From NCBI GenBank assembly GCA_037042915.1, contig CM073200.1, forward strand, positions 930,001 to 994,000: 64,000 nucleotides of DNA, in the 5' to 3' direction. The first letter of the stretch is position 1, and the number at the start of each line of letters is the position of its first letter. The translations under genes were made by a program, and so were the position numbers. The notes under the pieces were generated by a model. The model saw nothing but the letters and a program-made list of their open reading frames with translations. It searched no databases and was not told where the DNA came from. Of the stretch, positions 1 through 64,000 are shown piece after piece. Origin of the DNA: Auricularia sp. M13 (taxonomy: Eukaryota > Basidiomycota > Agaricomycetes > Auriculariales > Auriculariaceae).

Positions 1-2489
1 CGACGCTGGGCGCCGTCGTGCTGCCGCTGCTCGCGCCGCCCTTAGACTTCTTGCTCTCGAACCCGTCGAAGATGCGCTCGCGCGCGGCCTGGTACGCCGC
101 CTCGCGCTCGGCGATCGTCATCGCGCCGCGCTTCTTCTTCGCGACGCTCTCGCTGTCGCTGACATCCGCGCTCGCCGTGTCGCCGTCCGCGTTGAGGGTC
201 GAGTTCAGATTCGTGCGCGACGAGTGCGCGGAGCCCGACGCCGCCGTGTCGCGCCGCATGATCTTGAACGTCGGCGTCTGCGTGTTCTCCGACGGGAGCG
301 TCGGTACGAGGTCGCATAGTCTTCTTGCGGGACTGCAAAAGGGCGAGAGAGAGACGGTTAGTATGAAATTTCGACCAAGGTAAACAAGCCGAGAAAAATG
401 GGCGATTCGGGGTGCAAAGCCTATGGATTGGGTGGGTAGATATGAAGTTGCCAGTGTCTCGGGAATGTGTCCAAAGAAGACACAATGCATGTGGACCGTC
501 CAATATTCCACAACATTTCAAACGCCCTCAGTGCGACAAACTTCACCACCGTCGCGGAAATGTGTACTGCCAAGCGCCGCAAGGTCGACAGCAGGCCCGT
601 GCCCGCAGGATAGAGCAAGGTGGATACGATTCCGACGACCGCGCACGACAAAAGCAGAAGCACATCGTGCACCATACTCGGCCGCGCACGGGCTCACGCG
701 CATCGAAGACAAGCTCAACTGCGACTGGGTGCGCATTCGGCGATGCTCCCGTCGCTCGCACGCGAAGGTCGAGCGCCGGCGTCCACCTCGCGCCGCGTAT
801 AAAACGGCGCGCAGCGGACCAGACCAAACCAACGCGTGCGTGTCGCAGCAGGGCAGGATGTACAGTACAGCACTGCACCGTCTCGCTCGGCTCGCATACA
901 ACGCCCGGACGTTGGGTGGACGTATAGTACGCCTTACAAAAAAACGACGCTCGGAACAGATAGCATGTCGCACGCTATCAGCGCGAAAACAACGGCCGTG
1001 TCCGAAATGCGTAACGAATGGTGCAGGCGCAAGACAAACGATAGATAGTATGTGCGTCGCGTGCGAGAGACGGAGGCTTGCGCGGTGCCACAGCAGACGG
1101 AAGCGCGTCATTCCCCATCCAACAATTCTACCCCGCGCAGACATCCGAGCGAGCTCGAAATTGGAAGAAAAGCTCGGATGCCCGATGTTCGTCGCGTCAT
1201 CTGGAAGAGGCAGCCCGCGCGGCGCCGGCGTCTACCTCGAGGCGTGCCAATGACACGCTTCGAAGAGCAACGGTCCAGGACCAGCACCAACGCGGCCATG
1301 TAGCGCATCCGTCGCGCACTCAACATAGAGCAAGGCGAGCGTTGTGACCGAGCAGGCGTAAAATCGCCCAACGTGTCTAGGCCGTGACACCGTGACACGC
1401 AACAGGACCGGGCGTGCGCTCAGAGTACGATGGCCTCTGGACCGTGGGCGGTCTGCAGTGATCAAGACGGGACGCGTCGTGGATCGTACTGGCCGGCATT
1501 TCACGCTCTGCCATCACGTCATCCAGCACGCGAAGGTCGAGCGCCAGCGTGTTGCTCTCGCTGGAGCTCTGCGCGTGGGTGTACAGTGCGCAGAGGACAA
1601 ATGCACGCGCGTCTATAAAAGGCGGCACGGGCACGGGCGCTGGGCTGCGACGCAACCCTGGCAACAGGTGCGCGGATACGCCGATGGAGGCGCCGGCGTC
1701 CAGCACAGGAGCGTCCTCGGACAAGCAGCACTGTTCAGCGCGTCATGCCTATGCGTGTCAAGGCGGGGAGCGTCGCCGTCGGTCGCAGCAGCGCGATATG
1801 AACGTTGACCGCCCGCAGCGCAACCCGTCCCCGTCCCACCGCCTCCGGAGCACGAACCCGGTTGGCAATTGGCAAGAGAGAGAGAAGAGAAGACGCAGAC
1901 GGTACGAGTACCATCCAAGTCCAGTCTGTGCGCAAGCGCGGGAAGATAACGCGGGGCGATCCTCCCTCGCAGCAGTATGACGCGCGGACCAAAGAAAGGC
2001 GAGAAGAAAGGAAAAGAAAAAGAAAAAGAAAAAGAAAAATACGAAACTCACATGCGGGATTCGGCCACAACACACACAGTGAGCGTCTTGGTGTTCGGGT
2101 CGTTCTCGGGCTGGAGTTTGTAGTGGGCGGCGCAGCGGTGGACGAGCAGGCGCTGGTAGGTCGTCTGGGCGGGGCATTCGAGCCGTGTCCGGGTCCTGCT
2201 CGGCATCAGCACCTGGGAAACAAACGGGATAGAGGTAACCGCACAATCTGTCGGCGATGAGGCTCTCGAAGCTCTCGCCGAGCTTGAGCACGAAGATGCG
2301 GTCCTTGTTGCTCTTGAGCGCCTCGACGATCTGCGCGTCCGCCTCCGCCTGCGCGGGCTCGAGCAGACCCGTCGGCACGAACGACGCCGAGAGCGGGTTC
2401 AGGCGCGTCGCGGTCGCGGAGGACGACGAGGAGCCCGAGCCGGAGCCGGACGCGAGCGAGAGGTTGGCGAGCGAGTCGAGCACGGTCAT
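1..2489 (-). CDS. R3H-SUZ domain RNA-binding protein (3' partial)
   Basis: Three exons: 2489-2245, 2195-2052 and 332-1, continuing past the left edge. Introns are 2196-2244 (49 nt, CTGAT branch site) and 333-2051 (1,719 nt); all phases match (2, then 2). The Ser-rich N-terminus is followed by an R3H domain: KDRIFVLKLGESF in exon 1 and YQRLLVHRCAAHYKL in exon 2, with the R-x3-H signature at about R97/H101. Exon 3 continues IPARRLCDL and then FKIMRR...TIAEREAAYQAARERIF, the SUZ motif pattern. R3H and SUZ domains bind single-stranded nucleic acid and often occur together in RNA-regulatory proteins; a role in mRNA regulation is inferred. The start at 2489 opens the frame, but an upstream exon cannot be excluded. 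The very long second intron is the oddity. Confidence 0.85.
333..2051 (-). other. 1.7-kb intron with internal promoter-like repeats
   Basis: Intron 2 of the R3H gene runs from GTGAGT (2051) to TTTTGCAG (333). Neighbouring introns are about 50 nt, so roughly 1.65 kb is extra sequence. It starts with a CTTTTT microsatellite (about 2010-2040). Inside, the 20-mer GCACGCGAAGGTCGAGCGCC occurs at 758-777 and 1527-1546, each followed by a TATAAAA box (798-804 and 1614-1620). A GCGCCGGCGTC(C/T)ACCTCG motif occurs near 773-790 and 1220-1240. No long conserved frame is supported. It may be an old insertion or an embedded transcription unit. Confidence 0.6.
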
Positions 2490-3330
2490 CGCGGTTTCAC
2501 GGAGTCGGAGATTCTACGCAGTGCTGCCTATCGAAGGGCGCCAAAGCCAGGTCGAGGTCGTAGGATAGCGGTAATAACGGACTGAGTGGGATGCAAGTCG
2601 TCAGCTGCGCTCGCGCTCACACTCAGACTGGGCCAAAGCACGCACAGTCCAGTCGAGTCCAGTCGCAGCCAGCAGCGACACACACAGACTGCAGCACCCA
2701 GCACAACCCGGTCAGCGACGACGCCCAGCCAGCGGCGGCCAGCGCGCACGCACCCAAGTCGCAATCCAATCAGCACCGAGCCACCAAGACCAGAGCAAAG
2801 GCGACGAAACAGTCCCAGTCCGTCAGCACCGCGCCCGTGTCCACTAGCACTCGCCGCGCACCTATGGCTGCGATGGCATCCGCGTCTCGAGAGTGCGGTG
2901 TGCGGTGTGCGGGGGATGAAAGAGCTCCGAGTAGGGACAGCTGAAGCAAGCACCGTCAAACAAATTCCGGAACCGTCGCCGGAGGAATGCTGTTTCTGTT
3001 CTGTTCTCTACATCGAATCTGCTCGAATATTGCGATTATCTATACTTCGTTGTTAATATTGTGTTACTCGCAGCGAGGAATGCAAAATGTGTTTCTGAAT
3101 TCTACTACAAATATACAGTACCGCTCTTTCCTGCTCCCTCCTCCTTCGTACTCCTCCAAATCTTCCTCCTCTGCAACCTTCACTACGACGACCCCAAAGC
3201 CCACAGCGACACCACCGCCCGCCGCCCCAGCTCCGCCGGCCCATCGCCTTCAGGATGCACGACAGAGTAGATGTTGTAGCTCAGGCTGCATCGACACCCA
3301 CACACAATCAGCTTTGCAGTCAGACTCTGG
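2490..3330. other. Intergenic: R3H promoter / AVT 3' end
   Basis: 841 bp between the start of the R3H gene and the stop of the transporter, both on the minus strand. It is rich in CAGTC/CAGCC-type simple sequence (2620-2760) and then AT-richer (2990-3120). No coding segment is supported. Confidence 0.5.
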
Positions 3331-6300
3331 TCAGACTCTGCCCCGCACGCACCAGAAGATCATAATCAGCACGCCGTACACGAACAGCGCAGCCGCCGCA
3401 GGCCGCAACCACGGCTTCTCGTCCGGCTCGTCCTTGAAGAGCTACAAGGGGGCGTCAGCCCATCAACTCCCATATGCAAGCAGACTCGGCAAGTTCAGCT
3501 CCTCAAACGCACCTTATAATAAAACAACCCCGGCAAAATAAAACTAATCGTCGTACTGCCGGTACTCCCGACGAAACTCAGCACGAGCTTGAGGTCGTCG
3601 ACCGCCCACGCGACGGCGAACCCGCACAGCACGATGCCCGCCGTCAGCAGCGTGTGCTTCAGCGGCGACATCGTGTCCGGCGCGAACTCGTCCTCCACCT
3701 CCTCGTCCGGCGATGGCGGCACCACTGCGTCGTGGAAGACCTGCAGAGTGAGCGTCAGCGAGCGTCGGGAGGCGGGAGCGAGTCAGTGAGAGAGCGTCGG
3801 GGAGAGTTGGTGGGCGTCGGGGAGTGTCGGGGAGAGTCGACGAGCGTCAGCGCCTTCACACGCGTGAGGGGGAGGGAGACACTGGGGAGCTGTGGAAGAA
3901 TGTGGTACATGTGAAGCCAGCACCGACCTTATCCAAGCAATTCCGGCACGGATGCACCTGCAGCGGGTACGAGAACAGCACGAGCAAGACAATGGCCAGC
4001 TGTCCACCAGCGATAAACAGCGACGTCGAGGGGTACATCGCGATGATGTTCGCGCCGACCTAAACGACATCAGCATGGCGCTTGCGAATCGAATGAAGCA
4101 GCTGCGCGGCCGCGCTGCAGATACACCGCAGGCCTGTCCGCGCTGCAGATACACCGCAGGCCTGTCCGCGCTGCAGATACACCGCAGGCCTGTCCGCGCC
4201 GCAGATACACCGCAGACATGGCGCTTGCGAATCGAACGAAGCAGCTTGCAACGCAAACGCACCTTCGACCCGAAAGTCAAGTACCCCAGAATCGCAATAA
4301 TCTCATACGTAACGACAGCGCTCCCAATGCTCGCGCCGATAACAAGCGTGATGCGTTCCTGGTTATTGCTCCACAGCTCGTTGAAGATCGGGAACAGCTA
4401 TCACCGCACCAAAAAAAAAGCGCATCAGCGACCCCTCTCCCAAGTCGAAGTGAAGACAGAGACAGAGACAGAGATAGAAAAAGCGCGAGGGGGATTGGAG
4501 GAGAAAGAAAGAAAGCAAGAAAGAAAGCCAGAAGCAACAAAACCACTCACATTCTGCGCACAAGTAAACGCAAAAACCTGCACAGGAAACGTGCCGACAA
4601 AACCCTTCGTAAAATGCACAAGCCTAACCTCGCCCCTCGGCACGGTCCCCGCCGGCGGGCGCACATAGCACACAACGACGACCGCCACGAGGTAGACGAC
4701 AGAGAACATCGCGACGTAGCTGGTGTGCCGCAGACTGTCGAGCCTGCGCAGGAAGCAGAGCGGCACGAGGACGCCCATGAAGAGCGTGATCCATAGTCGC
4801 CCGTCGAGAGCCCAGGCGGGCGGCTCGTGAGAGGGAGGGGTCAGGACGTGGTAGAGCGATTGGACGACGTTGGGCATTAGCCCTTTGATGATGATTAGGT
4901 AGCTGTGTGGGCGCGTGAGCTATGAGTGCGAGCGAAATGGGATGGGCGAGTGTGCAGGGACTGCGCAAGCGGATTGGGACGACGGGGAGAAAGTGGGATG
5001 GATGTGCAGGAGAGGAGTGGGCTGAAGTGGGATGGGCGAGGAGTGCGATGGACGAGGGGGGAGTGGGATGAACGAGGGCAAGAGGATAGGAGGGGCGAGG
5101 CGAAGTGGAATGTGCGACCGAAACAAGCCGGACGAGCGCAGCGAGCGAGTGGGACGCGGCAGCTCACCTAATCGACACCCCAAAACACTTAACCGCAATA
5201 GCCGCGTCAAAAAAGACCGCCGCGCGGGGGTACGTGAGCTGCGCGACGGCGAAGAAGCTGGCGTGGCGGTGCGCGGTGCGCGTCGCGCAGCGCGAGAGCA
5301 GGTACAGTCCGAGGAACGCGACGGCGCCGGAGAAGATGCAGGTGATGATGCCCGGGATGAGGCCGGCGCTTGCCATTGCCTGCGGAGAGTAGAGAGAGGA
5401 GAGAGAGGGAATCGTCAGTGCTGCAATTTCGAGAGTAGTGGAACAGAGGAGGGTATCGCAGCGAACGTGCTCTCGCAGCACCGCGAGGTTTTAAAACATG
5501 CACGAGTGCATTGAACTTTTTGCGGAGGAATGAAGTGGGCAATATTTTTTTTTTTTTTGTGGGGGGGAATCGTGTGCTGAACGAGTGCGGCGGGCGCGAG
5601 CTGGCTGAACGACCTTCGACCATCGCAGGACGGAAAGCCCAATGATATGACCGCTCGACGGACGACGCACGCAAGGGTCCAGCATCCCGCGACCGCTGGT
5701 GTGTATGCAGCGCAAGTCACGAGCGCGTTGATAAAACACAGCGCCCATCCAGCGCAGGACGCGCCATCGAGGCGACGCTCTCAATGTCCACAAGTATTCA
5801 GGCCGCAGCGAGTGCTGTCGGCGGTCCCGGATACCGCTCGCGCGGTATGAGTACCATTCCAGCAGATGCAAGTCCGGCGGCGCGCAAACTCCCAACACCG
5901 CAAAATCGCAACATGGCGATTGCGAGTGTCCCGTGCCAAAAGAGCCAGAGTATTAAGCGAGCGCGCGACCGCAGCCGTTCGAGCACTCACACTCGCAACC
6001 TACCGCGCTCCCCGCTCGTGGGTCGCGGGTCGTGGGTCGTCGAGCATGCAAGAGGGGTTGGTTGGGGAGGAGGAGGAGGGGGCGGTAAACGACGGTCGTG
6101 TCCTGTGCGACATTACGACGCGCAGACTCGCAACTCGCGCGCGGTTGGCGAGCATTGACAAACCAGCAGTCGCGAGCCCGGCATCTCAACGACATGCTCT
6201 TTGTCCTCATTGCGCTGCGGCTAGCGCGGGGTGTCACGGCGGACAGCATTGCGAGCGCCAGTGCTCGCGACACCGCACTCTGGTCGTCAAGCCCTCGGAG

Positions 6301-7076
6301 CCGCGCATGGTTTGGCGAGGGGGGGGGGGGGGTGTTGCGAGACTTGTCCTCCGAGCATTGTGCTACGCCCATATCACAGCGGCCGTCGCACGGTCTGCAG
6401 TTGTGGAGCACGGGCACGGAAGAGGGGGGTTGGGGGCGGGATGGAGGGCAGAAATGGCGTCGCGAGAGGCGCCACGACGTGGTGATCAAACACGGACGAG
6501 CGCGCGTTTGGCGAGACGATGGGAATGGCGCCGTGAGCGAGATTCGTTGCGCGACGCCATGACGCGCGCGCTTGCCGGCGGCCGTTACGGAGCACGGGCG
6601 GGGAGGATGGTAGAAATAACGTCCTGTGCAACGCCGCAACGTATCACTGTGCGCGCCCATTGCAGTCGTAGCGAGCACCGCCGCCCCACGCACATAGCAA
6701 AATAAAAGCACTCACAAGCGGGAAACTGAGCATACCTACACCGCACGAACCCTCATCATAAGTTCCCCACGTCGACCCACAGAGCTTCACCAACACACTC
6801 ACCGCTCCCAATAATAGTATTCGCAAGGTTACCCACGCTCGACACAATCGTGCCGGGGCCCTGCGGCCGTCCTCTTGCATCCAAGTCCAAGTCCTGGCCA
6901 TCGCCAGCAGAGGAAGAAGAAGAAGGCTTGGCCAACAACGGCGTGCGCGCGCCCCCCGATGCAGTGGGGGTCGAGCCGGACGGCTGGGTATCGTCTACGT
7001 CCGCCGCGCCGTACATATCCTCGCTGAGTGGCTGGGTGAGCGGAAGGTCGGAGGTGTCGCGGGTGTCGAGGGGCAC
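3331..7076 (-). CDS. Vacuolar amino-acid transporter, AVT type (AAAP/SLC38-like)
   Basis: Eight exons: 7076-6803, 6735-6716, 5379-5168, 4902-4551, 4397-4263, 4059-3928, 3740-3513 and 3441-3331. They code for 487 residues and all phases close. The first 75 residues are a polar, presumably cytosolic tail. Then come TIVSSVGNLANTIIGSG and MLSFPL, the first membrane segment of Aa_trans proteins; exon 2 is only 20 nt and codes this hinge. Further hydrophobic segments include GLIPGIITCIFSGAVAFLG, LWITLFMGVLVPLCFL, VAMFSVVYLVAVVVVCYV, SAVVTYEIIAILGYLTFG and LFVYGVLIMIFWCV. This is the AVT5/AVT6-like layout, exchanging amino acids with H+ at the vacuole; substrate and membrane are inferred from the family. 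Intron 2 (5380-6715) is 1,336 nt and intron 5 holds a minisatellite. No alternative family fits as well. Confidence 0.9.
4075..4249. repeat. 28-bp minisatellite with flanking direct repeats inside AVT intron 5
   Basis: The unit CGCGCTGCAGATACACCGCA plus GGCCTGTC is repeated about 3.8 times at 4111-4217. It is bracketed by near-identical 32-bp copies at 4075-4106 and 4218-4249 (ATGGCGCTTGCGAATCGA core, one or two differences). All of it lies within the 203-nt intron 4060-4262, so length changes would not alter the protein. Confidence 0.9.
5380..6715 (-). other. 1.3-kb intron of the transporter gene
   Basis: Donor GTGAGT at 6715, acceptor CCGCAG at 5380; the protein reads MLSFPL|AMASAGLIPG across it. 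Other introns of this gene are 67-265 nt. It is GC-rich with degenerate internal repeats: a segment near 6055-6115 (ending GTCCTGTGCGACATTACGACG) resembles one near 6595-6640 (GTCCTGTGCAACGCCGCAACG). It also contains a G tract near 6317-6330 and a poly-T run near 5545-5560. No coding exon is supported inside. Confidence 0.6.
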
Positions 7077-7390
7077 GTATTCGACGCGGACAGACTGCCT
7101 GCTGCTGCCGTGCCCGAAGAGACGCGTAATGGGGAGGAGGGGGGCCAGAGCAGACAGGCGCGGAGCGGAAGGGCGCGCCTCGAGGCTGGCTGCTGTGGGT
7201 AAAGCAAGGTAAAGAGGTAAGCGAGCGAGCGGGTGAGTTACGCTTTAAGCGCCCGGGCGTTTTCCGGCGTCCTCACACTGGAGTATACTCTAGTATACTT
7301 GGACAAAGCGACGTCAATTGGGATGCGAGGAGTCAGTCATCAGTTATATTCCATACAATTCATCATCCAGCGCATTTTCAGCTGACGCCT

Positions 7391-8379
7391 TCACTCATCA
7401 AGCTCCTCATAGTACCTATAAACCCCCAAACCATACTTGGCCCTCCGCCCGCTCTTCAAATACGCCGCAACGCGCTCGCGCGTCCCAACAATCTCCCAAA
7501 GCGCCTGCACGCGCGGGCTGCGGGCGAATTGGCGCGCGACGGCCTTGGGGAAGGCGAAGCGCACGCCGTCGACGACGTGCCACAGCACCAGGTCCGCATA
7601 GCTGAACTCGCGCAGGAGGTACGGCCCGCCTGTCTGGCCGATCACGCGGTCGAAGTATCTGTCGGAGTGAGTGGTGAGTGGAGGGAAGGGGAGAGTGGGA
7701 GTGGGAGGAGGAGGAGGACGCACGAGAAGAACTTGGGGATGCGGACGTCCCTGAAATCCGCCGCGCGCCGTTTCGCCTCGGCTTTCTGGTCCTCGTAGTA
7801 CAGCGACGACGCGATCGGGTGACTGCGGGAGGCACCCTCGCTCAGCACGCAGCGACGGCAGACAAAATAAGGGAAGTGGAGAGGACGCACTGCGTATCAT
7901 GCGCCTCGTCCTGCAGATCCAGCAACGTCAACACGAGCTGGTTGACCTTAAACTTCGCGTCCGGGTCGCCGGGCGGCACGAGCCCGGGCAGCTTCTCGCC
8001 CAGGTAGAGCATGATGTTGGCCGACTGACTGAGCAGCAGGCCGCCCACGCGCAGCGCCGGCGGCGCAAACACCGGCGGGCTCCCTGCCGGCAGATGGGAG
8101 CGCAACCGTCAGCTCAACGGCGCAGATGGGATGGGGGATGGCGGACGCACCGGCAGGCGGCACGAAGCCCGGGCCGACGACGTCCAACGCGCCCGATTCG
8201 GCGCGCTTCGCGACGTCGACGTACGCCGTCCCGCTCTCCTCGAACAGCAGCCGGATCGGCTCGCCGCGTCCTGGGATCTAAGTTCCGCACATCATCAGCT
8301 GCAGTGCGGTTGCGCTGCTTGTGGTGCGCATACGCACGCCGGGCCAGTAGATCAGCTCGTACTCTGCCTTCGACGACAT
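7391..8379 (-). CDS. Glutathione S-transferase-like protein
   Basis: Five exons: 8379-8338, 8277-8151, 8083-7891, 7822-7724 and 7658-7391, giving 242 residues with all phases consistent. The N-terminal thioredoxin-like half reads YELIYWPG|IPGRGEPIRLLFEE, with the RGEPIR motif of alpha/mu/pi/sigma-type GSTs, and SQSANIMLYLGEKLPGL, the Ser-containing glutathione-binding loop. The C-terminal helical half contains FDRVIGQTGGPYLLREFSYADLVLWHVVDG, where the conserved Asp after YLL..FSYAD is the usual N-cap residue. It should conjugate glutathione to electrophiles in the cytosol. The first exon codes only 14 residues. The substrate cannot be read from the sequence. Confidence 0.88.
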
Positions 8380-9460
8380 CGTGGTGTAGTGACAAGTCGT
8401 AGGAGCAGATTCAGACCGACGGGCAGCCGCTGACCAAGCCCATGACGCAGACTCACTCCGAGCCCTTCGCGAAGCAGACCGTATCACTCGCCCGAGGCTA
8501 CAAGGCCTCATACGGTGGTATGTAAGTAGTAGTCGACGCGCGCTCTGGTACCGGTAAAGCAGAATAAGTAAGTATGTACAGTAGATTGATTTGGCTGGCG
8601 TTGGCTTATGTCAGCTATTAGCGCTGCTTGGAAGTTGGAACAAAGTGAACGTAAAAAAAATAAAAATTACTGATTGTCTTGGTCTATGTAGTAGTAGTAG
8701 TAGTAGTATATTTCGCAGCATTACCTTCCGGCCAGCCACATTCCCGCCCGACCGCCACGACTCTGGATATACAGTCATACCAATGGGATCCGATGTTTCA
8801 GGGCCACACTATTGATCTCGTATATGTACGCTGTCCGAGAGCAAGATCTTCATGGACACAATGTCATGGGCTATCCAATATCAGGCGCAACGAGGCCGTC
8901 GTGCTATGAGGCAGCTATTCCCGATCGACAGGAGCGACTTCGTTGCCACAGGCGATGAGCAGCAGGTTCCATGCCCCAAAGTGCCTCCAACGTATCAAAG
9001 AGAGTGGACTACACGCCTCTTCAATCGTCCTACAGCCCGAGCATGCAGATGCAGTGCTGTCACCCGGTTTCTCGACGGAGCTGCCCGGCCGTCGCCGCCT
9101 CGCACTGATCATGAGGACTCTGCTTTTGCCGCATTACAAGGTCTTATGCTGCCTCTCCGAGTCGGGGAGGACTTTGAGTTTCTGCAACGGCTTCGTACGA
9201 GATGATGGTGGTTCGGTCCTGCCAGTGGAGAGGTGTTGCATTTTGTTTTGCATTAAAGAAATCAAGTTCGTAGTACTGTAGGGAAAAGATTTTTTAAAAA
9301 AAGAGTGAAATCCATCAGTGTCTCCGTCGAACCTGAGCAGTGCCAGTGGCAATTTCCGACCTCCGCGACCCCCTATCTTCTGTTCAGCAGAGCGCATTGA
9401 ATGACTCGGAGGGCAGAGACTCGGACTCGGACTCGGACTCTGAGCCAGGGTGGGTGAGCT
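8380..9460. other. Intergenic: GST promoter / gene A 3' flank
   Basis: About 1.1 kb upstream of the GST gene and downstream of gene A. It contains a GTA trinucleotide run (about 8690-8708), A-rich tracts (8652-8665, 9285-9305) and a GGACTC hexanucleotide run (9418-9440). Open frames here are short and match nothing I recognise. Confidence 0.5.
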
Positions 9461-12400
9461 TTATTGCTGCTGCTTCACCGCCGGGCGCGGGGCGAACGTG
9501 TAGTGCACTTCGCGCGAGGCGTCGTCTACGTCGTGTCTGCCGCGGCGATCGCCAATCGTAAGTGAGTGAGCGAGTGAGTGAGTGAGTGGGAGGGAGGGAG
9601 AGAGCGAAGGGTGACGAGGAGCAAGGCAGAGATAAAGGGGGCAGGGAGCAAGGGAGAGATAGGGGAGATATGGGAGAGGGGCAAAAGGAACTGAGACAGA
9701 AGACGCACGCTGAGCGGAGATGCGCGAGCATCTCCTTCCCGGAGAACGTCCGACTCGGCGTCGCGCAGCGCAGGCAGGCGTACCGCATGCCTCCTTCTCG
9801 GGCCGCCTGAGCCTCCTCCGCGTTGGATGCGGTGCGACTTGGAGCGGGCGCGGGCGCGGGCGCGGGCTGGGCGTTGAGTTGGAGGTGGAGTTGGGCTTGG
9901 GCTGGAGCTTTTCTATTGATCATGACAGCCACGGCGCCTGCATCCGAGTCGATATTGCCGGCGGCGGAACTCGGACTTTGGCTATGGCTGGGAGGCGGAG
10001 GCGGAGGCGGAGGAGGAGCTTGGTCGACGGTGGACGTCGCTGGCTCCGGGTTCGCTTGACGCGCTTCGACGACCGGCTTGGTATCGGTGGGCTCCCGGGA
10101 CGCACCTCGCCTTGGAGGTTCACTGGCAACCGTGACGCCTGCGGCAGCGCCCTCCAAGCTTAGGCTCCCATCGGCGCAAGGCTCAGGCTTCGTATCACCG
10201 TCACGGTGACGGGCGACGATCGGTCCAACGCCGGCCGGACTCGTCGGAGAAACGGGTCCGGGCGACGGGGGCCGCCTCGTGCGTTTGGGTTGTTCCGGAA
10301 CGTGAAGGGCGGGAGGCCGCGTTGAGACTGACGGGGGAGGGAGAGCTGCGGGGCCAGCGTCGACACTTGAACGCGAAGTACGGTCTGGCATGCAAGTCGA
10401 TTCGGACACGGCTGCGAGAACACACTGGTCAACACGCACGTCACGTGACCTCGGGCTGGACAACGGCACACACAGACCTCCAAGCGCAGGCGAACGCGAA
10501 AGCAAACCGCCCAAGTTCCGAGTCGCACTCCGAGTCGGGCCATCCGCAGCAGGGCCGGTTTCGGGCATCGGCGCGTCGCTGAGGGTGAGGTCGATCGTCT
10601 CGGCTCTCTGCCGGCGCGTGACCAGCTCGAAGGCCGCGACGACCGCGGCCGTCTCATCGTCGCTCGAGCTTGAGCTGGAAATGGATATCGCGCGGCGCTT
10701 CTCCGGCGGGCCGGCGGAATCTGCACCAGGTCGCGTGGCTATTGGTACTGGAAGCGGTCTCGTCGCAGCTGGAATCGGTCGCGTGTCAGTGGGTGCTGCA
10801 GTCGGTCGTGGCGCAGTCGGCGTTGGTATCCCCACCGCTGGAGCTGGCCGTATCGGTGCTGGAGCTGGCCGCATCGGTGCTGGAGCTGGCCGTATCGCAG
10901 CTGGAGCCGGTCGTATCGAGCCTGGAGCCGGTCGTGCCGCTGCTACAATGAATATTACAAAACCTACGAAATACTCATAGCACACTTACAAGAAGACGCG
11001 GCAGCTCGCGTCGGTTCTGCCGGCGCGCGATGCTGCAGTGACAGCGGTACTTCGGTTAGTATGCCAGATCTCATGCTGGAGGACTCATCGCCACGACGTG
11101 ACGCACCGGTTTCTGTGTGTGCAGCTGCTCCTCGGACCGGGCCGTAGCATCACAGTCGCTGCTGCTCGCGCTACTGGAATCGTCCACCATGATGACCTCG
11201 CGGGTGGGTGCAGGCCGACTCGACGAGGCAGTAGGCTTTCCGTGGCCGCGAACGGCGGGTTGACGGGCGTGCGGGTCTGAGTCGGACGAGCTGCTGCTGC
11301 TGTACGAACGTCTGCGCTTGGCAGGTGCCCGTGGTGCCCGACTGGACGACGGGTGCGGGGGACTGCGAGCAACCGCCTTGCGCGGCGGGCGTCGTGCCTC
11401 CGGGACCTCGCGGGGCTGGGGATTCCCGATTGAGGCGTCAGAGCTGCGACTCGGAGGGGCGGGAGAACGGTGCGGCGGGAGTGGCTGCATTGCCTGTGCG
11501 TTGTTGGGTTTGAGCTCGATCAGGTGTCTAGACACACGCGAGTTCAGCAGTTGCGTCGGGCGAAGTTGGATACGAGTCGGCGGGACGCACCTGTTCTTCA
11601 GATGCACGAGCATCACAGTGAGCGCGGAGACGTGCCCGCAGTGCCGGCATTCATAGCGCTTCTCCACGCTGCCGCGGTCCTCTGATTTCGTGTGTACATC
11701 AAGGACAGTTATCGGGTCCTGCGCGGGCGCTGTGAGTGACCTCCGGAATTCTTTTCCCCGGGCGTAATCCTCGACGTTGTGCCTGGATGTCAGACACCGC
11801 GTTGGAAAACGGCAGAAAACAGCTTGAAATAATGAGACTTTACCGTTTCTCAAGATGCCGCTTGACATCCTTCAGCGAGCGCAGAACCTGGCTCGCGGCA
11901 GGACAGAGAACGCATTGCCACAGCTCCGCATCTTCGTCCAGCCTTCGCATTTGACGCTCAGTAGCTACAGATGACGGCCGCCACATTGTCGTCACGTCGC
12001 ACTGCGCGTGTAAGCGATGAGTGTGCTCGACCTTAGGCGGGTCAGCACTTAGCGACAACTCGGTCGTGCAGAGACGGCTGAGACGCACCGCCTGTCTCCA
12101 ACTGAGCACCAGCGGCCACTCGTCCCGGCAGAGGGTGCACTGCAGCCTAATGGGCGACTCGTCAAGCTGCGCAATCGTCGCGCGCGTGATCTCGATGCCG
12201 GAGAATCTGCAGTACTCCCTGGCGACCGTCGCGCCGAGCGCGTCGTAGCGCAGCCCGTCCGCCGTCCACGGGCCCTGCGCCGTCGCGTACGGCAGCGGCC
12301 CAAACTCCATGGCCCTGAGGTGCGCACCGAGCAGCATGTGCGGGTAGGTGAGCGGCGCGGGGTCGGCGCCGCGGACGAAGACGGCGAGCGCCAGGCGGAG

Positions 12401-13960
12401 CCACGCTGCGTCGTCTGGGCGGTTGGGGAGAAGCCTCAATAGCTGCTGCTCGACCTCCCGTCGCCATGTGTCGACGATTGTCGTAACGTCCTTGGCCAGA
12501 GCCACGACCTGCGCGTCGCTCGCGCCATCCAGCCGCGCTTGGACGTCGCGCATACGGGAGATATCTCCGAATGGAACTTGAGCTTCCCAGCCGCGGGGAA
12601 TGTAACCGCCTAAAAAATTGCGGTAGTGTTCGTGAAGCAGTGCGACCTTAATGCTCAGCGCGCCTCGCACTTGATCCAGTCTCGGCTGGACCTTGTTCAC
12701 TAATCGCGTCCATGCTAGGGATTATCGTAATTGGCATACTGCTGCACGCTGCGAGAGACGTATCTCTCACCCAGTCCAGTTCCCGAGAGCACTGCGTCGC
12801 TGATGGTCGCAGGGAGCTCAGCCTCGACGTCCTCGGCTCGATAGCCCATCTCCACGAATTTAGCCACAATACTAAGTAGATGATGATTACTGCGTGATCT
12901 CGAAAACAGCAGCACGTACCGCTTCCGCAGCTCCGACTGAGCACCTCCCGCACATGCGTCCTTGAACAACTTCTGCCACTGGCAGTCGGAATGAGTCTCC
13001 CGAGAGCACATTGGACGAGGGAGTGAGACGCACGCGTTCACCCTCCGCCACGAACTGTGTCTGATGTCACACGTTTAGCAGCCAGCGAAAAGAGGTACTG
13101 ACGTCGAGAACTTCTTCAACATACTCCTTGCGTTTCCTGATAAACGCCTCTCGGGATCTCTTCGCAGCCGCATCTCCTGCGTCAAGCTTCTGGTTCAAGC
13201 GCTTGAGCTGCCCATGAACCGACAAGACCTCTGGCACCCAATAATACTCGACCGTGGTCCCGCCGCCAGCAACTGTCGAGTTGGTCTGAATAAACAGATA
13301 ATATAGCATGAGACTGACGTACTCTTGCTGTAGGGAACAAGCTTCAGGATATCGACAGTCACGCCGGGAAGCGCGACCACGACACGATTGCTCTTCACGT
13401 GTTCGGTGTGGCAAGCCGAGCAGAACCGCATCCGCAGCCCCCAGTCGACCTCGCGCGTCGTGGGCTTTCCACAGTGCTTCGAGCGCATGAGGCAGGGCAG
13501 AAATCAGCACTGGTCCTGGCGCACCTGGCACTTCTTCACAAACAGCAGCGACGTCCACTCGCTCTCACTCATCGAGGCCGGGCACCGTGGCGCGCGGGGG
13601 CCCGGCATATTCACACGTGACCGTATCCAAATGTCGTTGGCCGCATCCTTTTGGAGAACGTCCTTGACAGTATCGAATGCCGTGCATAGCGCGACCAGGT
13701 CCGCTGGCAGCACGTGCGCTAGCAGCTATAACGAAAATTTGGGTGTTTATAAAGACAAAAAAACACTACTGGTGGCGTACGGCGCGTAGAAGGCGCGGGC
13801 TTGCGCGCTTTATGAGGCCAGGGAGGGTGAGCGGTTCGTCGTGAGCATCGCGAGTCGCCGTCGTTCGCCGTCGTTTCGCGGGACGATCGGCTGCAGCGGC
13901 CCCGGCGTGTCCCGTGATAACGACCTCCTCCTCGCCGCTGTCGCGCGCCCGACGCGTCAT
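9461..13960 (-). CDS. Gene A: F-box-like / four-Cys / split-C2H2 zinc-finger protein
   Basis: Twelve exons: 13960-13781, 13725-13525, 13476-13323, 13272-13103, 12996-12920, 12871-12771, 12714-11844, 11782-11591, 11527-11107, 11032-10990, 10942-9709 and 9536-9461. They give 1,239 residues with every phase closing. A basic N-terminus with KRRR is followed by an F-box-like helix set (VLPADLVALCTAF, about 61-100). A four-Cys motif KCQHCGK...RFCSACH (from about 125) and an RKEYVEEVLD...AKFVEMGY module follow, typical of a family many-copied in mushrooms. C2H2 fingers are WQCVLC...HLEKR|H, YECRHC...HLKNR|H and YACLRC...HLRSA|H. A Pro-Ala repeat region (RPAPAPIRPAPA type) and acidic-Ser stretches lie in exon 11. 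Nuclear adaptor or DNA-binding roles are inferred only. Every finger is split by a phase-2 intron before its last His. Exon 11 could hide one more intron. Confidence 0.8.
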
Positions 13961-14309
13961 GCAGCGTGAAAGCGGTTCCAGGCCGCTCGAAGCGGTTTTG
14001 CGTAAGGCAAAGATGGGCGCTTAATTACGCGACGGTGTCTTCCGCGCCACAACGAAGGCACTACCCTGAGCAATATGGTATATGAGACACCTGCGTAGTC
14101 TTTTACGGCGCGGGAAATACAGGAATACATCTGATTCTCAACGCGATTCTAGTTTTGGGGGGACTGCTCCTCATTACCAAAACACCGTGGTGCTGCGCGC
14201 GAGCTCTGTTCCCAGTCCCAACTACCTCTCGGCAAAGTCTTCTCGACATGCTACTGATATTACTGGCAAGAAGACGCATTATTCCCTCCCGAGCACAGGC
14301 ACTACAGCT
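13961..14309. other. Short spacer between tandem paralogues A and B
   Basis: 349 bp separating the stop of gene B from the start of gene A, so the pair is head-to-tail. It must hold the promoter of A. No gene is seen. Confidence 0.5.
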
Positions 14310-14921
14310 TTATTCTGCGCTTAGGCGTGGTTTCTTGCGAATCGCGCGCCCGTCGTCCCCTCGCATCGGCAGAAAATGTTCTCTGAAGACCGGCTGGTTA
14401 ATCTCATGCCTGTGATACTCTGGGGTCAGCGTCAAGTTTTTGGGGGTCACGCATGCATTGCACGCACACGCGGTCGAGATGTGTGCGAAGTTCCGAGTAG
14501 AGGTAGCTTTGGCCGTTGTTGGGGCAGAGCTGACAGAAGTGCTTTCTTGTGTCTTTGCAGTTTGGCTTGCGCCTCTTCCTGGACTGCGAGCCGTTCAACG
14601 TGATGGCTGCAGCTCCGTTACCAGGAGCCGGCCCGTCTTCACCAGAGCTATCGTCAGTCGTCTCGCCGGTCGAGTCCCTGCAGTCAGATTCTCCGTCTTC
14701 ATTTTGGTTACGATTTCCTGGATTTGCGTAATGAGGAGGCTTATCAGGTTCAAATGCAGCAGAGATTGATGACGTACTCCTGAGCAGTATACAGTGTTCC
14801 CCATATACATAGGTACGCAGGCCGTGCCTATGAAGAAGATCAGGATTGAAGCGAGAGGTTAATCAAAAAAGAAGGACTTCTGTGTTAAATGGTTGTGCAT
14901 CTCCGGTGCATCGAGAGGGTT

Positions 14922-14928
14922 CGAAGAA
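14922..14928. repeat. Left target-site duplication CGAAGAA
   Basis: CGAAGAA directly abuts the left end of the palindromic element and is repeated in the same orientation at 18368-18374. Keeping one copy rejoins gene B in frame (CSSS|NPLDAPEMHNHL). Confidence 0.88.
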
Positions 14929-17900
14929 CAAAAGTACCAGGCAAAATGATAAAACATCCCCGTTAAGAATGTCATGTTTTGTTTAAATATTCCCGTTAAG
15001 GATTGCCAGCCAGATATTCCATGTCCATGAGATATATTATGTGCTGTGTTAAATACACTGGCTGCTCGCCAATAGAGCTTCAATCAAGATCCGGAGTTAA
15101 ATTTTCTCTGCGATCAATGTTCTCATTGTTGATCAAACAACCAGAGCCATGTCAATTACAATTATTTCTATGGGCTACAGCTGCTGAATTCGACGGCATT
15201 TATGGACTGTACGACTGTTTAATCAAATCAGATTTTGTCAATTAACATAAAACATGATACATAAACCTGTCAAGACTGAGTTGTACAGGCAGGTGTCAAT
15301 CCTAGCGGCTGTTGAACCACGACAGCTGCCACACTCCTAGCAGCTGTCAAACCATTGCAGCTGTCGACAGTTGTCAGCTGTCGTCCAGGAATGGCATTGA
15401 CGTACCTGCACATCAAGGATGAATCAAACAGTCTTGGCTCTGATTGATCAAATGTATACTGATGAAACAAATGAAAATGTGTACAAAATGACCTTCGCAG
15501 GATGGAACCATCGCTCCCTATTTTCACCTGCTGCATGAGGCATGAGCAGTGGCAGACCATCCATGAGCATTAACCAACTGGACTAAGTGACCATGCTCAA
15601 CCACTGTTAATTACTTAATATATCCCCACATATCTCGCACGTTAAATTAGTTGGCTGGCCGATTAATGTCCAGATGCCAATGTCAAACTGTCGCAGGTGC
15701 CAAAAGCATCTGTCATAGTCAGGCCTGGCAGATGCCTCTTAGACAGCTGCCCAACCTGCCAACAGCACTATAAACCATCAGCCACTCATGATTGAACATC
15801 TTGAGATTCAATAATCAGAGTGTTCCAAACGCAACAAGTCCTTTTCATGATTGAACGTACTGCAGTGCAACCCAAAAGAGTGTTTTGAGAGTACAAGTCC
15901 TTCCAGGTTCAGCATGTTTGAACGATCAGTTTTGATTGATCAAGCACACGCTTGGCCCTCAAGGCCCTGCGTGTTGCAGTACTATGCACAGTAAGTAATG
16001 GGAGAGTGACAAGATAGTTCAGTATGATACACAAGACTTGATGGCACCACCCGTGGGGATGATGCGAGGAGAGCCTGTGCAGTGGGAGCCCAGTGTGGAT
16101 TGGTGACCTGAGTACCGGATGGTACGTTGATGGGACCAGTGTTCATCCTGTCGAAGACATTAAATTAAGATTTGAGATTTGACAAAGGCTGCACCAAGAC
16201 TCTGGCTATAGAATGGTATTATGATATTCCTTTTTAATGAGCATTTCATCTGTGTACGAGTGAGCAAAGTCTGCCAGCCAGTGTAGCAGAGTCACCTCGC
16301 GGCCTCAGCCACCAGTGTTTCTCTCACCGCATTTAAGATGTCGAACTAGGATTCGAAATTCAACAATTTCAGCACCAATGGTATAGTAAGAAGTCTGTCT
16401 GGTAACCTCCTTTTTAGGATGACATTTCGACTCTATACATGTGAGCAAACTCTCACGAAGGGTTATTACATCATTCCAAACATTACAACTGTAAAACTCG
16501 GCAGAAGCCTGAGGCGAGAACGACAATGTCTGCTGTATAGTGTACACTATCCCAGGCATCCATATGAAGTCAATTGGTCCAGTTCCAAGCCTTCGGCAGC
16601 AGGGCAAAGTATTTCAGAATGTGTCTGGTTTCCTATTTTCCATGTTTCAGAATGTGTCTGGTTTCCTATTTTCCATGTTTCAATACTTTGCCCTGCTGCC
16701 GAAGGCTTGGAACTGGACCAATTGACTTCATATGGATGCCTGGGATAGTGTACACTATACAGCAGACATTGTCGTTCTCGCCTCAGGCTTCTGCCGAGTT
16801 TTACAGTTGTAATGTTTGGAATGATGTAATAACCCTTCGTGAGAGTTTGCTCACATGTATAGAGTCGAAATGTCATCCTAAAAAGGAGGTTACCAGACAG
16901 ACTTCTTACTATACCATTGGTGCTGAAATTGTTGAATTTCGAATCCTAGTTCGACATCTTAAATGCGGTGAGAGAAACACTGGTGGCTGAGGCCGCGAGG
17001 TGACTCTGCTACACTGGCTGGCAGACTTTGCTCACTCGTACACAGATGAAATGCTCATTAAAAAGGAATATCATAATACCATTCTATAGCCAGAGTCTTG
17101 GTGCAGCCTTTGTCAAATCTCAAATCTTAATTTAATGTCTTCGACAGGATGAACACTGGTCCCATCAACGTACCATCCGGTACTCAGGTCACCAATCCAC
17201 ACTGGGCTCCCACTGCACAGGCTCTCCTCGCATCATCCCCACGGGTGGTGCCATCAAGTCTTGTGTATCATACTGAACTATCTTGTCACTCTCCCATTAC
17301 TTACTGTGCATAGTACTGCAACACGCAGGGCCTTGAGGGCCAAGCGTGTGCTTGATCAATCAAAACTGATCGTTCAAACATGCTGAACCTGGAAGGACTT
17401 GTACTCTCAAAACACTCTTTTGGGTTGCACTGCAGTACGTTCAATCATGAAAAGGACTTGTTGCGTTTGGAACACTCTGATTATTGAATCTCAAGATGTT
17501 CAATCATGAGTGGCTGATGGTTTATAGTGCTGTTGGCAGGTTGGGCAGCTGTCTAAGAGGCATCTGCCAGGCCTGACTATGACAGATGCTTTTGGCACCT
17601 GCGACAGTTTGACATTGGCATCTGGACATTAATCGGCCAGCCAACTAATTTAACGTGCGAGATATGTGGGGATATATTAAGTAATTAACAGTGGTTGAGC
17701 ATGGTCACTTAGTCCAGTTGGTTAATGCTCATGGATGGTCTGCCACTGCTCATGCCTCATGCAGCAGGTGAAAATAGGGAGCGATGGTTCCATCCTGCGA
17801 AGGTCATTTTGTACACATTTTCATTTGTTTCATCAGTATACATTTGATCAATCAGAGCCAAGACTGTTTGATTCATCCTTGATGTGCAGGTACGTCAATG

Positions 17901-18367
17901 CCATTCCTGGACGACAGCTGACAACTGTCGACAGCTGCAATGGTTTGACAGCTGCTAGGGAGTGTGGCAGCTGTCGTGGTTCAACAGCCGCTAGGATTGA
18001 CACCTGCCTGTACAACTCAGTCTTGACAGGTTTATGTATCATGTTTTATGTTAATTGACAAAATCTGATTTGATTAAACAGTCGTACAGTCCATAAATGC
18101 CGTCGAATTCAGCAGCTGTAGCCCATAGAAATAATTGTAATTGACATGGCTCTGGTTGTTTGATCAACAATGAGAACATTGATCGCAGAGAAAATTTAAC
18201 TCCGGATCTTGATTGAAGCTCTATTGGCGAGCAGCCAGTGTATTTAACACAGCACATAATATATCTCATGGACATGGAATATCTGGCTGGCAATCCTTAA
18301 CGGGAATATTTAAACAAAACATGACATTCTTAACGGGGATGTTTTATCATTTCTCCTGGTACTTTTG
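14929..18367. mobile_element. 3.4-kb palindromic foldback transposable element inside gene B
   Basis: The left arm 14929-16613 (1,685 bp) and right arm 16682-18367 (1,686 bp) are reverse complements. The differences I saw are one inserted C (near 15346 versus the right arm near 17958) and two bases near the outer ends (GCAAAATG versus AGAAATG). The outer ends are CAAAAGTACCAGG / CCTGGTACTTTTG. The centre 16614-16681 is unpaired. Near the ends lie two direct CCCGTTAAG motifs (14958 and 14992), the type of subterminal repeat a transposase could bind. Only short, unrecognised frames occur in the arms, so it is probably non-autonomous. It is flanked by CGAAGAA on both sides. The superfamily is not clear. 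Confidence 0.9.
16614..16681. repeat. Central spacer: two 34-bp tandem repeats
   Basis: The only part of the element that is not palindromic: two copies of TCAGAATGTGTCTGGTTTCC followed by TATTTTCCATGTTT. It would form the loop if the arms fold back. Confidence 0.9.
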
Positions 18368-18374
18368 CGAAGAA
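18368..18374. repeat. Right target-site duplication CGAAGAA
   Basis: Direct copy of 14922-14928 at the right end of the palindromic element. The next outer bases differ on the two sides, so the duplication is 7 bp. Confidence 0.88.
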
Positions 18375-21300
18375 GAGCACAACTTGCAGATGAAGCGCTC
18401 GCTTTGCGCGTTTTTCCTGAGCTCCGGACACATAACATAGTCTATACCAACTCTCGCGCGCTGTTGGAAATGCCTAGGGGAAAGTGAGCGTGTGATCTCT
18501 TGGGCGAAACAACCGAGGCACACGTACTTGCTGGCCAGGTGCTGTAAAAGCCCACGCAAATTAAGCTGCCGCCGGTCCTTGCAGTGCATGCACTCGAAGG
18601 CCTTCCAGAAGGGATTCATAATGCGTATTCCCAGATGATCATAGATATCCGTGAGGGCGTCTGCGTCCCTCATTGGGAAGCGCGATGAAGTGTTACGCAA
18701 TTGCTTTTGCTTGTGATCAGCGCTGCCAGTAGCACGATTATCGGCGGCCTCGCCAATGTGCGCAAGCGGGTGTCGTTCGTAATCCCTACCCCCAACAGGG
18801 TCGAGAACTTTGTGGCTGTCGTGAATTTGACAGTTCAGCTTCGGGGGAGGGAGTCGAAAAAGCGAATTGTCGCACCACGTGAAAAGGTGAGAATCTATCT
18901 GTGACCAACGCAGTCTCTTTGGCGGTTGGCCCGAAGACGACCCTTCGCAGAGTTTACAAGTGTAAACCGGCTGCTGACACCATGGAGATAGAGTTTCGTC
19001 CACGTCGTCATCTGCAACAGCATAATCTTGTCCCAGGATCGGCTCTGCCAGGGAGTGACTAAAAGATGTCGAATGAGCCAATGAACTGTTTGCGACACAC
19101 CCGACGCACCTCTTGGCGAGATGAATTTGCATGGTGGAGGGCTTGAAACGACGCATTCGATCCACGGCGCGCGGGCATCTCGCGCAAGAATATAGTCTAT
19201 GGCTGTCCGCAAGCAGCTGCCCTAGACCATGCGCTGAAGGCGGACCATCAGCCATGTCGACAGTCTCGCCGCGGTCGATCGAGATCTGTTGATGCGCCTT
19301 AAAAGCGTAGACCACGCTGTCCGTGTCATCCACATCTTCGTCACTCGCGGAAGAGCTTTCATCATCATCTGTCGCAGTCGAACCACCCGCGGAAGAGCTT
19401 TCGACATCATTATCATCTGTCGTGTTCGAATCCTCATGAGTTCAAGCTCTTGCCACTGTGTCGGAGGGAACTTACCTGAGACTGTATCCTGGCTGAAGAG
19501 TGGATCGCGATCCTGCGCTGCGGGGCTGCCTAGTATGGGCGAGCGAGGTGAAGCTGGCGGAGACAGCGGAGCGTGATGGAGTATAGAACAACTTGTTCGC
19601 GCAGTTCCCTGCAGCAATGTCGCTTCCTCTTCGGCAAAGGAGACTCTACGGTTTCGCTTCCGCTGCCCGGGGTCTTCAGCGCCGATAGAATGTGTGATAC
19701 TCTTGCGGGAACGGCTTCCAGAATCTTCTCGCGGAGGGGGCATCGGAGGCAGCCCAGATTGTGACGACGACCGCAGTACCACATCGTGCCTTGAGAGATT
19801 GAGTTCGCTTTGCAGCTAAGCTGAAAATGTACATACCTATCGCCCAGGTGTGTCAAAGCACTGGGTAATGATGCAGAAAACTCGCAGTATCTGCAATGGA
19901 AAGCTGATTCGCCGCCCTCCTCCAAATGTAGCTGCAGCAAGGTCCAAGGGTCGAAAAGCGGGGCGGTTGGGGTTCTGGCGTAATGCTCCCCTCTTGATGC
20001 CCGGACTATGGAATGCCTAGCCGATCAGAGTGAGAAAAGACAAACGAGTTACAGTATAGAACATTGCATACGTCTCGCTTAGATGCCTTTCAGTGTTGGC
20101 AACAGTACGGAGCTTTCGCGACGACCGACAGACCGTGCAGCTCCATATGGGCATCTCCGCTTCCAATTGCGAGGCTCGAGCGCCGACTGCCGATGAATGG
20201 GGTTTCCAGGAGCCCGAGCCTTGGCCTGGATGCATCTCATGCAGGTGCTTTATCTATGAAAATATTCAGAAACGCCAAACGGATCAACACAAATACGCAC
20301 AGCTTGTCGCCAGCTGAGCACAAGTGGCCAATCCTCTTTGCAATTCCGGCACTGTAAGCGTAGCGCGGAGTCATCCAGCATGATACCCGTCGCAGTTGCG
20401 TAATTCAAGGACGCGAGTTGGCAATATTGGCGAACAACACTGGCGCCCGCCTCGTCGTACCTCAGTCCCTTCATCGACCAGGGGCCGCCAGCCGTAGCAT
20501 ACTTCAGCTCGCCGTACTCGAGAGAGAGGACATGCGATACGAGTAGCATGTTGGGATAGGAGAGGGGGGTCGGATCGTCAGCCCTGCGCCAGATGGACGA
20601 CGCAAGTTTCAAGCGATCTGGAAGGGAGGCATCGACTCTGCGAACGCCTTTGGGGACAGGGAGCGTCTCCAAGAGCTCGCTCTCGACGTCTTCGCGCCAG
20701 CTCTCAACGATAGACGGGATCCGGCTCACAAGATCTAGAATGTCCTTCGAGTTGCTGTTACCCAGCGCAAGCTTGCGCAGGTGTGACTTGACGTCCGGTA
20801 GGCAGATGATATCGCCGAAAGGGACCAGTGTCTCCCACCCCCGCGCGGCGTATGTCTTGAGGAATCGACGATATTCGCTGCGCACCAGCTCAACGGACGA
20901 TGCGGCCATCAATGGCTGTCGGCGCGCATCCAATGTGGCACTGTGCTTCTTCAAGAAACTCGTCCAGCCTGTAAAGCGATGCATCTGAGGACTAAAAAGG
21001 CGCACAAATGTGCACACGAACAGGATAGCGACGACTCGGTGATTCTGACGTCTTGCAAAACTTCACGAACGTCGACCAAAGGATAACCCAACTCGACGAA
21101 CTTCGCCACTACCCTGGGAACTAGTCAGAAAATGTTCGTGAATGCGTCAACGCGACTTCAAACCGTGCACGAAGGGAGTCCTGTGCTTCCCTTTGTCGAT
21201 CTTTGCACTCTTTCTGCCACTATTTGCTATCAGACGTCCTAGCCACAATCGTGAGAGCTTCCCGCACCTTTCTACATTCGGAGACGGCCTAAAGGAAATT

Positions 21301-22203
21301 CAGCCCACAGGTGGGAGGCAGAAAGACTGTGTACGCACGTCCAGGACCTCATCGACGTAGCGCTTCCGATTCAAGATGTAGCGACTGCGCTGCTCCCTTG
21401 CGTCAGCCTTTCCTGCGGCCACGCGCTGGTCAAGCCGCTTGAGCTCCCTGTGGACTTCGTCAAGCTCGGGTTCCCAGTAGTACTGGGTCTTGACGCCAGA
21501 TCGTGCAACTGCATCCAGTGCGAGTGAAAAGTTGAGATTCACGTATACGGATAGGATAGGATACGGGTTACCTCTACTGTACGGCACCAATCGAAAAACA
21601 TCTTCGCTAACGTCCTTGTAGGTCTTCGGCATGTGAACCTGAGACCTTACGTGCAATTTTTTGCATTCACTGCAGAACCTTCGCCGCAGACCCCAATCTA
21701 CATCTCGAGTTGTGCGTGCCCAGCAGTACTGGGGGAACGTGAGATAAAGCAGACGGATTGGGTTGACTCTCAGAGCGCACATGACACTTATTCATGAACA
21801 ATAGCTCCGTCCAGGACATTTCAGTCATCCCTGGTGGACAAAGGGGAGGCGAAGGGCCGGGAGCGTTGTTGCGAGCATGCCGCCAAAGAGCTGCTGCAGA
21901 ATCCGAGCGTAGGAATGATCGAATTACTCGACATGTGAATGACAACGCGAAGACCTGTTCAGGCTGCAAGAAGCGAAAAAGCTGCTCGCAAGTTAGCTGA
22001 CTGTCAGACCAATTGAAGCCTGGGTGACGCGCCTTCCGAATAAGTCTTTGATCTCCTTCCTGGATCAAATTGACGATGCCGCGTGGTCTGAAGGATACTC
22101 CAGCGTTGAGCCGTCGCCGTTTACATGGTTTGGCTACAACCCGTGCGTTACGGTCGCCAGTCGAGTCTTCGTCGCCACTGCCCGCGTGCGCCCGTCGCGG
22201 CAT

Positions 22204-22695
22204 AGCAGCTCGGACGAGCCTAGGCGTGAAGGGCGAGAAACAGATTCGAGCAGAGACGAGCAGCAATTTTCCGGCGAGCGGCTAATCCCGCGCCACAACC
22301 GGCGCTTCCGAGGCTATCCGAGCTTCCCACCGTGTCTGCAGGCTTGCCACAGGCAGACGCCATCAAAGTCACCGCGTTAATGGAAAGGAGCGTGATCTAG
22401 CCATGACAGAGAATTTGAGAAAACTTTCTAGAAAAGATTCTGCTCGTGCTATTTGAAGTTCAAATGCGAGACGTTCCCGTCCTTCTCTACCGGGCCTACG
22501 CACACTGCAGCAGTTTTAATCAGCCTCTGGATCCCTGGTACGACCACCGCACATAATCTTATTCCTCAGTCAGAATGCATGACATAGCAATATTTCGGCA
22601 ACGGGACGCGAACAGTGCCAACGATATGGAGACCCTCGCCCGTATTGAGCGCATCCAGCACTAGCAAGGCGCCCAAGAGACGCAGCCATAGCGTC
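22204..22695. other. Intergenic: gene B promoter / mannanase 3' flank
   Basis: About 490 bp; no conserved frame seen. Confidence 0.45.
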
Positions 22696-24868
22696 TCATC
22701 CCCGTGACTTCATTGCTTTTGCTGCGGCGGTGAGCACGGGGTAAGCAGCGCTGTCAGGATAAACCGCGTAACCATCCTGCGGCGAGCTGCTTCCATCGCT
22801 GAAGTGGCTCCCGTGCTGCCAAATCAACTCTCCGGTGAGGCCCCTGCCGCATTGACATCAGTGAAAACCTGACGCTGCCAAGCTATAGACGGAGCCGCGA
22901 CGTACGTGCTAGATATCGTGTCGAACCAGGACTGGTATACAGTCGGCTGGTTGCTGGTGGCGCCGAACTCCTCGATTATCACCGGCTTGTTGGCGGATTT
23001 CTGCATAGCTGCATGGTCCGTGATCTAACGTCATGCGCGTGCCAAGTGAGCATATCGCCGTATTCAACCCCAAACACCCGTACCCATTGCGTCCCAAAGC
23101 CGGTGATGTTAGCGCTGAGGCAGCATGAGGCGCGAGAACAGCTATTCAAGAAAGCGGACGAACCCCTGGCCCCAGCTCTGCGGCAACTATTTCAGAATGT
23201 GGGTAAGAGACGGAGGCACGGCGTTACCTCAGGATACAGATGGAACGTTCCGAAGTCGAGGGTCGAGATGGCTGTGCTCCGCGGTGAGTTCTCTGCGTCC
23301 GCGATCCGAATGATGAGACCCACCGAGGTTTGCCTGGAAGTCGATGCCAATGGAGTTTCCTTGGTAAGGGTAGCTAGGAGGATTGGGGGAATTAATCCAG
23401 CCTTCGTCTAGAGCAGAGGGAAGCAACATTGGCACCGAGTTAGTGAAACTTCGACATGAATTAGGCGTTCTCACCTCCGATGGCGACAAGATGGTTCGAG
23501 TCAATGCTCTTGATATAAGCGCTGATGGTCTTTGCCCACGCGTTCAAGGTAGACGCGTTGCAGCTCGCGGACGGCTAGTGAGAAGCAAAGAATCGGTCAG
23601 CGCATGGGTATCACGCGGAAACTCGCAGGCTGCTAACCGAACCGGAGCTTCCTCCACAGCGAGGTTCGTTGGCCTACCCACCCCGTTAAGAACATGTCCT
23701 GCCCTTAATTTCAAGATCGGCGTCTCACCAGCTCCCACGCCATGATCGTCTGTACAGCCATGTTCGCGTCAGCAAGAAGTGAGAGATGTTCGAAGGTCCC
23801 GTAGGCAACGCACAGGCTCATTCGCATAGCGGCCAACAAAGCCTTTGATGTAGTTTTGGAAGGCGCTGACGATTTTGGCGTTGGTGTAGAACGTGTCGTG
23901 GGTTCCGCCCTTGTTCAGCTGGTTGACGTAGACATCCATGCCGCCGTAGTCGGACCAGTTATTCGTTCTGTGCCGCGCAAATCATCAATTTGCATCAGCG
24001 AGTGTTTCCAAGTACGAAGTGAAGCGTACAGCGCCACAATGAGCCTGATGCCATGCGCCTTCGCGGAGGACACGACGTAGTCTAGCCGCGCCCAAGTTCA
24101 GCGAGCGCTGGTAGCAGTCTCAGGAAGTAGCAAACCAAATTTGGCGAGACCAGTCGAGCCTGTGTTGAGGCTCGGTACGCCGTTACTCCATATCTGGTAG
24201 TATGTCCCAGAAGGCGACGTGACCTCGTTGAAGCCCCTAACCGGAGTTCTCAGCATAGCGTGGCAAACACGTAGAGGTGAGAAACAGTACCATGTGCGCA
24301 CGGTGGTAAATCCTGCGGCAGCGATGTCCGAAAAGGCTTTGTCGATGTTAGCGTTTGACACCTGGGCGAGCCAGTACGCGTTTGTGCTGCCGACGCATTC
24401 AGTAACGCTTGTGTGGCATGCGAAGACATTACGCACCCAACAGGCACAAACCCGGCGCCGTTAAGACTGAACTTCTGCCCTGAGGTCTTGACGAAACCGG
24501 TTGCTGTGGTCGGTGGGGCCGACGTGGTCCCTGTGGCTGTAGACGTTGTCGCAGAAGTCACAGAAGTAGCAGTTGTCGTGCGCGTGGCCGAGGTAGACGT
24601 AGCTGCCCCTGGTAGACACTGCAATGCGTCAGGTAATGTAAGGGAGGACTGATAGACTCCTTGCCTGCGAATAGTACGCATTCTGAACCGTGCAGACGCT
24701 TCCGCTGTCACAGACAGTACTGTAAACCGAGTAAATAACACATCTAGCCGAATAGTGCGCTGATACGCACTCGCCAGTCCACCCGATCCCCCCGCACTGT
24801 CCCCAGACCGGCACAGCAATCACGACCCTAACCGCCGCAAGTAAGGAAGCAATGATGCTGGACTTCAT
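22696..24868 (-). CDS. Secreted CBM1-GH5 endo-beta-1,4-mannanase
   Basis: Sixteen exons: 24868-24771, 24719-24665, 24618-24437, 24386-24291, 24236-24136, 24081-24030, 23967-23814, 23749-23729, 23673-23638, 23574-23475, 23407-23324, 23271-23228, 23177-23164, 23114-23084, 23024-22906 and 22843-22696. They give 444 residues with all phases closing. The order is a signal peptide (about 1-18), a family 1 cellulose-binding module (VPVWGQCGGIGWTG...CTVQNAYYSQCLPG), a Thr/Ser linker, then a GH5 subfamily 7-type catalytic domain. AWELANEPRC carries the acid/base Glu (about E256) and KPVIIEEFG the nucleophile region (about E374/E375). The enzyme cleaves (galacto)mannan backbones outside the cell, with the CBM1 anchoring it to cellulose. 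Exons of 14 and 21 nt and a probable GC donor (intron 24619-24664, GCAAGG) are unusual. No break was found. Confidence 0.92.
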
Positions 24869-25328
24869 TCTGAGCATGATGGAGTGGACGATGCCAGCGT
24901 ATTCACGAACTGACCGTATTATACCATTACCCCAGCTCCTTGCCAGCTGGCGTCAAGATGACCTGTGACCTTGGGATGCCATTGACCCGCAATTTAGCCG
25001 ACGTTTGCGCGCAGGCTAAAAAAACACCCTTGATCCTCGTACACGCCACCATGATACTGAGGCTAGGACGGGAAGTGTCCACGTACAACTAGGAGGATGA
25101 TCAGCAATGATGCTATGATTCGCGCCGTGGGAAGATTTGCATGCAGAGCAGCATCCAATTTGAATGCAGACATCGTGTCGATCACGCGAATCCATAGCGC
25201 CGATGCTGGACAAAGTACTAGTGATACGGCAGCGGCACTGCAGGAGGTCCATAGCTACAACCAAAAAAATCAGAAAGAACAATATGACGACAGTGTGAGA
25301 AGACGGAAATGCATGCAGGGCGTCGAGG
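24869..25328. other. Intergenic: mannanase promoter / DUF7330 gene 3' flank
   Basis: 460 bp; open frames here have no recognisable family. Confidence 0.45.
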
Positions 25329-26434
25329 CTACTCGCTGGCGCCAGATAACCAGTTGCCCAGCTTCTTCCAGAAGCCGGTCTGGCTAGGTATCTCGTCCTC
25401 ATTATAGTATCCAACAATGATCTCGCCGGTCCTTGAGAACAAGCTAAGATAATCGCCTTGCGCGTCCTTCGTCGTCGGCATGGCCGACGGCCCGACGAGA
25501 ACCATGGCCTCCTGGTCACGTGAACTGATAACACGTGCATCGCGCGCCAGGTGCTTCAGAAAGACGATCGAGCCTTTCGCACTTCGCATGTGAATGGGGC
25601 CAGAGAATGATCTCGGCACAAAGACGTGAATATGGCCTGTGCAACTGTTCAATAAGGAGTTGTGGAGAGCTGGTTTGGAGCGTGCAAACCTTGACGAGTT
25701 TCGATTTTGAGGTTCATGTGACGACCTGGATCGATCTGGAACTGCAAACAGCTCAGCGAACGTTATGATAGGTGCGAAGAGAAACGTACAACGGAGACAT
25801 CCACATTTCCCTGCCGAGTGGAGATATCCACGACTGCGCGACGAGGCGTAGCATGGCCTGCCGCTGCGGCCGGTGGCGCAACGGCGGATAAATTAACTAC
25901 GACATCGCCTTGTCGCGTTTCGAAGACGGCGTTGGGAACCTCCTCTTCGACGGAATCCGAGGACCAGGGCCACTTGACCCCCTTCTTCTTGCTCTTTCTC
26001 TTGCGACCTCGCAGCTTGTCGAGCTGGGGATTGTACACATCCATGCCCGGGTCAAGTTGAAACGTCCCTTTTGCAGTAAATAAGCATAGCAGAGAGCACG
26101 CAATGAAGGCAAACGGACCTGAGATTGGCTCTTTGCGTGTCTTGAACGTAAGATGGTTTGTGGCATGAGGCGAGGCTGCAGAATAGACGGATGAAGATGC
26201 CATGCGAGCATGGGTAGGCGAGCGCAGATGATATGAGCCCCCCTGAGTGCTTTGCGAGTATGATGGAGGATTGTCCTGCAATGCATCCTTGTCTGGGACT
26301 TGCGGCGCCGTTGGCTTCGCGTTCTTGTTCGTTTCGTCAATCATCATGGGCGTTGATGGCAGAGGTGCAAGCTGAGTTCCAACGAGGCACGGCGGGGAGT
26401 CGTCGTACGAGGCTGCGGCGCAGCAGCAAAACAC
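25329..26434 (-). CDS. DUF7330-like protein of unknown function
   Basis: Four exons: 26434-26119, 26067-25790, 25741-25690 and 25636-25329; 317 residues, phases consistent. The N-terminal 100 residues are low complexity (PPSYSQSTQGGSYH type) and start with a Cys-rich MFCCCAA, possibly lipidated. From NHLTFKTRKEPISG onward there are repeated short beta-strand units of the form FETRQGDVVVNLS, VDISTRQGNVDVSV, KIETRQGHIHVFVP and MRSAKGSIVFL. These resemble the basidiomycete DUF7330 family of right-handed beta-repeat proteins. The C-terminus ends GFWKKLGNWL. A polybasic stretch (RGRKRKSKKKG) precedes KWPWSSDS. The function is not known. Confidence 0.75.
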
Positions 26435-28980
26435 AGCCTACACGGTGCGAAATTGGGGCCCGGAGGATCGGAGCAAGTGCCGCGGTCGGAGCTTCAACCA
26501 CTCCCTCTTCCTGCCTCAGTCAATACGAAAGGTATCCAGCAGGCCCACGCTCCTAGAGTCTATTTCACCTCCTTTTCGTCAAGATATCGCCAGGGGCGAC
26601 GCGCTCCCGCCAATTGATCCAGCGTGCTGTAACCAGACTGGCAGACGGCGGCGCATCGCCTTTGCATTCCCGGCTGTAAACATCCGCTTTACTTGGGTGC
26701 ATTCGACGGACGCAGCTTTGCTCTGCACTTTGGGCGCATTATGCAGCTGACGAATGGCCTTCCGCCCGAGCCCGAGAACTCCGTCTGCTCTCCTGGCTGC
26801 CATCTGCTCTGCCATCTCTGGACTGCCTGCAGCATCCATCTTTGCTCCGACCCTCGCGCGTCATCTGCAGACAATCTCCGCGGTGCAGTGCAACCTGTTT
26901 TGGGCGGGCTGTTACCTCGATGTTACCCTACTGGATGCTACGGTCCCGCATGCCCACGCGGCCTGACTGAGAGGGGTGCCTGACCTATCCACACCAATCG
27001 TTCCACTGCCCGGCCGCCATGCCGTGATTATTTCTATCCAGCTATTCCTCGGCATCATAATTTTGGCTTTGGTATTTCGGATGCCCGCGATCTGTTGCCT
27101 TCGATCCAGGCCAAATCGACGTCGAATGCGGGCGTGGCACCTCATTCGCAGCGGAACTATCATTGCTCGCCTACAGGACGTTGTTCGACAAAGCTATGTA
27201 TCTGCCCCTGGTCTTAGTGCTGTCGTCGTCGTGTGACTTTCGGTCGGACTGCCGACGCTCAAGCTATCTCCGGCTTCAAAAGCCGTCGAAGTTGCATAAT
27301 TTGCAATGGCCCGCCCAAACCCACTGCGATTTTCATCCAGTTTGCTTATTTGGATTTTTGTCTACCAGGCGCGACCACTGTTAGGCTCACGGCGGCCCAT
27401 GGGCTGGCAATTCCGGTATCGTGATCCTTGCTGAAACCAGACAGATCTCCATTTGGAACTCCTGGCGTACATCCCGGCACTGTCATAGCCCGGTGCCGCG
27501 GGATGCGAGCGGGTTTCAACGCGATATCCCTTGCGCTGGGCGTAAGACCGGTATTCTGCATTCGAGGATGCAACCAAACATCTCAAATAGCGACACAGAT
27601 CGTGGGAACGTATCCACTCCACATGTAGGAGCATTCATGTGTCGTTGCAGTATGCTATGATCGTGATCGGTTGCTGCGAACGGAACGGAGTCATCTGCCG
27701 CCCGTGGGTGCCAATCCCCAAGCATTCTCATTGGGATTGCGCCGGTCAACTACGGAATGGATTATGGCACTGGCAGCGTTGTATCCTAGCTGTGTTCGGT
27801 CAGTTTTACGTAGAACCACGTGGCCGGGCGGGATGACATGAGGGGATAGACTGTCGAGACGCTCGTCCATTCAGCGGCGTGCAGTACCTATTTTAAATTT
27901 GGCGAGAAGCCGCGCTGGGCGGGCTCGCCCAGATCGCGGTTCAAGACGGTCTCGGCGAAGAAAATCCTGAGAGTGAGACTGGGGCTTGGTTGGACATTCA
28001 TGCTCAATTGCGGGCAGCGCGGCATGCTTAGTTCTTAGCCCTGCGCCGACGACGTTCCGCGACGAACAGTCCTCCGGCGGCAGTTCATGTTCTCTGATGA
28101 GCGCGCAGGTCGTGCTGCAACGTGTTCGTTCGCATAAAACACGTGGCGGGATGGTGCGCCTGTTATCCTTGCCCTTTCATGTCAGCGTCGTTGCCTCTGC
28201 ATCCCGTCGAACCCGCGGCCGTGCATCCTCTGTGGACCGGCGTTGACAATTAGCGTGCATCATGGGAGACGCCGACCACGGTGCGCTCTGACAGTATGTA
28301 GCTCTCTGCTGTTGCTCATGTCGAAAAAGGGCAGGTCCGAGTACAAATCGGGCTGCCAGATGTAAAACAGCCGGTAACCATCGTCTTGCAGCATGCGCAG
28401 TGAGAAACAATACACTAGTGCTTCTAGCAAGGTTGTCGTATCCCACTCATAAGTTTCACACCTGACCTTCGCTGCAGCGATTCCACCGATGATGATGCGC
28501 CCCTGCAGTTCAATGATCAGTCACATCTAAGGTGTGAGGTGTCGCATGCAACAATGGAACCGATTTGGCAATTTTGCAGCGGACATGTTAGACGGGGCTC
28601 CCTGCCCAATGCGGCTTCCGGGAGACGGAGGTGCTCGACGAGTTAGCGCGGTCGGCGAAGAGATAGCCGGCGCAAGGACGCTTGCGACGGAGAACGGGTC
28701 GGAAGATCGACCAAACAGTCCGGCATTGGGCGAGGAAGATCAACACCAGAGAGCAAATAACCAACACTTGGACTGGCCCATCGGCTGTGCTGGCCATCGT
28801 TCTCCGCTCCAACCCCTTCCAAGTAAGCTTTTGTCACGCCGCAAGCGCTTCCTCAGCTGATGCATAGCTTGCTTTGTTTGTTGTTCGCAACAGCGCGGGA
28901 TCCCCTTAAAGGACCGCGCGCCGGTTCCGCACTCGCCACACACGTCTGCTCTCCCCACCATCCGCCGTAATTGTACTTTC
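26435..28980. other. Gene-poor 2.5-kb stretch with a possible oxidoreductase relic
   Basis: No intact gene is supported. On the minus strand near 28512-28467 a frame reads GRIIIGGIAAAK. After an intron-like gap, 28411-28300 reads LRMLQDDGYRLFYI, and near 27960-27890 RDLGEPAQRGFSPNLK. Together these weakly resemble the FAD-binding start of FAD-dependent monooxygenases, with the GxGxxG motif already degraded. The rest is unassigned. Confidence 0.3.
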
Positions 28981-29850
28981 ATGAACCGGGCGCCGTCGAA
29001 CTCAGAGAGGCCGACATTGCCTCCACTGCCGGAGGTCTTTCCCGATTGTGAGCATGCTTCTGCGCCGCCGGCGCTGTGACTCAAGCTCACATCGATTCAC
29101 CAGTGTATAATCGACAGGCGCAGGCTCCCCCGGGCGCTGCCCATCGCGCCGGCGCACTCCTTCCCCCGCCGGGGGGCCTGCAGGGTTCTTCGATGCGGGC
29201 GCCAGAGTTGAATGCGCAACGCGGTCCTGGCTGGCCCGGAGCGCAAGCACACCCTGCATCTGGCCAGCGTTTCACCGCTGCACCATGGAGCCCGGGGCAT
29301 TCCCGTAGTGCCTCGCAGCCTCATGTACAGGCGCCTCAACGCCCTAGTACCGCAGCTCCCATGAGTCCAATGTACACTCGTCCTCCACTAGCCCGTCCTG
29401 GCACGCCGGGCCATCCGCGCGTGGAGTACGGCCTGCATCAGCTTGCCGCTGGCTCCCTCGAGACATTGCGCACTGATCCCCAACGCCCGATCGAACGCTA
29501 CCGGCCTCAGCCCGCGGTCGAGGATAATCGGCCAAAGAATCACATTTGTCATTATTGTAATGCTGCATATTCCCGTCGCTCCGCTTTAGAGGTGCGCCCT
29601 CACCGTGATCGTGCTGATTGGCGGGAAACTCACGATATCTCGTAATGAAGATACATATCCGTCGCCATACTGGTGAACGTCGTGAGTGGCTCACATCCTC
29701 CGCATTCTAACAGGAAACATTGACGTGAGGCGGTCATACTTAGCCTTCGTCTGCACCATATGCTCTCGAGACTACATGTCCGTCTCTAATCTTAATCGCC
29801 ATTATAGACAGTCGCATCCGACGGTCGAGGCGCCTGGTGATGAGGTGTGA
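28981..29850 (+). CDS. Small C2H2 zinc-finger protein Z1
   Basis: Four exons: 28981-29047, 29104-29591, 29651-29681 and 29744-29850; 230 residues. Phases close; a 38-nt alternative first intron ending at 29085 is also in frame. The N-terminus carries ERPTLPPLPEVFPD, a motif shared with the two paralogues at 37.1-38.0 and 40.6-41.4 kb. A Pro/Ala/Gln-rich middle follows. Two tandem fingers end the protein: ICHYCNAAYSRRSALE|IHIRRH, then the classic TGERP linker, then FVCTICSRDYMSVSNLNRHYRQSH. This is the layout of small fungal sequence-specific transcription factors; nuclear DNA binding is inferred. The first finger is split by an intron at the same place as in the paralogues. Confidence 0.8.
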
Positions 29851-30969
29851 TCTTCGCCTGGTGTTCGCGCCCTTTGAAGCACTGCTAGTACTGCGTTTGG
29901 ACATACATAGCGTCTCACGTCATAATTCAATGCTTCGTAGCCGCGGCGCACCTTAATATCCGGCGGCGCATGTACCCTGCGGTAGTCTGCGCGATGCGGC
30001 TCGAAGTTGTGCCACTACTCTATAATCTCGAATATTGCCACTGGCATGCTATCCTGACACTGTCTTATTCGGCACTGGTCTCCGTCCGAAGCAGGTGTCA
30101 TGCGCCACATGGCGTCGTTATCGCGACCTGGAAGTCCTAAGTTTCAAGTCGGGGAACGGGGGGTAGCGCGCCCGCCGCGGCCTGCGCTCATTCAGTGACT
30201 GGCGGCCACAGCCCCGGCGTCGACAGCCTCCAAATACAGACCGCAGACGCCATCCGCCCGCGCCAGCATGACAATGACAAGCGTGCGGCTCGGGTTGTTT
30301 ACGCCCTACTGCGCAAGTGTAAGCGTTGGACTGAGACGCGAACACCGCTCGTGGTACGCGTGCTCCTTCCAAGCAGTGAGCTAACTTCGAACCATTTCCC
30401 TGCTCACTCAGCCGTGTTTCCTGACGGGCGCTAGGCTCGGCGAGGGCGGGAATCTGGGACCTGAGGCCTGAGGTAGGAACGCGGGAGCCGCATCTGTAAA
30501 ACTTGATCCCAATGGCATGCATGCGTGTGCAAAGGGACAGAACGCGTGCCTGCACGCCAAACTTTGCGGGGGTAGTCCGGGCCGTGTTGTCATCGACGAA
30601 GGGGTGCGTTCCAGCAGCATATGCACTGGAGCGCAAGTAAAACAGGGCAGCACGAGTCTGCGACCAGCGTCATTAAACACGGGCAGCGGTAGCCACCACG
30701 TGATCCGATGCTGAAACTAACCCCCCCCAAATCGAGCGCTTTGCACGACCGCGGAATCCAGGCGTGCGTTTCTTGGGACTGAATGGAAACGGCGACGCAC
30801 AAGGCTGTGTCCAGGGTCGAGCGTCAAGTGATTGCATCTATTATTCCCGCGGGACGCCACAATAGGTAGGACGCCACAACTGTGGGATGGCAGCTACTGG
30901 GCAGTGAACGTAGAAGTGGACGCACACCCTTTCCCGAGTTAGGGCGCATCAAATGAAGAAAGTTGGAAT
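29851..30969. other. Intergenic, about 1.1 kb
   Basis: Between two convergent genes (Z1 on plus, carnitine acetyltransferase on minus). Nothing recognisable was found. Confidence 0.45.
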
Positions 30970-33416
30970 CTAGAGCTTGGATTTCTTGCTGCTGGCGTCG
31001 ACGGCGGAAAAGAGGTCGCGCAGGTCCTCCGCCGCACGCTCAATCTCCTTCACGAACTCCGCGTTCGGCATGTCGACCCGGGACGTGATTGTGTATTGCA
31101 AACGATCTGCAGGGTGGTTCCATAATCAGCTTGCTGCGGGCAATGCAGAAGAGAAGGCGCGAACCGTCGTAGCCGGTCATGTAGGCCACGCCGAACCCGT
31201 TCGGCACGACCTCGCCCCAGCCGTATACGGGGAAGTGCGCCGAAAAAATGGCGCTCGTACTGAGCACCCACGTGCTCCCGCGCTTGTACAGCGCGTCGTC
31301 GAATAGTGGTACCTCTCCGTCCTCGGGCTTCAGACTCATGCGCAGACCTTGACCGGCAGCCGGGCGTCAGCGTCAGCACTGGCAGCTGTCGTCTGGCACG
31401 CACCAAATAGGTGCCGATCGATGCCACGCGCGGCGCCGGCCTCGCGCGCGTCCGCGCCGTGGCGTTTCAGCGCGAGCGCGAACAGCTCCCGGCGCTTCTC
31501 CGCGGGCGCGGACGCGTCGTCCATGCTCGCGACCCACGCGCGGTTCTCGGCCGACACGACGCGGATAGCCTCAGTGCGGCCCTTGAAGAAGCGGCGCGTC
31601 ATCGCGGCCTCGTACGTCCCGCCAGGGAGCCGCACAGGCTCGCCCGCACTCGCCGCCTGGCCACCCTGCAAGTGCGGATGCGCACGCAGCAGGCGGGCGT
31701 ACGCCAATTGGACGATCATCTGCGCCCACCCGTCGGGACTCGCGCCGTACGCCTTGATCTCCTGCTTCCCGTACTTGGTCAGGTGGTAGCCGAGCGCCTG
31801 ACTCGAGCTCAGCGCCGCCGCGGCAAGCTTGGCGGCGTGCATGCGCTCTTGCAAGTCCGTGTCGATGACCCAGCGCTGATTGGTGACGTTCTGGCTGATC
31901 CAGTAGTCGTTGAGCGGCTTTGCAGCCTCATCGCCGTGGTCGAAGTCCCGTTGGTGCAGCGCGGTGAGCACATCATCGCAGAGGCGCACCATCGGTGTTC
32001 CGTCCATGACGGAATGCTCGCCCATAACGCCGGCCTTGCAGTTGTCGTACACAATCAGCTGCACAGGCTTGTCCACCCTTCGCGACGAAGCTGAGCTGCG
32101 TTCTCGGGCGTGCAGATAGATGGCGTACCAGCGATTCTCGAGGCCCTTTGCGTCCTTGCCACCGTGCCACAGTGCGCGCGAGAAGTCGACCGGGCCTTCT
32201 GGCTTGTCCTCATCCAAACACACTACGAACGCCGCAGATTGGATATCCCGGATCAGCATGTTATTCTTGTAGTTGTTCTTCAGTTTCGCGTAGTCCTGCG
32301 CGAATGGTGAGACGTCTGGCGATCCCTCCGTGGTTCGTAGCGGGTTTACCTTAGCCCAGATGTCGCGGTTGGATGCAGTGAGGATGCCGACCTCGGGCCA
32401 CTCCCGTGTCGCTGCGCGCGCGTAGATGTAAGTGTAGATCCTGCGTGTCATCGACTGATCAGTGTTTTCTCGCGATCCACGGGCGCGACAGACTTCTCGA
32501 GCTCGCCGGTGGAGAGCAAGCGGCCGGCGCGCGTTGCTGGGATCTTCCACACGCTATTTCGTCTGAACACGATCACGTGGCCCTCAATACCGTCCTGGCC
32601 CGGCTGTGCGTGGCTCACACTCCAATCCGCACCCTGCAGGCCGGGAATGCGGCAGCAGTCGAACATCCAGCTGCAAGTGAATCAGCGGCGCCGTCGCGAT
32701 GCATGGCAGTGCGAGCACACACCGCCAGGTATCCATGCAAATGGGGCCTTCACGAGTGGTGTCCGGTTCAAGAAGGCCCTGCTTCAGTTTTGCTCTGAAT
32801 AGCAGAGTGGCGCGTGTCAGAGCAGCAGCACGGTGGGCGGGGGTCTGCGGGAGATGTGCTGGATGCGGCGTGAAACCATCTAAGACTTGAGTCAGGCAAA
32901 TATCGTCGAGTTTGTGCTGAGGGCATGCGCACAATAATACGAGACATTGACCACAACCTGCACAGTGTCAATTTCTGTACATCGGCACTCGGACAAGAAA
33001 AAAGATAAGCTCACCGAATCCCGATATTTCAGGTATCCAACATCATCCCACCATTCCTCAAGCCAATGCTCACGGTCACGCGCGTGGGCCTCCAGTCGCA
33101 CCTGCAGTGTCTGGCCCAAGCCACCAGGTGCACCAAAGGCATCAATTTTTTGCACTGTGTCTTCATATTCCTTGGTACTCCAGGCCAGGGGCTGCAGGGA
33201 TCGCTTGAGGTTATCGAGCGTGGGCTGGAGCGGCAGCACAGGAAGACGAGGCAGCCTGCTTTGGTGGGCGAAGGTTACTGTGCCCTCCGGCGGCGCTGGC
33301 GCTTGCTGCTTCCAGTTCGGCGGACGAGTCTCGTTCTCGGTCACCATAATTCTGGGCATAAAGCGCGTGGTGTGCAGCTGTCGTGTCCAGCAACGAGCAC
33401 GAGCAGGTCCAAGCAT
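30970..33416 (-). CDS. Carnitine O-acetyltransferase, dual mitochondrial/peroxisomal signals
   Basis: Seven exons: 33416-33015, 32957-32933, 32879-32723, 32670-32494, 32440-31404, 31347-31165 and 31106-30970; 705 residues, all phases closing. Choline/carnitine acyltransferase blocks are clear: SRLPRLPVLPLQPTLDN near the N-terminus, WMFDCCRIPGLQGADWSV, the active-site GVMGEHSVMDG with catalytic His (about H396), TYEAAMTRRFFKGRTEAIR and STSAIFSAHFPVYGWGEVV. It transfers acetyl groups between CoA and carnitine so acetyl units can cross organelle membranes. The first 20 residues (MLGPARARCWTRQLHTTRF) are basic and lack acidic residues, like a mitochondrial presequence. In-frame Met codons follow at 20 and 24, and the protein ends in SKL, a canonical peroxisomal signal. 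Yeast Cat2 is known to use such a two-start, two-organelle arrangement. Confidence 0.93.
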
Positions 33417-36400
33417 CGAGCGCGGTCTCCGAATCGCGTGGAATGACCGCGAGCTGCTGGCGGGTGCGCGTGATAGTGACCGGCTGCAGAAAGCCTATGT
33501 TCGCGCACCGCCACCCTCCGTGAACCTGACGGCGTTTTCGGCTCCTCTCACCGCCTAACAACGAGACGGTGCCGCGAGTCCCGCATTGGCCTTCCTCAGC
33601 ATGGCTGTCCTCGTTGATACGGCCACCTTGGAATCGCGCCATGTTTGTCTTTGTCTCGTGCGTTTTTTTGTTGGTCTGCCTATCGCGCCGCGCCCGTCGC
33701 ACTCTTCTATTTAGAGCGGCACCTCCTTCGACTGGCAGTGAGCAGGGGCGAAACGCATTCATGCCCTCAAATACACACGGTCTCCTCGGTGTCTCAGGGA
33801 TTTGGCATCCGCGGCCAACAAGCAGCAGCATACGCAACATGACACCTTTACGCTCCCGACCGACTCGCGCTGCCAGTGCTCCTTTGCGCACAGGACTGAT
33901 TGGGAAGACCAATTTTTCCGCTCATTTAGACTGTCTCATGCTGTTGTCAGCTCCGAGCTCGCAGTCGGGAACATCGCATGGCACAGCGCATGGCACAGCC
34001 GAGTCGCGTCTCAGCTGCTAGCTGCCCAATCGCATGCCGTCTTATTTGGTTCCATTTCCCACTGGATGTGGCCTCGATGCACAGTGATTTCTTGTGTTCA
34101 GCTTCGGCTATGCGGTTTGATACCAGCAACTACAGTACCTGTACTGGTCATTGCGACCAGGGCTTCAGACCTGAGACGGCTACTCCTCGTCGAATTATCC
34201 TCACAGAGATCATTGTTATATCCCTGGTGGCCGTTCAGTCTCGACTCTGAGTTGGCCCAGCCGCGCTCCAGGCGCAACATGGCGGTGGCAGCGGAAACTT
34301 TCATCGTCGGAGATGTACGTATTCCAGGCGACAATTTGGGTTATATTTCTCGACGGAAGATCTGCGGAAGCCACAACTCGGTTGCACACCAACCTTTACG
34401 GGATGATTTCTCGTGATAGCAGCGAGGCACTATGCCAGGTCCCTGCCGCCAGAAACTCGCGGAAGAACCCCAACTCCGAGCAGCTATAACCGTCCGCGAG
34501 ACTTCCCAAAGCGCGCGGTACCTTCTTCCTAACGGTTTCAATCTAGCGCTGCTTCGCAAGTTTGCCATTTGCCGGAACGTCGCAGCGCCGGGACGATCAT
34601 GGCCATGCCTGTAGGTCAACCGGGGTTGCTTCCTCTACACGCGGCGAATGCGGTAGCATTCTTGAATTCTGAAAAGGGGTGTTGCACGACTTCATGGGGG
34701 CCAAGAAGGAACGCTCGACGGAAGTACCCTCGGACTCGGAGTGCACCCAGGAGCGCCATACGTAGTCGCGGTTTGTATCACTACCGCCGACAAACGCTCT
34801 TCACGTGACTACGCATAATCAGCCTGAGCTGAGACAAACGTGAAAAGGCGCATAGATGCGTGCTCTAGACGACAATGAGCTGTAACATGCCATGTGCTAA
34901 CAACTGTGCACCGTCAACCTCTTGCGGATGAACGCGATTCATGTATTCAAGTGGTTACTGTCGGAAGAAGACATCTCGACCTGTGCACTCATGTCGTTGG
35001 AACCAAGCCATATCAAGCGTATTGAGAGCAACAATTTGCTACTGTAGTTGTACATCCGTAGCCCCGGAGAGCGATGGTAAAATATGAACAGCTGCATGAC
35101 CGTCCAGTTCACAGGTCAAAGGGCCCAGGAGAGTATGCTGCTATGCATGGTCTCGGCGTAGCACGGCACAACTCTCGTCTACCACGACATTGCATGCGCA
35201 CATAGGTTTACTGTATCTGAAGAGATCTGAAGCCCAGGTATTGTCGAGACTTGAGACGAACACTTGGTGACTCAAAAAAAGGCTTAATCAATGCAAAAAT
35301 GAGGTTGACCTGCTGAATTCCAATACGAAAGTGCTCAAGGCATGAGCACGGAGCCAGAATGAACCGCGGCTGTCGTCGGTCGTAGCCGACGGCGAGTCTT
35401 AGCTTCCGTTTTGACGACCATGGCGTAACGTTGGACGCTGTGTCGTACGCGAGGCGATGACGTGACAGCATCGACCCACGCTCTGGTTCTCCTTGGCGCG
35501 CGCAACAAATTCGAGGTCAAAAATGGGTCACAGCAGTAGAACTCTGAACGCCCAATAAGGACGCGCAGACGTACGCCACATCTCTCCCAGCGTTTTCCAA
35601 GAATTTCTATGCCCATCGCGCTCTGGACTCTATCTCATGCTCTTCTTGCGCTCGTCGACTCGCCTCTGCAGGTCTCCTGCGCTCGCTGCCGACATTAGGC
35701 TCTTGCAACCGCGGTGGGAGAAGGGAAACGCGGATGATTCTTGCATTCCCGAACGATTTCGGTGGCTCGTCTCTGCTTAGTATGAAGTGAAAACATGGGG
35801 AGACTTGACGTAATAAACGGCATACAGGCGACAAACTTCACCGGCGCAGCATCATCTTCCTGAGCGGTCGGTGCTGTTTCTGCGATTTTCCCATCCTGAA
35901 AAACGGACATCCTGCGGCAGCGTGCGTCACAGACGTGTAATAATGGTGTCATCTCCAGTGGGACTGACGGACAGCTGGCTCGTGTCGTGATTAAGGCCAT
36001 TCTCTCCATTTCCAGCTCCCCAAGGGAATCATGCATCTGCTTTAGATTAGTCCACGCCCTCTCGCATGATGTCCCGTACGTTATCAGGCGACTTCCAACC
36101 GGCATTCTGCATAATCACAGCCTCGAACTATTCCCACCGGGCTGGCGCAACACCACAGCTGTGTTCGAAATCCTCCATTACCGTTACAGATCTGCCAGGT
36201 CAATGACATCGTGCGCATGGCTCTACTGATTCCATTTTCGCAGCCCTAGGATCGAGGACTTCTCCTCGACGCAGCCTCGACTGAAGCAGGACGAAAGCAT
36301 CGTGATCATGTGCTTCGCTACTATGGGGTCTGTCGTACGACTCGCCTTCTCAACATCTACTTATCCCTGTGACCGAATTGAGCAGTCGACTCGCCTTATG

Positions 36401-37099
36401 CAAATCCGAGCATGCCTAAGCCTGCAAGACCCTAGACCACACAGCGCGCGGACGCCGAACTGCCTTCTCGCTGCGGTTTTTTTGTTATAGTCATCGCTTC
36501 ATGCAATCTGCGTCCCAATTCATCACGGCACAGTGTCCCGACATCACTTCGCTCACGTACCATGGCACGCGCAGTCGCTCAAAGCGCTGAGATCGTCTCG
36601 AGATCCGCAGCATCTCAGATCTCAGGGCTGGTGAGAATCCGTAGTTGCCGAGTGTATCCACGCCCGACGTAGAAGAATACCGGTTGGGGGAACATGATTC
36701 CGCAGCAAGGCGGACGAGATGCAGGATTCAGTCTGTTTAACAAGCTCGCTGCCTATACGTTAATAGATGCCGTCAGGGCTGCACTCCTTCGAATGCATAT
36801 CCCAAGGATGGACGCACTGGATACTCTCAATCAGTTAGTGCCATGGCTTGGCGGCCCCTTGGCTATCCTCTGGCCCAAATTGGACATGACTTCAACGGAT
36901 CAAAGAACGGATGATCCCGGGATCTCCAGAGCATGTTGTGCCTCTCAAAGCGGTGAAAGTCTATGTTGCCAGATCATCTACGGAGATTAATGCAAGATAA
37001 TATGACGACGAAGAAAGCCAGGTGAAAGCGGAGACGAGCAAACAAAAGGATACATGACGAGATCAATTACAAGCAACAATTTGGCAAAATACAAGCTCT
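33417..37099. other. Gene-poor 3.7-kb stretch
   Basis: Upstream of the carnitine acetyltransferase and downstream of Z2. The longest stretch worth noting is a minus-strand frame 36105-35695 (136 codons, containing a Cys-rich HVCDARCRR segment). It matches no family I recognise and has no clear exon partners. No repeats or RNA genes were seen. Confidence 0.4.
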
Positions 37100-37962
37100 C
37101 TACGCGCGAGGCCGAGCACCTCCACCACTGCTCTCTGCGGTTTCCTCGCCATGGACCTGCCGGATATGACGGTTTCTGTTTGTGGAACTCGGGTAGGTCT
37201 TTCCGCAGTAAGGGCATAAAAATGCTACAGTCAGTCAGCGCCGGTCAGCTCCGGCATGTATCAGCCCAGTCAAATGGGAATGACTTACGTTTCTCTCCGG
37301 TGTGCGTACGAAGATGGATCTGGAGAATCAACGTGAATCCGCTGTCAGAAATATCGATCCGGACATTGATATGCATACCTGGACTGCGCTCGGCCGCTCG
37401 AACGTCGCGCCACATTCAGGACAAGCGTGCGGCTTGGGTTTCTCAGGTCCCTCGGGCTTGTAATGATTGATGGGCTGTCCGTGCGTCCGCAGAGTCTCGA
37501 GGCCGGCAGGGTTCATGCGGTGGACACCGTACTGGTGCGGAGTCGCGGAGGCTGCCAGCTGTCGTGGAGCGCCGCCAGGATAACCTGGAGGGGGGACCGC
37601 GGAGGAGGGACGAGGAGGAATACCCATCTGAGGGTAGGGATGTGCATGAGGCGCAGCCACAGCTGCGGGATATGCATGCTGTCCGCGCGAAGGATCGTAG
37701 CTCGCTCGTTGTTGAGTACTACTGCTGGCCGCAGGTTGTGTGGACTGTATTCCGTATTGCCCTGGGTGTGAATGGGCTGGTTGTGCACTGCCAGGCCGAA
37801 AGTCTATACGATACTTAGCGTTCACCGAAGTGCGAAGAGACCCGCAGATGACATACGTTCGGGGAACACATGTATCAACGACGGCAGCGTTGGTCGGCGA
37901 GATTGGTCGCTCCCAGCATTAGATGAGCCCGAGTTGTTGCTGGACGATGAGGAGTGCGACAT
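37100..37962 (-). CDS. Small C2H2 zinc-finger protein Z2
   Basis: Four exons: 37962-37857, 37803-37379, 37319-37289 and 37224-37100; 228 residues, phases consistent. The N-terminus is Ser-rich and carries RRPTLPSLIHVFPE, matching Z1 and Z3. A Pro/Gln/His/Tyr-rich region precedes GLETLRTHGQPINHY, also present in Z1 (SLETLRTDPQRPIERY). The fingers are ACPECGATFERPSAVQ|IHLRTH, linker TGEK, then FLCPYCGKTYPSSTNRNRHIRQVH. It is probably a nuclear transcription factor; the target is unknown. Confidence 0.82.
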
Positions 37963-40559
37963 GATGGAGCAGACGGGATGGAGATTGCGACAATACATCT
38001 GAACATGCAGTCCGGCTCATTATATACTAAATCGGTGCCGTCCGCGCAGTCAAAATTCATCATAGGAGTACCAGTATTCAAGTGGCTGTTCAGGCTCAAG
38101 ATGATCAGATGTTTGCCTATTGCGGACGGAATCGTCTAGCCTGTCTATCCTCGATTGATTTGTCCGTAGACGTCGATCGCGTCGCGTGCGCTGCGAAAAG
38201 CATTGACTCTTTTGAAATGCACACGTTGTGAGTTGGGATTTGCCATCCAGGCCAGCATGCCGCAGTCGGTGCCGGTCCCCTCAGCGCGTTGAAACTGTTC
38301 GCGGGACCGAAATGGGGAGCGGGACTGGCGCTGTTGCGGCAAGTTTCAGGAACTTGTAATGTTGTTGGCAAACCTACTCCTGAATGTCATCGTTTCGTCG
38401 GGTTCCTATGTCGAATTACATGCCCCTTTTGCAGCAATGTGGGCCGTGGCGATCGTATCCGATCTTGAACTCGGTTTCTCACATTGTTTGAACGATCAGT
38501 CGACTCTAACTCTACGCAGTGCTCCTGACAACTACATCAATGGCGAGCAGTACCTGAACCTTGCTTTGTCAATTAATGCTCAGTGGACTCGTCAAGCGGA
38601 GACCACTTCCTAAGTCAGACAGAACGTATGGAACATGGCCACCGCATTCTTCTGAATCTGACCGGCAAGGATCAGGTGCTATCCTTCCGGAAAGGTGGTC
38701 GATTTTACGATATCCACCAGCCCCCACTTAGTCCCTGGATCGCGCAGCCGGCGTCGTTGATATAGTACAGGGCATTGCCTGACATTGCTGCGGACAGTCG
38801 GGGAGACTTGCACGCCGCTGACACTATAGCAGAGCATGATTTTGGTCATCCCCGGGCTCCGTTGATGTCAAACTAAGGTGGAAATATCTGGTCAGGATAC
38901 ATCGATCTATGCTCCGAAATAGTGCGATCCAAAGCTGTTCCAAATGTATCATTAGTTGCTCTCGACGGTTACGAGAGCACTGTTCCCATGCTCAGGGCGA
39001 TGCGTGTTACAACGAGCACCATTGACGCGACTCTTCGTTTCGACTTGCTGGATTGTTGTTACGCATGAGACGCAATACCGTATGGATGAGGCGCCGATCT
39101 TTGATGATCTGCGGCGTCAACCCGCATTTGAATCGGAGCTACTATTTCTGCTGCGCACTCTCTGTTGTTGCGCCTTCTTTTACTGAAGATGTGGCCATCT
39201 CGATACCTTCCTACGTCTATGCGCCAACTCGGGGAAATCAACAATCTTGCTTTTTGAGCTATGCTTTCTGTATATTCGACGTGAGACTCTGCGCCCGCGC
39301 GCGATGGAAAGCCGACTTCGACTACTCTTCAAATGCGGCGCAGCCCTGACCAGCCCGGCCTCTACACTTTCGCTTTATATCGCAAGCTTAGCGCTCGATA
39401 AGAGGTAAGCAACGGGGCGTAGTTCTCAGCAAGGGTCCGTTCTTCGTGATCAGCCCCTCTGTTCTGAGGCGATGCAGGGCGCCGTCGAGCGGGAAAAGAA
39501 AAGCGGAACCTGCTTGAACGCCGGTTTGCACTGTATCCCGACTGCAAGCCGGATTGCTGACATATCCCTTTCGGTTAGGAGATCGTTCATTCGCATGAAC
39601 GCCGTGGTCGGGAATGGCTGCCCAGACTCGCGAATGAGAGTCGTAGTGATTTCTTTGCCTCATGATCCGTCTTTCGCGCTCGACCGCCACGGCCCTGGAG
39701 CATGCAACACGGAGCCAACACGGAGCCAACGCATAGATTCGCTCCTGGGAGACTTTCTGGTCCAGCCCGACTCAGGTGGGCTCTCATCTCGTTGTCTTCG
39801 CGACATACGTACCATATACATCACTTCCGACAGGAAATTCCCTTCGTAGGCGCGGCCACGTGGCTTCACGTGTTGGTTGTTACGGGGCATGCAAGGGTCC
39901 TTGATCAGGGACTTTCGCGGGTTCTATGCGACCTCCTCGACGCAACTAATTGACTCAAAGCCTCAGAGCGAAATTCGGGCATGTGCCAGTTTTTTCTGAA
40001 GTCCTAGCAAATCGGTGCGGTCCGACCGGATTGCGAACGCATAGGTACGCACTAGCAGAAATCCCATGTTCAGTGCGGCTATTGAGGCATGCGATGAATC
40101 GTTGGATGTGGTTTGTATTACCGATCGTAACGATCCAGCACAGCATATTTCCACGGGGTTCTTCCTCCTGTCAGTTGGCGTGATGGTGTGTACCATGTCC
40201 AGTATTATAGCTCTATAGGACGCTAACGGATTCATGCAACAAGTTGGCTGCTCATTTAATCGGCTTCATTTCTACTGGCTTGTGCGTTCGTATTTGCAAT
40301 CCGCGAACCGATGCCGGCGACATGACATCCGGCGAAAGAAGCACTTCGACGTCTAACAGAGGCGCGACGGGGTCCCCCGGAATGCCCTTCAGGTGGGTAG
40401 TCCGTGCGGGCCTCCAATCTTTGTGTGCTTGTGCATCGGCTTCGGAACGGGTGCCCTGGAGGAGACAGCTATGCACTTTCGACCGAGAATCCCAAGGGAC
40501 CCTGGCAAGTATAAAGGCAACCTTGCCATCCGGTGGAATCGTCGTCAGCAGCCTTGAGA
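37963..40559. other. Gene-poor 2.6-kb stretch between divergent Z2 and Z3
   Basis: Open frames (for example plus strand 38359-38613 and 40244-40654) match nothing recognisable and show no conserved motif. It may hold both promoters, since Z2 and Z3 point away from each other. Confidence 0.4.
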
Positions 40560-41440
40560 ATGTCCAGCAACTCCAGCACCCCGTCTCGTTCGTCTCAAGA
40601 CAGCTCGACCCGTCCAACGCTTCCCCACCTGCGCGACGTCTTTCCCGAAGGTAGCTCTTCTCATGAATCCCATGCTTCTTTGCTCACAGCGTATTTCAGA
40701 GAGTTTCGGTCATGGTGGTGCAGTTTCCCAACCGTATCCGCCCTCGAATAGACAGTATGCGCCTCCCAGTTCCCAGGTGTACTCGGCACAGCACCCCCAG
40801 CACGGCTATCGACCAGCTCAGGTACGTCAAGTGCTGTTCACCCATCATCATCTCACATATTCCAGGCTCCCGCGTCTTACCCTTCATCTCAGAGAGCTTC
40901 AGCAGCTTACGCGGCGAGAGGCGGGACTCCTGCCCCCGTCCTGTATCAAGTCATGGCTGTAGGGAATAATGGACTTCAAGCGCTCGAATCGGCTACCGAC
41001 AGGCCCATTGGAATCTACCGGCAGACCGACAAAGACCAGACCGATACTTCTTCCCGACCTAAAACCCACATCTGTCAGGAATGCGGGTTTGCCTTCGACC
41101 GGCCCAGCGCCCTGCAGGTGCGTTGTCGACTAGACGTGGAGTCCTACACGTAGCTCATGGGCCTGCATCAGACTCATGTCCGCACCCACACTGGAGAGCG
41201 TCGTACGTCCGAGTTCCTGAATCAGTTCAAGCGGTGCATCTAACATCTGCGACCAGCATATCAGTGCTCTGAATGCGGTATGCAAGCTCACCCTTACCCC
41301 CTGAATCATCAAACACTCATGATCTACTAGGCAAAGACTTCTCGACGACGACTAATCTGTTCAGACACATGCGCTCTCTCCATCCGCACATCCCCCTTGA
41401 TGTCGGTCATGGTCGCGCCGCAACGCCTGGACGGCGTTGA
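40560..41440 (+). CDS. Small C2H2 zinc-finger protein Z3
   Basis: Six exons: 40560-40650, 40700-40821, 40866-41117, 41172-41202, 41257-41277 and 41331-41440; 208 residues with all phases closing. It starts MSSNSSTPSRSSQD and carries TRPTLPHLRDVFPE. A Tyr/Gln/Pro-rich middle is followed by ICQECGFAFDRPSALQ|THVRTH, linker TGER, then YQCSECG|KDFSTTTNLFRHMRSLH. It has two more introns than Z1 and Z2, including a 21-nt exon coding the start of finger 2. It is probably a nuclear transcription factor. Confidence 0.82.
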
Positions 41441-44400
41441 ACTGAAGAATCACGCGCTTGGCGAGCGTGCAACACGATATTTACTTCGACCTTCCATGTA
41501 TTTGAATCTCGCCTAACTTATCGAAGAGCCCGGTGCTGTTAGGTTAGTTATGTACTGATCTTATGTTTCATTCCTCGTCTCCTACATAGTCATAGTACAT
41601 AGTCATAACATAATTACCGTAATGCTAATACTGCTCACTTGTCCACGCGTGAGAATGCGTTTGAAGGCTTGAAGCTCATTGGCACGGTGCAGATCAAGCA
41701 TCCGGGCGCCTGCACGGAATCTGGCTCTGAAGACCCTAGATCCGTGTTGGGCTGCCAAATGGGGACCTACCGACGTCAAGCACTCCCGAGACTCATCCGC
41801 CGATCATCGCCTCATACGGACTGCGCGACGTCCCCCGCGCCATCGGCCATGATGGAGCGCGCAAGTCCCGTGGAATCAATCCGCTGGGCGGACTCGGAGA
41901 TTAATCACTGGATTCTCACCCGCGCGTCGCGTTAAATCTGGAGCCTGCTCCTGGCATGCCGCTGAGATCTGCAGATTCTCTGTGCGGTGCCGCCGTCGTC
42001 TACGGCGGACACGGTAGGCTCGGGAAAGCTCACGTGTACTGGCCTCACGGAGTAAGTACTGAGAAGTAGACCATGACTATACATGACGGCGAGTAAACGA
42101 CTGCTATTTCTTCTTGTGCGCGAGAGACACGCGTGCAGGTGCAATAAACGCGCTAGAAAGGAGGTACGATGGCGTAAACCCTGCACGATCACATGTACAG
42201 CGAGGGGCCTTGACCAGGCTTGCTCATCAAACATGCTCGAAATCACGCAGATGATCTTTTCCTGAGCTCCTCGGAGGCTAGACAAGGATCTACCGTTGTA
42301 ACCAACTCGCGTTGCACTCTCAGACTTTAAGCGGTCAGCGTGGGAGATGATCGTTAATCGGTGGAATCAAGAGACAAATGGACATTGCAAAGTACAGAAA
42401 CATCTTTGTAAGCTCGACAAGCGTTTTCTGGCGACGAGGAACTCCGAGTCCATACTTTGATCTGGGCTACGCCGTGGTCAGTCCCTGAAAGTTTAAAAAG
42501 TGCGGCTCGTGATTACCTTGCCCGTTGGGGCGCCCAAGTGCGTCACCGAGAGATCACATCTCGAAAGCGCGTGGGGGGCGTGGGGTGCAGTATAGCCGGG
42601 ATATGTCGAGGGCTGGCCCTTCGTGAATGCAATGGATTGCGAGACACAGAAGCTTCAGGCTCGAGCTTATAAAGGGCAGAAGAATTCCTATTGTTCGCTG
42701 AATGGGTGGCAGTTGGCCGTGGTGGTCTCGCTGAAGACAATGGAGACTCGGTGCCTCAGCGCGCCAGCTCGAACATGCTCTGAAGCTAGCTATTATTGTG
42801 CTGTCATGGTAACATGAAATCCAGTCTCATCACACAGGTCTAGGGCATGGGTAAACTGAGTGTCAAGCAACATCAGGAAAACGTGTTCGGTGTCAGCCGC
42901 GCTCTGCGGCCTCCGGGAGTAGTCAGAGTGAAGCAAATGGTGAGGGAGTCTCCCGGAGCAACCAGAGTGATCGAAGTGAGTGTTTGGCGTGATGCGATGC
43001 CATTCAACCTTGCAGCTGCTCGAGCCAGAGTTGTCTGAGGTCATTAAATGGTCACTAACAATTGCACTCCTAATAATGTGAGAGTGGCTCCGTTCCATGC
43101 TCCAATGTTTCTACGACCGACGGTTGACACGTTGACGTCGAGAAATCGTGCATTAATCAAATTATGAGCAATTATAAGCCACAGCTCACAGACGGATGAC
43201 AGAAAAACGGAGCTGTATTTGTAGTTGCTGCGGCGAAATTACTGCACAGTGCACTGCAGTAGAGACGCCGGCGGACTTGGTCAAAGTCTGGCCGCAGGAG
43301 GTTGAAAGTCCGCCATTCGGCTTTCCCCCATATTTTTTCAGAGTCCCGCCGCGCTCGACAGCTGGCGCCCCACGGTACCCATGCCGTCGCCGCCGTCACG
43401 CCCTATTCCACCACGCTCGTCATTACCGCGCTCACCTTCCCACTGCGCAGAGCCCGACCGTCATGGCGGAATCCTGGAACTTGCGAACGCGCTGGTGCGC
43501 CTGCTCGGTTTGGCCTGATCAGTCATGCTTACTTCGCCGCAGGGCATGCATCGTTGCTACGACCGTCTTCTAGTCCGTAGCTTTGCCCGTCTCTCAAGCT
43601 TATCCTGCACGATAACTGACGTTCTTGTAGACATGCATGCTCTTCGGGTTGGGAGAACACAGCTCAGACTGGCACCAGTATACGAGGCATTTCCAGGTGT
43701 GTTAGCTAATCTCGTACCCCGCATCATCTCATCTAATAGTATTCCAGCAAGGCGGCTGAGCAGTCGACGCACATCGACTCGTTACGGCTGGTGGCAGGTG
43801 CGGGATTTGTCATTTCTACAAGATTCTCACGTTGACCTCTCTCCAGCGAAATGACGAGCACCGCCGCACGAGGCGTGATTATGGAGATCTGGGCGGGGAA
43901 AGCAGGTCGGCGGTCGCTGCTGGACGGGTCGTGTGTTGTACATATACTGTTGTATCTTGCAGTTTTACCGTAGTATCCAATATATCTCGTTCGTTCGTTA
44001 TTTGTGCATTTTCGGCTGCAAGCAAGAATAAGCAACAAGCACAAGAGGTGCAAATGGAGTCCGTTCAGCATCTGGAGTGAACGAAGCTCCCGGAGCTCCG
44101 GACACTTTGCTGACTCCCGAAGGAGCCAGAGACGACCAATTCCTTAGCGGGCTCCGATCACTCCACAGCCTGTGGAGACTCCCGGAGTCTCCACAGCACC
44201 GGCGCGTTTTCCTGATGAAGGATGGGCCCCAAATAGTAGATCACATGAGTTTCGCCCTCATTTTCCTGGCTGCTGAGTGAGATATAGCGCGCAACAGTAG
44301 TTTGAAAGTTATGGTAAAAAGAAGAAAAATCTTAAGGTAGAAACCTCGGCGGAAATGACGCGAAGTACGAGGAGTCGTCAGTCGACCGCTCCAAGGACCT

Positions 44401-45269
44401 TCTGTAAACGACGTGCCTGCGCACTTAAACTCAGACACTCCTATAATTTCCGGAAGCCACCCTCAAATTTAATCTCTGCAAGGATACCGGCGCTTGTCTC
44501 AAGCTGAGATCGGGCCTTGCAGCTTGAAAAGCAGTGAGCTGATCTGTGCCTATGAAGAATGAATGGGATGGCGACCCAGATTAGTGGTACAGAGTTTTAA
44601 CGGACGCTAATTTCTGCGCCTTTCGCGCAGGGTTCCTCCTGCTTTGCGGAGGACGCGTCGCCGTCGGGCAACCGACGGGCGTTGAACCGTTACGGTGGCG
44701 GTCACGTGGCAATGAGCGCCGTCTTCGGAACAGCGGCACGGACCGGACTTACTTGACTCTTGGCCGCCAACACTATGCTCGCCCACACTTCTTGTAGAGT
44801 GGCTGCTATGCACATCGGGATCACGTATCTTCTACCCTCGAGTATAACTGACCCCTTGAATTATTCTCCTCATTTTGTATTCTTTGAAGAAAATCAGGCT
44901 CTTGATCAGAGTGGACTCGTCAGACGGCCCTGACGGCTATTCTTTTCCTTACCATTAGGACTTGTGATCTTGTCGGCCTCGTGGCTCACTGGTACTAGCA
45001 GGTGACTTGGGATACGGATGCACTTGTCTTGCAGCCACTCATGCAACGCTGGTCCTTCTCTACGGCTTTCTCACGTCGGTGACGAGACAGTGGACTACCA
45101 TTTGTCTGCCAGCGAGGGTCACCGTTCTCCATCGTTCGCAACCGGAGTCAGCTGCCTGCGTCCCCGCTGACAATCACGCTTCGAATTTTTGAATTGATGG
45201 AGATCACACGGACGGGAAGTTTGCACTGAAAAACTGGCACCCTCGGTTCCACCACCGGTTCGGACCAAC
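41441..45269. other. Gene-poor 3.8-kb stretch
   Basis: No conserved frame was found. It holds short palindromes near 44161-44195 and a related CTCCCGGAG-rich patch near 42915-42965. Confidence 0.4.
44161..44195. repeat. Cluster of perfect short palindromes
   Basis: CTCCACAG-C-CTGTGGAG (44161-44177) overlaps TGTGGAGACTCC-C-GGAGTCTCCACA (44171-44195). Similar CTCCCGGAG/GAGCTCCGG motifs lie just upstream (44085-44100), near 42950 and near 57446. They could be hairpin remnants of a small element or binding sites. Confidence 0.6.
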
Positions 45270-47282
45270 ATGCGCCTTTGCTTCTTGGTCGCGTCCTTTG
45301 CATTCAGCTTCACCGCGGCCACAGCGACTCAACCTCGACTGCCCGTTGGAAAGATATATGGCGTCAACCTCGGTCCGTCCTGCCGCATTGGCACTTAGCA
45401 GCCAACTGACACGCTCGTAGGGAATTGGCTCGTAATGGAGCCGTGGATGGCATGTTCATTGTCTTTGCGTTAGCACTGATAACTGACCTGCCACAAGTCA
45501 CCAAAGCAATGGCTGGCCATGGGCGGAGAAGATTGTGGCGACTGCTCGACGTGTATCCGTTCAGAATTGTTTGTCAAATCGTGTTTTGCTCGTTTTCAGC
45601 AACTGATAATGTCCACAGTGACCTAGCTAAATCACTAGGGCGCGAGACGGAACGCGTTTTCCAGAGGCACTGGTGCGCGGTTCGCTGATATCAGATGAAT
45701 TGACGTACTTACCCCGCGCGCCGCAGGGACACTTGGTTCAACCAATCCGACATCAACCGTATCGTTGCTGCAGGACTGAATACCGTGCGCATACCAGTGA
45801 GTGGCGGGGAAGTGCTCTCCACCTGCTTCAAGTTGATATTTTCTACAGCTCGGATATTGGCTTGTCGAACCCCTCGTTGATCGTACATCCGAGTTCTACC
45901 CGCGCGGTGGCATCAAATCTCTTGTGTGTCGCGTGCAGGTTAATACTCGGTCACTTAATACCCATTGTCCAGAAACGTGAACTTGCGAACTTGAAAAGGG
46001 CAGGCATCCACGCCATCCTCGACCACCATGCTCTTCCCGGCGTCAGCTCCGTGAAGCAGATGTTCGCGGGGCGTTGTACCGATGATGTGCAATTCTACGT
46101 GCGTGCACGCCCTGCCTCGAGGTCAAAAGCTTATCCGCGTAGACGGACAAGAACTACGAGCGCGCGCTCGTCTGGGCGGCAGTCATGACGGCCGTGACGC
46201 ACCTCGACCCCGACTTTGCGAGCGTGTTTGCCATCCAGGCAATCAACGAACCCATCATGGATGCGAGCCAAACTCCCGGCCTCGGGCAGTGTGCGCGTCC
46301 ACCAGTCAGCCATGCTTGTGCTCACGCAGCTTCTTATGCAGACGAGGTCGACTTTGTGCAGGTTGTGCGCTCTGTCGAGCGCGCGCTCGGCATCTCTGCG
46401 CATGGCATCGCCGTCGATGTCGATATCAGCAAGGGTATTGACCTCAACGTGACGCTCGGCGAGACAGCCAGATCCCAGAGCTCGCCGCGCGTTGTCAAAG
46501 CGCTGCTCCAGTCCATTCCCATCCTCTTCGATGTCACACGCGAACTCGGGCTGCCCATCTTGGGTATCAGACGCGTCAACAGGGACCCGCTATTCACAAA
46601 GTACGTGTCATCCTTCGCTCGGTTCAACCCCCCCTCATCCCCACAGCTTCATGGACGCGCTTTGGCAGAATAAAGGAGGCCCTGCAAATCCTGCAGACGC
46701 GGCGGACGGCCCTCAGGCATATGATGACCATTTGTGCGCAAACTGCTCCTGGACTAAAGCTTGTATTGCTGACGCGCGGCGCTTCAATAGGTACTACAGT
46801 TTCGGTGGCGTGGCGGACCCGAACGAGCAGGCGTATCTTACGCATTTGTGCAACCTCAATAGGGTGGAGCAGGACGACGCACTCGGCAATACGCCTATGT
46901 GGTTTGGCGAGTGGTCGCTCGCGACGCAGTTCAACGCGACGGACGACTTCCTCCGCAAATGGGCCGACGCGCAGAAGCTCATGTATAGCCAGCGCGCCGG
47001 GTGGATTGTGCGTACAAGTCTAGGTACATTTTTAGCACTCTTGGCTTACAAGCTGGGCCTGTGCGTAGTTCTGGAGCTTCAAAATCGAAGATGGCACGCC
47101 GGAGCAGCGGAATTGGTGCGTGCGCGTTTGACCTCTTGTGCGCGGACCTCATGCTTACAACCATCATGTGCAGGGACTACTTTGAAGGTCTTCGACGCGG
47201 GTATTTCACGCAGGACCCGACTGCGTTCCATGATCCAGACGTCTGCGTGCCGTTCAAGTCTTCCTCTGGTGTGCCCACATAA
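45270..47282 (+). CDS. Secreted glycoside hydrolase family 5, exo-beta-1,3-glucanase-like
   Basis: Thirteen exons: 45270-45372, 45421-45449, 45498-45568, 45619-45672, 45727-45796, 45849-45923, 45973-46098, 46143-46290, 46342-46600, 46647-46733, 46791-47007, 47069-47115 and 47174-47282; 464 residues, all phases closing. The signal peptide MRLCFLVASFAFSFTAATAT precedes GKIYGVNLGNWLVMEPWM, the entry motif of fungal GH5 exoglucanase-like enzymes. INEP carries the acid/base Glu (about E212) and MWFGEWS the nucleophile (about E381). A Cys-rich DCGDCSTC segment follows the N-terminal motif. It probably trims beta-glucans of the cell wall or of plant material; the exact linkage is not readable. The second intron (45450-45497) seems to use a GC donor (GCATGT), because the GT alternative shifts the frame. 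Confidence 0.88.
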
Positions 47283-48010
47283 CTTTACACAATGCATTAT
47301 CGTCTTTTCCGGGCGAAGTTCATCGTATTGGTCCCGCCTGACAAGCATTGGACATGTAGGCACAACACTAAATGCGCGCCGAACAATCCATAATACCTTC
47401 CCTGGACTCTGAGATCGGCTGCGGCGTGAAACGGCGACATTGCGGTCGTGGCTGCCATATTAGCGGCGCAAAGGCTCCCCTCGTGATTGCGACATCAAGC
47501 GTGCTGCCCATCGACCACTTTGGAGTCAACGGAACATGCGGAAAAGCTACTAGGCGCACGAGGGTCAAACATGGGCTTCTGACGCTGGGGCGCGGTATCC
47601 GGGATTGTGACAACCGGGACATTACAAGGCACAGGATCTTCCTCACGCTGCTTAACTCGGACTAGCTGGGATACCTCGTTGCGCTGCGTGGGGTGTACAA
47701 TGGCAGAGCTGTAGCTGTTGTCGCGTCCGGCTTCGTTACTCAACGTTTCAACCGGCAATGCCGATCAACACCCGTCAGACGGGCCGTACTGTCAGTCTAA
47801 CTGTGCGTTCCAAACAGCCTTGACACGTGTACGTGAGCGTCAAAATGGCCGCGGCTTCATAAGGGTGCGCACGACGTGGTGTACCTAAAGCTCCACGAAG
47901 TCGCCCTCGTTGTTGCGAGGAGGCCAGGGCCGCCTTCCGACGAATTCGCTCCGATGGCACCGTGGCTGGCCTCGTGTTCCTTCTCACACTTGTCCCTCAC
48001 ACACCTGGCT
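47283..48010. other. Intergenic, about 0.7 kb
   Basis: Between GH5 and the kinase, both on plus; it holds the kinase promoter. No other feature seen. Confidence 0.45.
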
Positions 48011-49198
48011 ATGGCCCTCCCTCCCACGGAGGACAACTTGCAGATATCCACACCCAAAGCTCGAGCACAATCTCTTCCTCCATTACCTGTGACGTGTGTG
48101 CTTATCTCCATTCTTTGCGGCGTGCTTGATGCTGACGCGTGCACCTGCAAGGCGGCAGATAACCCCACCGCTTCGAAGGCTTTCTTTAAACTTCGAGTGC
48201 ACTGTTGGACCTATAGCCAGAGGAGGCTTCAGCGACGTTTATCGGACTGTCTCCCCTGAACATGGTCTCGTCGCTGTTAAACGCTTGAGATTCAATGAAA
48301 CTGAACGGGACGAGTTGGTGAGCCGATTGTCGCCGGACATCGCTCTTTTTCTAATGAATCTATTTGTTTTTAGGAAGCAATGGTGGCGAAGGAAACAATA
48401 GTTCTGAGCAAGATTGGCCATGCCCATATCCTACCCTTTCTCGGGATCAGCTACTTGAACGGCGGGATTTGCATTGTCAGCCCTTGGGCTGAGCATGGGC
48501 CTCTGAGCATGTACTTAGCGAAGAATCCGGAAGCGGATCGATTGGGACTCGTACGCGTAAATCTTCACCGGTCACCGTTCACCTGACTAACCGCTTCTCA
48601 GCTCACTCAAGTGGCATCTGCGTTAAGCTATCTGCACACCAACGTCGGCGACATCATCATCCATGGCGATTTACATCTTGTACGCCTGCAAAGTTGAAAT
48701 TTCGAGCCTTGGCATACTGAGGTTGCTCTGAAGGAAAACGTCCTCATCAGTGCCACGAAACAGGCTCTGTTGAGCGACTTCGGCTTGAGTCGCATCGTAC
48801 CGGAAGGCAATAGCTCCTCTCTCTATCGAGGGGACACCAATGAGTGTCCAGTTGGCAAAGCACTGTATGAGGCCCCAGAGCTGCATGATGGCGAGCCTCG
48901 ATCATGGGCAACAGACGTCTTTGCCTTTGGCATGCTCGTGTTTCACTCATATTCCGGGACAAGACCTCTCGCGAAAGCTACAAATTACATCTCCGCAGTG
49001 TTATCGTTGTATCGAGGAGACCGTCCAGCACGCACGGAGGTCGAGCGACGGGACTTCACCGATGCACTTTGGGATCTCGTGTGTAGATGCTGGGACCATT
49101 CTCCCAGAAAACGCTGGAGGATGCCGCAGGTCGTTCGCCACATGCAGAAAATGCTGGAAGACCGTTCTACATTTCAATGTTTTCCGATGTCTACATAG
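48011..49198 (+). CDS. Tyrosine-kinase-like (TKL-type) protein kinase
   Basis: Five exons: 48011-48088, 48159-48317, 48374-48550, 48602-48679 and 48734-49198; 318 residues, all introns phase 0. The kinase core is complete: Gly-rich loop IARGGFSDVY, VAVK (about K67), catalytic loop HGDLHLENVLI (Asp about 161, Asn about 166, with HGD in place of HRD), DFG (about D179), APE-like YEAPEL and the F-helix DVFAFGMLVFH. The C-lobe ends CWDHSPRKRWRMPQVV. The HGDLH..N loop is typical of the TKL group expanded in mushrooms. No extra domain lies outside the kinase fold. Pathway and substrate are unknown. Confidence 0.88.
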
Positions 49199-50117
49199 AT
49201 GCTGGCCTGGGTATGTCTTGCAATATTCTTTCCCAAAACTCTCAGCCATCTGCTGCTGTTCAAGACAGCCGATGGCTGGGAGTCTCGGGTGGGGGTATTG
49301 GAAGGTCATCTGTGATGATTTCAAGGCACGCTTCTAATCTCCTAACTCTCAGACAGGCCAGCGGCTGGAGGACGAACGGGGAGTCGGGTCAAAATCATAA
49401 GGATTCATCAAACTACCACACCGATGTCACCTGCTGCTCGTTTGGACAGGAGCCGCTCTATCACATCTACCGCGCTGGATCCTGACACTGGCATGGACAG
49501 GATACTGAGGACTGACCGAGCATCAAGCCACCCCAGCCTGGGAGAAACCTCGCACCCTACACTACCTGAGCGCGCCTGAGCGCGCCAACGCATGAACACA
49601 ATCAATGACTACAGGGATCGGCAAGAACAACATATTCTCAAAGAGACGCACACGCGACGAGATCCATCCACAATTCAATCTTGCTTGCACAATAGACTCG
49701 AAAGCCGAAGCTCAGCACAACCACGCCCAATGCCGTTCGCATGCCCCGTCCGACCCCTCGAGAGCGCGCCTTCCATGCAATCCCGACCAAGTCCAGTGCA
49801 AACACAGCGAGCGTGCGTACGGCGAAGCGGCCGGTGTTACACGAAGGAGGGTGTCACGCGTTGGCAGCGTATCCGGTCGAGCGAGATGGCGACCATGACC
49901 GCGACCACGGATGCGCTCGGTCGTCCTCGCCATCTTCCAGGACGACTAGGAGACGCCGAGTTTCCACGATAGGTCGTAGGCGAAGAAGGACCGCAGCGGC
50001 GTGCGATGAAGTGCAAAACGGTGGAATTATTATAGAATGCTCTACGTACTGCTAGTGTTCCTATCCGGGCAAGATCATATCAGACGAGTCTGGTCAGCGG
50101 CTATGTTCTATAAGGCT
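49199..50117. other. Intergenic, about 0.9 kb
   Basis: Between convergent kinase (+) and DnaJ (-) genes; open frames here carry no recognisable motif. Confidence 0.45.
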
Positions 50118-53100
50118 TTAGGCTTTGACGACGGGCACCGGCTCCTTCTCTTTCTTTGGCTTCTCTTTGGGCTTGGGCTTCGGTTTTGGCTGCGCGGCGG
50201 CGGCGACCATGCGCTCGAGCTCGCGGCGCTCGTCGAGCGTCTCGTCCGGCTGCGCGGACTTGAAGATCGCGCCGATGAGCAACAAGCCCTGAAAGCGATC
50301 GCGGCGAACACAATCAGAATGTGAATCAATGGAGCAGCATACGCGTTGCGTACCTTGGCCCGGTTCACGAGCACGATCTCCGGGACGCGCTTCCCGTCCT
50401 TGCCCGTCTCGCGCAGCACGTTGTCGCAGACTTCCCGCAAGACGTTGATCACCTCGAATCGCGCGCCGCGCCAGGACGCAAGGAGAATCTGTTAGAGTCA
50501 AGCCCCGGTTGATATCAGGAATGAGAGGAAGAGCGTAAGCGCACCTTGCCCGTTGCGTCCATCTCCAGCTGCCGCTTCTCCTCCTCGTCCAACTCACCCT
50601 TCTCCTCGAGCCGTTGCATATCCTAGCATCGTGGCAGTGCGTCAGATTAGCGAAGTTGGAGGCTAGGTATAGGAGGCAGACGCACGAGCATAACATTTTG
50701 TGCGCCGAGCGCACTGCCGATGACACCCCACGCCTCCTTGGCTAGCGAGCCCTTCTCCTTCAGCCGCGACCAGAATCCGGAGCTATGCGTGCATCAGTAT
50801 GCAGGAAGCAAGACAAACGATAAAAGGCAGCTCACATGCCCAGGAAGCGCTTGCTCTTCAGGTAACTAGTCGCCTTCATCATATACACGGAGCCAATGGC
50901 GTGTAATAACTGCAGCCGGCGGCAAAGCCAAGTCAGCAACAATCAACGACGAGCGCTGGTACTGAGTACAGACCTCGACACCAAAGCTCTCGAGCTTGAG
51001 GTCGTCCGCCTCGCGCTTCATGCGCTCGCTGAACACGGCCGTCTCCGGGTCGTCCGCCGCGCCGGGGTTCTTCGCGTCGACGAAGGGTCGCAGGCGCTCG
51101 AGCAGCTTGTCGGTCAGGACGCGGATGCGCTCCTCCATCTCCTTCCGCCGCTGCTTGTCCAGCTCTGCCAGCTGCGCGCGCTGCTCCGGCGTCATCTTCG
51201 AGCGCGCCTTGCGGTCCTTCGCAGGCGGCGATTGGGTACCTAGCAACGACGGAAATGAAGTTGAGCAGGGATATGGAGACTGGGAGATGGGAGGGTGAAT
51301 AAGGGAGAACGGAACTGACGGGGCGGCGAGCCTCCCGGCGTGTGTGTCGTCGAGCCTGCGGGCGTGGGGTCTGGCGAGGTCGGCGCAGCAGCCGGCGTCG
51401 ATGATGCCGCCGCCGCGTCGGGGGTCGCAGGCGCCGCTGCGTCGGCGGTTGGTGCAGTGCTTGCGGTGCCATACGGCTGTGCCGCCTGGCCAGTGACCGC
51501 CGGCTCAGAATGCGCCTCGTGCGACAGCGGCGTCGGCGCGGGCTGCGGCGTCCCCCGCGCGGCGCGCATGTCCTTCTCGAGCTGCTCCTTCTCCTCGTCT
51601 GTCATCATCGTCTTCGCTACGCTCGTCATCTCTTTCATGATGCTGATTTCGCCAATCTAAAATGAGGATGTCAGATACACTTGCTGCTGGAAGATGGGCG
51701 AGCGTACGTAGTCGTTAAAGCGCTCGCCACCAAAGACGTTCGCGAAGAACCCGGCAGCGTCGTCCATATCCATCGGCCCCTCCTTATCGACCATCTTCGA
51801 GCCGTTCTTGTCATAGACTGCGCGCATGTTGGGGTCGGAGAGGATCGAGTAGGCTTTTCTGCGCAGTGATTTTCAGCACTGAAATGACAAGATACGCGAT
51901 GGGTGAAAGGATTAGGAAGGCAAGGAAAGGGAATGTTCAAGCGGGGAGGTCCCAGAGAAACGACCGCCCCGTTCCGCTGTCCCGCCGCTCGACAGGACGA
52001 CCATCTACAGCACAGTTTGACCTTCCAGCGGTGCACATGGTCCATATGGATTGAGTCTACACCAGGTGCAGATGGCACTGCGGCTTGGATATTCCAAAGT
52101 CTTTGGTGCGAGCGGCTTCGCACCTGACGGCTCTCGGTCTGCAGCTCGCACTGCGCAGCACCGTGACTGCGCGGCCAGCCCGGGGGCCGCGGAGAGGCAG
52201 GAATCGCAATATAACGACGAGGCGCACGCAATTCGCCCAGGCCGAGAGAGCAGCAGGTCCACCTCGCTGCATGGTGGCCAGCGCAGACAGCAGACGACCG
52301 CCTCTGACCAGGTGCAAGAGGCCCGCTCGAAGCGAGAGAACAGATCCCCTCCGTCAGGAAGATGTCCTTCTCCCGCCCCCAGGCTTTCACGCGCTGGTAG
52401 ATGGCGAACAGGGTGATACAAGCTCCCCCGCCGTCGGCGATTGGCAAGTGCCCACCTGCAGGAACAAATGGATTGTCCTGCATACGCGGCAGGTGACTGA
52501 ATATCATCGCAAGTAGAAAGACAGAGGTCCAAAGATAACCAGATACGTAGCACGAGCAGGGCTGCCCGGCTCAGATTCTGCTTATGCGCAGTGCCCGAGT
52601 GTCAGCAACGCAGTGCATTGGGCCGAACCAGAAGCCATGGCTCCTGACTGGCAGCACCCTGGTAGTCTCCACGTCACAGTGCGAGGTCGAGAATGGACCT
52701 AGTGCGCACAGCAACGTCGGGCACGGCGGAGGGAGGGAACTGGTAGCAGCGAGGAATGCACGCACGATATTTCCTTGAATTTTTCTTCAGCCTCGGGCGC
52801 TGGATTTTTATCTGGGTGGTACTGTTGTTGCCAGTGCAGAGTGACAGATTCAGAGCATCATGAGCGCAGAGATGACAGTCATATCGCGCATAGATATGGT
52901 GGTAGGTCGAAGGTCACAGTCGAGATAAAAACCGATGATTCCAGGAGAATTCCATATGATGATAACGAAGATCATCGCAGTGTCAGAATTGAGAACGATC
53001 GAAACAAATGAGCGTGCAATGAAACGCAAATCAGCCTCATAGCACTCGCGGAATGAGAGCAGCGTCTACGCACCTTGATAGCCTGCTTGCGATACGCCTT

Positions 53101-53172
53101 CTTGAGTTCGGCGTCATCTGCTTCAGGTGAAACACCCAGCAAATCGTAGTACGCGGTTTCTACAGGCGCCAT
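50118..53172 (-). CDS. DnaJ (Hsp40) co-chaperone with X domain, Caj1/Djp1-like
   Basis: Ten exons: 53172-53074, 52821-52766, 51858-51708, 51656-51320, 51239-50974, 50909-50836, 50782-50686, 50622-50545, 50488-50354 and 50288-50118; 487 residues with all phases closing. The J domain is N-terminal: YYDLLGVSPEADDAELKKAYRKQ and YHPDKNP, with HPD at 35-37, which stimulates Hsp70 ATPase. After the J domain come KAYSILSDPNMRAVYDKNG and FFANVFGGERF, then a Pro/Ala/Thr-rich linker (about 145-220). The X domain follows (KMTPEQRAQLAELDKQRRKEMEERI to EVCDNVLRETGK). The tail is very Lys/Pro-rich (PKPKPKPKEKPKK). This is the layout of yeast Caj1 and Djp1, linked to protein handling at membranes and peroxisome import. 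Intron 2 (51859-52765) is 907 nt, far above the others. Confidence 0.9.
51859..52765 (-). other. 0.9-kb intron in the DnaJ gene
   Basis: It runs from GTGCGT (52765) to CACTGCGCAG (51859) and splits the J domain just after KFKEIS. It is GC-rich and no conserved exon is seen within it, though a 278-codon minus-strand frame happens to overlap it. Confidence 0.6.
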
Positions 53173-53254
53173 GCTGCAAGCAGGAAGAAATCGAGAGTCA
53201 AGTGGCAGACGCCGGACACGGCACTGGCCGCAGGTCTCTTTCAAGCCGCTACCC

Positions 53255-54319
53255 ATGAATCTTACAGGAATGCCACCTGCTCACCCTCATCATATTCCAT
53301 ATCATATTGACACTAATATCTCATCGGTATACGCTGTACTCGCTGTACTTTCCACCGACAACCGCGCTAAAATCATCCTGTCAGCTGTTTCAGAGCAGAC
53401 TATCGGCGTGACTCTGTTGGGCGCGAGCACTATGCAGCATATTTTGGATCTTTCAGACTATCAGGATCTTGAAAAGCTTATAGTGGGGCTTCCCCGACTC
53501 GCGCGCGCGCAGAAATGCGAACACTGCACCATCTCTATCGGCTTGGACTGCCCTCAGGCTTTCTCTCATCTGACATCTCTGACTATACGGGGCCTACACA
53601 GTTCTATGCTGGACGCAGTGGCCTTATATTCCGTTCTCGCACACATGCCGCGATTGGAGGAACTGGTATTAAGCCACGTAACATTTGCCCCATATGAAGA
53701 CGAGATACCCGTCGCTCCGCCTTTCCGGCTGCGCAAGTACAGGCTCACCAATATCGCCACCGGGGTCAGCTCTCCCAGCCAGGTCCTCGGCAAGCTCAAG
53801 GGGTGGACATGGCCCATCTCGCGGTCAGCACCGACGCTCGAGAGTCTGTTTATCGCGCTACGCAGGGTGGCCGAGCTCCAGGAGGCGTTTTCTCTCCCGC
53901 AGATGGAGTGCCTACAGGAGCTGACACTGTGCGGGCACACGTACGGCGGGTTCCACGACATCGGCAGCTACGCGCGCTTCATCGCGCGCTGTTCCAATGC
54001 GCATCTCAGACGCATCGCACTACAACACATGGACGTGCCCAGCATCCGCGAGGCACTCCAGCTCTTCGCCGCTCCAGGGACCCGACTCCTCGCCGCCGTC
54101 GAGTTGAACGTCAGTACTAGCCGCTTGCACCCTGACCCACAAGTCTGCTCCAAGATCGATGCTGCACTAGCGGACGCGGTGCTCTCGACCCCGTGCCTGC
54201 GCCGCCTGCGCAGTTGCACTGTCAGATGTCGACCCGGACGATTAGAGGCCCTGGACGTGTTCCCTCTCACGCGGGCTGTCTGTGCTGCACGCAGGATCAC
54301 GTTTCGCCACAAGTATTAA
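53255..54319 (+). CDS. F-box/LRR-type protein of unknown function
   Basis: A single open frame of 354 residues from the Met at 53255. An earlier in-frame ATG at 53171 would abut the divergent DnaJ start and adds residues unlike the family, so the later start is preferred. The protein has irregular leucine-rich units: LIVGLPRLARA, AFSHLTSLTIRGL, LAHMPRLEELVLSHV and MECLQELTLCG. This matches the C-terminal part of the F-box/LRR proteins many-copied in Agaricomycetes. The F-box itself is not obvious, so it may be N-terminally short. A decayed relative lies at 56.4-57.2 kb. If an F-box is present, the role would be substrate choice for SCF ubiquitin ligase; this is not proven. Confidence 0.65.
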   Translation: MNLTGMPPAHPHHIPYHIDTNISSVYAVLAVLSTDNRAKIILSAVSEQTIGVTLLGASTMQHILDLSDYQDLEKLIVGLPRLARAQKCEHCTISIGLDCPQAFSHLTSLTIRGLHSSMLDAVALYSVLAHMPRLEELVLSHVTFAPYEDEIPVAPPFRLRKYRLTNIATGVSSPSQVLGKLKGWTWPISRSAPTLESLFIALRRVAELQEAFSLPQMECLQELTLCGHTYGGFHDIGSYARFIARCSNAHLRRIALQHMDVPSIREALQLFAAPGTRLLAAVELNVSTSRLHPDPQVCSKIDAALADAVLSTPCLRRLRSCTVRCRPGRLEALDVFPLTRAVCAARRITFRHKY

Positions 54320-54963
54320 AATACATCGCAGTTGTGCGCAATTGCAACTCGTAACTAGTGCAGTAAACTGTATGCACCAAGATCTCTTGAAGTGATCCTC
54401 AAGAAATCCTATACGATCCTTGCACATCTCAGCTGGTATTCCTCATGGTATCCTGGAGTATACATTGACACGAGGATCACACGAGGATGTCTATGGGAAA
54501 TTCCCATGTGATCCTTGTGTGTAGTGTCCAATTGATATGGTGATGACCTCAAGCAATGCTCATGACATTCATGTCACTGGGCCTAGTGTTGTAAGTTCCT
54601 CATTCCTGGCTTCAAGTTGACCTCAACTGAGGCGCGAGGCTGCAATGAGATATGCTTATTCTGTGCAACCTTCTGTGAGAGACGGAAATTGTCCCAAAGA
54701 TAAATTGTTTCTATGAGACACGTTGTCCTCAACGAGTTCCACGTGTCTACAATGTTTGATTGAATTTCCCTCATTGAAACGGCGAGGAGTCGGTGACTGC
54801 CGCTCGGCGCTACGATCCGGACCTGCACTTCACCGTGTCGCACTAAGCACTCTTGTGCTCATCGTCCAAGGCGGCCAGGGCGGCCTTGCTATGATCTGCG
54901 ACCGGTGTCCCGAATATCTGTTTTACTTGTGCTCGAGGCTTCCGTGAAGCGCCTCGACCTCTC
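54320..54963. other. Intergenic with an imperfect inverted repeat
   Basis: 644 bp. GGATCACA (54474-54481) pairs with TGTGATCC (54507-54514) around TGGGAAATTCCCA (54494-54506). Outer GACACGAGG and CCTTGTGTGT segments extend it imperfectly. Could be a small MITE remnant or a hairpin terminator of the upstream gene. Confidence 0.4.
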
Positions 54964-56152
54964 ATGGCCCACTTGTCAGCCGGCGACCTAGCGCTGGCGC
55001 ACCCCCACGATGACCTTTGGCTGTCCGATGGCTCTGTGATACTGGCTACCCCGAGCACGCTGTTCAAGGTCCACAAATCGCAGTTATCCAGGCACTCTGT
55101 CATATTCCGCGACATGTTCGCGATCCCTCAGGCAATAATAGATGGCACGCACCGGCAAACACTAGACGGCTGCGACGTGGTCTGGCTCCATGACTCTGCA
55201 CAAGACCTCGAGAGCTTGCTACGAGCTCTCTACGACGGCCCGTAAGTACCAGGACCTCTGAGAGTCAGCCCTCGAGCTTATTGGGATCTTCCGTCGGTTT
55301 GACAGCTCGTTTGGCGACAACAGCGAAGCAGATTTCGCGGTGGTCTCGGGCGTACTTCGCCTATCCAACAAATATCTCATAGAACCGCTCCGCGCGCGAG
55401 CTATAGCCCATTTATCATTGGCATGGCCGCCGACGCTCGCTTCCTGGGACCTGCGCGAGGACCTGGCCGATCGCGCGCATCGCGAGCGCGTGCACTCGCC
55501 GCGCTCGGACGGCAGCAGCACGCCGCCGCCCGCGGAACTCTCGCCGCGCTTCTACCCGCACGCGGCGCGCGTCATCACGCTCGCGCGCGAGGTGAACGCG
55601 CCCGCGCTCCTGCCGGCGGCATTCTACGACCTCGCGCGGCACTCCTTCGCGCAGCTGCTATCGCACTCGCCCTCCGCGTCGCTCGAGGACATCGACCCGT
55701 GCACGGACGCGCTCGGGCTCGCGCCGGACGACTTCCGGCGGCTCGCGCTGGGCAAGGAGGCCGCGCACAACCACATCATCGCGCTCATCCGCTCCATGGG
55801 CGCGATCCGCTCGAGCTCGCACCACGCGCACTCGCACTCGGGCCACGCGCAGTTCCCCGGCGCGCGCGCGTCGTTCTGCGCGACGCCCGCGGCGTGCCGC
55901 AAGGACTTCTCCGAGTTGTCCGAGCTCGCCACGCAGCACTACATCCTCGACCGCCACCAGGGCTCCGCGGACCCGCTCTACGTCGCCGAGGAGCTCGGCC
56001 AGCTGAAGAGCGCCGAGCTCGCCGCGCAGACAGAGTGCCGCGCGTGCGCCATCGCGCTCGAGTCGTGGTCCGAGCGCGAGCGCGACAAGATCTGGAAGCT
56101 CATCCCCACCTGGTTCCGGCTCGACAGCTGGGAGGCCTTGGGGGTCTCCTGA
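54964..56152 (+). CDS. BTB/POZ domain protein
   Basis: Two exons: 54964-55241 and 55306-56152; 374 residues. The BTB fold is N-terminal: HDDLWLSDGSVILATPSTLFKVHKSQLSRHSVIFRDMF, then CDVVWLHDSAQDLESLLRALYDG across the intron, then GVLRLSNKYLIEPLRARAIAHL. The remainder is alpha-helical and Ala/Ser/His-rich, including a CxxC-type TECRACAIALESW near the end. This is a very common Agaricomycete family. BTB proteins dimerise and often serve as adaptors for cullin-3 ligases; the specific role is unknown. The second exon has extreme third-position GC, which opens long false frames on both strands. Confidence 0.87.
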
Positions 56153-56374
56153 CTCCCGACTGTGACACGACTCTGACGCGATTCGAATATTATGAAGAAC
56201 GGAACGACTCGCCCGCCCGCCCATGCATCCACCTCCTCTTGCCCGTGCACGACTATCTCGCATCTGTCTGTATTCTTGTCCGCCCTTTGCTTTCTTGCTG
56301 CAGATCGCACGTACTACTACTACTATCTCCACGACATACAGTAGAATCACTTCGCATTGCATCTTCCCGTCCCC

Positions 56375-57180
56375 TCACCTGTTTGTATTAATTAATGAAC
56401 GAACGAACGAGCCATTGTTGATTCGGCATGGGAAAGATGTGATCCTGTGAGCAGAGTGTCGCAAGCTGGTCCGGGTCACTGTACATATAAGACTCGGGTC
56501 CGTGGAGCAGCGAAGAGCTTGATGTCCTCGCTTATGTGTTGAAGTGCGAGCGTTTCTATGATGTACATTGGAGACGACGTCCCTGAATACGGCCATTTTG
56601 TCCGACGACACTTCTAGATGCCGCAGATTCCGCAGTGCTGGGAGGGCGGACGCCTCTTGCAGCTCGTTGGGACTGTGCAGCCCGATTTGTAGATGCTGCA
56701 GCGTGTGCGCCGACGCAGACTTCAGATAGGTTAATGAGAGATCCTCCAGCCGCGGCATGTGTGCTGGCGCCGGAAATAGAGCCACAGCGTCAAGGGGAAT
56801 AGTGATAGGCGAGCCGCGTATGCGCAGGAGGACAAGCTGGGTAAATGTCTGACTGCAATCAAAGGCAACGGGTCCGAGATGGCACTGCCTGCATATGTCC
56901 GGGCGTTGGAATCGACTCTCGAGGTGCATCGGTTGCGAGCCGCCGAAGCGAGCGACAATTGGAGAGCAAGAAAAGCTGGTGAAGCGAGCTCCGTTGGGGT
57001 ATAGTCACGGCAATTGTGTTCGGTGGGATCGCTGGCGGTAGCTGCGAGCTGGTATCAGGGACTCCACCTCCGGCGCGTGCGCTGCTGAACGCCTCTAATG
57101 ATACGGGGAACATGCGCAGGTATCGAGCGCCAGCGCCTGAGTCATCATCGGGCAATGAGCTGGTTCGCAGCATCGGGCGG
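56375..57180 (-). pseudogene. F-box/LRR gene relic
   Basis: Minus-strand 56929-56500 reads CRQCHLGPVAFDCSQTFTQL, then RIRGSP, then LDAVALFPAPAHMPRLEDLSL. It aligns with CEHCTISIGLDCPQAFSHL...LDAVALYSVLAHMPRLEELVL of the intact gene at 53.3-54.3 kb. An upstream fragment near 57173-57000 (SGAGARYLRMFPVSLEAFSSAR) may be further coding sequence in another frame. It is truncated at both ends and has no C-terminal part, so it is taken as a pseudogene. Its 5' side is cut off by the repeat cluster that begins near 57.2 kb. Confidence 0.55.
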
Positions 57181-57197
57181 CATATGGCTAGGCTCGT

Positions 57198-58100
57198 AAC
57201 CAGCCGCCACTTTCAAACTCCGACAAATGTCTACGCCAAGTAGCGGCTGGGATGCACCGTCGGGGTTTTGGCTGGATCGAAATTCGCAGATAGGCGTGTG
57301 AAAAAAGACTTAGCAGAATCGGCCTGCCCCCCACCACTCAAAAAATGTTCCCTGACACTCATAATGGAAATTCATTTTTATTACAATCTGGTGCGATTGA
57401 GCATAGGAATATTTCGACGTTTGGAAAATAGCCAGTAATTACTGGGAGCTCCGGAGCGCCCTCTAACTTAGCTGCCAATGAGTATGAAAGACCCTAGGGA
57501 CATAATCTGACACATTGTGAGGGTACTGCATGCCTTTGCCGTCTTCCAGACGTGCTGGTGTGGACGGACACGACCACGAAGCCATTTTCTCGCGCTAGAA
57601 AGATTGTAGTGTGCAAGCGTGGACTAGAGACGGCTCAGAATACAATAATACATGGTTTTGGGCGTAATTTTAGAAGAGAAAGGTCCCTGGGCACGTTTGA
57701 GCGCGCACGAGGTCATCACGGCGGGGTGTCGGGAAGCGCACGAGCTCCCGATGCAGACAGACGGTCTGAACACTCAAATTGTACTCCAGAAATGTTAAAT
57801 AACATGCATATCTTATTTTCAACGTTTGCGGAGGTTTGGGCTATCTGCACTAATTACTAGCTATTTTCCGAACGTCCAAATATTCTTATGCTCAATCGCA
57901 CCAGATTGTAATAAAAATGAATTTCCATTATGGGTGTCAGGGAACATTTTTTGAGTGGTGGGGGGCAGGCCGATTCTGCTAAGTCTTTTTTCACACGCCT
58001 ATCTGCGAATTTCGATCCAGCCAAAACCCCGACGGTGCATCCCAGACGTTCGTTCCGAACGGAGTTCTTCAAACTCCGACGAACGTCTGGTTACGAGACT
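57198..58100. mobile_element. Inverted-repeat element, copy 1
   Basis: About 230-bp inverted repeats face each other. 57247-57430 (CTGGGATGCACCGTCGGGG ... CTCAATCGCACC complement ... GGAAAATAGC) is the reverse complement of about 57865-58048. The interior is non-coding and AT-richer. The right end carries a hairpin (AGACGTTCGT ... ACGAACGTCT, about 58046-58090) followed by GGTTACGAGACTAG. No clean target duplication was found. A hairpin followed some 10 nt later by CTAG is reminiscent of Helitron 3' ends, but long inverted repeats are not, so the class is open. Confidence 0.7.
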
Positions 58101-58107
58101 AGTAGGC

Positions 58108-59045
58108 TCGTAACCAGCCGCTACATTCAAACTCCGACAAATGTCTTCGTCATACTCCGACAAATGTCTTCGTCATGTAGCGGCTGGGACGCACCGTCGC
58201 GGTTTAAATAGGTCAGAAATCCCAGATAGCCGTGTGAAAAAAGACTTTGCCGCATCCACCTTGCCCCCACCACTCGGAAAATGTTCCCTCAAGCCCATAA
58301 CAAAAGTTTGATATTATTGCTTTTGGAAGCGATTGGACATATGAATATTTTGACCCCGGAAAATACACAGTAATTAGCTGGAGCACCGGGGAAGGGTTTT
58401 ATGCTCTCCCGGACGGTTTCTAATGCTCTAGGGCCATACTAGGGCTTATTGTGAGGGTAAAAGCTGTGTTTGCGGGCTTCAGGCGGTGTCGGTGTCGACG
58501 GTCACGGTGATGCAGCCCTTCTACCGCGTTACCAGGACTATACTATCCGAGCAGGCATGGAATATAGCTCTGTATACCTTATTCTGTTTTGACAGCTCTT
58601 GTGCAAGCTACCGGCTCAACAGAGGGACCTCAAGGCTGGATTTGGTCGGCTCACCAGGGTGCCAAACAGACCGTACCCTCCCAAGACGGCCGTACCCTCT
58701 GAACCCTCCAATTCTTAATCAGAGTGTTTGGAATGGCCCGGGACAGTGTTTCATAAGTCTATAGAGGTTTACATAGCCTGTACTAATTACTGTTTATTTT
58801 CCGGTGGTCAGAAATTTTCTATGTTAAATCGCTTCAAAATGAAATAATAACGATTTTCCATCATGGGTCTGAGAGAACATTTTCCGAGTGGTTGGGTCAA
58901 GGTCGGTGCGGCTAAGTCTTTTTTCACACGGCTATCTAGAATTTCTCACCTATCTAAACTGCGACGGTGCTTCCCAGACGTTCGTTGCCGAACGGAGTTT
59001 CCAACTCCGACAACGAACGTCTGGTTACGAGACTACGAGACTAGC
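58108..59045. mobile_element. Inverted-repeat element, copy 2 (tandem)
   Basis: A diverged second copy in the same orientation. The left part (GTAACCAGCCGCTACATTCA ... GACGCACCGTCGCGG ... GTGTGAAAAAAGACTTTGCC, 58108-58385) is inverted at 58785-58975 (... GCTAAGTCTTTTTTCACACG ... GCGACGGTGCTTCCCAGACG). It ends in a compensated version of the same hairpin (AGACGTTCGTTG ... CAACGAACGTCT) followed by GGTTACGAGACTACGAGACTAG. The interior shares motifs with copy 1 (CAGTAATTA near the left repeat, then TTGTGAGGGTA). No coding capacity. Confidence 0.7.
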
Positions 59046-59436
59046 ATACACCGCCAACCGAGGTCGGTATGGTAATCGTACGTCGGAGATGCTGTGGTGA
59101 GAGCACGGCGGCGTGGAAATCGCCGCATGCGCTCGGTCTGGTTTTCGGCTCATAGACCGTGTGGATTCTTGCGGAAGCCAGACGCTGTTCTGGGAACCAT
59201 ACCTTCGACTTTATAACCACCGCATGTGCTATCCTGTCATTTTCATAAATATTCCTCAAGAACATAACATAAGCGTGATATCCTAACCATATCTTCTCCG
59301 TTGCAAGGTCTTGATGCTGTTTTGCACGCATCCGGCAGTAACTCTTGTGGTGCATCCCGCGCGACGATGATGAATAAAGCAATGGGATTGGATGTAAAAT
59401 ACAGAGCGGTCGCACGACAGAGGGCAGTAAAGTACA
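59046..59436. other. Intergenic, about 0.4 kb
   Basis: 3' flank of the unknown gene at 59.4-60.8 kb; nothing recognised. Confidence 0.4.
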
Positions 59437-60834
59437 TCAAGCAGCGGTTCCAGTGTCCTCATCGTCGTCCTCTGCCTCAGACTCAGAATCTTTTTCCACC
59501 TCTTGGTCCTGCTCAGGGACAACGACGAGCCCAATGCGCGTGTCAACGTCCTTCTGTATGCCGTCGAGAGTGTCGTTGTCGACAAGAGTTGGCTTGTTCT
59601 TGGCGCCGACGGTGTATAAGGCCTCATCGCGCGTCAAATACCCCTTCTGTACACTGCAAACGGGTCAGTCACAGGCAAGCACAGAATGTGATAGCGTACA
59701 AGCTCAGTGTTTCCGCCTCCGTGTAAATGCGCATCGTCTCCCGCAGCTTGTTGGTAACGTGCAGCCAGAAGTTGTCGCCCTGCAGAGACGGCGTTGGCGC
59801 GTTGACATATTGGAACCGCTGCTATTGTGTTAAACGGATGCGCCACGGGCAAACGGCCACTCACAATGAATGCAAGGCGAGTAAGAAGTGCAGATGTGAG
59901 CTTGATATCCGGGAACTTCTCGACGAGGCGTGCTGCTAAACGCCCGATGTGCCACTTTTTGTTGACCGAGGTGATCAACTGCAAAGGGATTACCATCGCT
60001 CAGATTTCAAACCAAGGATCAGTGCTGCCGCACCTTTTTCTTGATTGCAGCACGGTGGTTAGTGGCCATTGTCGAGATTGTCTTGCGGATGATCTTCATG
60101 CGCCCCGTGAGCATCTTGTATGCCGCTGGAATGGTACCGTTTTCCTCGAGAATGTCCTGCGTGAAACAATATGACAATGTGCACCTTCAGCTGCCAGACA
60201 GAAACGCACCAAAATCATCTTCACCACATGATTGACGTAGGACGACAGGAGCGGCGACAGCAGCACTGCAAATGTGACAGTGCTGATCGTATCCTTAAAC
60301 ACAATCTGAGTGTTGTGGGCGTCACAAGTAATCATGACGAACCTTGAGTTCCTTGGGCATCGTCCACTGCTTCGAGTTCATGTCGAGTTGGAAGTCGCGC
60401 TGCGAGAGCAGCTCGTGATAGAGGAGCAACTGGCGAACTTCGCCTCGAGCCTGTCACAGACTTGTAAGCCACACTGCAGTCAGGAAAAGCAGACGCACGC
60501 GTGCAAAGCTCAGCAACTCAGCCTGCGTTGCCGTCTTGAGTCGTTTGTTGGGGTTGGCCAGGAGCCGGTTTGCCTCGGCCGAGAGGTCGACATGTTCATC
60601 GCGGGCAGGACTGCGCTGGCGACGGCGAGGATTAGTTTCGCCAGTTTGGTTGCGCAAGACGGGGTCAACGAAGTTCAAGGCAAATTGGTCCTGGGTGGTG
60701 GTATCGGGCTGGGTTCCTGGATTGGGAGGCGGCTGTTCTGGCGCGGGTTGCTGGTTCCGGGCAGCATGCTGCTGAGCGAGCTCGCGGCGGAGCAACGTGT
60801 TGGGTGACTCGGGCACAGAGGTGGGCACAGACAT
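59437..60834 (-). CDS. Conserved-looking protein of unknown function (371 residues)
   Basis: Seven exons: 60834-60499, 60450-60343, 60305-60210, 60156-60034, 59978-59865, 59821-59700 and 59653-59437; all phases close. One intron (60306-60342) is only 37 nt. The N-terminal 110 residues are Pro/Gln/Arg-rich with basic clusters (NPRRRQRSP, NPNKRLK). The middle is helical (LLLYHELLSQRDFQLDM, IVFKDTISTVTFAVLLSPLL, GRMKIIRKTISTMATNHR). The tail is strongly acidic (EVEKDSESEAEDDDED). No catalytic motif is seen. It lies 222 bp downstream of the mobile-element-type gene on the same strand, so the two may be parts of one cassette. A DNA- or protein-binding accessory role is a guess. Confidence 0.65.
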
Positions 60835-61056
60835 GGGTGTTCAGGTTCAAGGAGCAAGAGCCTGTGGCCCGCCATTTATGAATCCCGAGGGTGGTGCGCG
60901 GACGTGGTGCGTGGTCATGAGCGCGGGTTGCAAAGGCATTGCGCTTCACCGGTTATATCCGAGCCTGTCCCTTCAGAACAACTGCAACGCTTTGAGGCGA
61001 ATGAAAAATCTGAAAGCTGTAATAATTGTGAATGGTTGCCTGTACAAAATGCACTG
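60835..61056. other. Short spacer between two same-strand genes
   Basis: 222 bp, too short for more than a compact promoter/terminator; consistent with a linked pair. Confidence 0.4.
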
Positions 61057-63964
61057 CTATCCTGCCCTCGACTTCTTGCGTGAGCTTGACGCAGGTTGCT
61101 CACTTCCTCCAGGAGCCTTGCGCTTGTGCGCGCTGCGAGACCCCGCTGGCACATCAGAAGATTCATGGGCACCAGAGGTATTGGTGGCCTCCTTCTCCTT
61201 CTCGGCACGCTTGCGCGCACGCGTAATGGCTGCCTTTGCGTTAGTTTCCTGCTGTTTGGTGACCAACGCATGGCGCGCTTCAGCTTCCTTTTCCAACAGC
61301 CATTGGTCGCGGTCAGGTGTGGCAAGAAGTGGGCGAGTAAGGTCACGGCCAAGGGCCTTGCGCAGGAGAATGGCATTGTGAAACGCGTGCATGTTGACGA
61401 CCCAGTATTCCTTGTCGACGTGCTCGATAACGGAGACGGTACGGCCGGAGTCCTGACGCTCCTGCAGGGCAGCTGAGGTGCCTGTTGGTTGGCAGTTGCA
61501 CGACCGACAATCGTGTTGGACATTGATGATGAATTGAATATCCTGTAGCAGACGTGGGTGAGAAAAATACAGCGCAGCGACAGAATAGATGCGTACAGTA
61601 GCAGGAACTATATCAGACTGTGTGTCGCTGTCGCTGGGCAAGCGTAAAAACGGCATGTCAAAGACAGGGTGCCTTGTTGGTGCAACGTGATAGCGACGAA
61701 GTTGCACAAGAGTTGGTAGTTGATTGGCCGCAACTGGGGCGTGTATCTTGACAATACGACCGATTCTGAGAGTGTCCTGCAAGGGGTGCGTGTTAGCGGT
61801 CAGGAACAGGAAATATTGAGCCGCAACTCACGGCGCACGCATACACGACCCAGGATTTAACTTTGCAGATATCTCGCACCGTGGAGACAACTGAAATACC
61901 CTCACGCCATTTGATCGTTCCAAATGGAACGGGAAGCTTGCTGTAGAGGTGAGGCTGCCGTGCGCGGAGGAGCGACTCCATTGACGCGCGCAAAAAGTAA
62001 GGCGAGCTTCTCTTTTCTGGCGCCGTCGACACGGTCCCTGTAAGGCAGGCCTTCAGAAGAAAAGCCAATACAACATGATATGGCACTGACCTGGTACGAG
62101 AACTGTGGGATTAACCCAGCCGAAGTGTCGTTGAATGACAGGGTGATTTTGAAGCACACTGCGAATCTCCTCACTCGCTTGCGTCCACTCGCCGTTTTCC
62201 TTCCAAAATCCTCCGCTAATCATATGCTTCATTCGATCCATATTTCCGAGCGCCATGGCGATATCGCGGCTTGGGGCTTGATGGTTACTGAGCACAGAGC
62301 ACATTCGGAATATCGCGTTGAAGCATTCGAAGACCTCCGTTGCGAAGCGGATGCCAGGGCCAAAGCGTGGAATATCCTCCGGCAGGTGCGTGAGCAGATG
62401 GAGCTTGATCTTGGTCACAATTCGGGTCGGGTCGAGGGCGGTAAATGCGTCCAAAACGTTGCTGATCAATATCCGAAGATCGTCCTAAAATGAAGCATGA
62501 TTATACGCAGATGAGGCAGAAAGATTGTACGTGCGAGGTACTCGGTCATATTCTCGATTTTTTCGAACCAAAGGTGTGCTGCGAGCGCTCCAGCAGCTTG
62601 CGCCAATTTGAATTGCTTATCGGTCGTAATTTCGTGGAGATGGAAAACCTGTGTCTGCAAGAGCGCCTTGAAATGCTTTCCAATGAGGTTGCTCCTGTAC
62701 TGCATCATGTACGACGCGCGAAAGGGTGGGATTGTCAAGCCGCTAATGTCGGTCGACTGCAGCCGCAGCACAAAGAGAGCCTGCATGGCTTCGGTCCACG
62801 ACGTGTGGAGCCCGTGCCACACATACTTTGCAACCCCAAGTAAAATTGTATGGAGGAGCTCGACGGGCGTATCAGAATGTGCATTGAGCCCTGCACTCAG
62901 TTTAGTCCAAACCATCAAGACTGCACTGTCACGAACCTGCCCATTCCAACAGCGGGTGATACTTGTCACCTGGCTGCGCGTAAAGCCACACCAAGAGGCG
63001 TTGGGCAATTGCCTCTTCGTCCTTCTCGCCCGCATCCTTGAGCTTGCGGGCCTCGGCGATGAGCTTCTCGATCCATACAACGGCAATTGCGTCCTTGACT
63101 CCAGTCTCGGTTTGCTTCAGCTTGACCGCCGTTGCGACGCCGTGGCAGGCGGTCTCAATTTGTTCCTTGACGTATTTGAGGGTCGCTTCGGGTGAGCGAG
63201 GCACTCCGGGCTTCAAGAAGATGCCGTTTCAGAGTAAGCAATTGTCAGAGTTTGACCAACGCACCGTGAAATTGTTGATAAACCATTCGGGTGATTCGTC
63301 ATCGTCCCTCGGTCGCCGAATGTTCTCGCAGCGCCGGCAATGCTTGGTTGACTGTCCGCCTGCATGGGAACAGTTCTCCGACTGCTGGGGGTTGTCGCCG
63401 GGAAGAGCTTGTGCGACAATGCGAAACTTGCAGAGAACCCGCCTTGCGGCGTGATAACACGGGTGCGGTGTTGTATGAGTTGCGCTATACAATAGATGAG
63501 CTTCCCTGGGATCCAGTCGCCGAGCAGAGACTCACAGAATATGCTCCTTGATTGCAGAGAACTGTTCTGGCGCTGTGGCATGTGGCGAAGTACTGACAAA
63601 CCGAACAAAGTACTCTTGCTGAAGGAGTGCCGCGGGCAAGCACATGTTCGAGACATAGATATTGATGTGCTTGTTGTACTGCTTCGAGACGTTGCCGGAA
63701 ACGTCGTCCGCCCAGAGATTTACAAAAACGGTGTAGAGCTCACTGTCACCTGCAAGCGCGCGTAACGGGTTTGGCATAGCGGCGTCCGCGAATTCCTGGC
63801 TCTCCGCTGGATGGATGATCAATATTTCGTCTGGACCAGCAGTTGGAGGACGTACAAGTGAGAGCTGGAAGCATTTCCTGTTCCAGTAGTTCGACATACG
63901 TGAAACGGAACTCATTGATGCGGACCGAGTCGCGCAGATCTGCGGCTACTGGCTCTGGAGCAAT
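61057..63964 (-). CDS. Probable mobile-element-derived protein (5' partial)
   Basis: Exons: 63964-63856, 63806-63536, 63484-63265, 63210-62937, 62890-62535, 62484-62091, 62037-61832 and 61776-61057, with the 5' end beyond the window. All phases close. The motifs are [126 protein letters not shown] and INVQHDC...HAFHNA. I know this series from a family present in many near-identical copies in Agaricomycete genomes and usually annotated as hypothetical. Copy number and the acidic ADD-type motif suggest a transposase or relative, but I cannot assign a named superfamily. The C-terminus is basic (KRKAPGG...SRKKSRAG), fitting nuclear location. Intron 62485-62534 seems to use GCACGT as donor. Confidence 0.7.
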
Positions 63965-64000
63965 CTGGCCACCCTCACCCCGCTATTGACTGTCAGAAAA

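Follow-up and report, generated by a model that had tools for sequence, protein, structure and literature searches.

Kyakuja elements, KDZ transposons of Agaricomycotina, carry transposase and TET/JBP genes, produce 7-bp target-site duplications and end in 5'-CA..TG-3', with tips that are not inverted repeats of each other; terminal inverted repeats are stated to be absent from Kyakuja-1_LB and Kyakuja-2_LB (PMC12730594). The palindromes described here share the duplication length, the termini and the unlike tips, and differ in lacking those genes and in having long inverted repeats. KDZ1 of Cryptococcus neoformans is a KDZ element that does have inverted repeats (241 bp, in an element of ~ 11 kb), but it bears a transposase, produces 8-bp duplications and is not a palindrome (PMC12810828). 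Among foldback elements, Galileo, a member of the P superfamily in Drosophila, resembles the palindromes in its long inverted repeats, its copies consisting of two repeats, and the 7-bp duplications that its description implies, and its repeats are 98–100% identical within a copy; it differs, in a likeness drawn from description only, in its internally repetitive repeats, animal host and P-type transposase (PMC3573991). The Mutator/Foldback element Tm1 of root-knot nematodes likewise has unlike 7-bp outer motifs inside the duplication, followed by inverted repeats, whereas its duplications are 9 bp long, its arms are built of tandem repeats and their average identity is 93.15% (PMC3169594). 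Y-chromosome palindromes offer a further parallel, as inverted duplicates under intrachromosomal gene conversion, although they are chromosomal, immobile and tied to the setting of a sex chromosome (PMC3403216). Compared with Galileo and Tm1, the present family is distinguished by its link to KDZ elements, by containing almost no non-palindromic sequence, and by clear traces of flipped loops and of homogenisation in patches. The literature covered on Kyakuja and on KDZ elements with non-autonomous relatives describes no foldback KDZ form, and the combination of foldback structure, KDZ link and loop flips does not appear in the literature searched, mostly at the level of abstracts.

The window, a stretch of 64,000 nucleotides (C8:930001-994000), contains a near-perfect inverted repeat at 14929-18367 that is far beyond chance. 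Its parts are as follows.

14922 to 14928, no strand: left target-site duplication CGAAGAA, identical to the 7-mer at 18368-18374
14929 to 16613, plus strand: left arm, 1,685 nt, tip CAAAAG followed by TACCAGG (inverted-repeat search)
16614 to 16681, no strand: loop of 68 nt containing a 33-bp tandem duplication
16682 to 18367, minus strand: right arm of 1,686 nt; its tip, in the inward direction, is CAAAAG
18368 to 18374, no strand: right target-site duplication CGAAGAA

A first-pass annotation had described a 3.4-kb palindrome with arms of these lengths, few differences between them and CGAAGAA on both flanks, all of which is confirmed. The inverted segments are 14929-15337 with 17959-18367 (409 nt) and 15336-16613 with 16682-17959 (1278 nt), the latter pair separated by the 68-nt spacer. 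Counted from the tip, the arms of this copy (W) differ by adjacent substitutions at positions 14 and 15 and by a one-base indel at position 407. The arms account for 3,371 of the 3,439 bases, so that the element is inverted repeat almost throughout, as expected of a foldback element, and a single hairpin is obtained when its inner 1,296 nt are folded. At a minimum length of 20 nt, one direct repeat is present inside it, the 33-bp pair of the loop (16612-16644 and 16645-16677). The features of Drosophila FB/Mutator-type foldback elements, namely 9-bp duplications and repetitive arms as in Tm1, are absent here, the duplication being 7 bp long and direct repeats of at least 20 nt being confined to that pair.

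Palindromes are a known type of artefact in long-read data, and eukaryotes would be expected to lose or trim long perfect ones. The genome (52.1 Mb, 14 contigs) was searched for further copies with like ends and 7-bp duplications, as the first-pass annotation had proposed. Queries taken from one arm (its outer 472, its outer 102 and its inner 1,278 bases) located the family in at least 10 places, which is a lower bound: W and the loci L009-L017. The main group (L009, L010, L011, L012, L013 and L014) is 97–98% identical to W, and a second subfamily (L015, L016 and L017) is 83–84% identical to it. Two arms are present in 8 of the 10 places. The single-ended copies are L011, located 26 kb from L010, whose one arm ends 27 bases short of the loop, and L017, which retains only 648 bases of one arm. 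All eight two-ended copies are flanked by 7-bp target duplications (seven exact, L016 with one mismatch) and have CA..TG termini. The tips are CAAAAG at one end and CACCAT at the other, each followed by TAC, in seven of the eight, W being the exception with CAAAAG at both ends; in most copies the tip layout is CA-N4-TACCAGG. The loop is ~ 35 nt long, without the 33-bp duplication, in the seven other two-armed copies. The right arm of L009 holds a nested 4.19-kb LTR-type element with 475-base LTRs and a CACGG duplication. The family is without a well-kept long reading frame or a recognised gene of its own; as to a coding role of the arms, W has four frames of at least ~ 60 aa and L015 has one, and the single pair that matches does so over 48 residues, so that such a role was rejected.

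The 7-bp duplications at the eight two-ended copies identify the window palindrome as a mobile foldback element, a non-autonomous DNA transposon, and not an artefact. That foldback reads in the assembly or the library produced it is hardly credible: long-read errors do create palindromes, and the arms of L010 contain several small odd indels that may be sequencing errors, but the family occupies ten places with distinct 7-bp duplications and unlike tips, and substitutions specific to one copy are found on both arms in all eight two-armed copies.

The arms were then compared within and between copies, counting substitutions over positions 7-1684 within copies, with indels set aside, and over positions 7-1676 to the nearest arm of another copy. 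The within-copy counts are 2 (W), 4 (L010), 4 (L012), 3 (L013), 4 (L009), 0 (L015), 1 (L016) and 32 (L014), and the corresponding distances to the nearest arm of another copy are 25, 3, 12, 21, 16, 14, 14 and 24. The within-copy count is thus the smaller in six of the eight copies. The exceptions are L010, whose 4 substitutions are not below its distance of 3 to the single-armed L011, and L014, whose arms differ at 31-32 sites against 24 to the nearest other copy. Copies of the main group differ from one another by 3-51 substitutions per ~ 1,670 sites (72 arm pairs), L015 and L016 by 14-15, and the two subfamilies by 251-263 (52 arm pairs), or ~ 15–17%. A maximum-likelihood tree built from 17 arms places both arms of a copy as sisters in seven of eight cases (support 84/78 for L010, 92/87 for L015, 93/89 for L016 and 100/98-100 for the other four), whereas L014 does not resolve; there is no grouping by end.

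Both subfamilies share the same palindrome and a homologous loop, and the palindromic form is therefore probably older than the subfamily split. Had the arms diverged since that split, they would now be roughly as different as the subfamilies are, and the observed arms are not. The first-pass annotation had read the near-identical arms as the mark of a very recent event; this reading is not supported, because seven of eight copies have 0-4 arm substitutions although the palindrome and its loop are common to subfamilies ~ 15–17% apart, and arm likeness is accordingly no clock. Dating the arms of L009 by its nested LTR pair was also tried and abandoned, since 1 difference in 475 LTR bases and 3 in 1,669 arm bases do not discriminate. 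A young family of foldback elements moved by plain cut-and-paste, with no exchange between arms, would account for the 3-51 differences in ~ 1,670 sites among main-subfamily copies. It is nevertheless very improbable, as palindrome and loop also occur in the distant subfamily, arms agree within copies of both subfamilies, and the tree groups arms by copy and not by end.

The loop provides a second record of events between the arms. Relative to the CAAAAG tip it is forward in L012, L014 and L016 and backward in L010, L013, L015 and L009. W, with the same tip at both ends, is unscorable, and the loop is missing from L011 and L017, which leaves seven scorable copies. On the tree these orientations require at least three flips, several forks being weak. 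L009, L012 and L014 have in common a mismatch next to the loop, at position 1680. In the two copies with a forward loop (L012 and L014) its C belongs to the CACCAT arm, and in L009, with a reversed loop, to the CAAAAG arm. The mismatch thus moves with loop orientation, as a crossover outside it would produce.

The remaining arm differences are unevenly distributed. Leaving L014 aside, the other seven copies have 18 within-copy substitutions, 5 of them at positions 7-15 (binomial P ~ 4e-8), and with L014 included, over positions 7-1676, 6 of 47 differences lie beside the tip (P ~ 2e-7). None of the 31 differences in L014 falls in positions 1174-1676 (P ~ 1.5e-5). These P values assume equal and independent sites; positions 14-15 also vary between copies, and the excess at the tip may in part reflect a fast site. 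The pattern in L014 looks as if a conversion tract had covered the inner part only, and the private changes of this copy, 13 on one arm and 3 on the other, suggest that one arm has also been rewritten from elsewhere. Taken from one strain, these patterns point to gene conversion between the arms in place.

Arm likeness could instead be reset at each jump, through a hairpin intermediate in which one arm templates the other, with later drift as in the LTRs of retroelements. In favour of this model, arm differences are few within seven of eight copies and more numerous between most copies, and target duplications are exact in seven of eight. Copying of whole arms would, however, erase the unlike tips, which are kept in seven of eight copies. 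It also conflicts with L014, which differs in its outer part and not at 1174-1676, with the clustering of differences beside the tips, with the loop flips, and with the loop-side mismatch of three copies, which moves with the loop and so has not been erased. Resetting per jump is accordingly considered unlikely.

Because 7-bp duplications and CA..TG termini without inverted repeats are reported for Kyakuja (PMC12730594), the tips of the palindromes were compared with KDZ elements in the same genome. There are 149 KDZ transposase matches at E up to 0.001, which were merged by hand into 95 KDZ places; this abundance, together with an F-box-like protein that scored below its cut-off, tentatively hints at an agaricomycete fungus. 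The exact sequence CACCATTACCAGG occurs at nine genome sites, six of them palindrome ends and three elsewhere; allowing one mismatch raises this to 63 sites, compared with 31 for the reversed sequence used as control. At all three non-family exact sites a KDZ match lies within 10.3 kb, inward and on the expected strand, whereas a random site would have a KDZ place within 25 kb in ~ 2% of cases (arithmetic from 95 places in 52.1 Mb). None of the 53 other non-family sites, with one mismatch, has a KDZ match in the expected arrangement within 25 kb, and three have one in other arrangements. The ends at the three exact sites (L038, L039 and L040) are alike from the tip inward: L038 and L039 are 84% identical over 144 bases, L039 and L040 75% over 85, and L038 and L040 70% over 147, the last likeness starting one base before the tip.

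For the KDZ element on C6, the far end was predicted from the 7 bases outside the tip (CCTGGTG), and the genome was queried for GGTA-N4-TG followed by CCTGGTG. The query gave 58 matches with at most one mismatch (reversed control, 60), of which the single exact one, C6:3707941-3707957, sits 8.4 kb past the KDZ match on the expected side. The 73-78 bases behind this predicted end, which were outside the search query, resemble other KDZ ends at 71–77%. The result is a putative KDZ element of 19.3 kb at C6:3688642-3707950 with two located ends, CACCCGTACCAGG and CACCATTACCAGG, and a 7-bp duplication; this candidate follows the end grammar of the palindromes, with CACCCG in place of their CAAAAG. 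Its KDZ match contains a stop, possibly within an intron, and its ends are also inverted-repeat-like (73% over 78 bases). Agreement between palindrome ends and KDZ ends is limited to the first 13-16 bases.

For the CAAAAG tip there is a single exact KDZ candidate in the expected arrangement, at C5:666838 (putative element at C5:655-667 kb), with one end known and 15 bases identical to the left end of the window element. CAAAAGTACCAGG with at most one mismatch is hardly commoner (69 sites) than its reversed control (62). Seven of ten CAAACGTACCAGG sites lie ~ 18-23 kb upstream of a KDZ match on the right strand; this sequence was rejected as a KDZ 5' tip, since the outer flanks of the seven sites are identical and it is thus one internal motif of a repeated element. 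The other 51 of the 58 non-family CAAAAG-like sites include two KDZ pairings in the expected arrangement and five otherwise, which is no excess.

The palindromes thus have the 7-bp duplication and the unlike CA..TG tips of Kyakuja, while the inverted repeats behind the tips contradict that description. As the likeness holds for the tips only, they are described here as working like Kyakuja, with membership left unsettled; assignment of the mobilising enzyme to the Kyakuja type would follow from duplication length.

Another mobiliser that makes 7-bp duplications, hAT7-like or a MULE, would also fit the target sites, and hAT elements with 7-bp duplications are reported from rust fungi (PMC12730594). 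The genome contains 25 hAT domain matches and 6 MULE matches, and the 648-nt palindrome arm of L017 lies near a hAT-like gene (Dimer_Tnp_hAT, E 0.083, below the cut-off). A hAT or MULE partner would be marked by the end pair CAAAAGTACC...GGTAATGGTG. The ends that the scan proposed for hAT loci, namely for L017, L034 and L036 only and hence for few of them, have CAGTG-like tips and a repeated 8-mer. At L017 itself the scan proposes separate ends, CAGTGGTGGCG, with the 8-mer ATCATGAT, and this hAT was rejected as the mobiliser. Moreover, arm sequence was found at only one of the 21 loci L017-L037, namely as the arm of L017 itself, and the exact tip sits on KDZ-bearing elements. A mobiliser other than KDZ therefore retains only a small chance of being correct.

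The reading preferred here, and considered likely, is that of a non-autonomous palindromic transposon that is mobilised in trans by a KDZ transposase of Kyakuja type and whose arms are homogenised by conversion and crossover. The KDZ enzyme would recognise the tips of both KDZ elements and palindromes and move both by cut-and-paste. The arms would pair, in a cruciform, in a hairpin or during break repair, and one arm would be copied onto the other by gene conversion, with an occasional crossover between arms flipping the loop. Close to the tip and close to the loop, copying would fade over the final bases, such that the unlike tips usually survive. In W, with CAAAAG at both ends, one tip may have been overwritten, or two like ends may be movable. 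More tentatively, the palindrome might be its own maintenance unit, in which arm pairing rewrites one half from the other, flips the loop, repairs the ends and preserves a substrate for KDZ while gene-bearing relatives decay; W would represent an end state where the tips, too, have become alike.

What makes the locus of interest is the family as a whole and the way in which its arms are kept alike. A mobile family of long palindromes with a 35-nt loop persists where loss or trimming would be expected. If copying between arms is real, arm identity is unfit for dating such insertions, and loop orientation and tip identity become a natural readout of palindrome recombination. The KDZ lineage would also gain a foldback form.

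The window copy interrupts gene B, for which two coding stretches adjoin the element.

14862 to 14921, minus strand: part of the gene B coding sequence lying downstream of the element, NPLDAPEMHNHLTQKSFFFD (emptied-site reading)
18375 to 19333, minus strand: part of the gene B coding sequence lying upstream of the element, Cys/His-rich (open frame and emptied-site reading)

The insertion splitting gene B, as the first-pass annotation had it, is borne out by the 7-bp duplications, by the reading of the emptied site and by the further copies with like ends. On the minus strand the emptied site reads ...FICKLCSSS-NPLDAPEMHNHLTQKSFFFD-stop. Removal of the element joins FICKLCSSS to NPLDAPEMHNHL, exactly the exon rejoining that had been claimed, and the frame meets a stop at 14859. 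Two further claims held in part. The join yields a finger-like C-x2-C...H, whereas the Pfam scans of the upstream exon returned no C2H2 family for the proposed zinc finger. The stop at 14310 is in the same frame, but the stops at 14859 and 14595 precede it, and reaching it therefore needs an assumed intron and splicing. A search of the genome with 1,033 bases of the upstream exon gave no other match. Another exon of gene B is 42% alike over 248 aa to the tandem paralogue, gene A; the junction exon has no match in gene A. The insertion could still be recent, given the perfect duplication and the otherwise readable gene. A read-through transcript of gene B would carry a stem of ~ 1.7 kb and might be a source of small RNAs directed against the family. 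Profile scans of the upstream exon gave no Pfam family above the cut-off.

The KDZ transposase superfamily, proposed as the mobiliser of the palindrome family, is represented by an element that was located by prediction.
C6:3688642-3707950: KDZ element, 19.3 kb, extent predicted
The ends of this element are CACCCGTACCAGG and CACCATTACCAGG, and its 7-bp duplication is CCTGGTG. At seven KDZ loci, distributed over contigs C1, C2 (two), C4 (two), C6 and C7, CAAACGTACCAGG lies ~18–23 kb upstream of KDZ and its surroundings are near-identical, which identifies a large multiplied element.

The palindrome loop of the window copy contains a 33-bp tandem duplication (window 16612-16677), which is found in this copy only (one of eight two-armed copies). 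Another two-armed copy, L009, carries an insertion.
L009 3095-7284 (C1:104894-109083): LTR-type element, 4.19 kb, nested inside a palindrome arm
Its LTRs, 475 bases in length, differ from each other at one site, and its duplication is CACGG.

Among the loci surrounding hAT domain matches, L018, L019 and L020 hold three copies of one ~4.8 kb hAT element, 99.6–99.96% identical and with TAAAGCTCCAACCA ends. Other hAT neighbourhoods contain self-inverse stretches of 1–3.3 kb (93.9–98.4%), namely L024 1-3268 (C9:742000-745267), truncated at the locus edge, and L037 169-1420 and 8700-9722 on C10. The CA-N4-TACC tips of the palindrome family are absent from the displayed ends of these stretches, the L024 one being cut by the locus edge. 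Large palindromes may be a frequent feature of this genome.

The window also holds a pair of related genes.
Window 11840-12700 and 20250-21017, minus strand: paralogous stretches of gene A and gene B
The two genes form a tandem paralogous pair, 42% alike across 248 aa. No Pfam family exceeded its own cut-off in these stretches; cysteine/histidine motifs are present in the pair. Additional inverted repeats of 154–201 nt, with 76–97% complementarity, occur at window 57244-58992.
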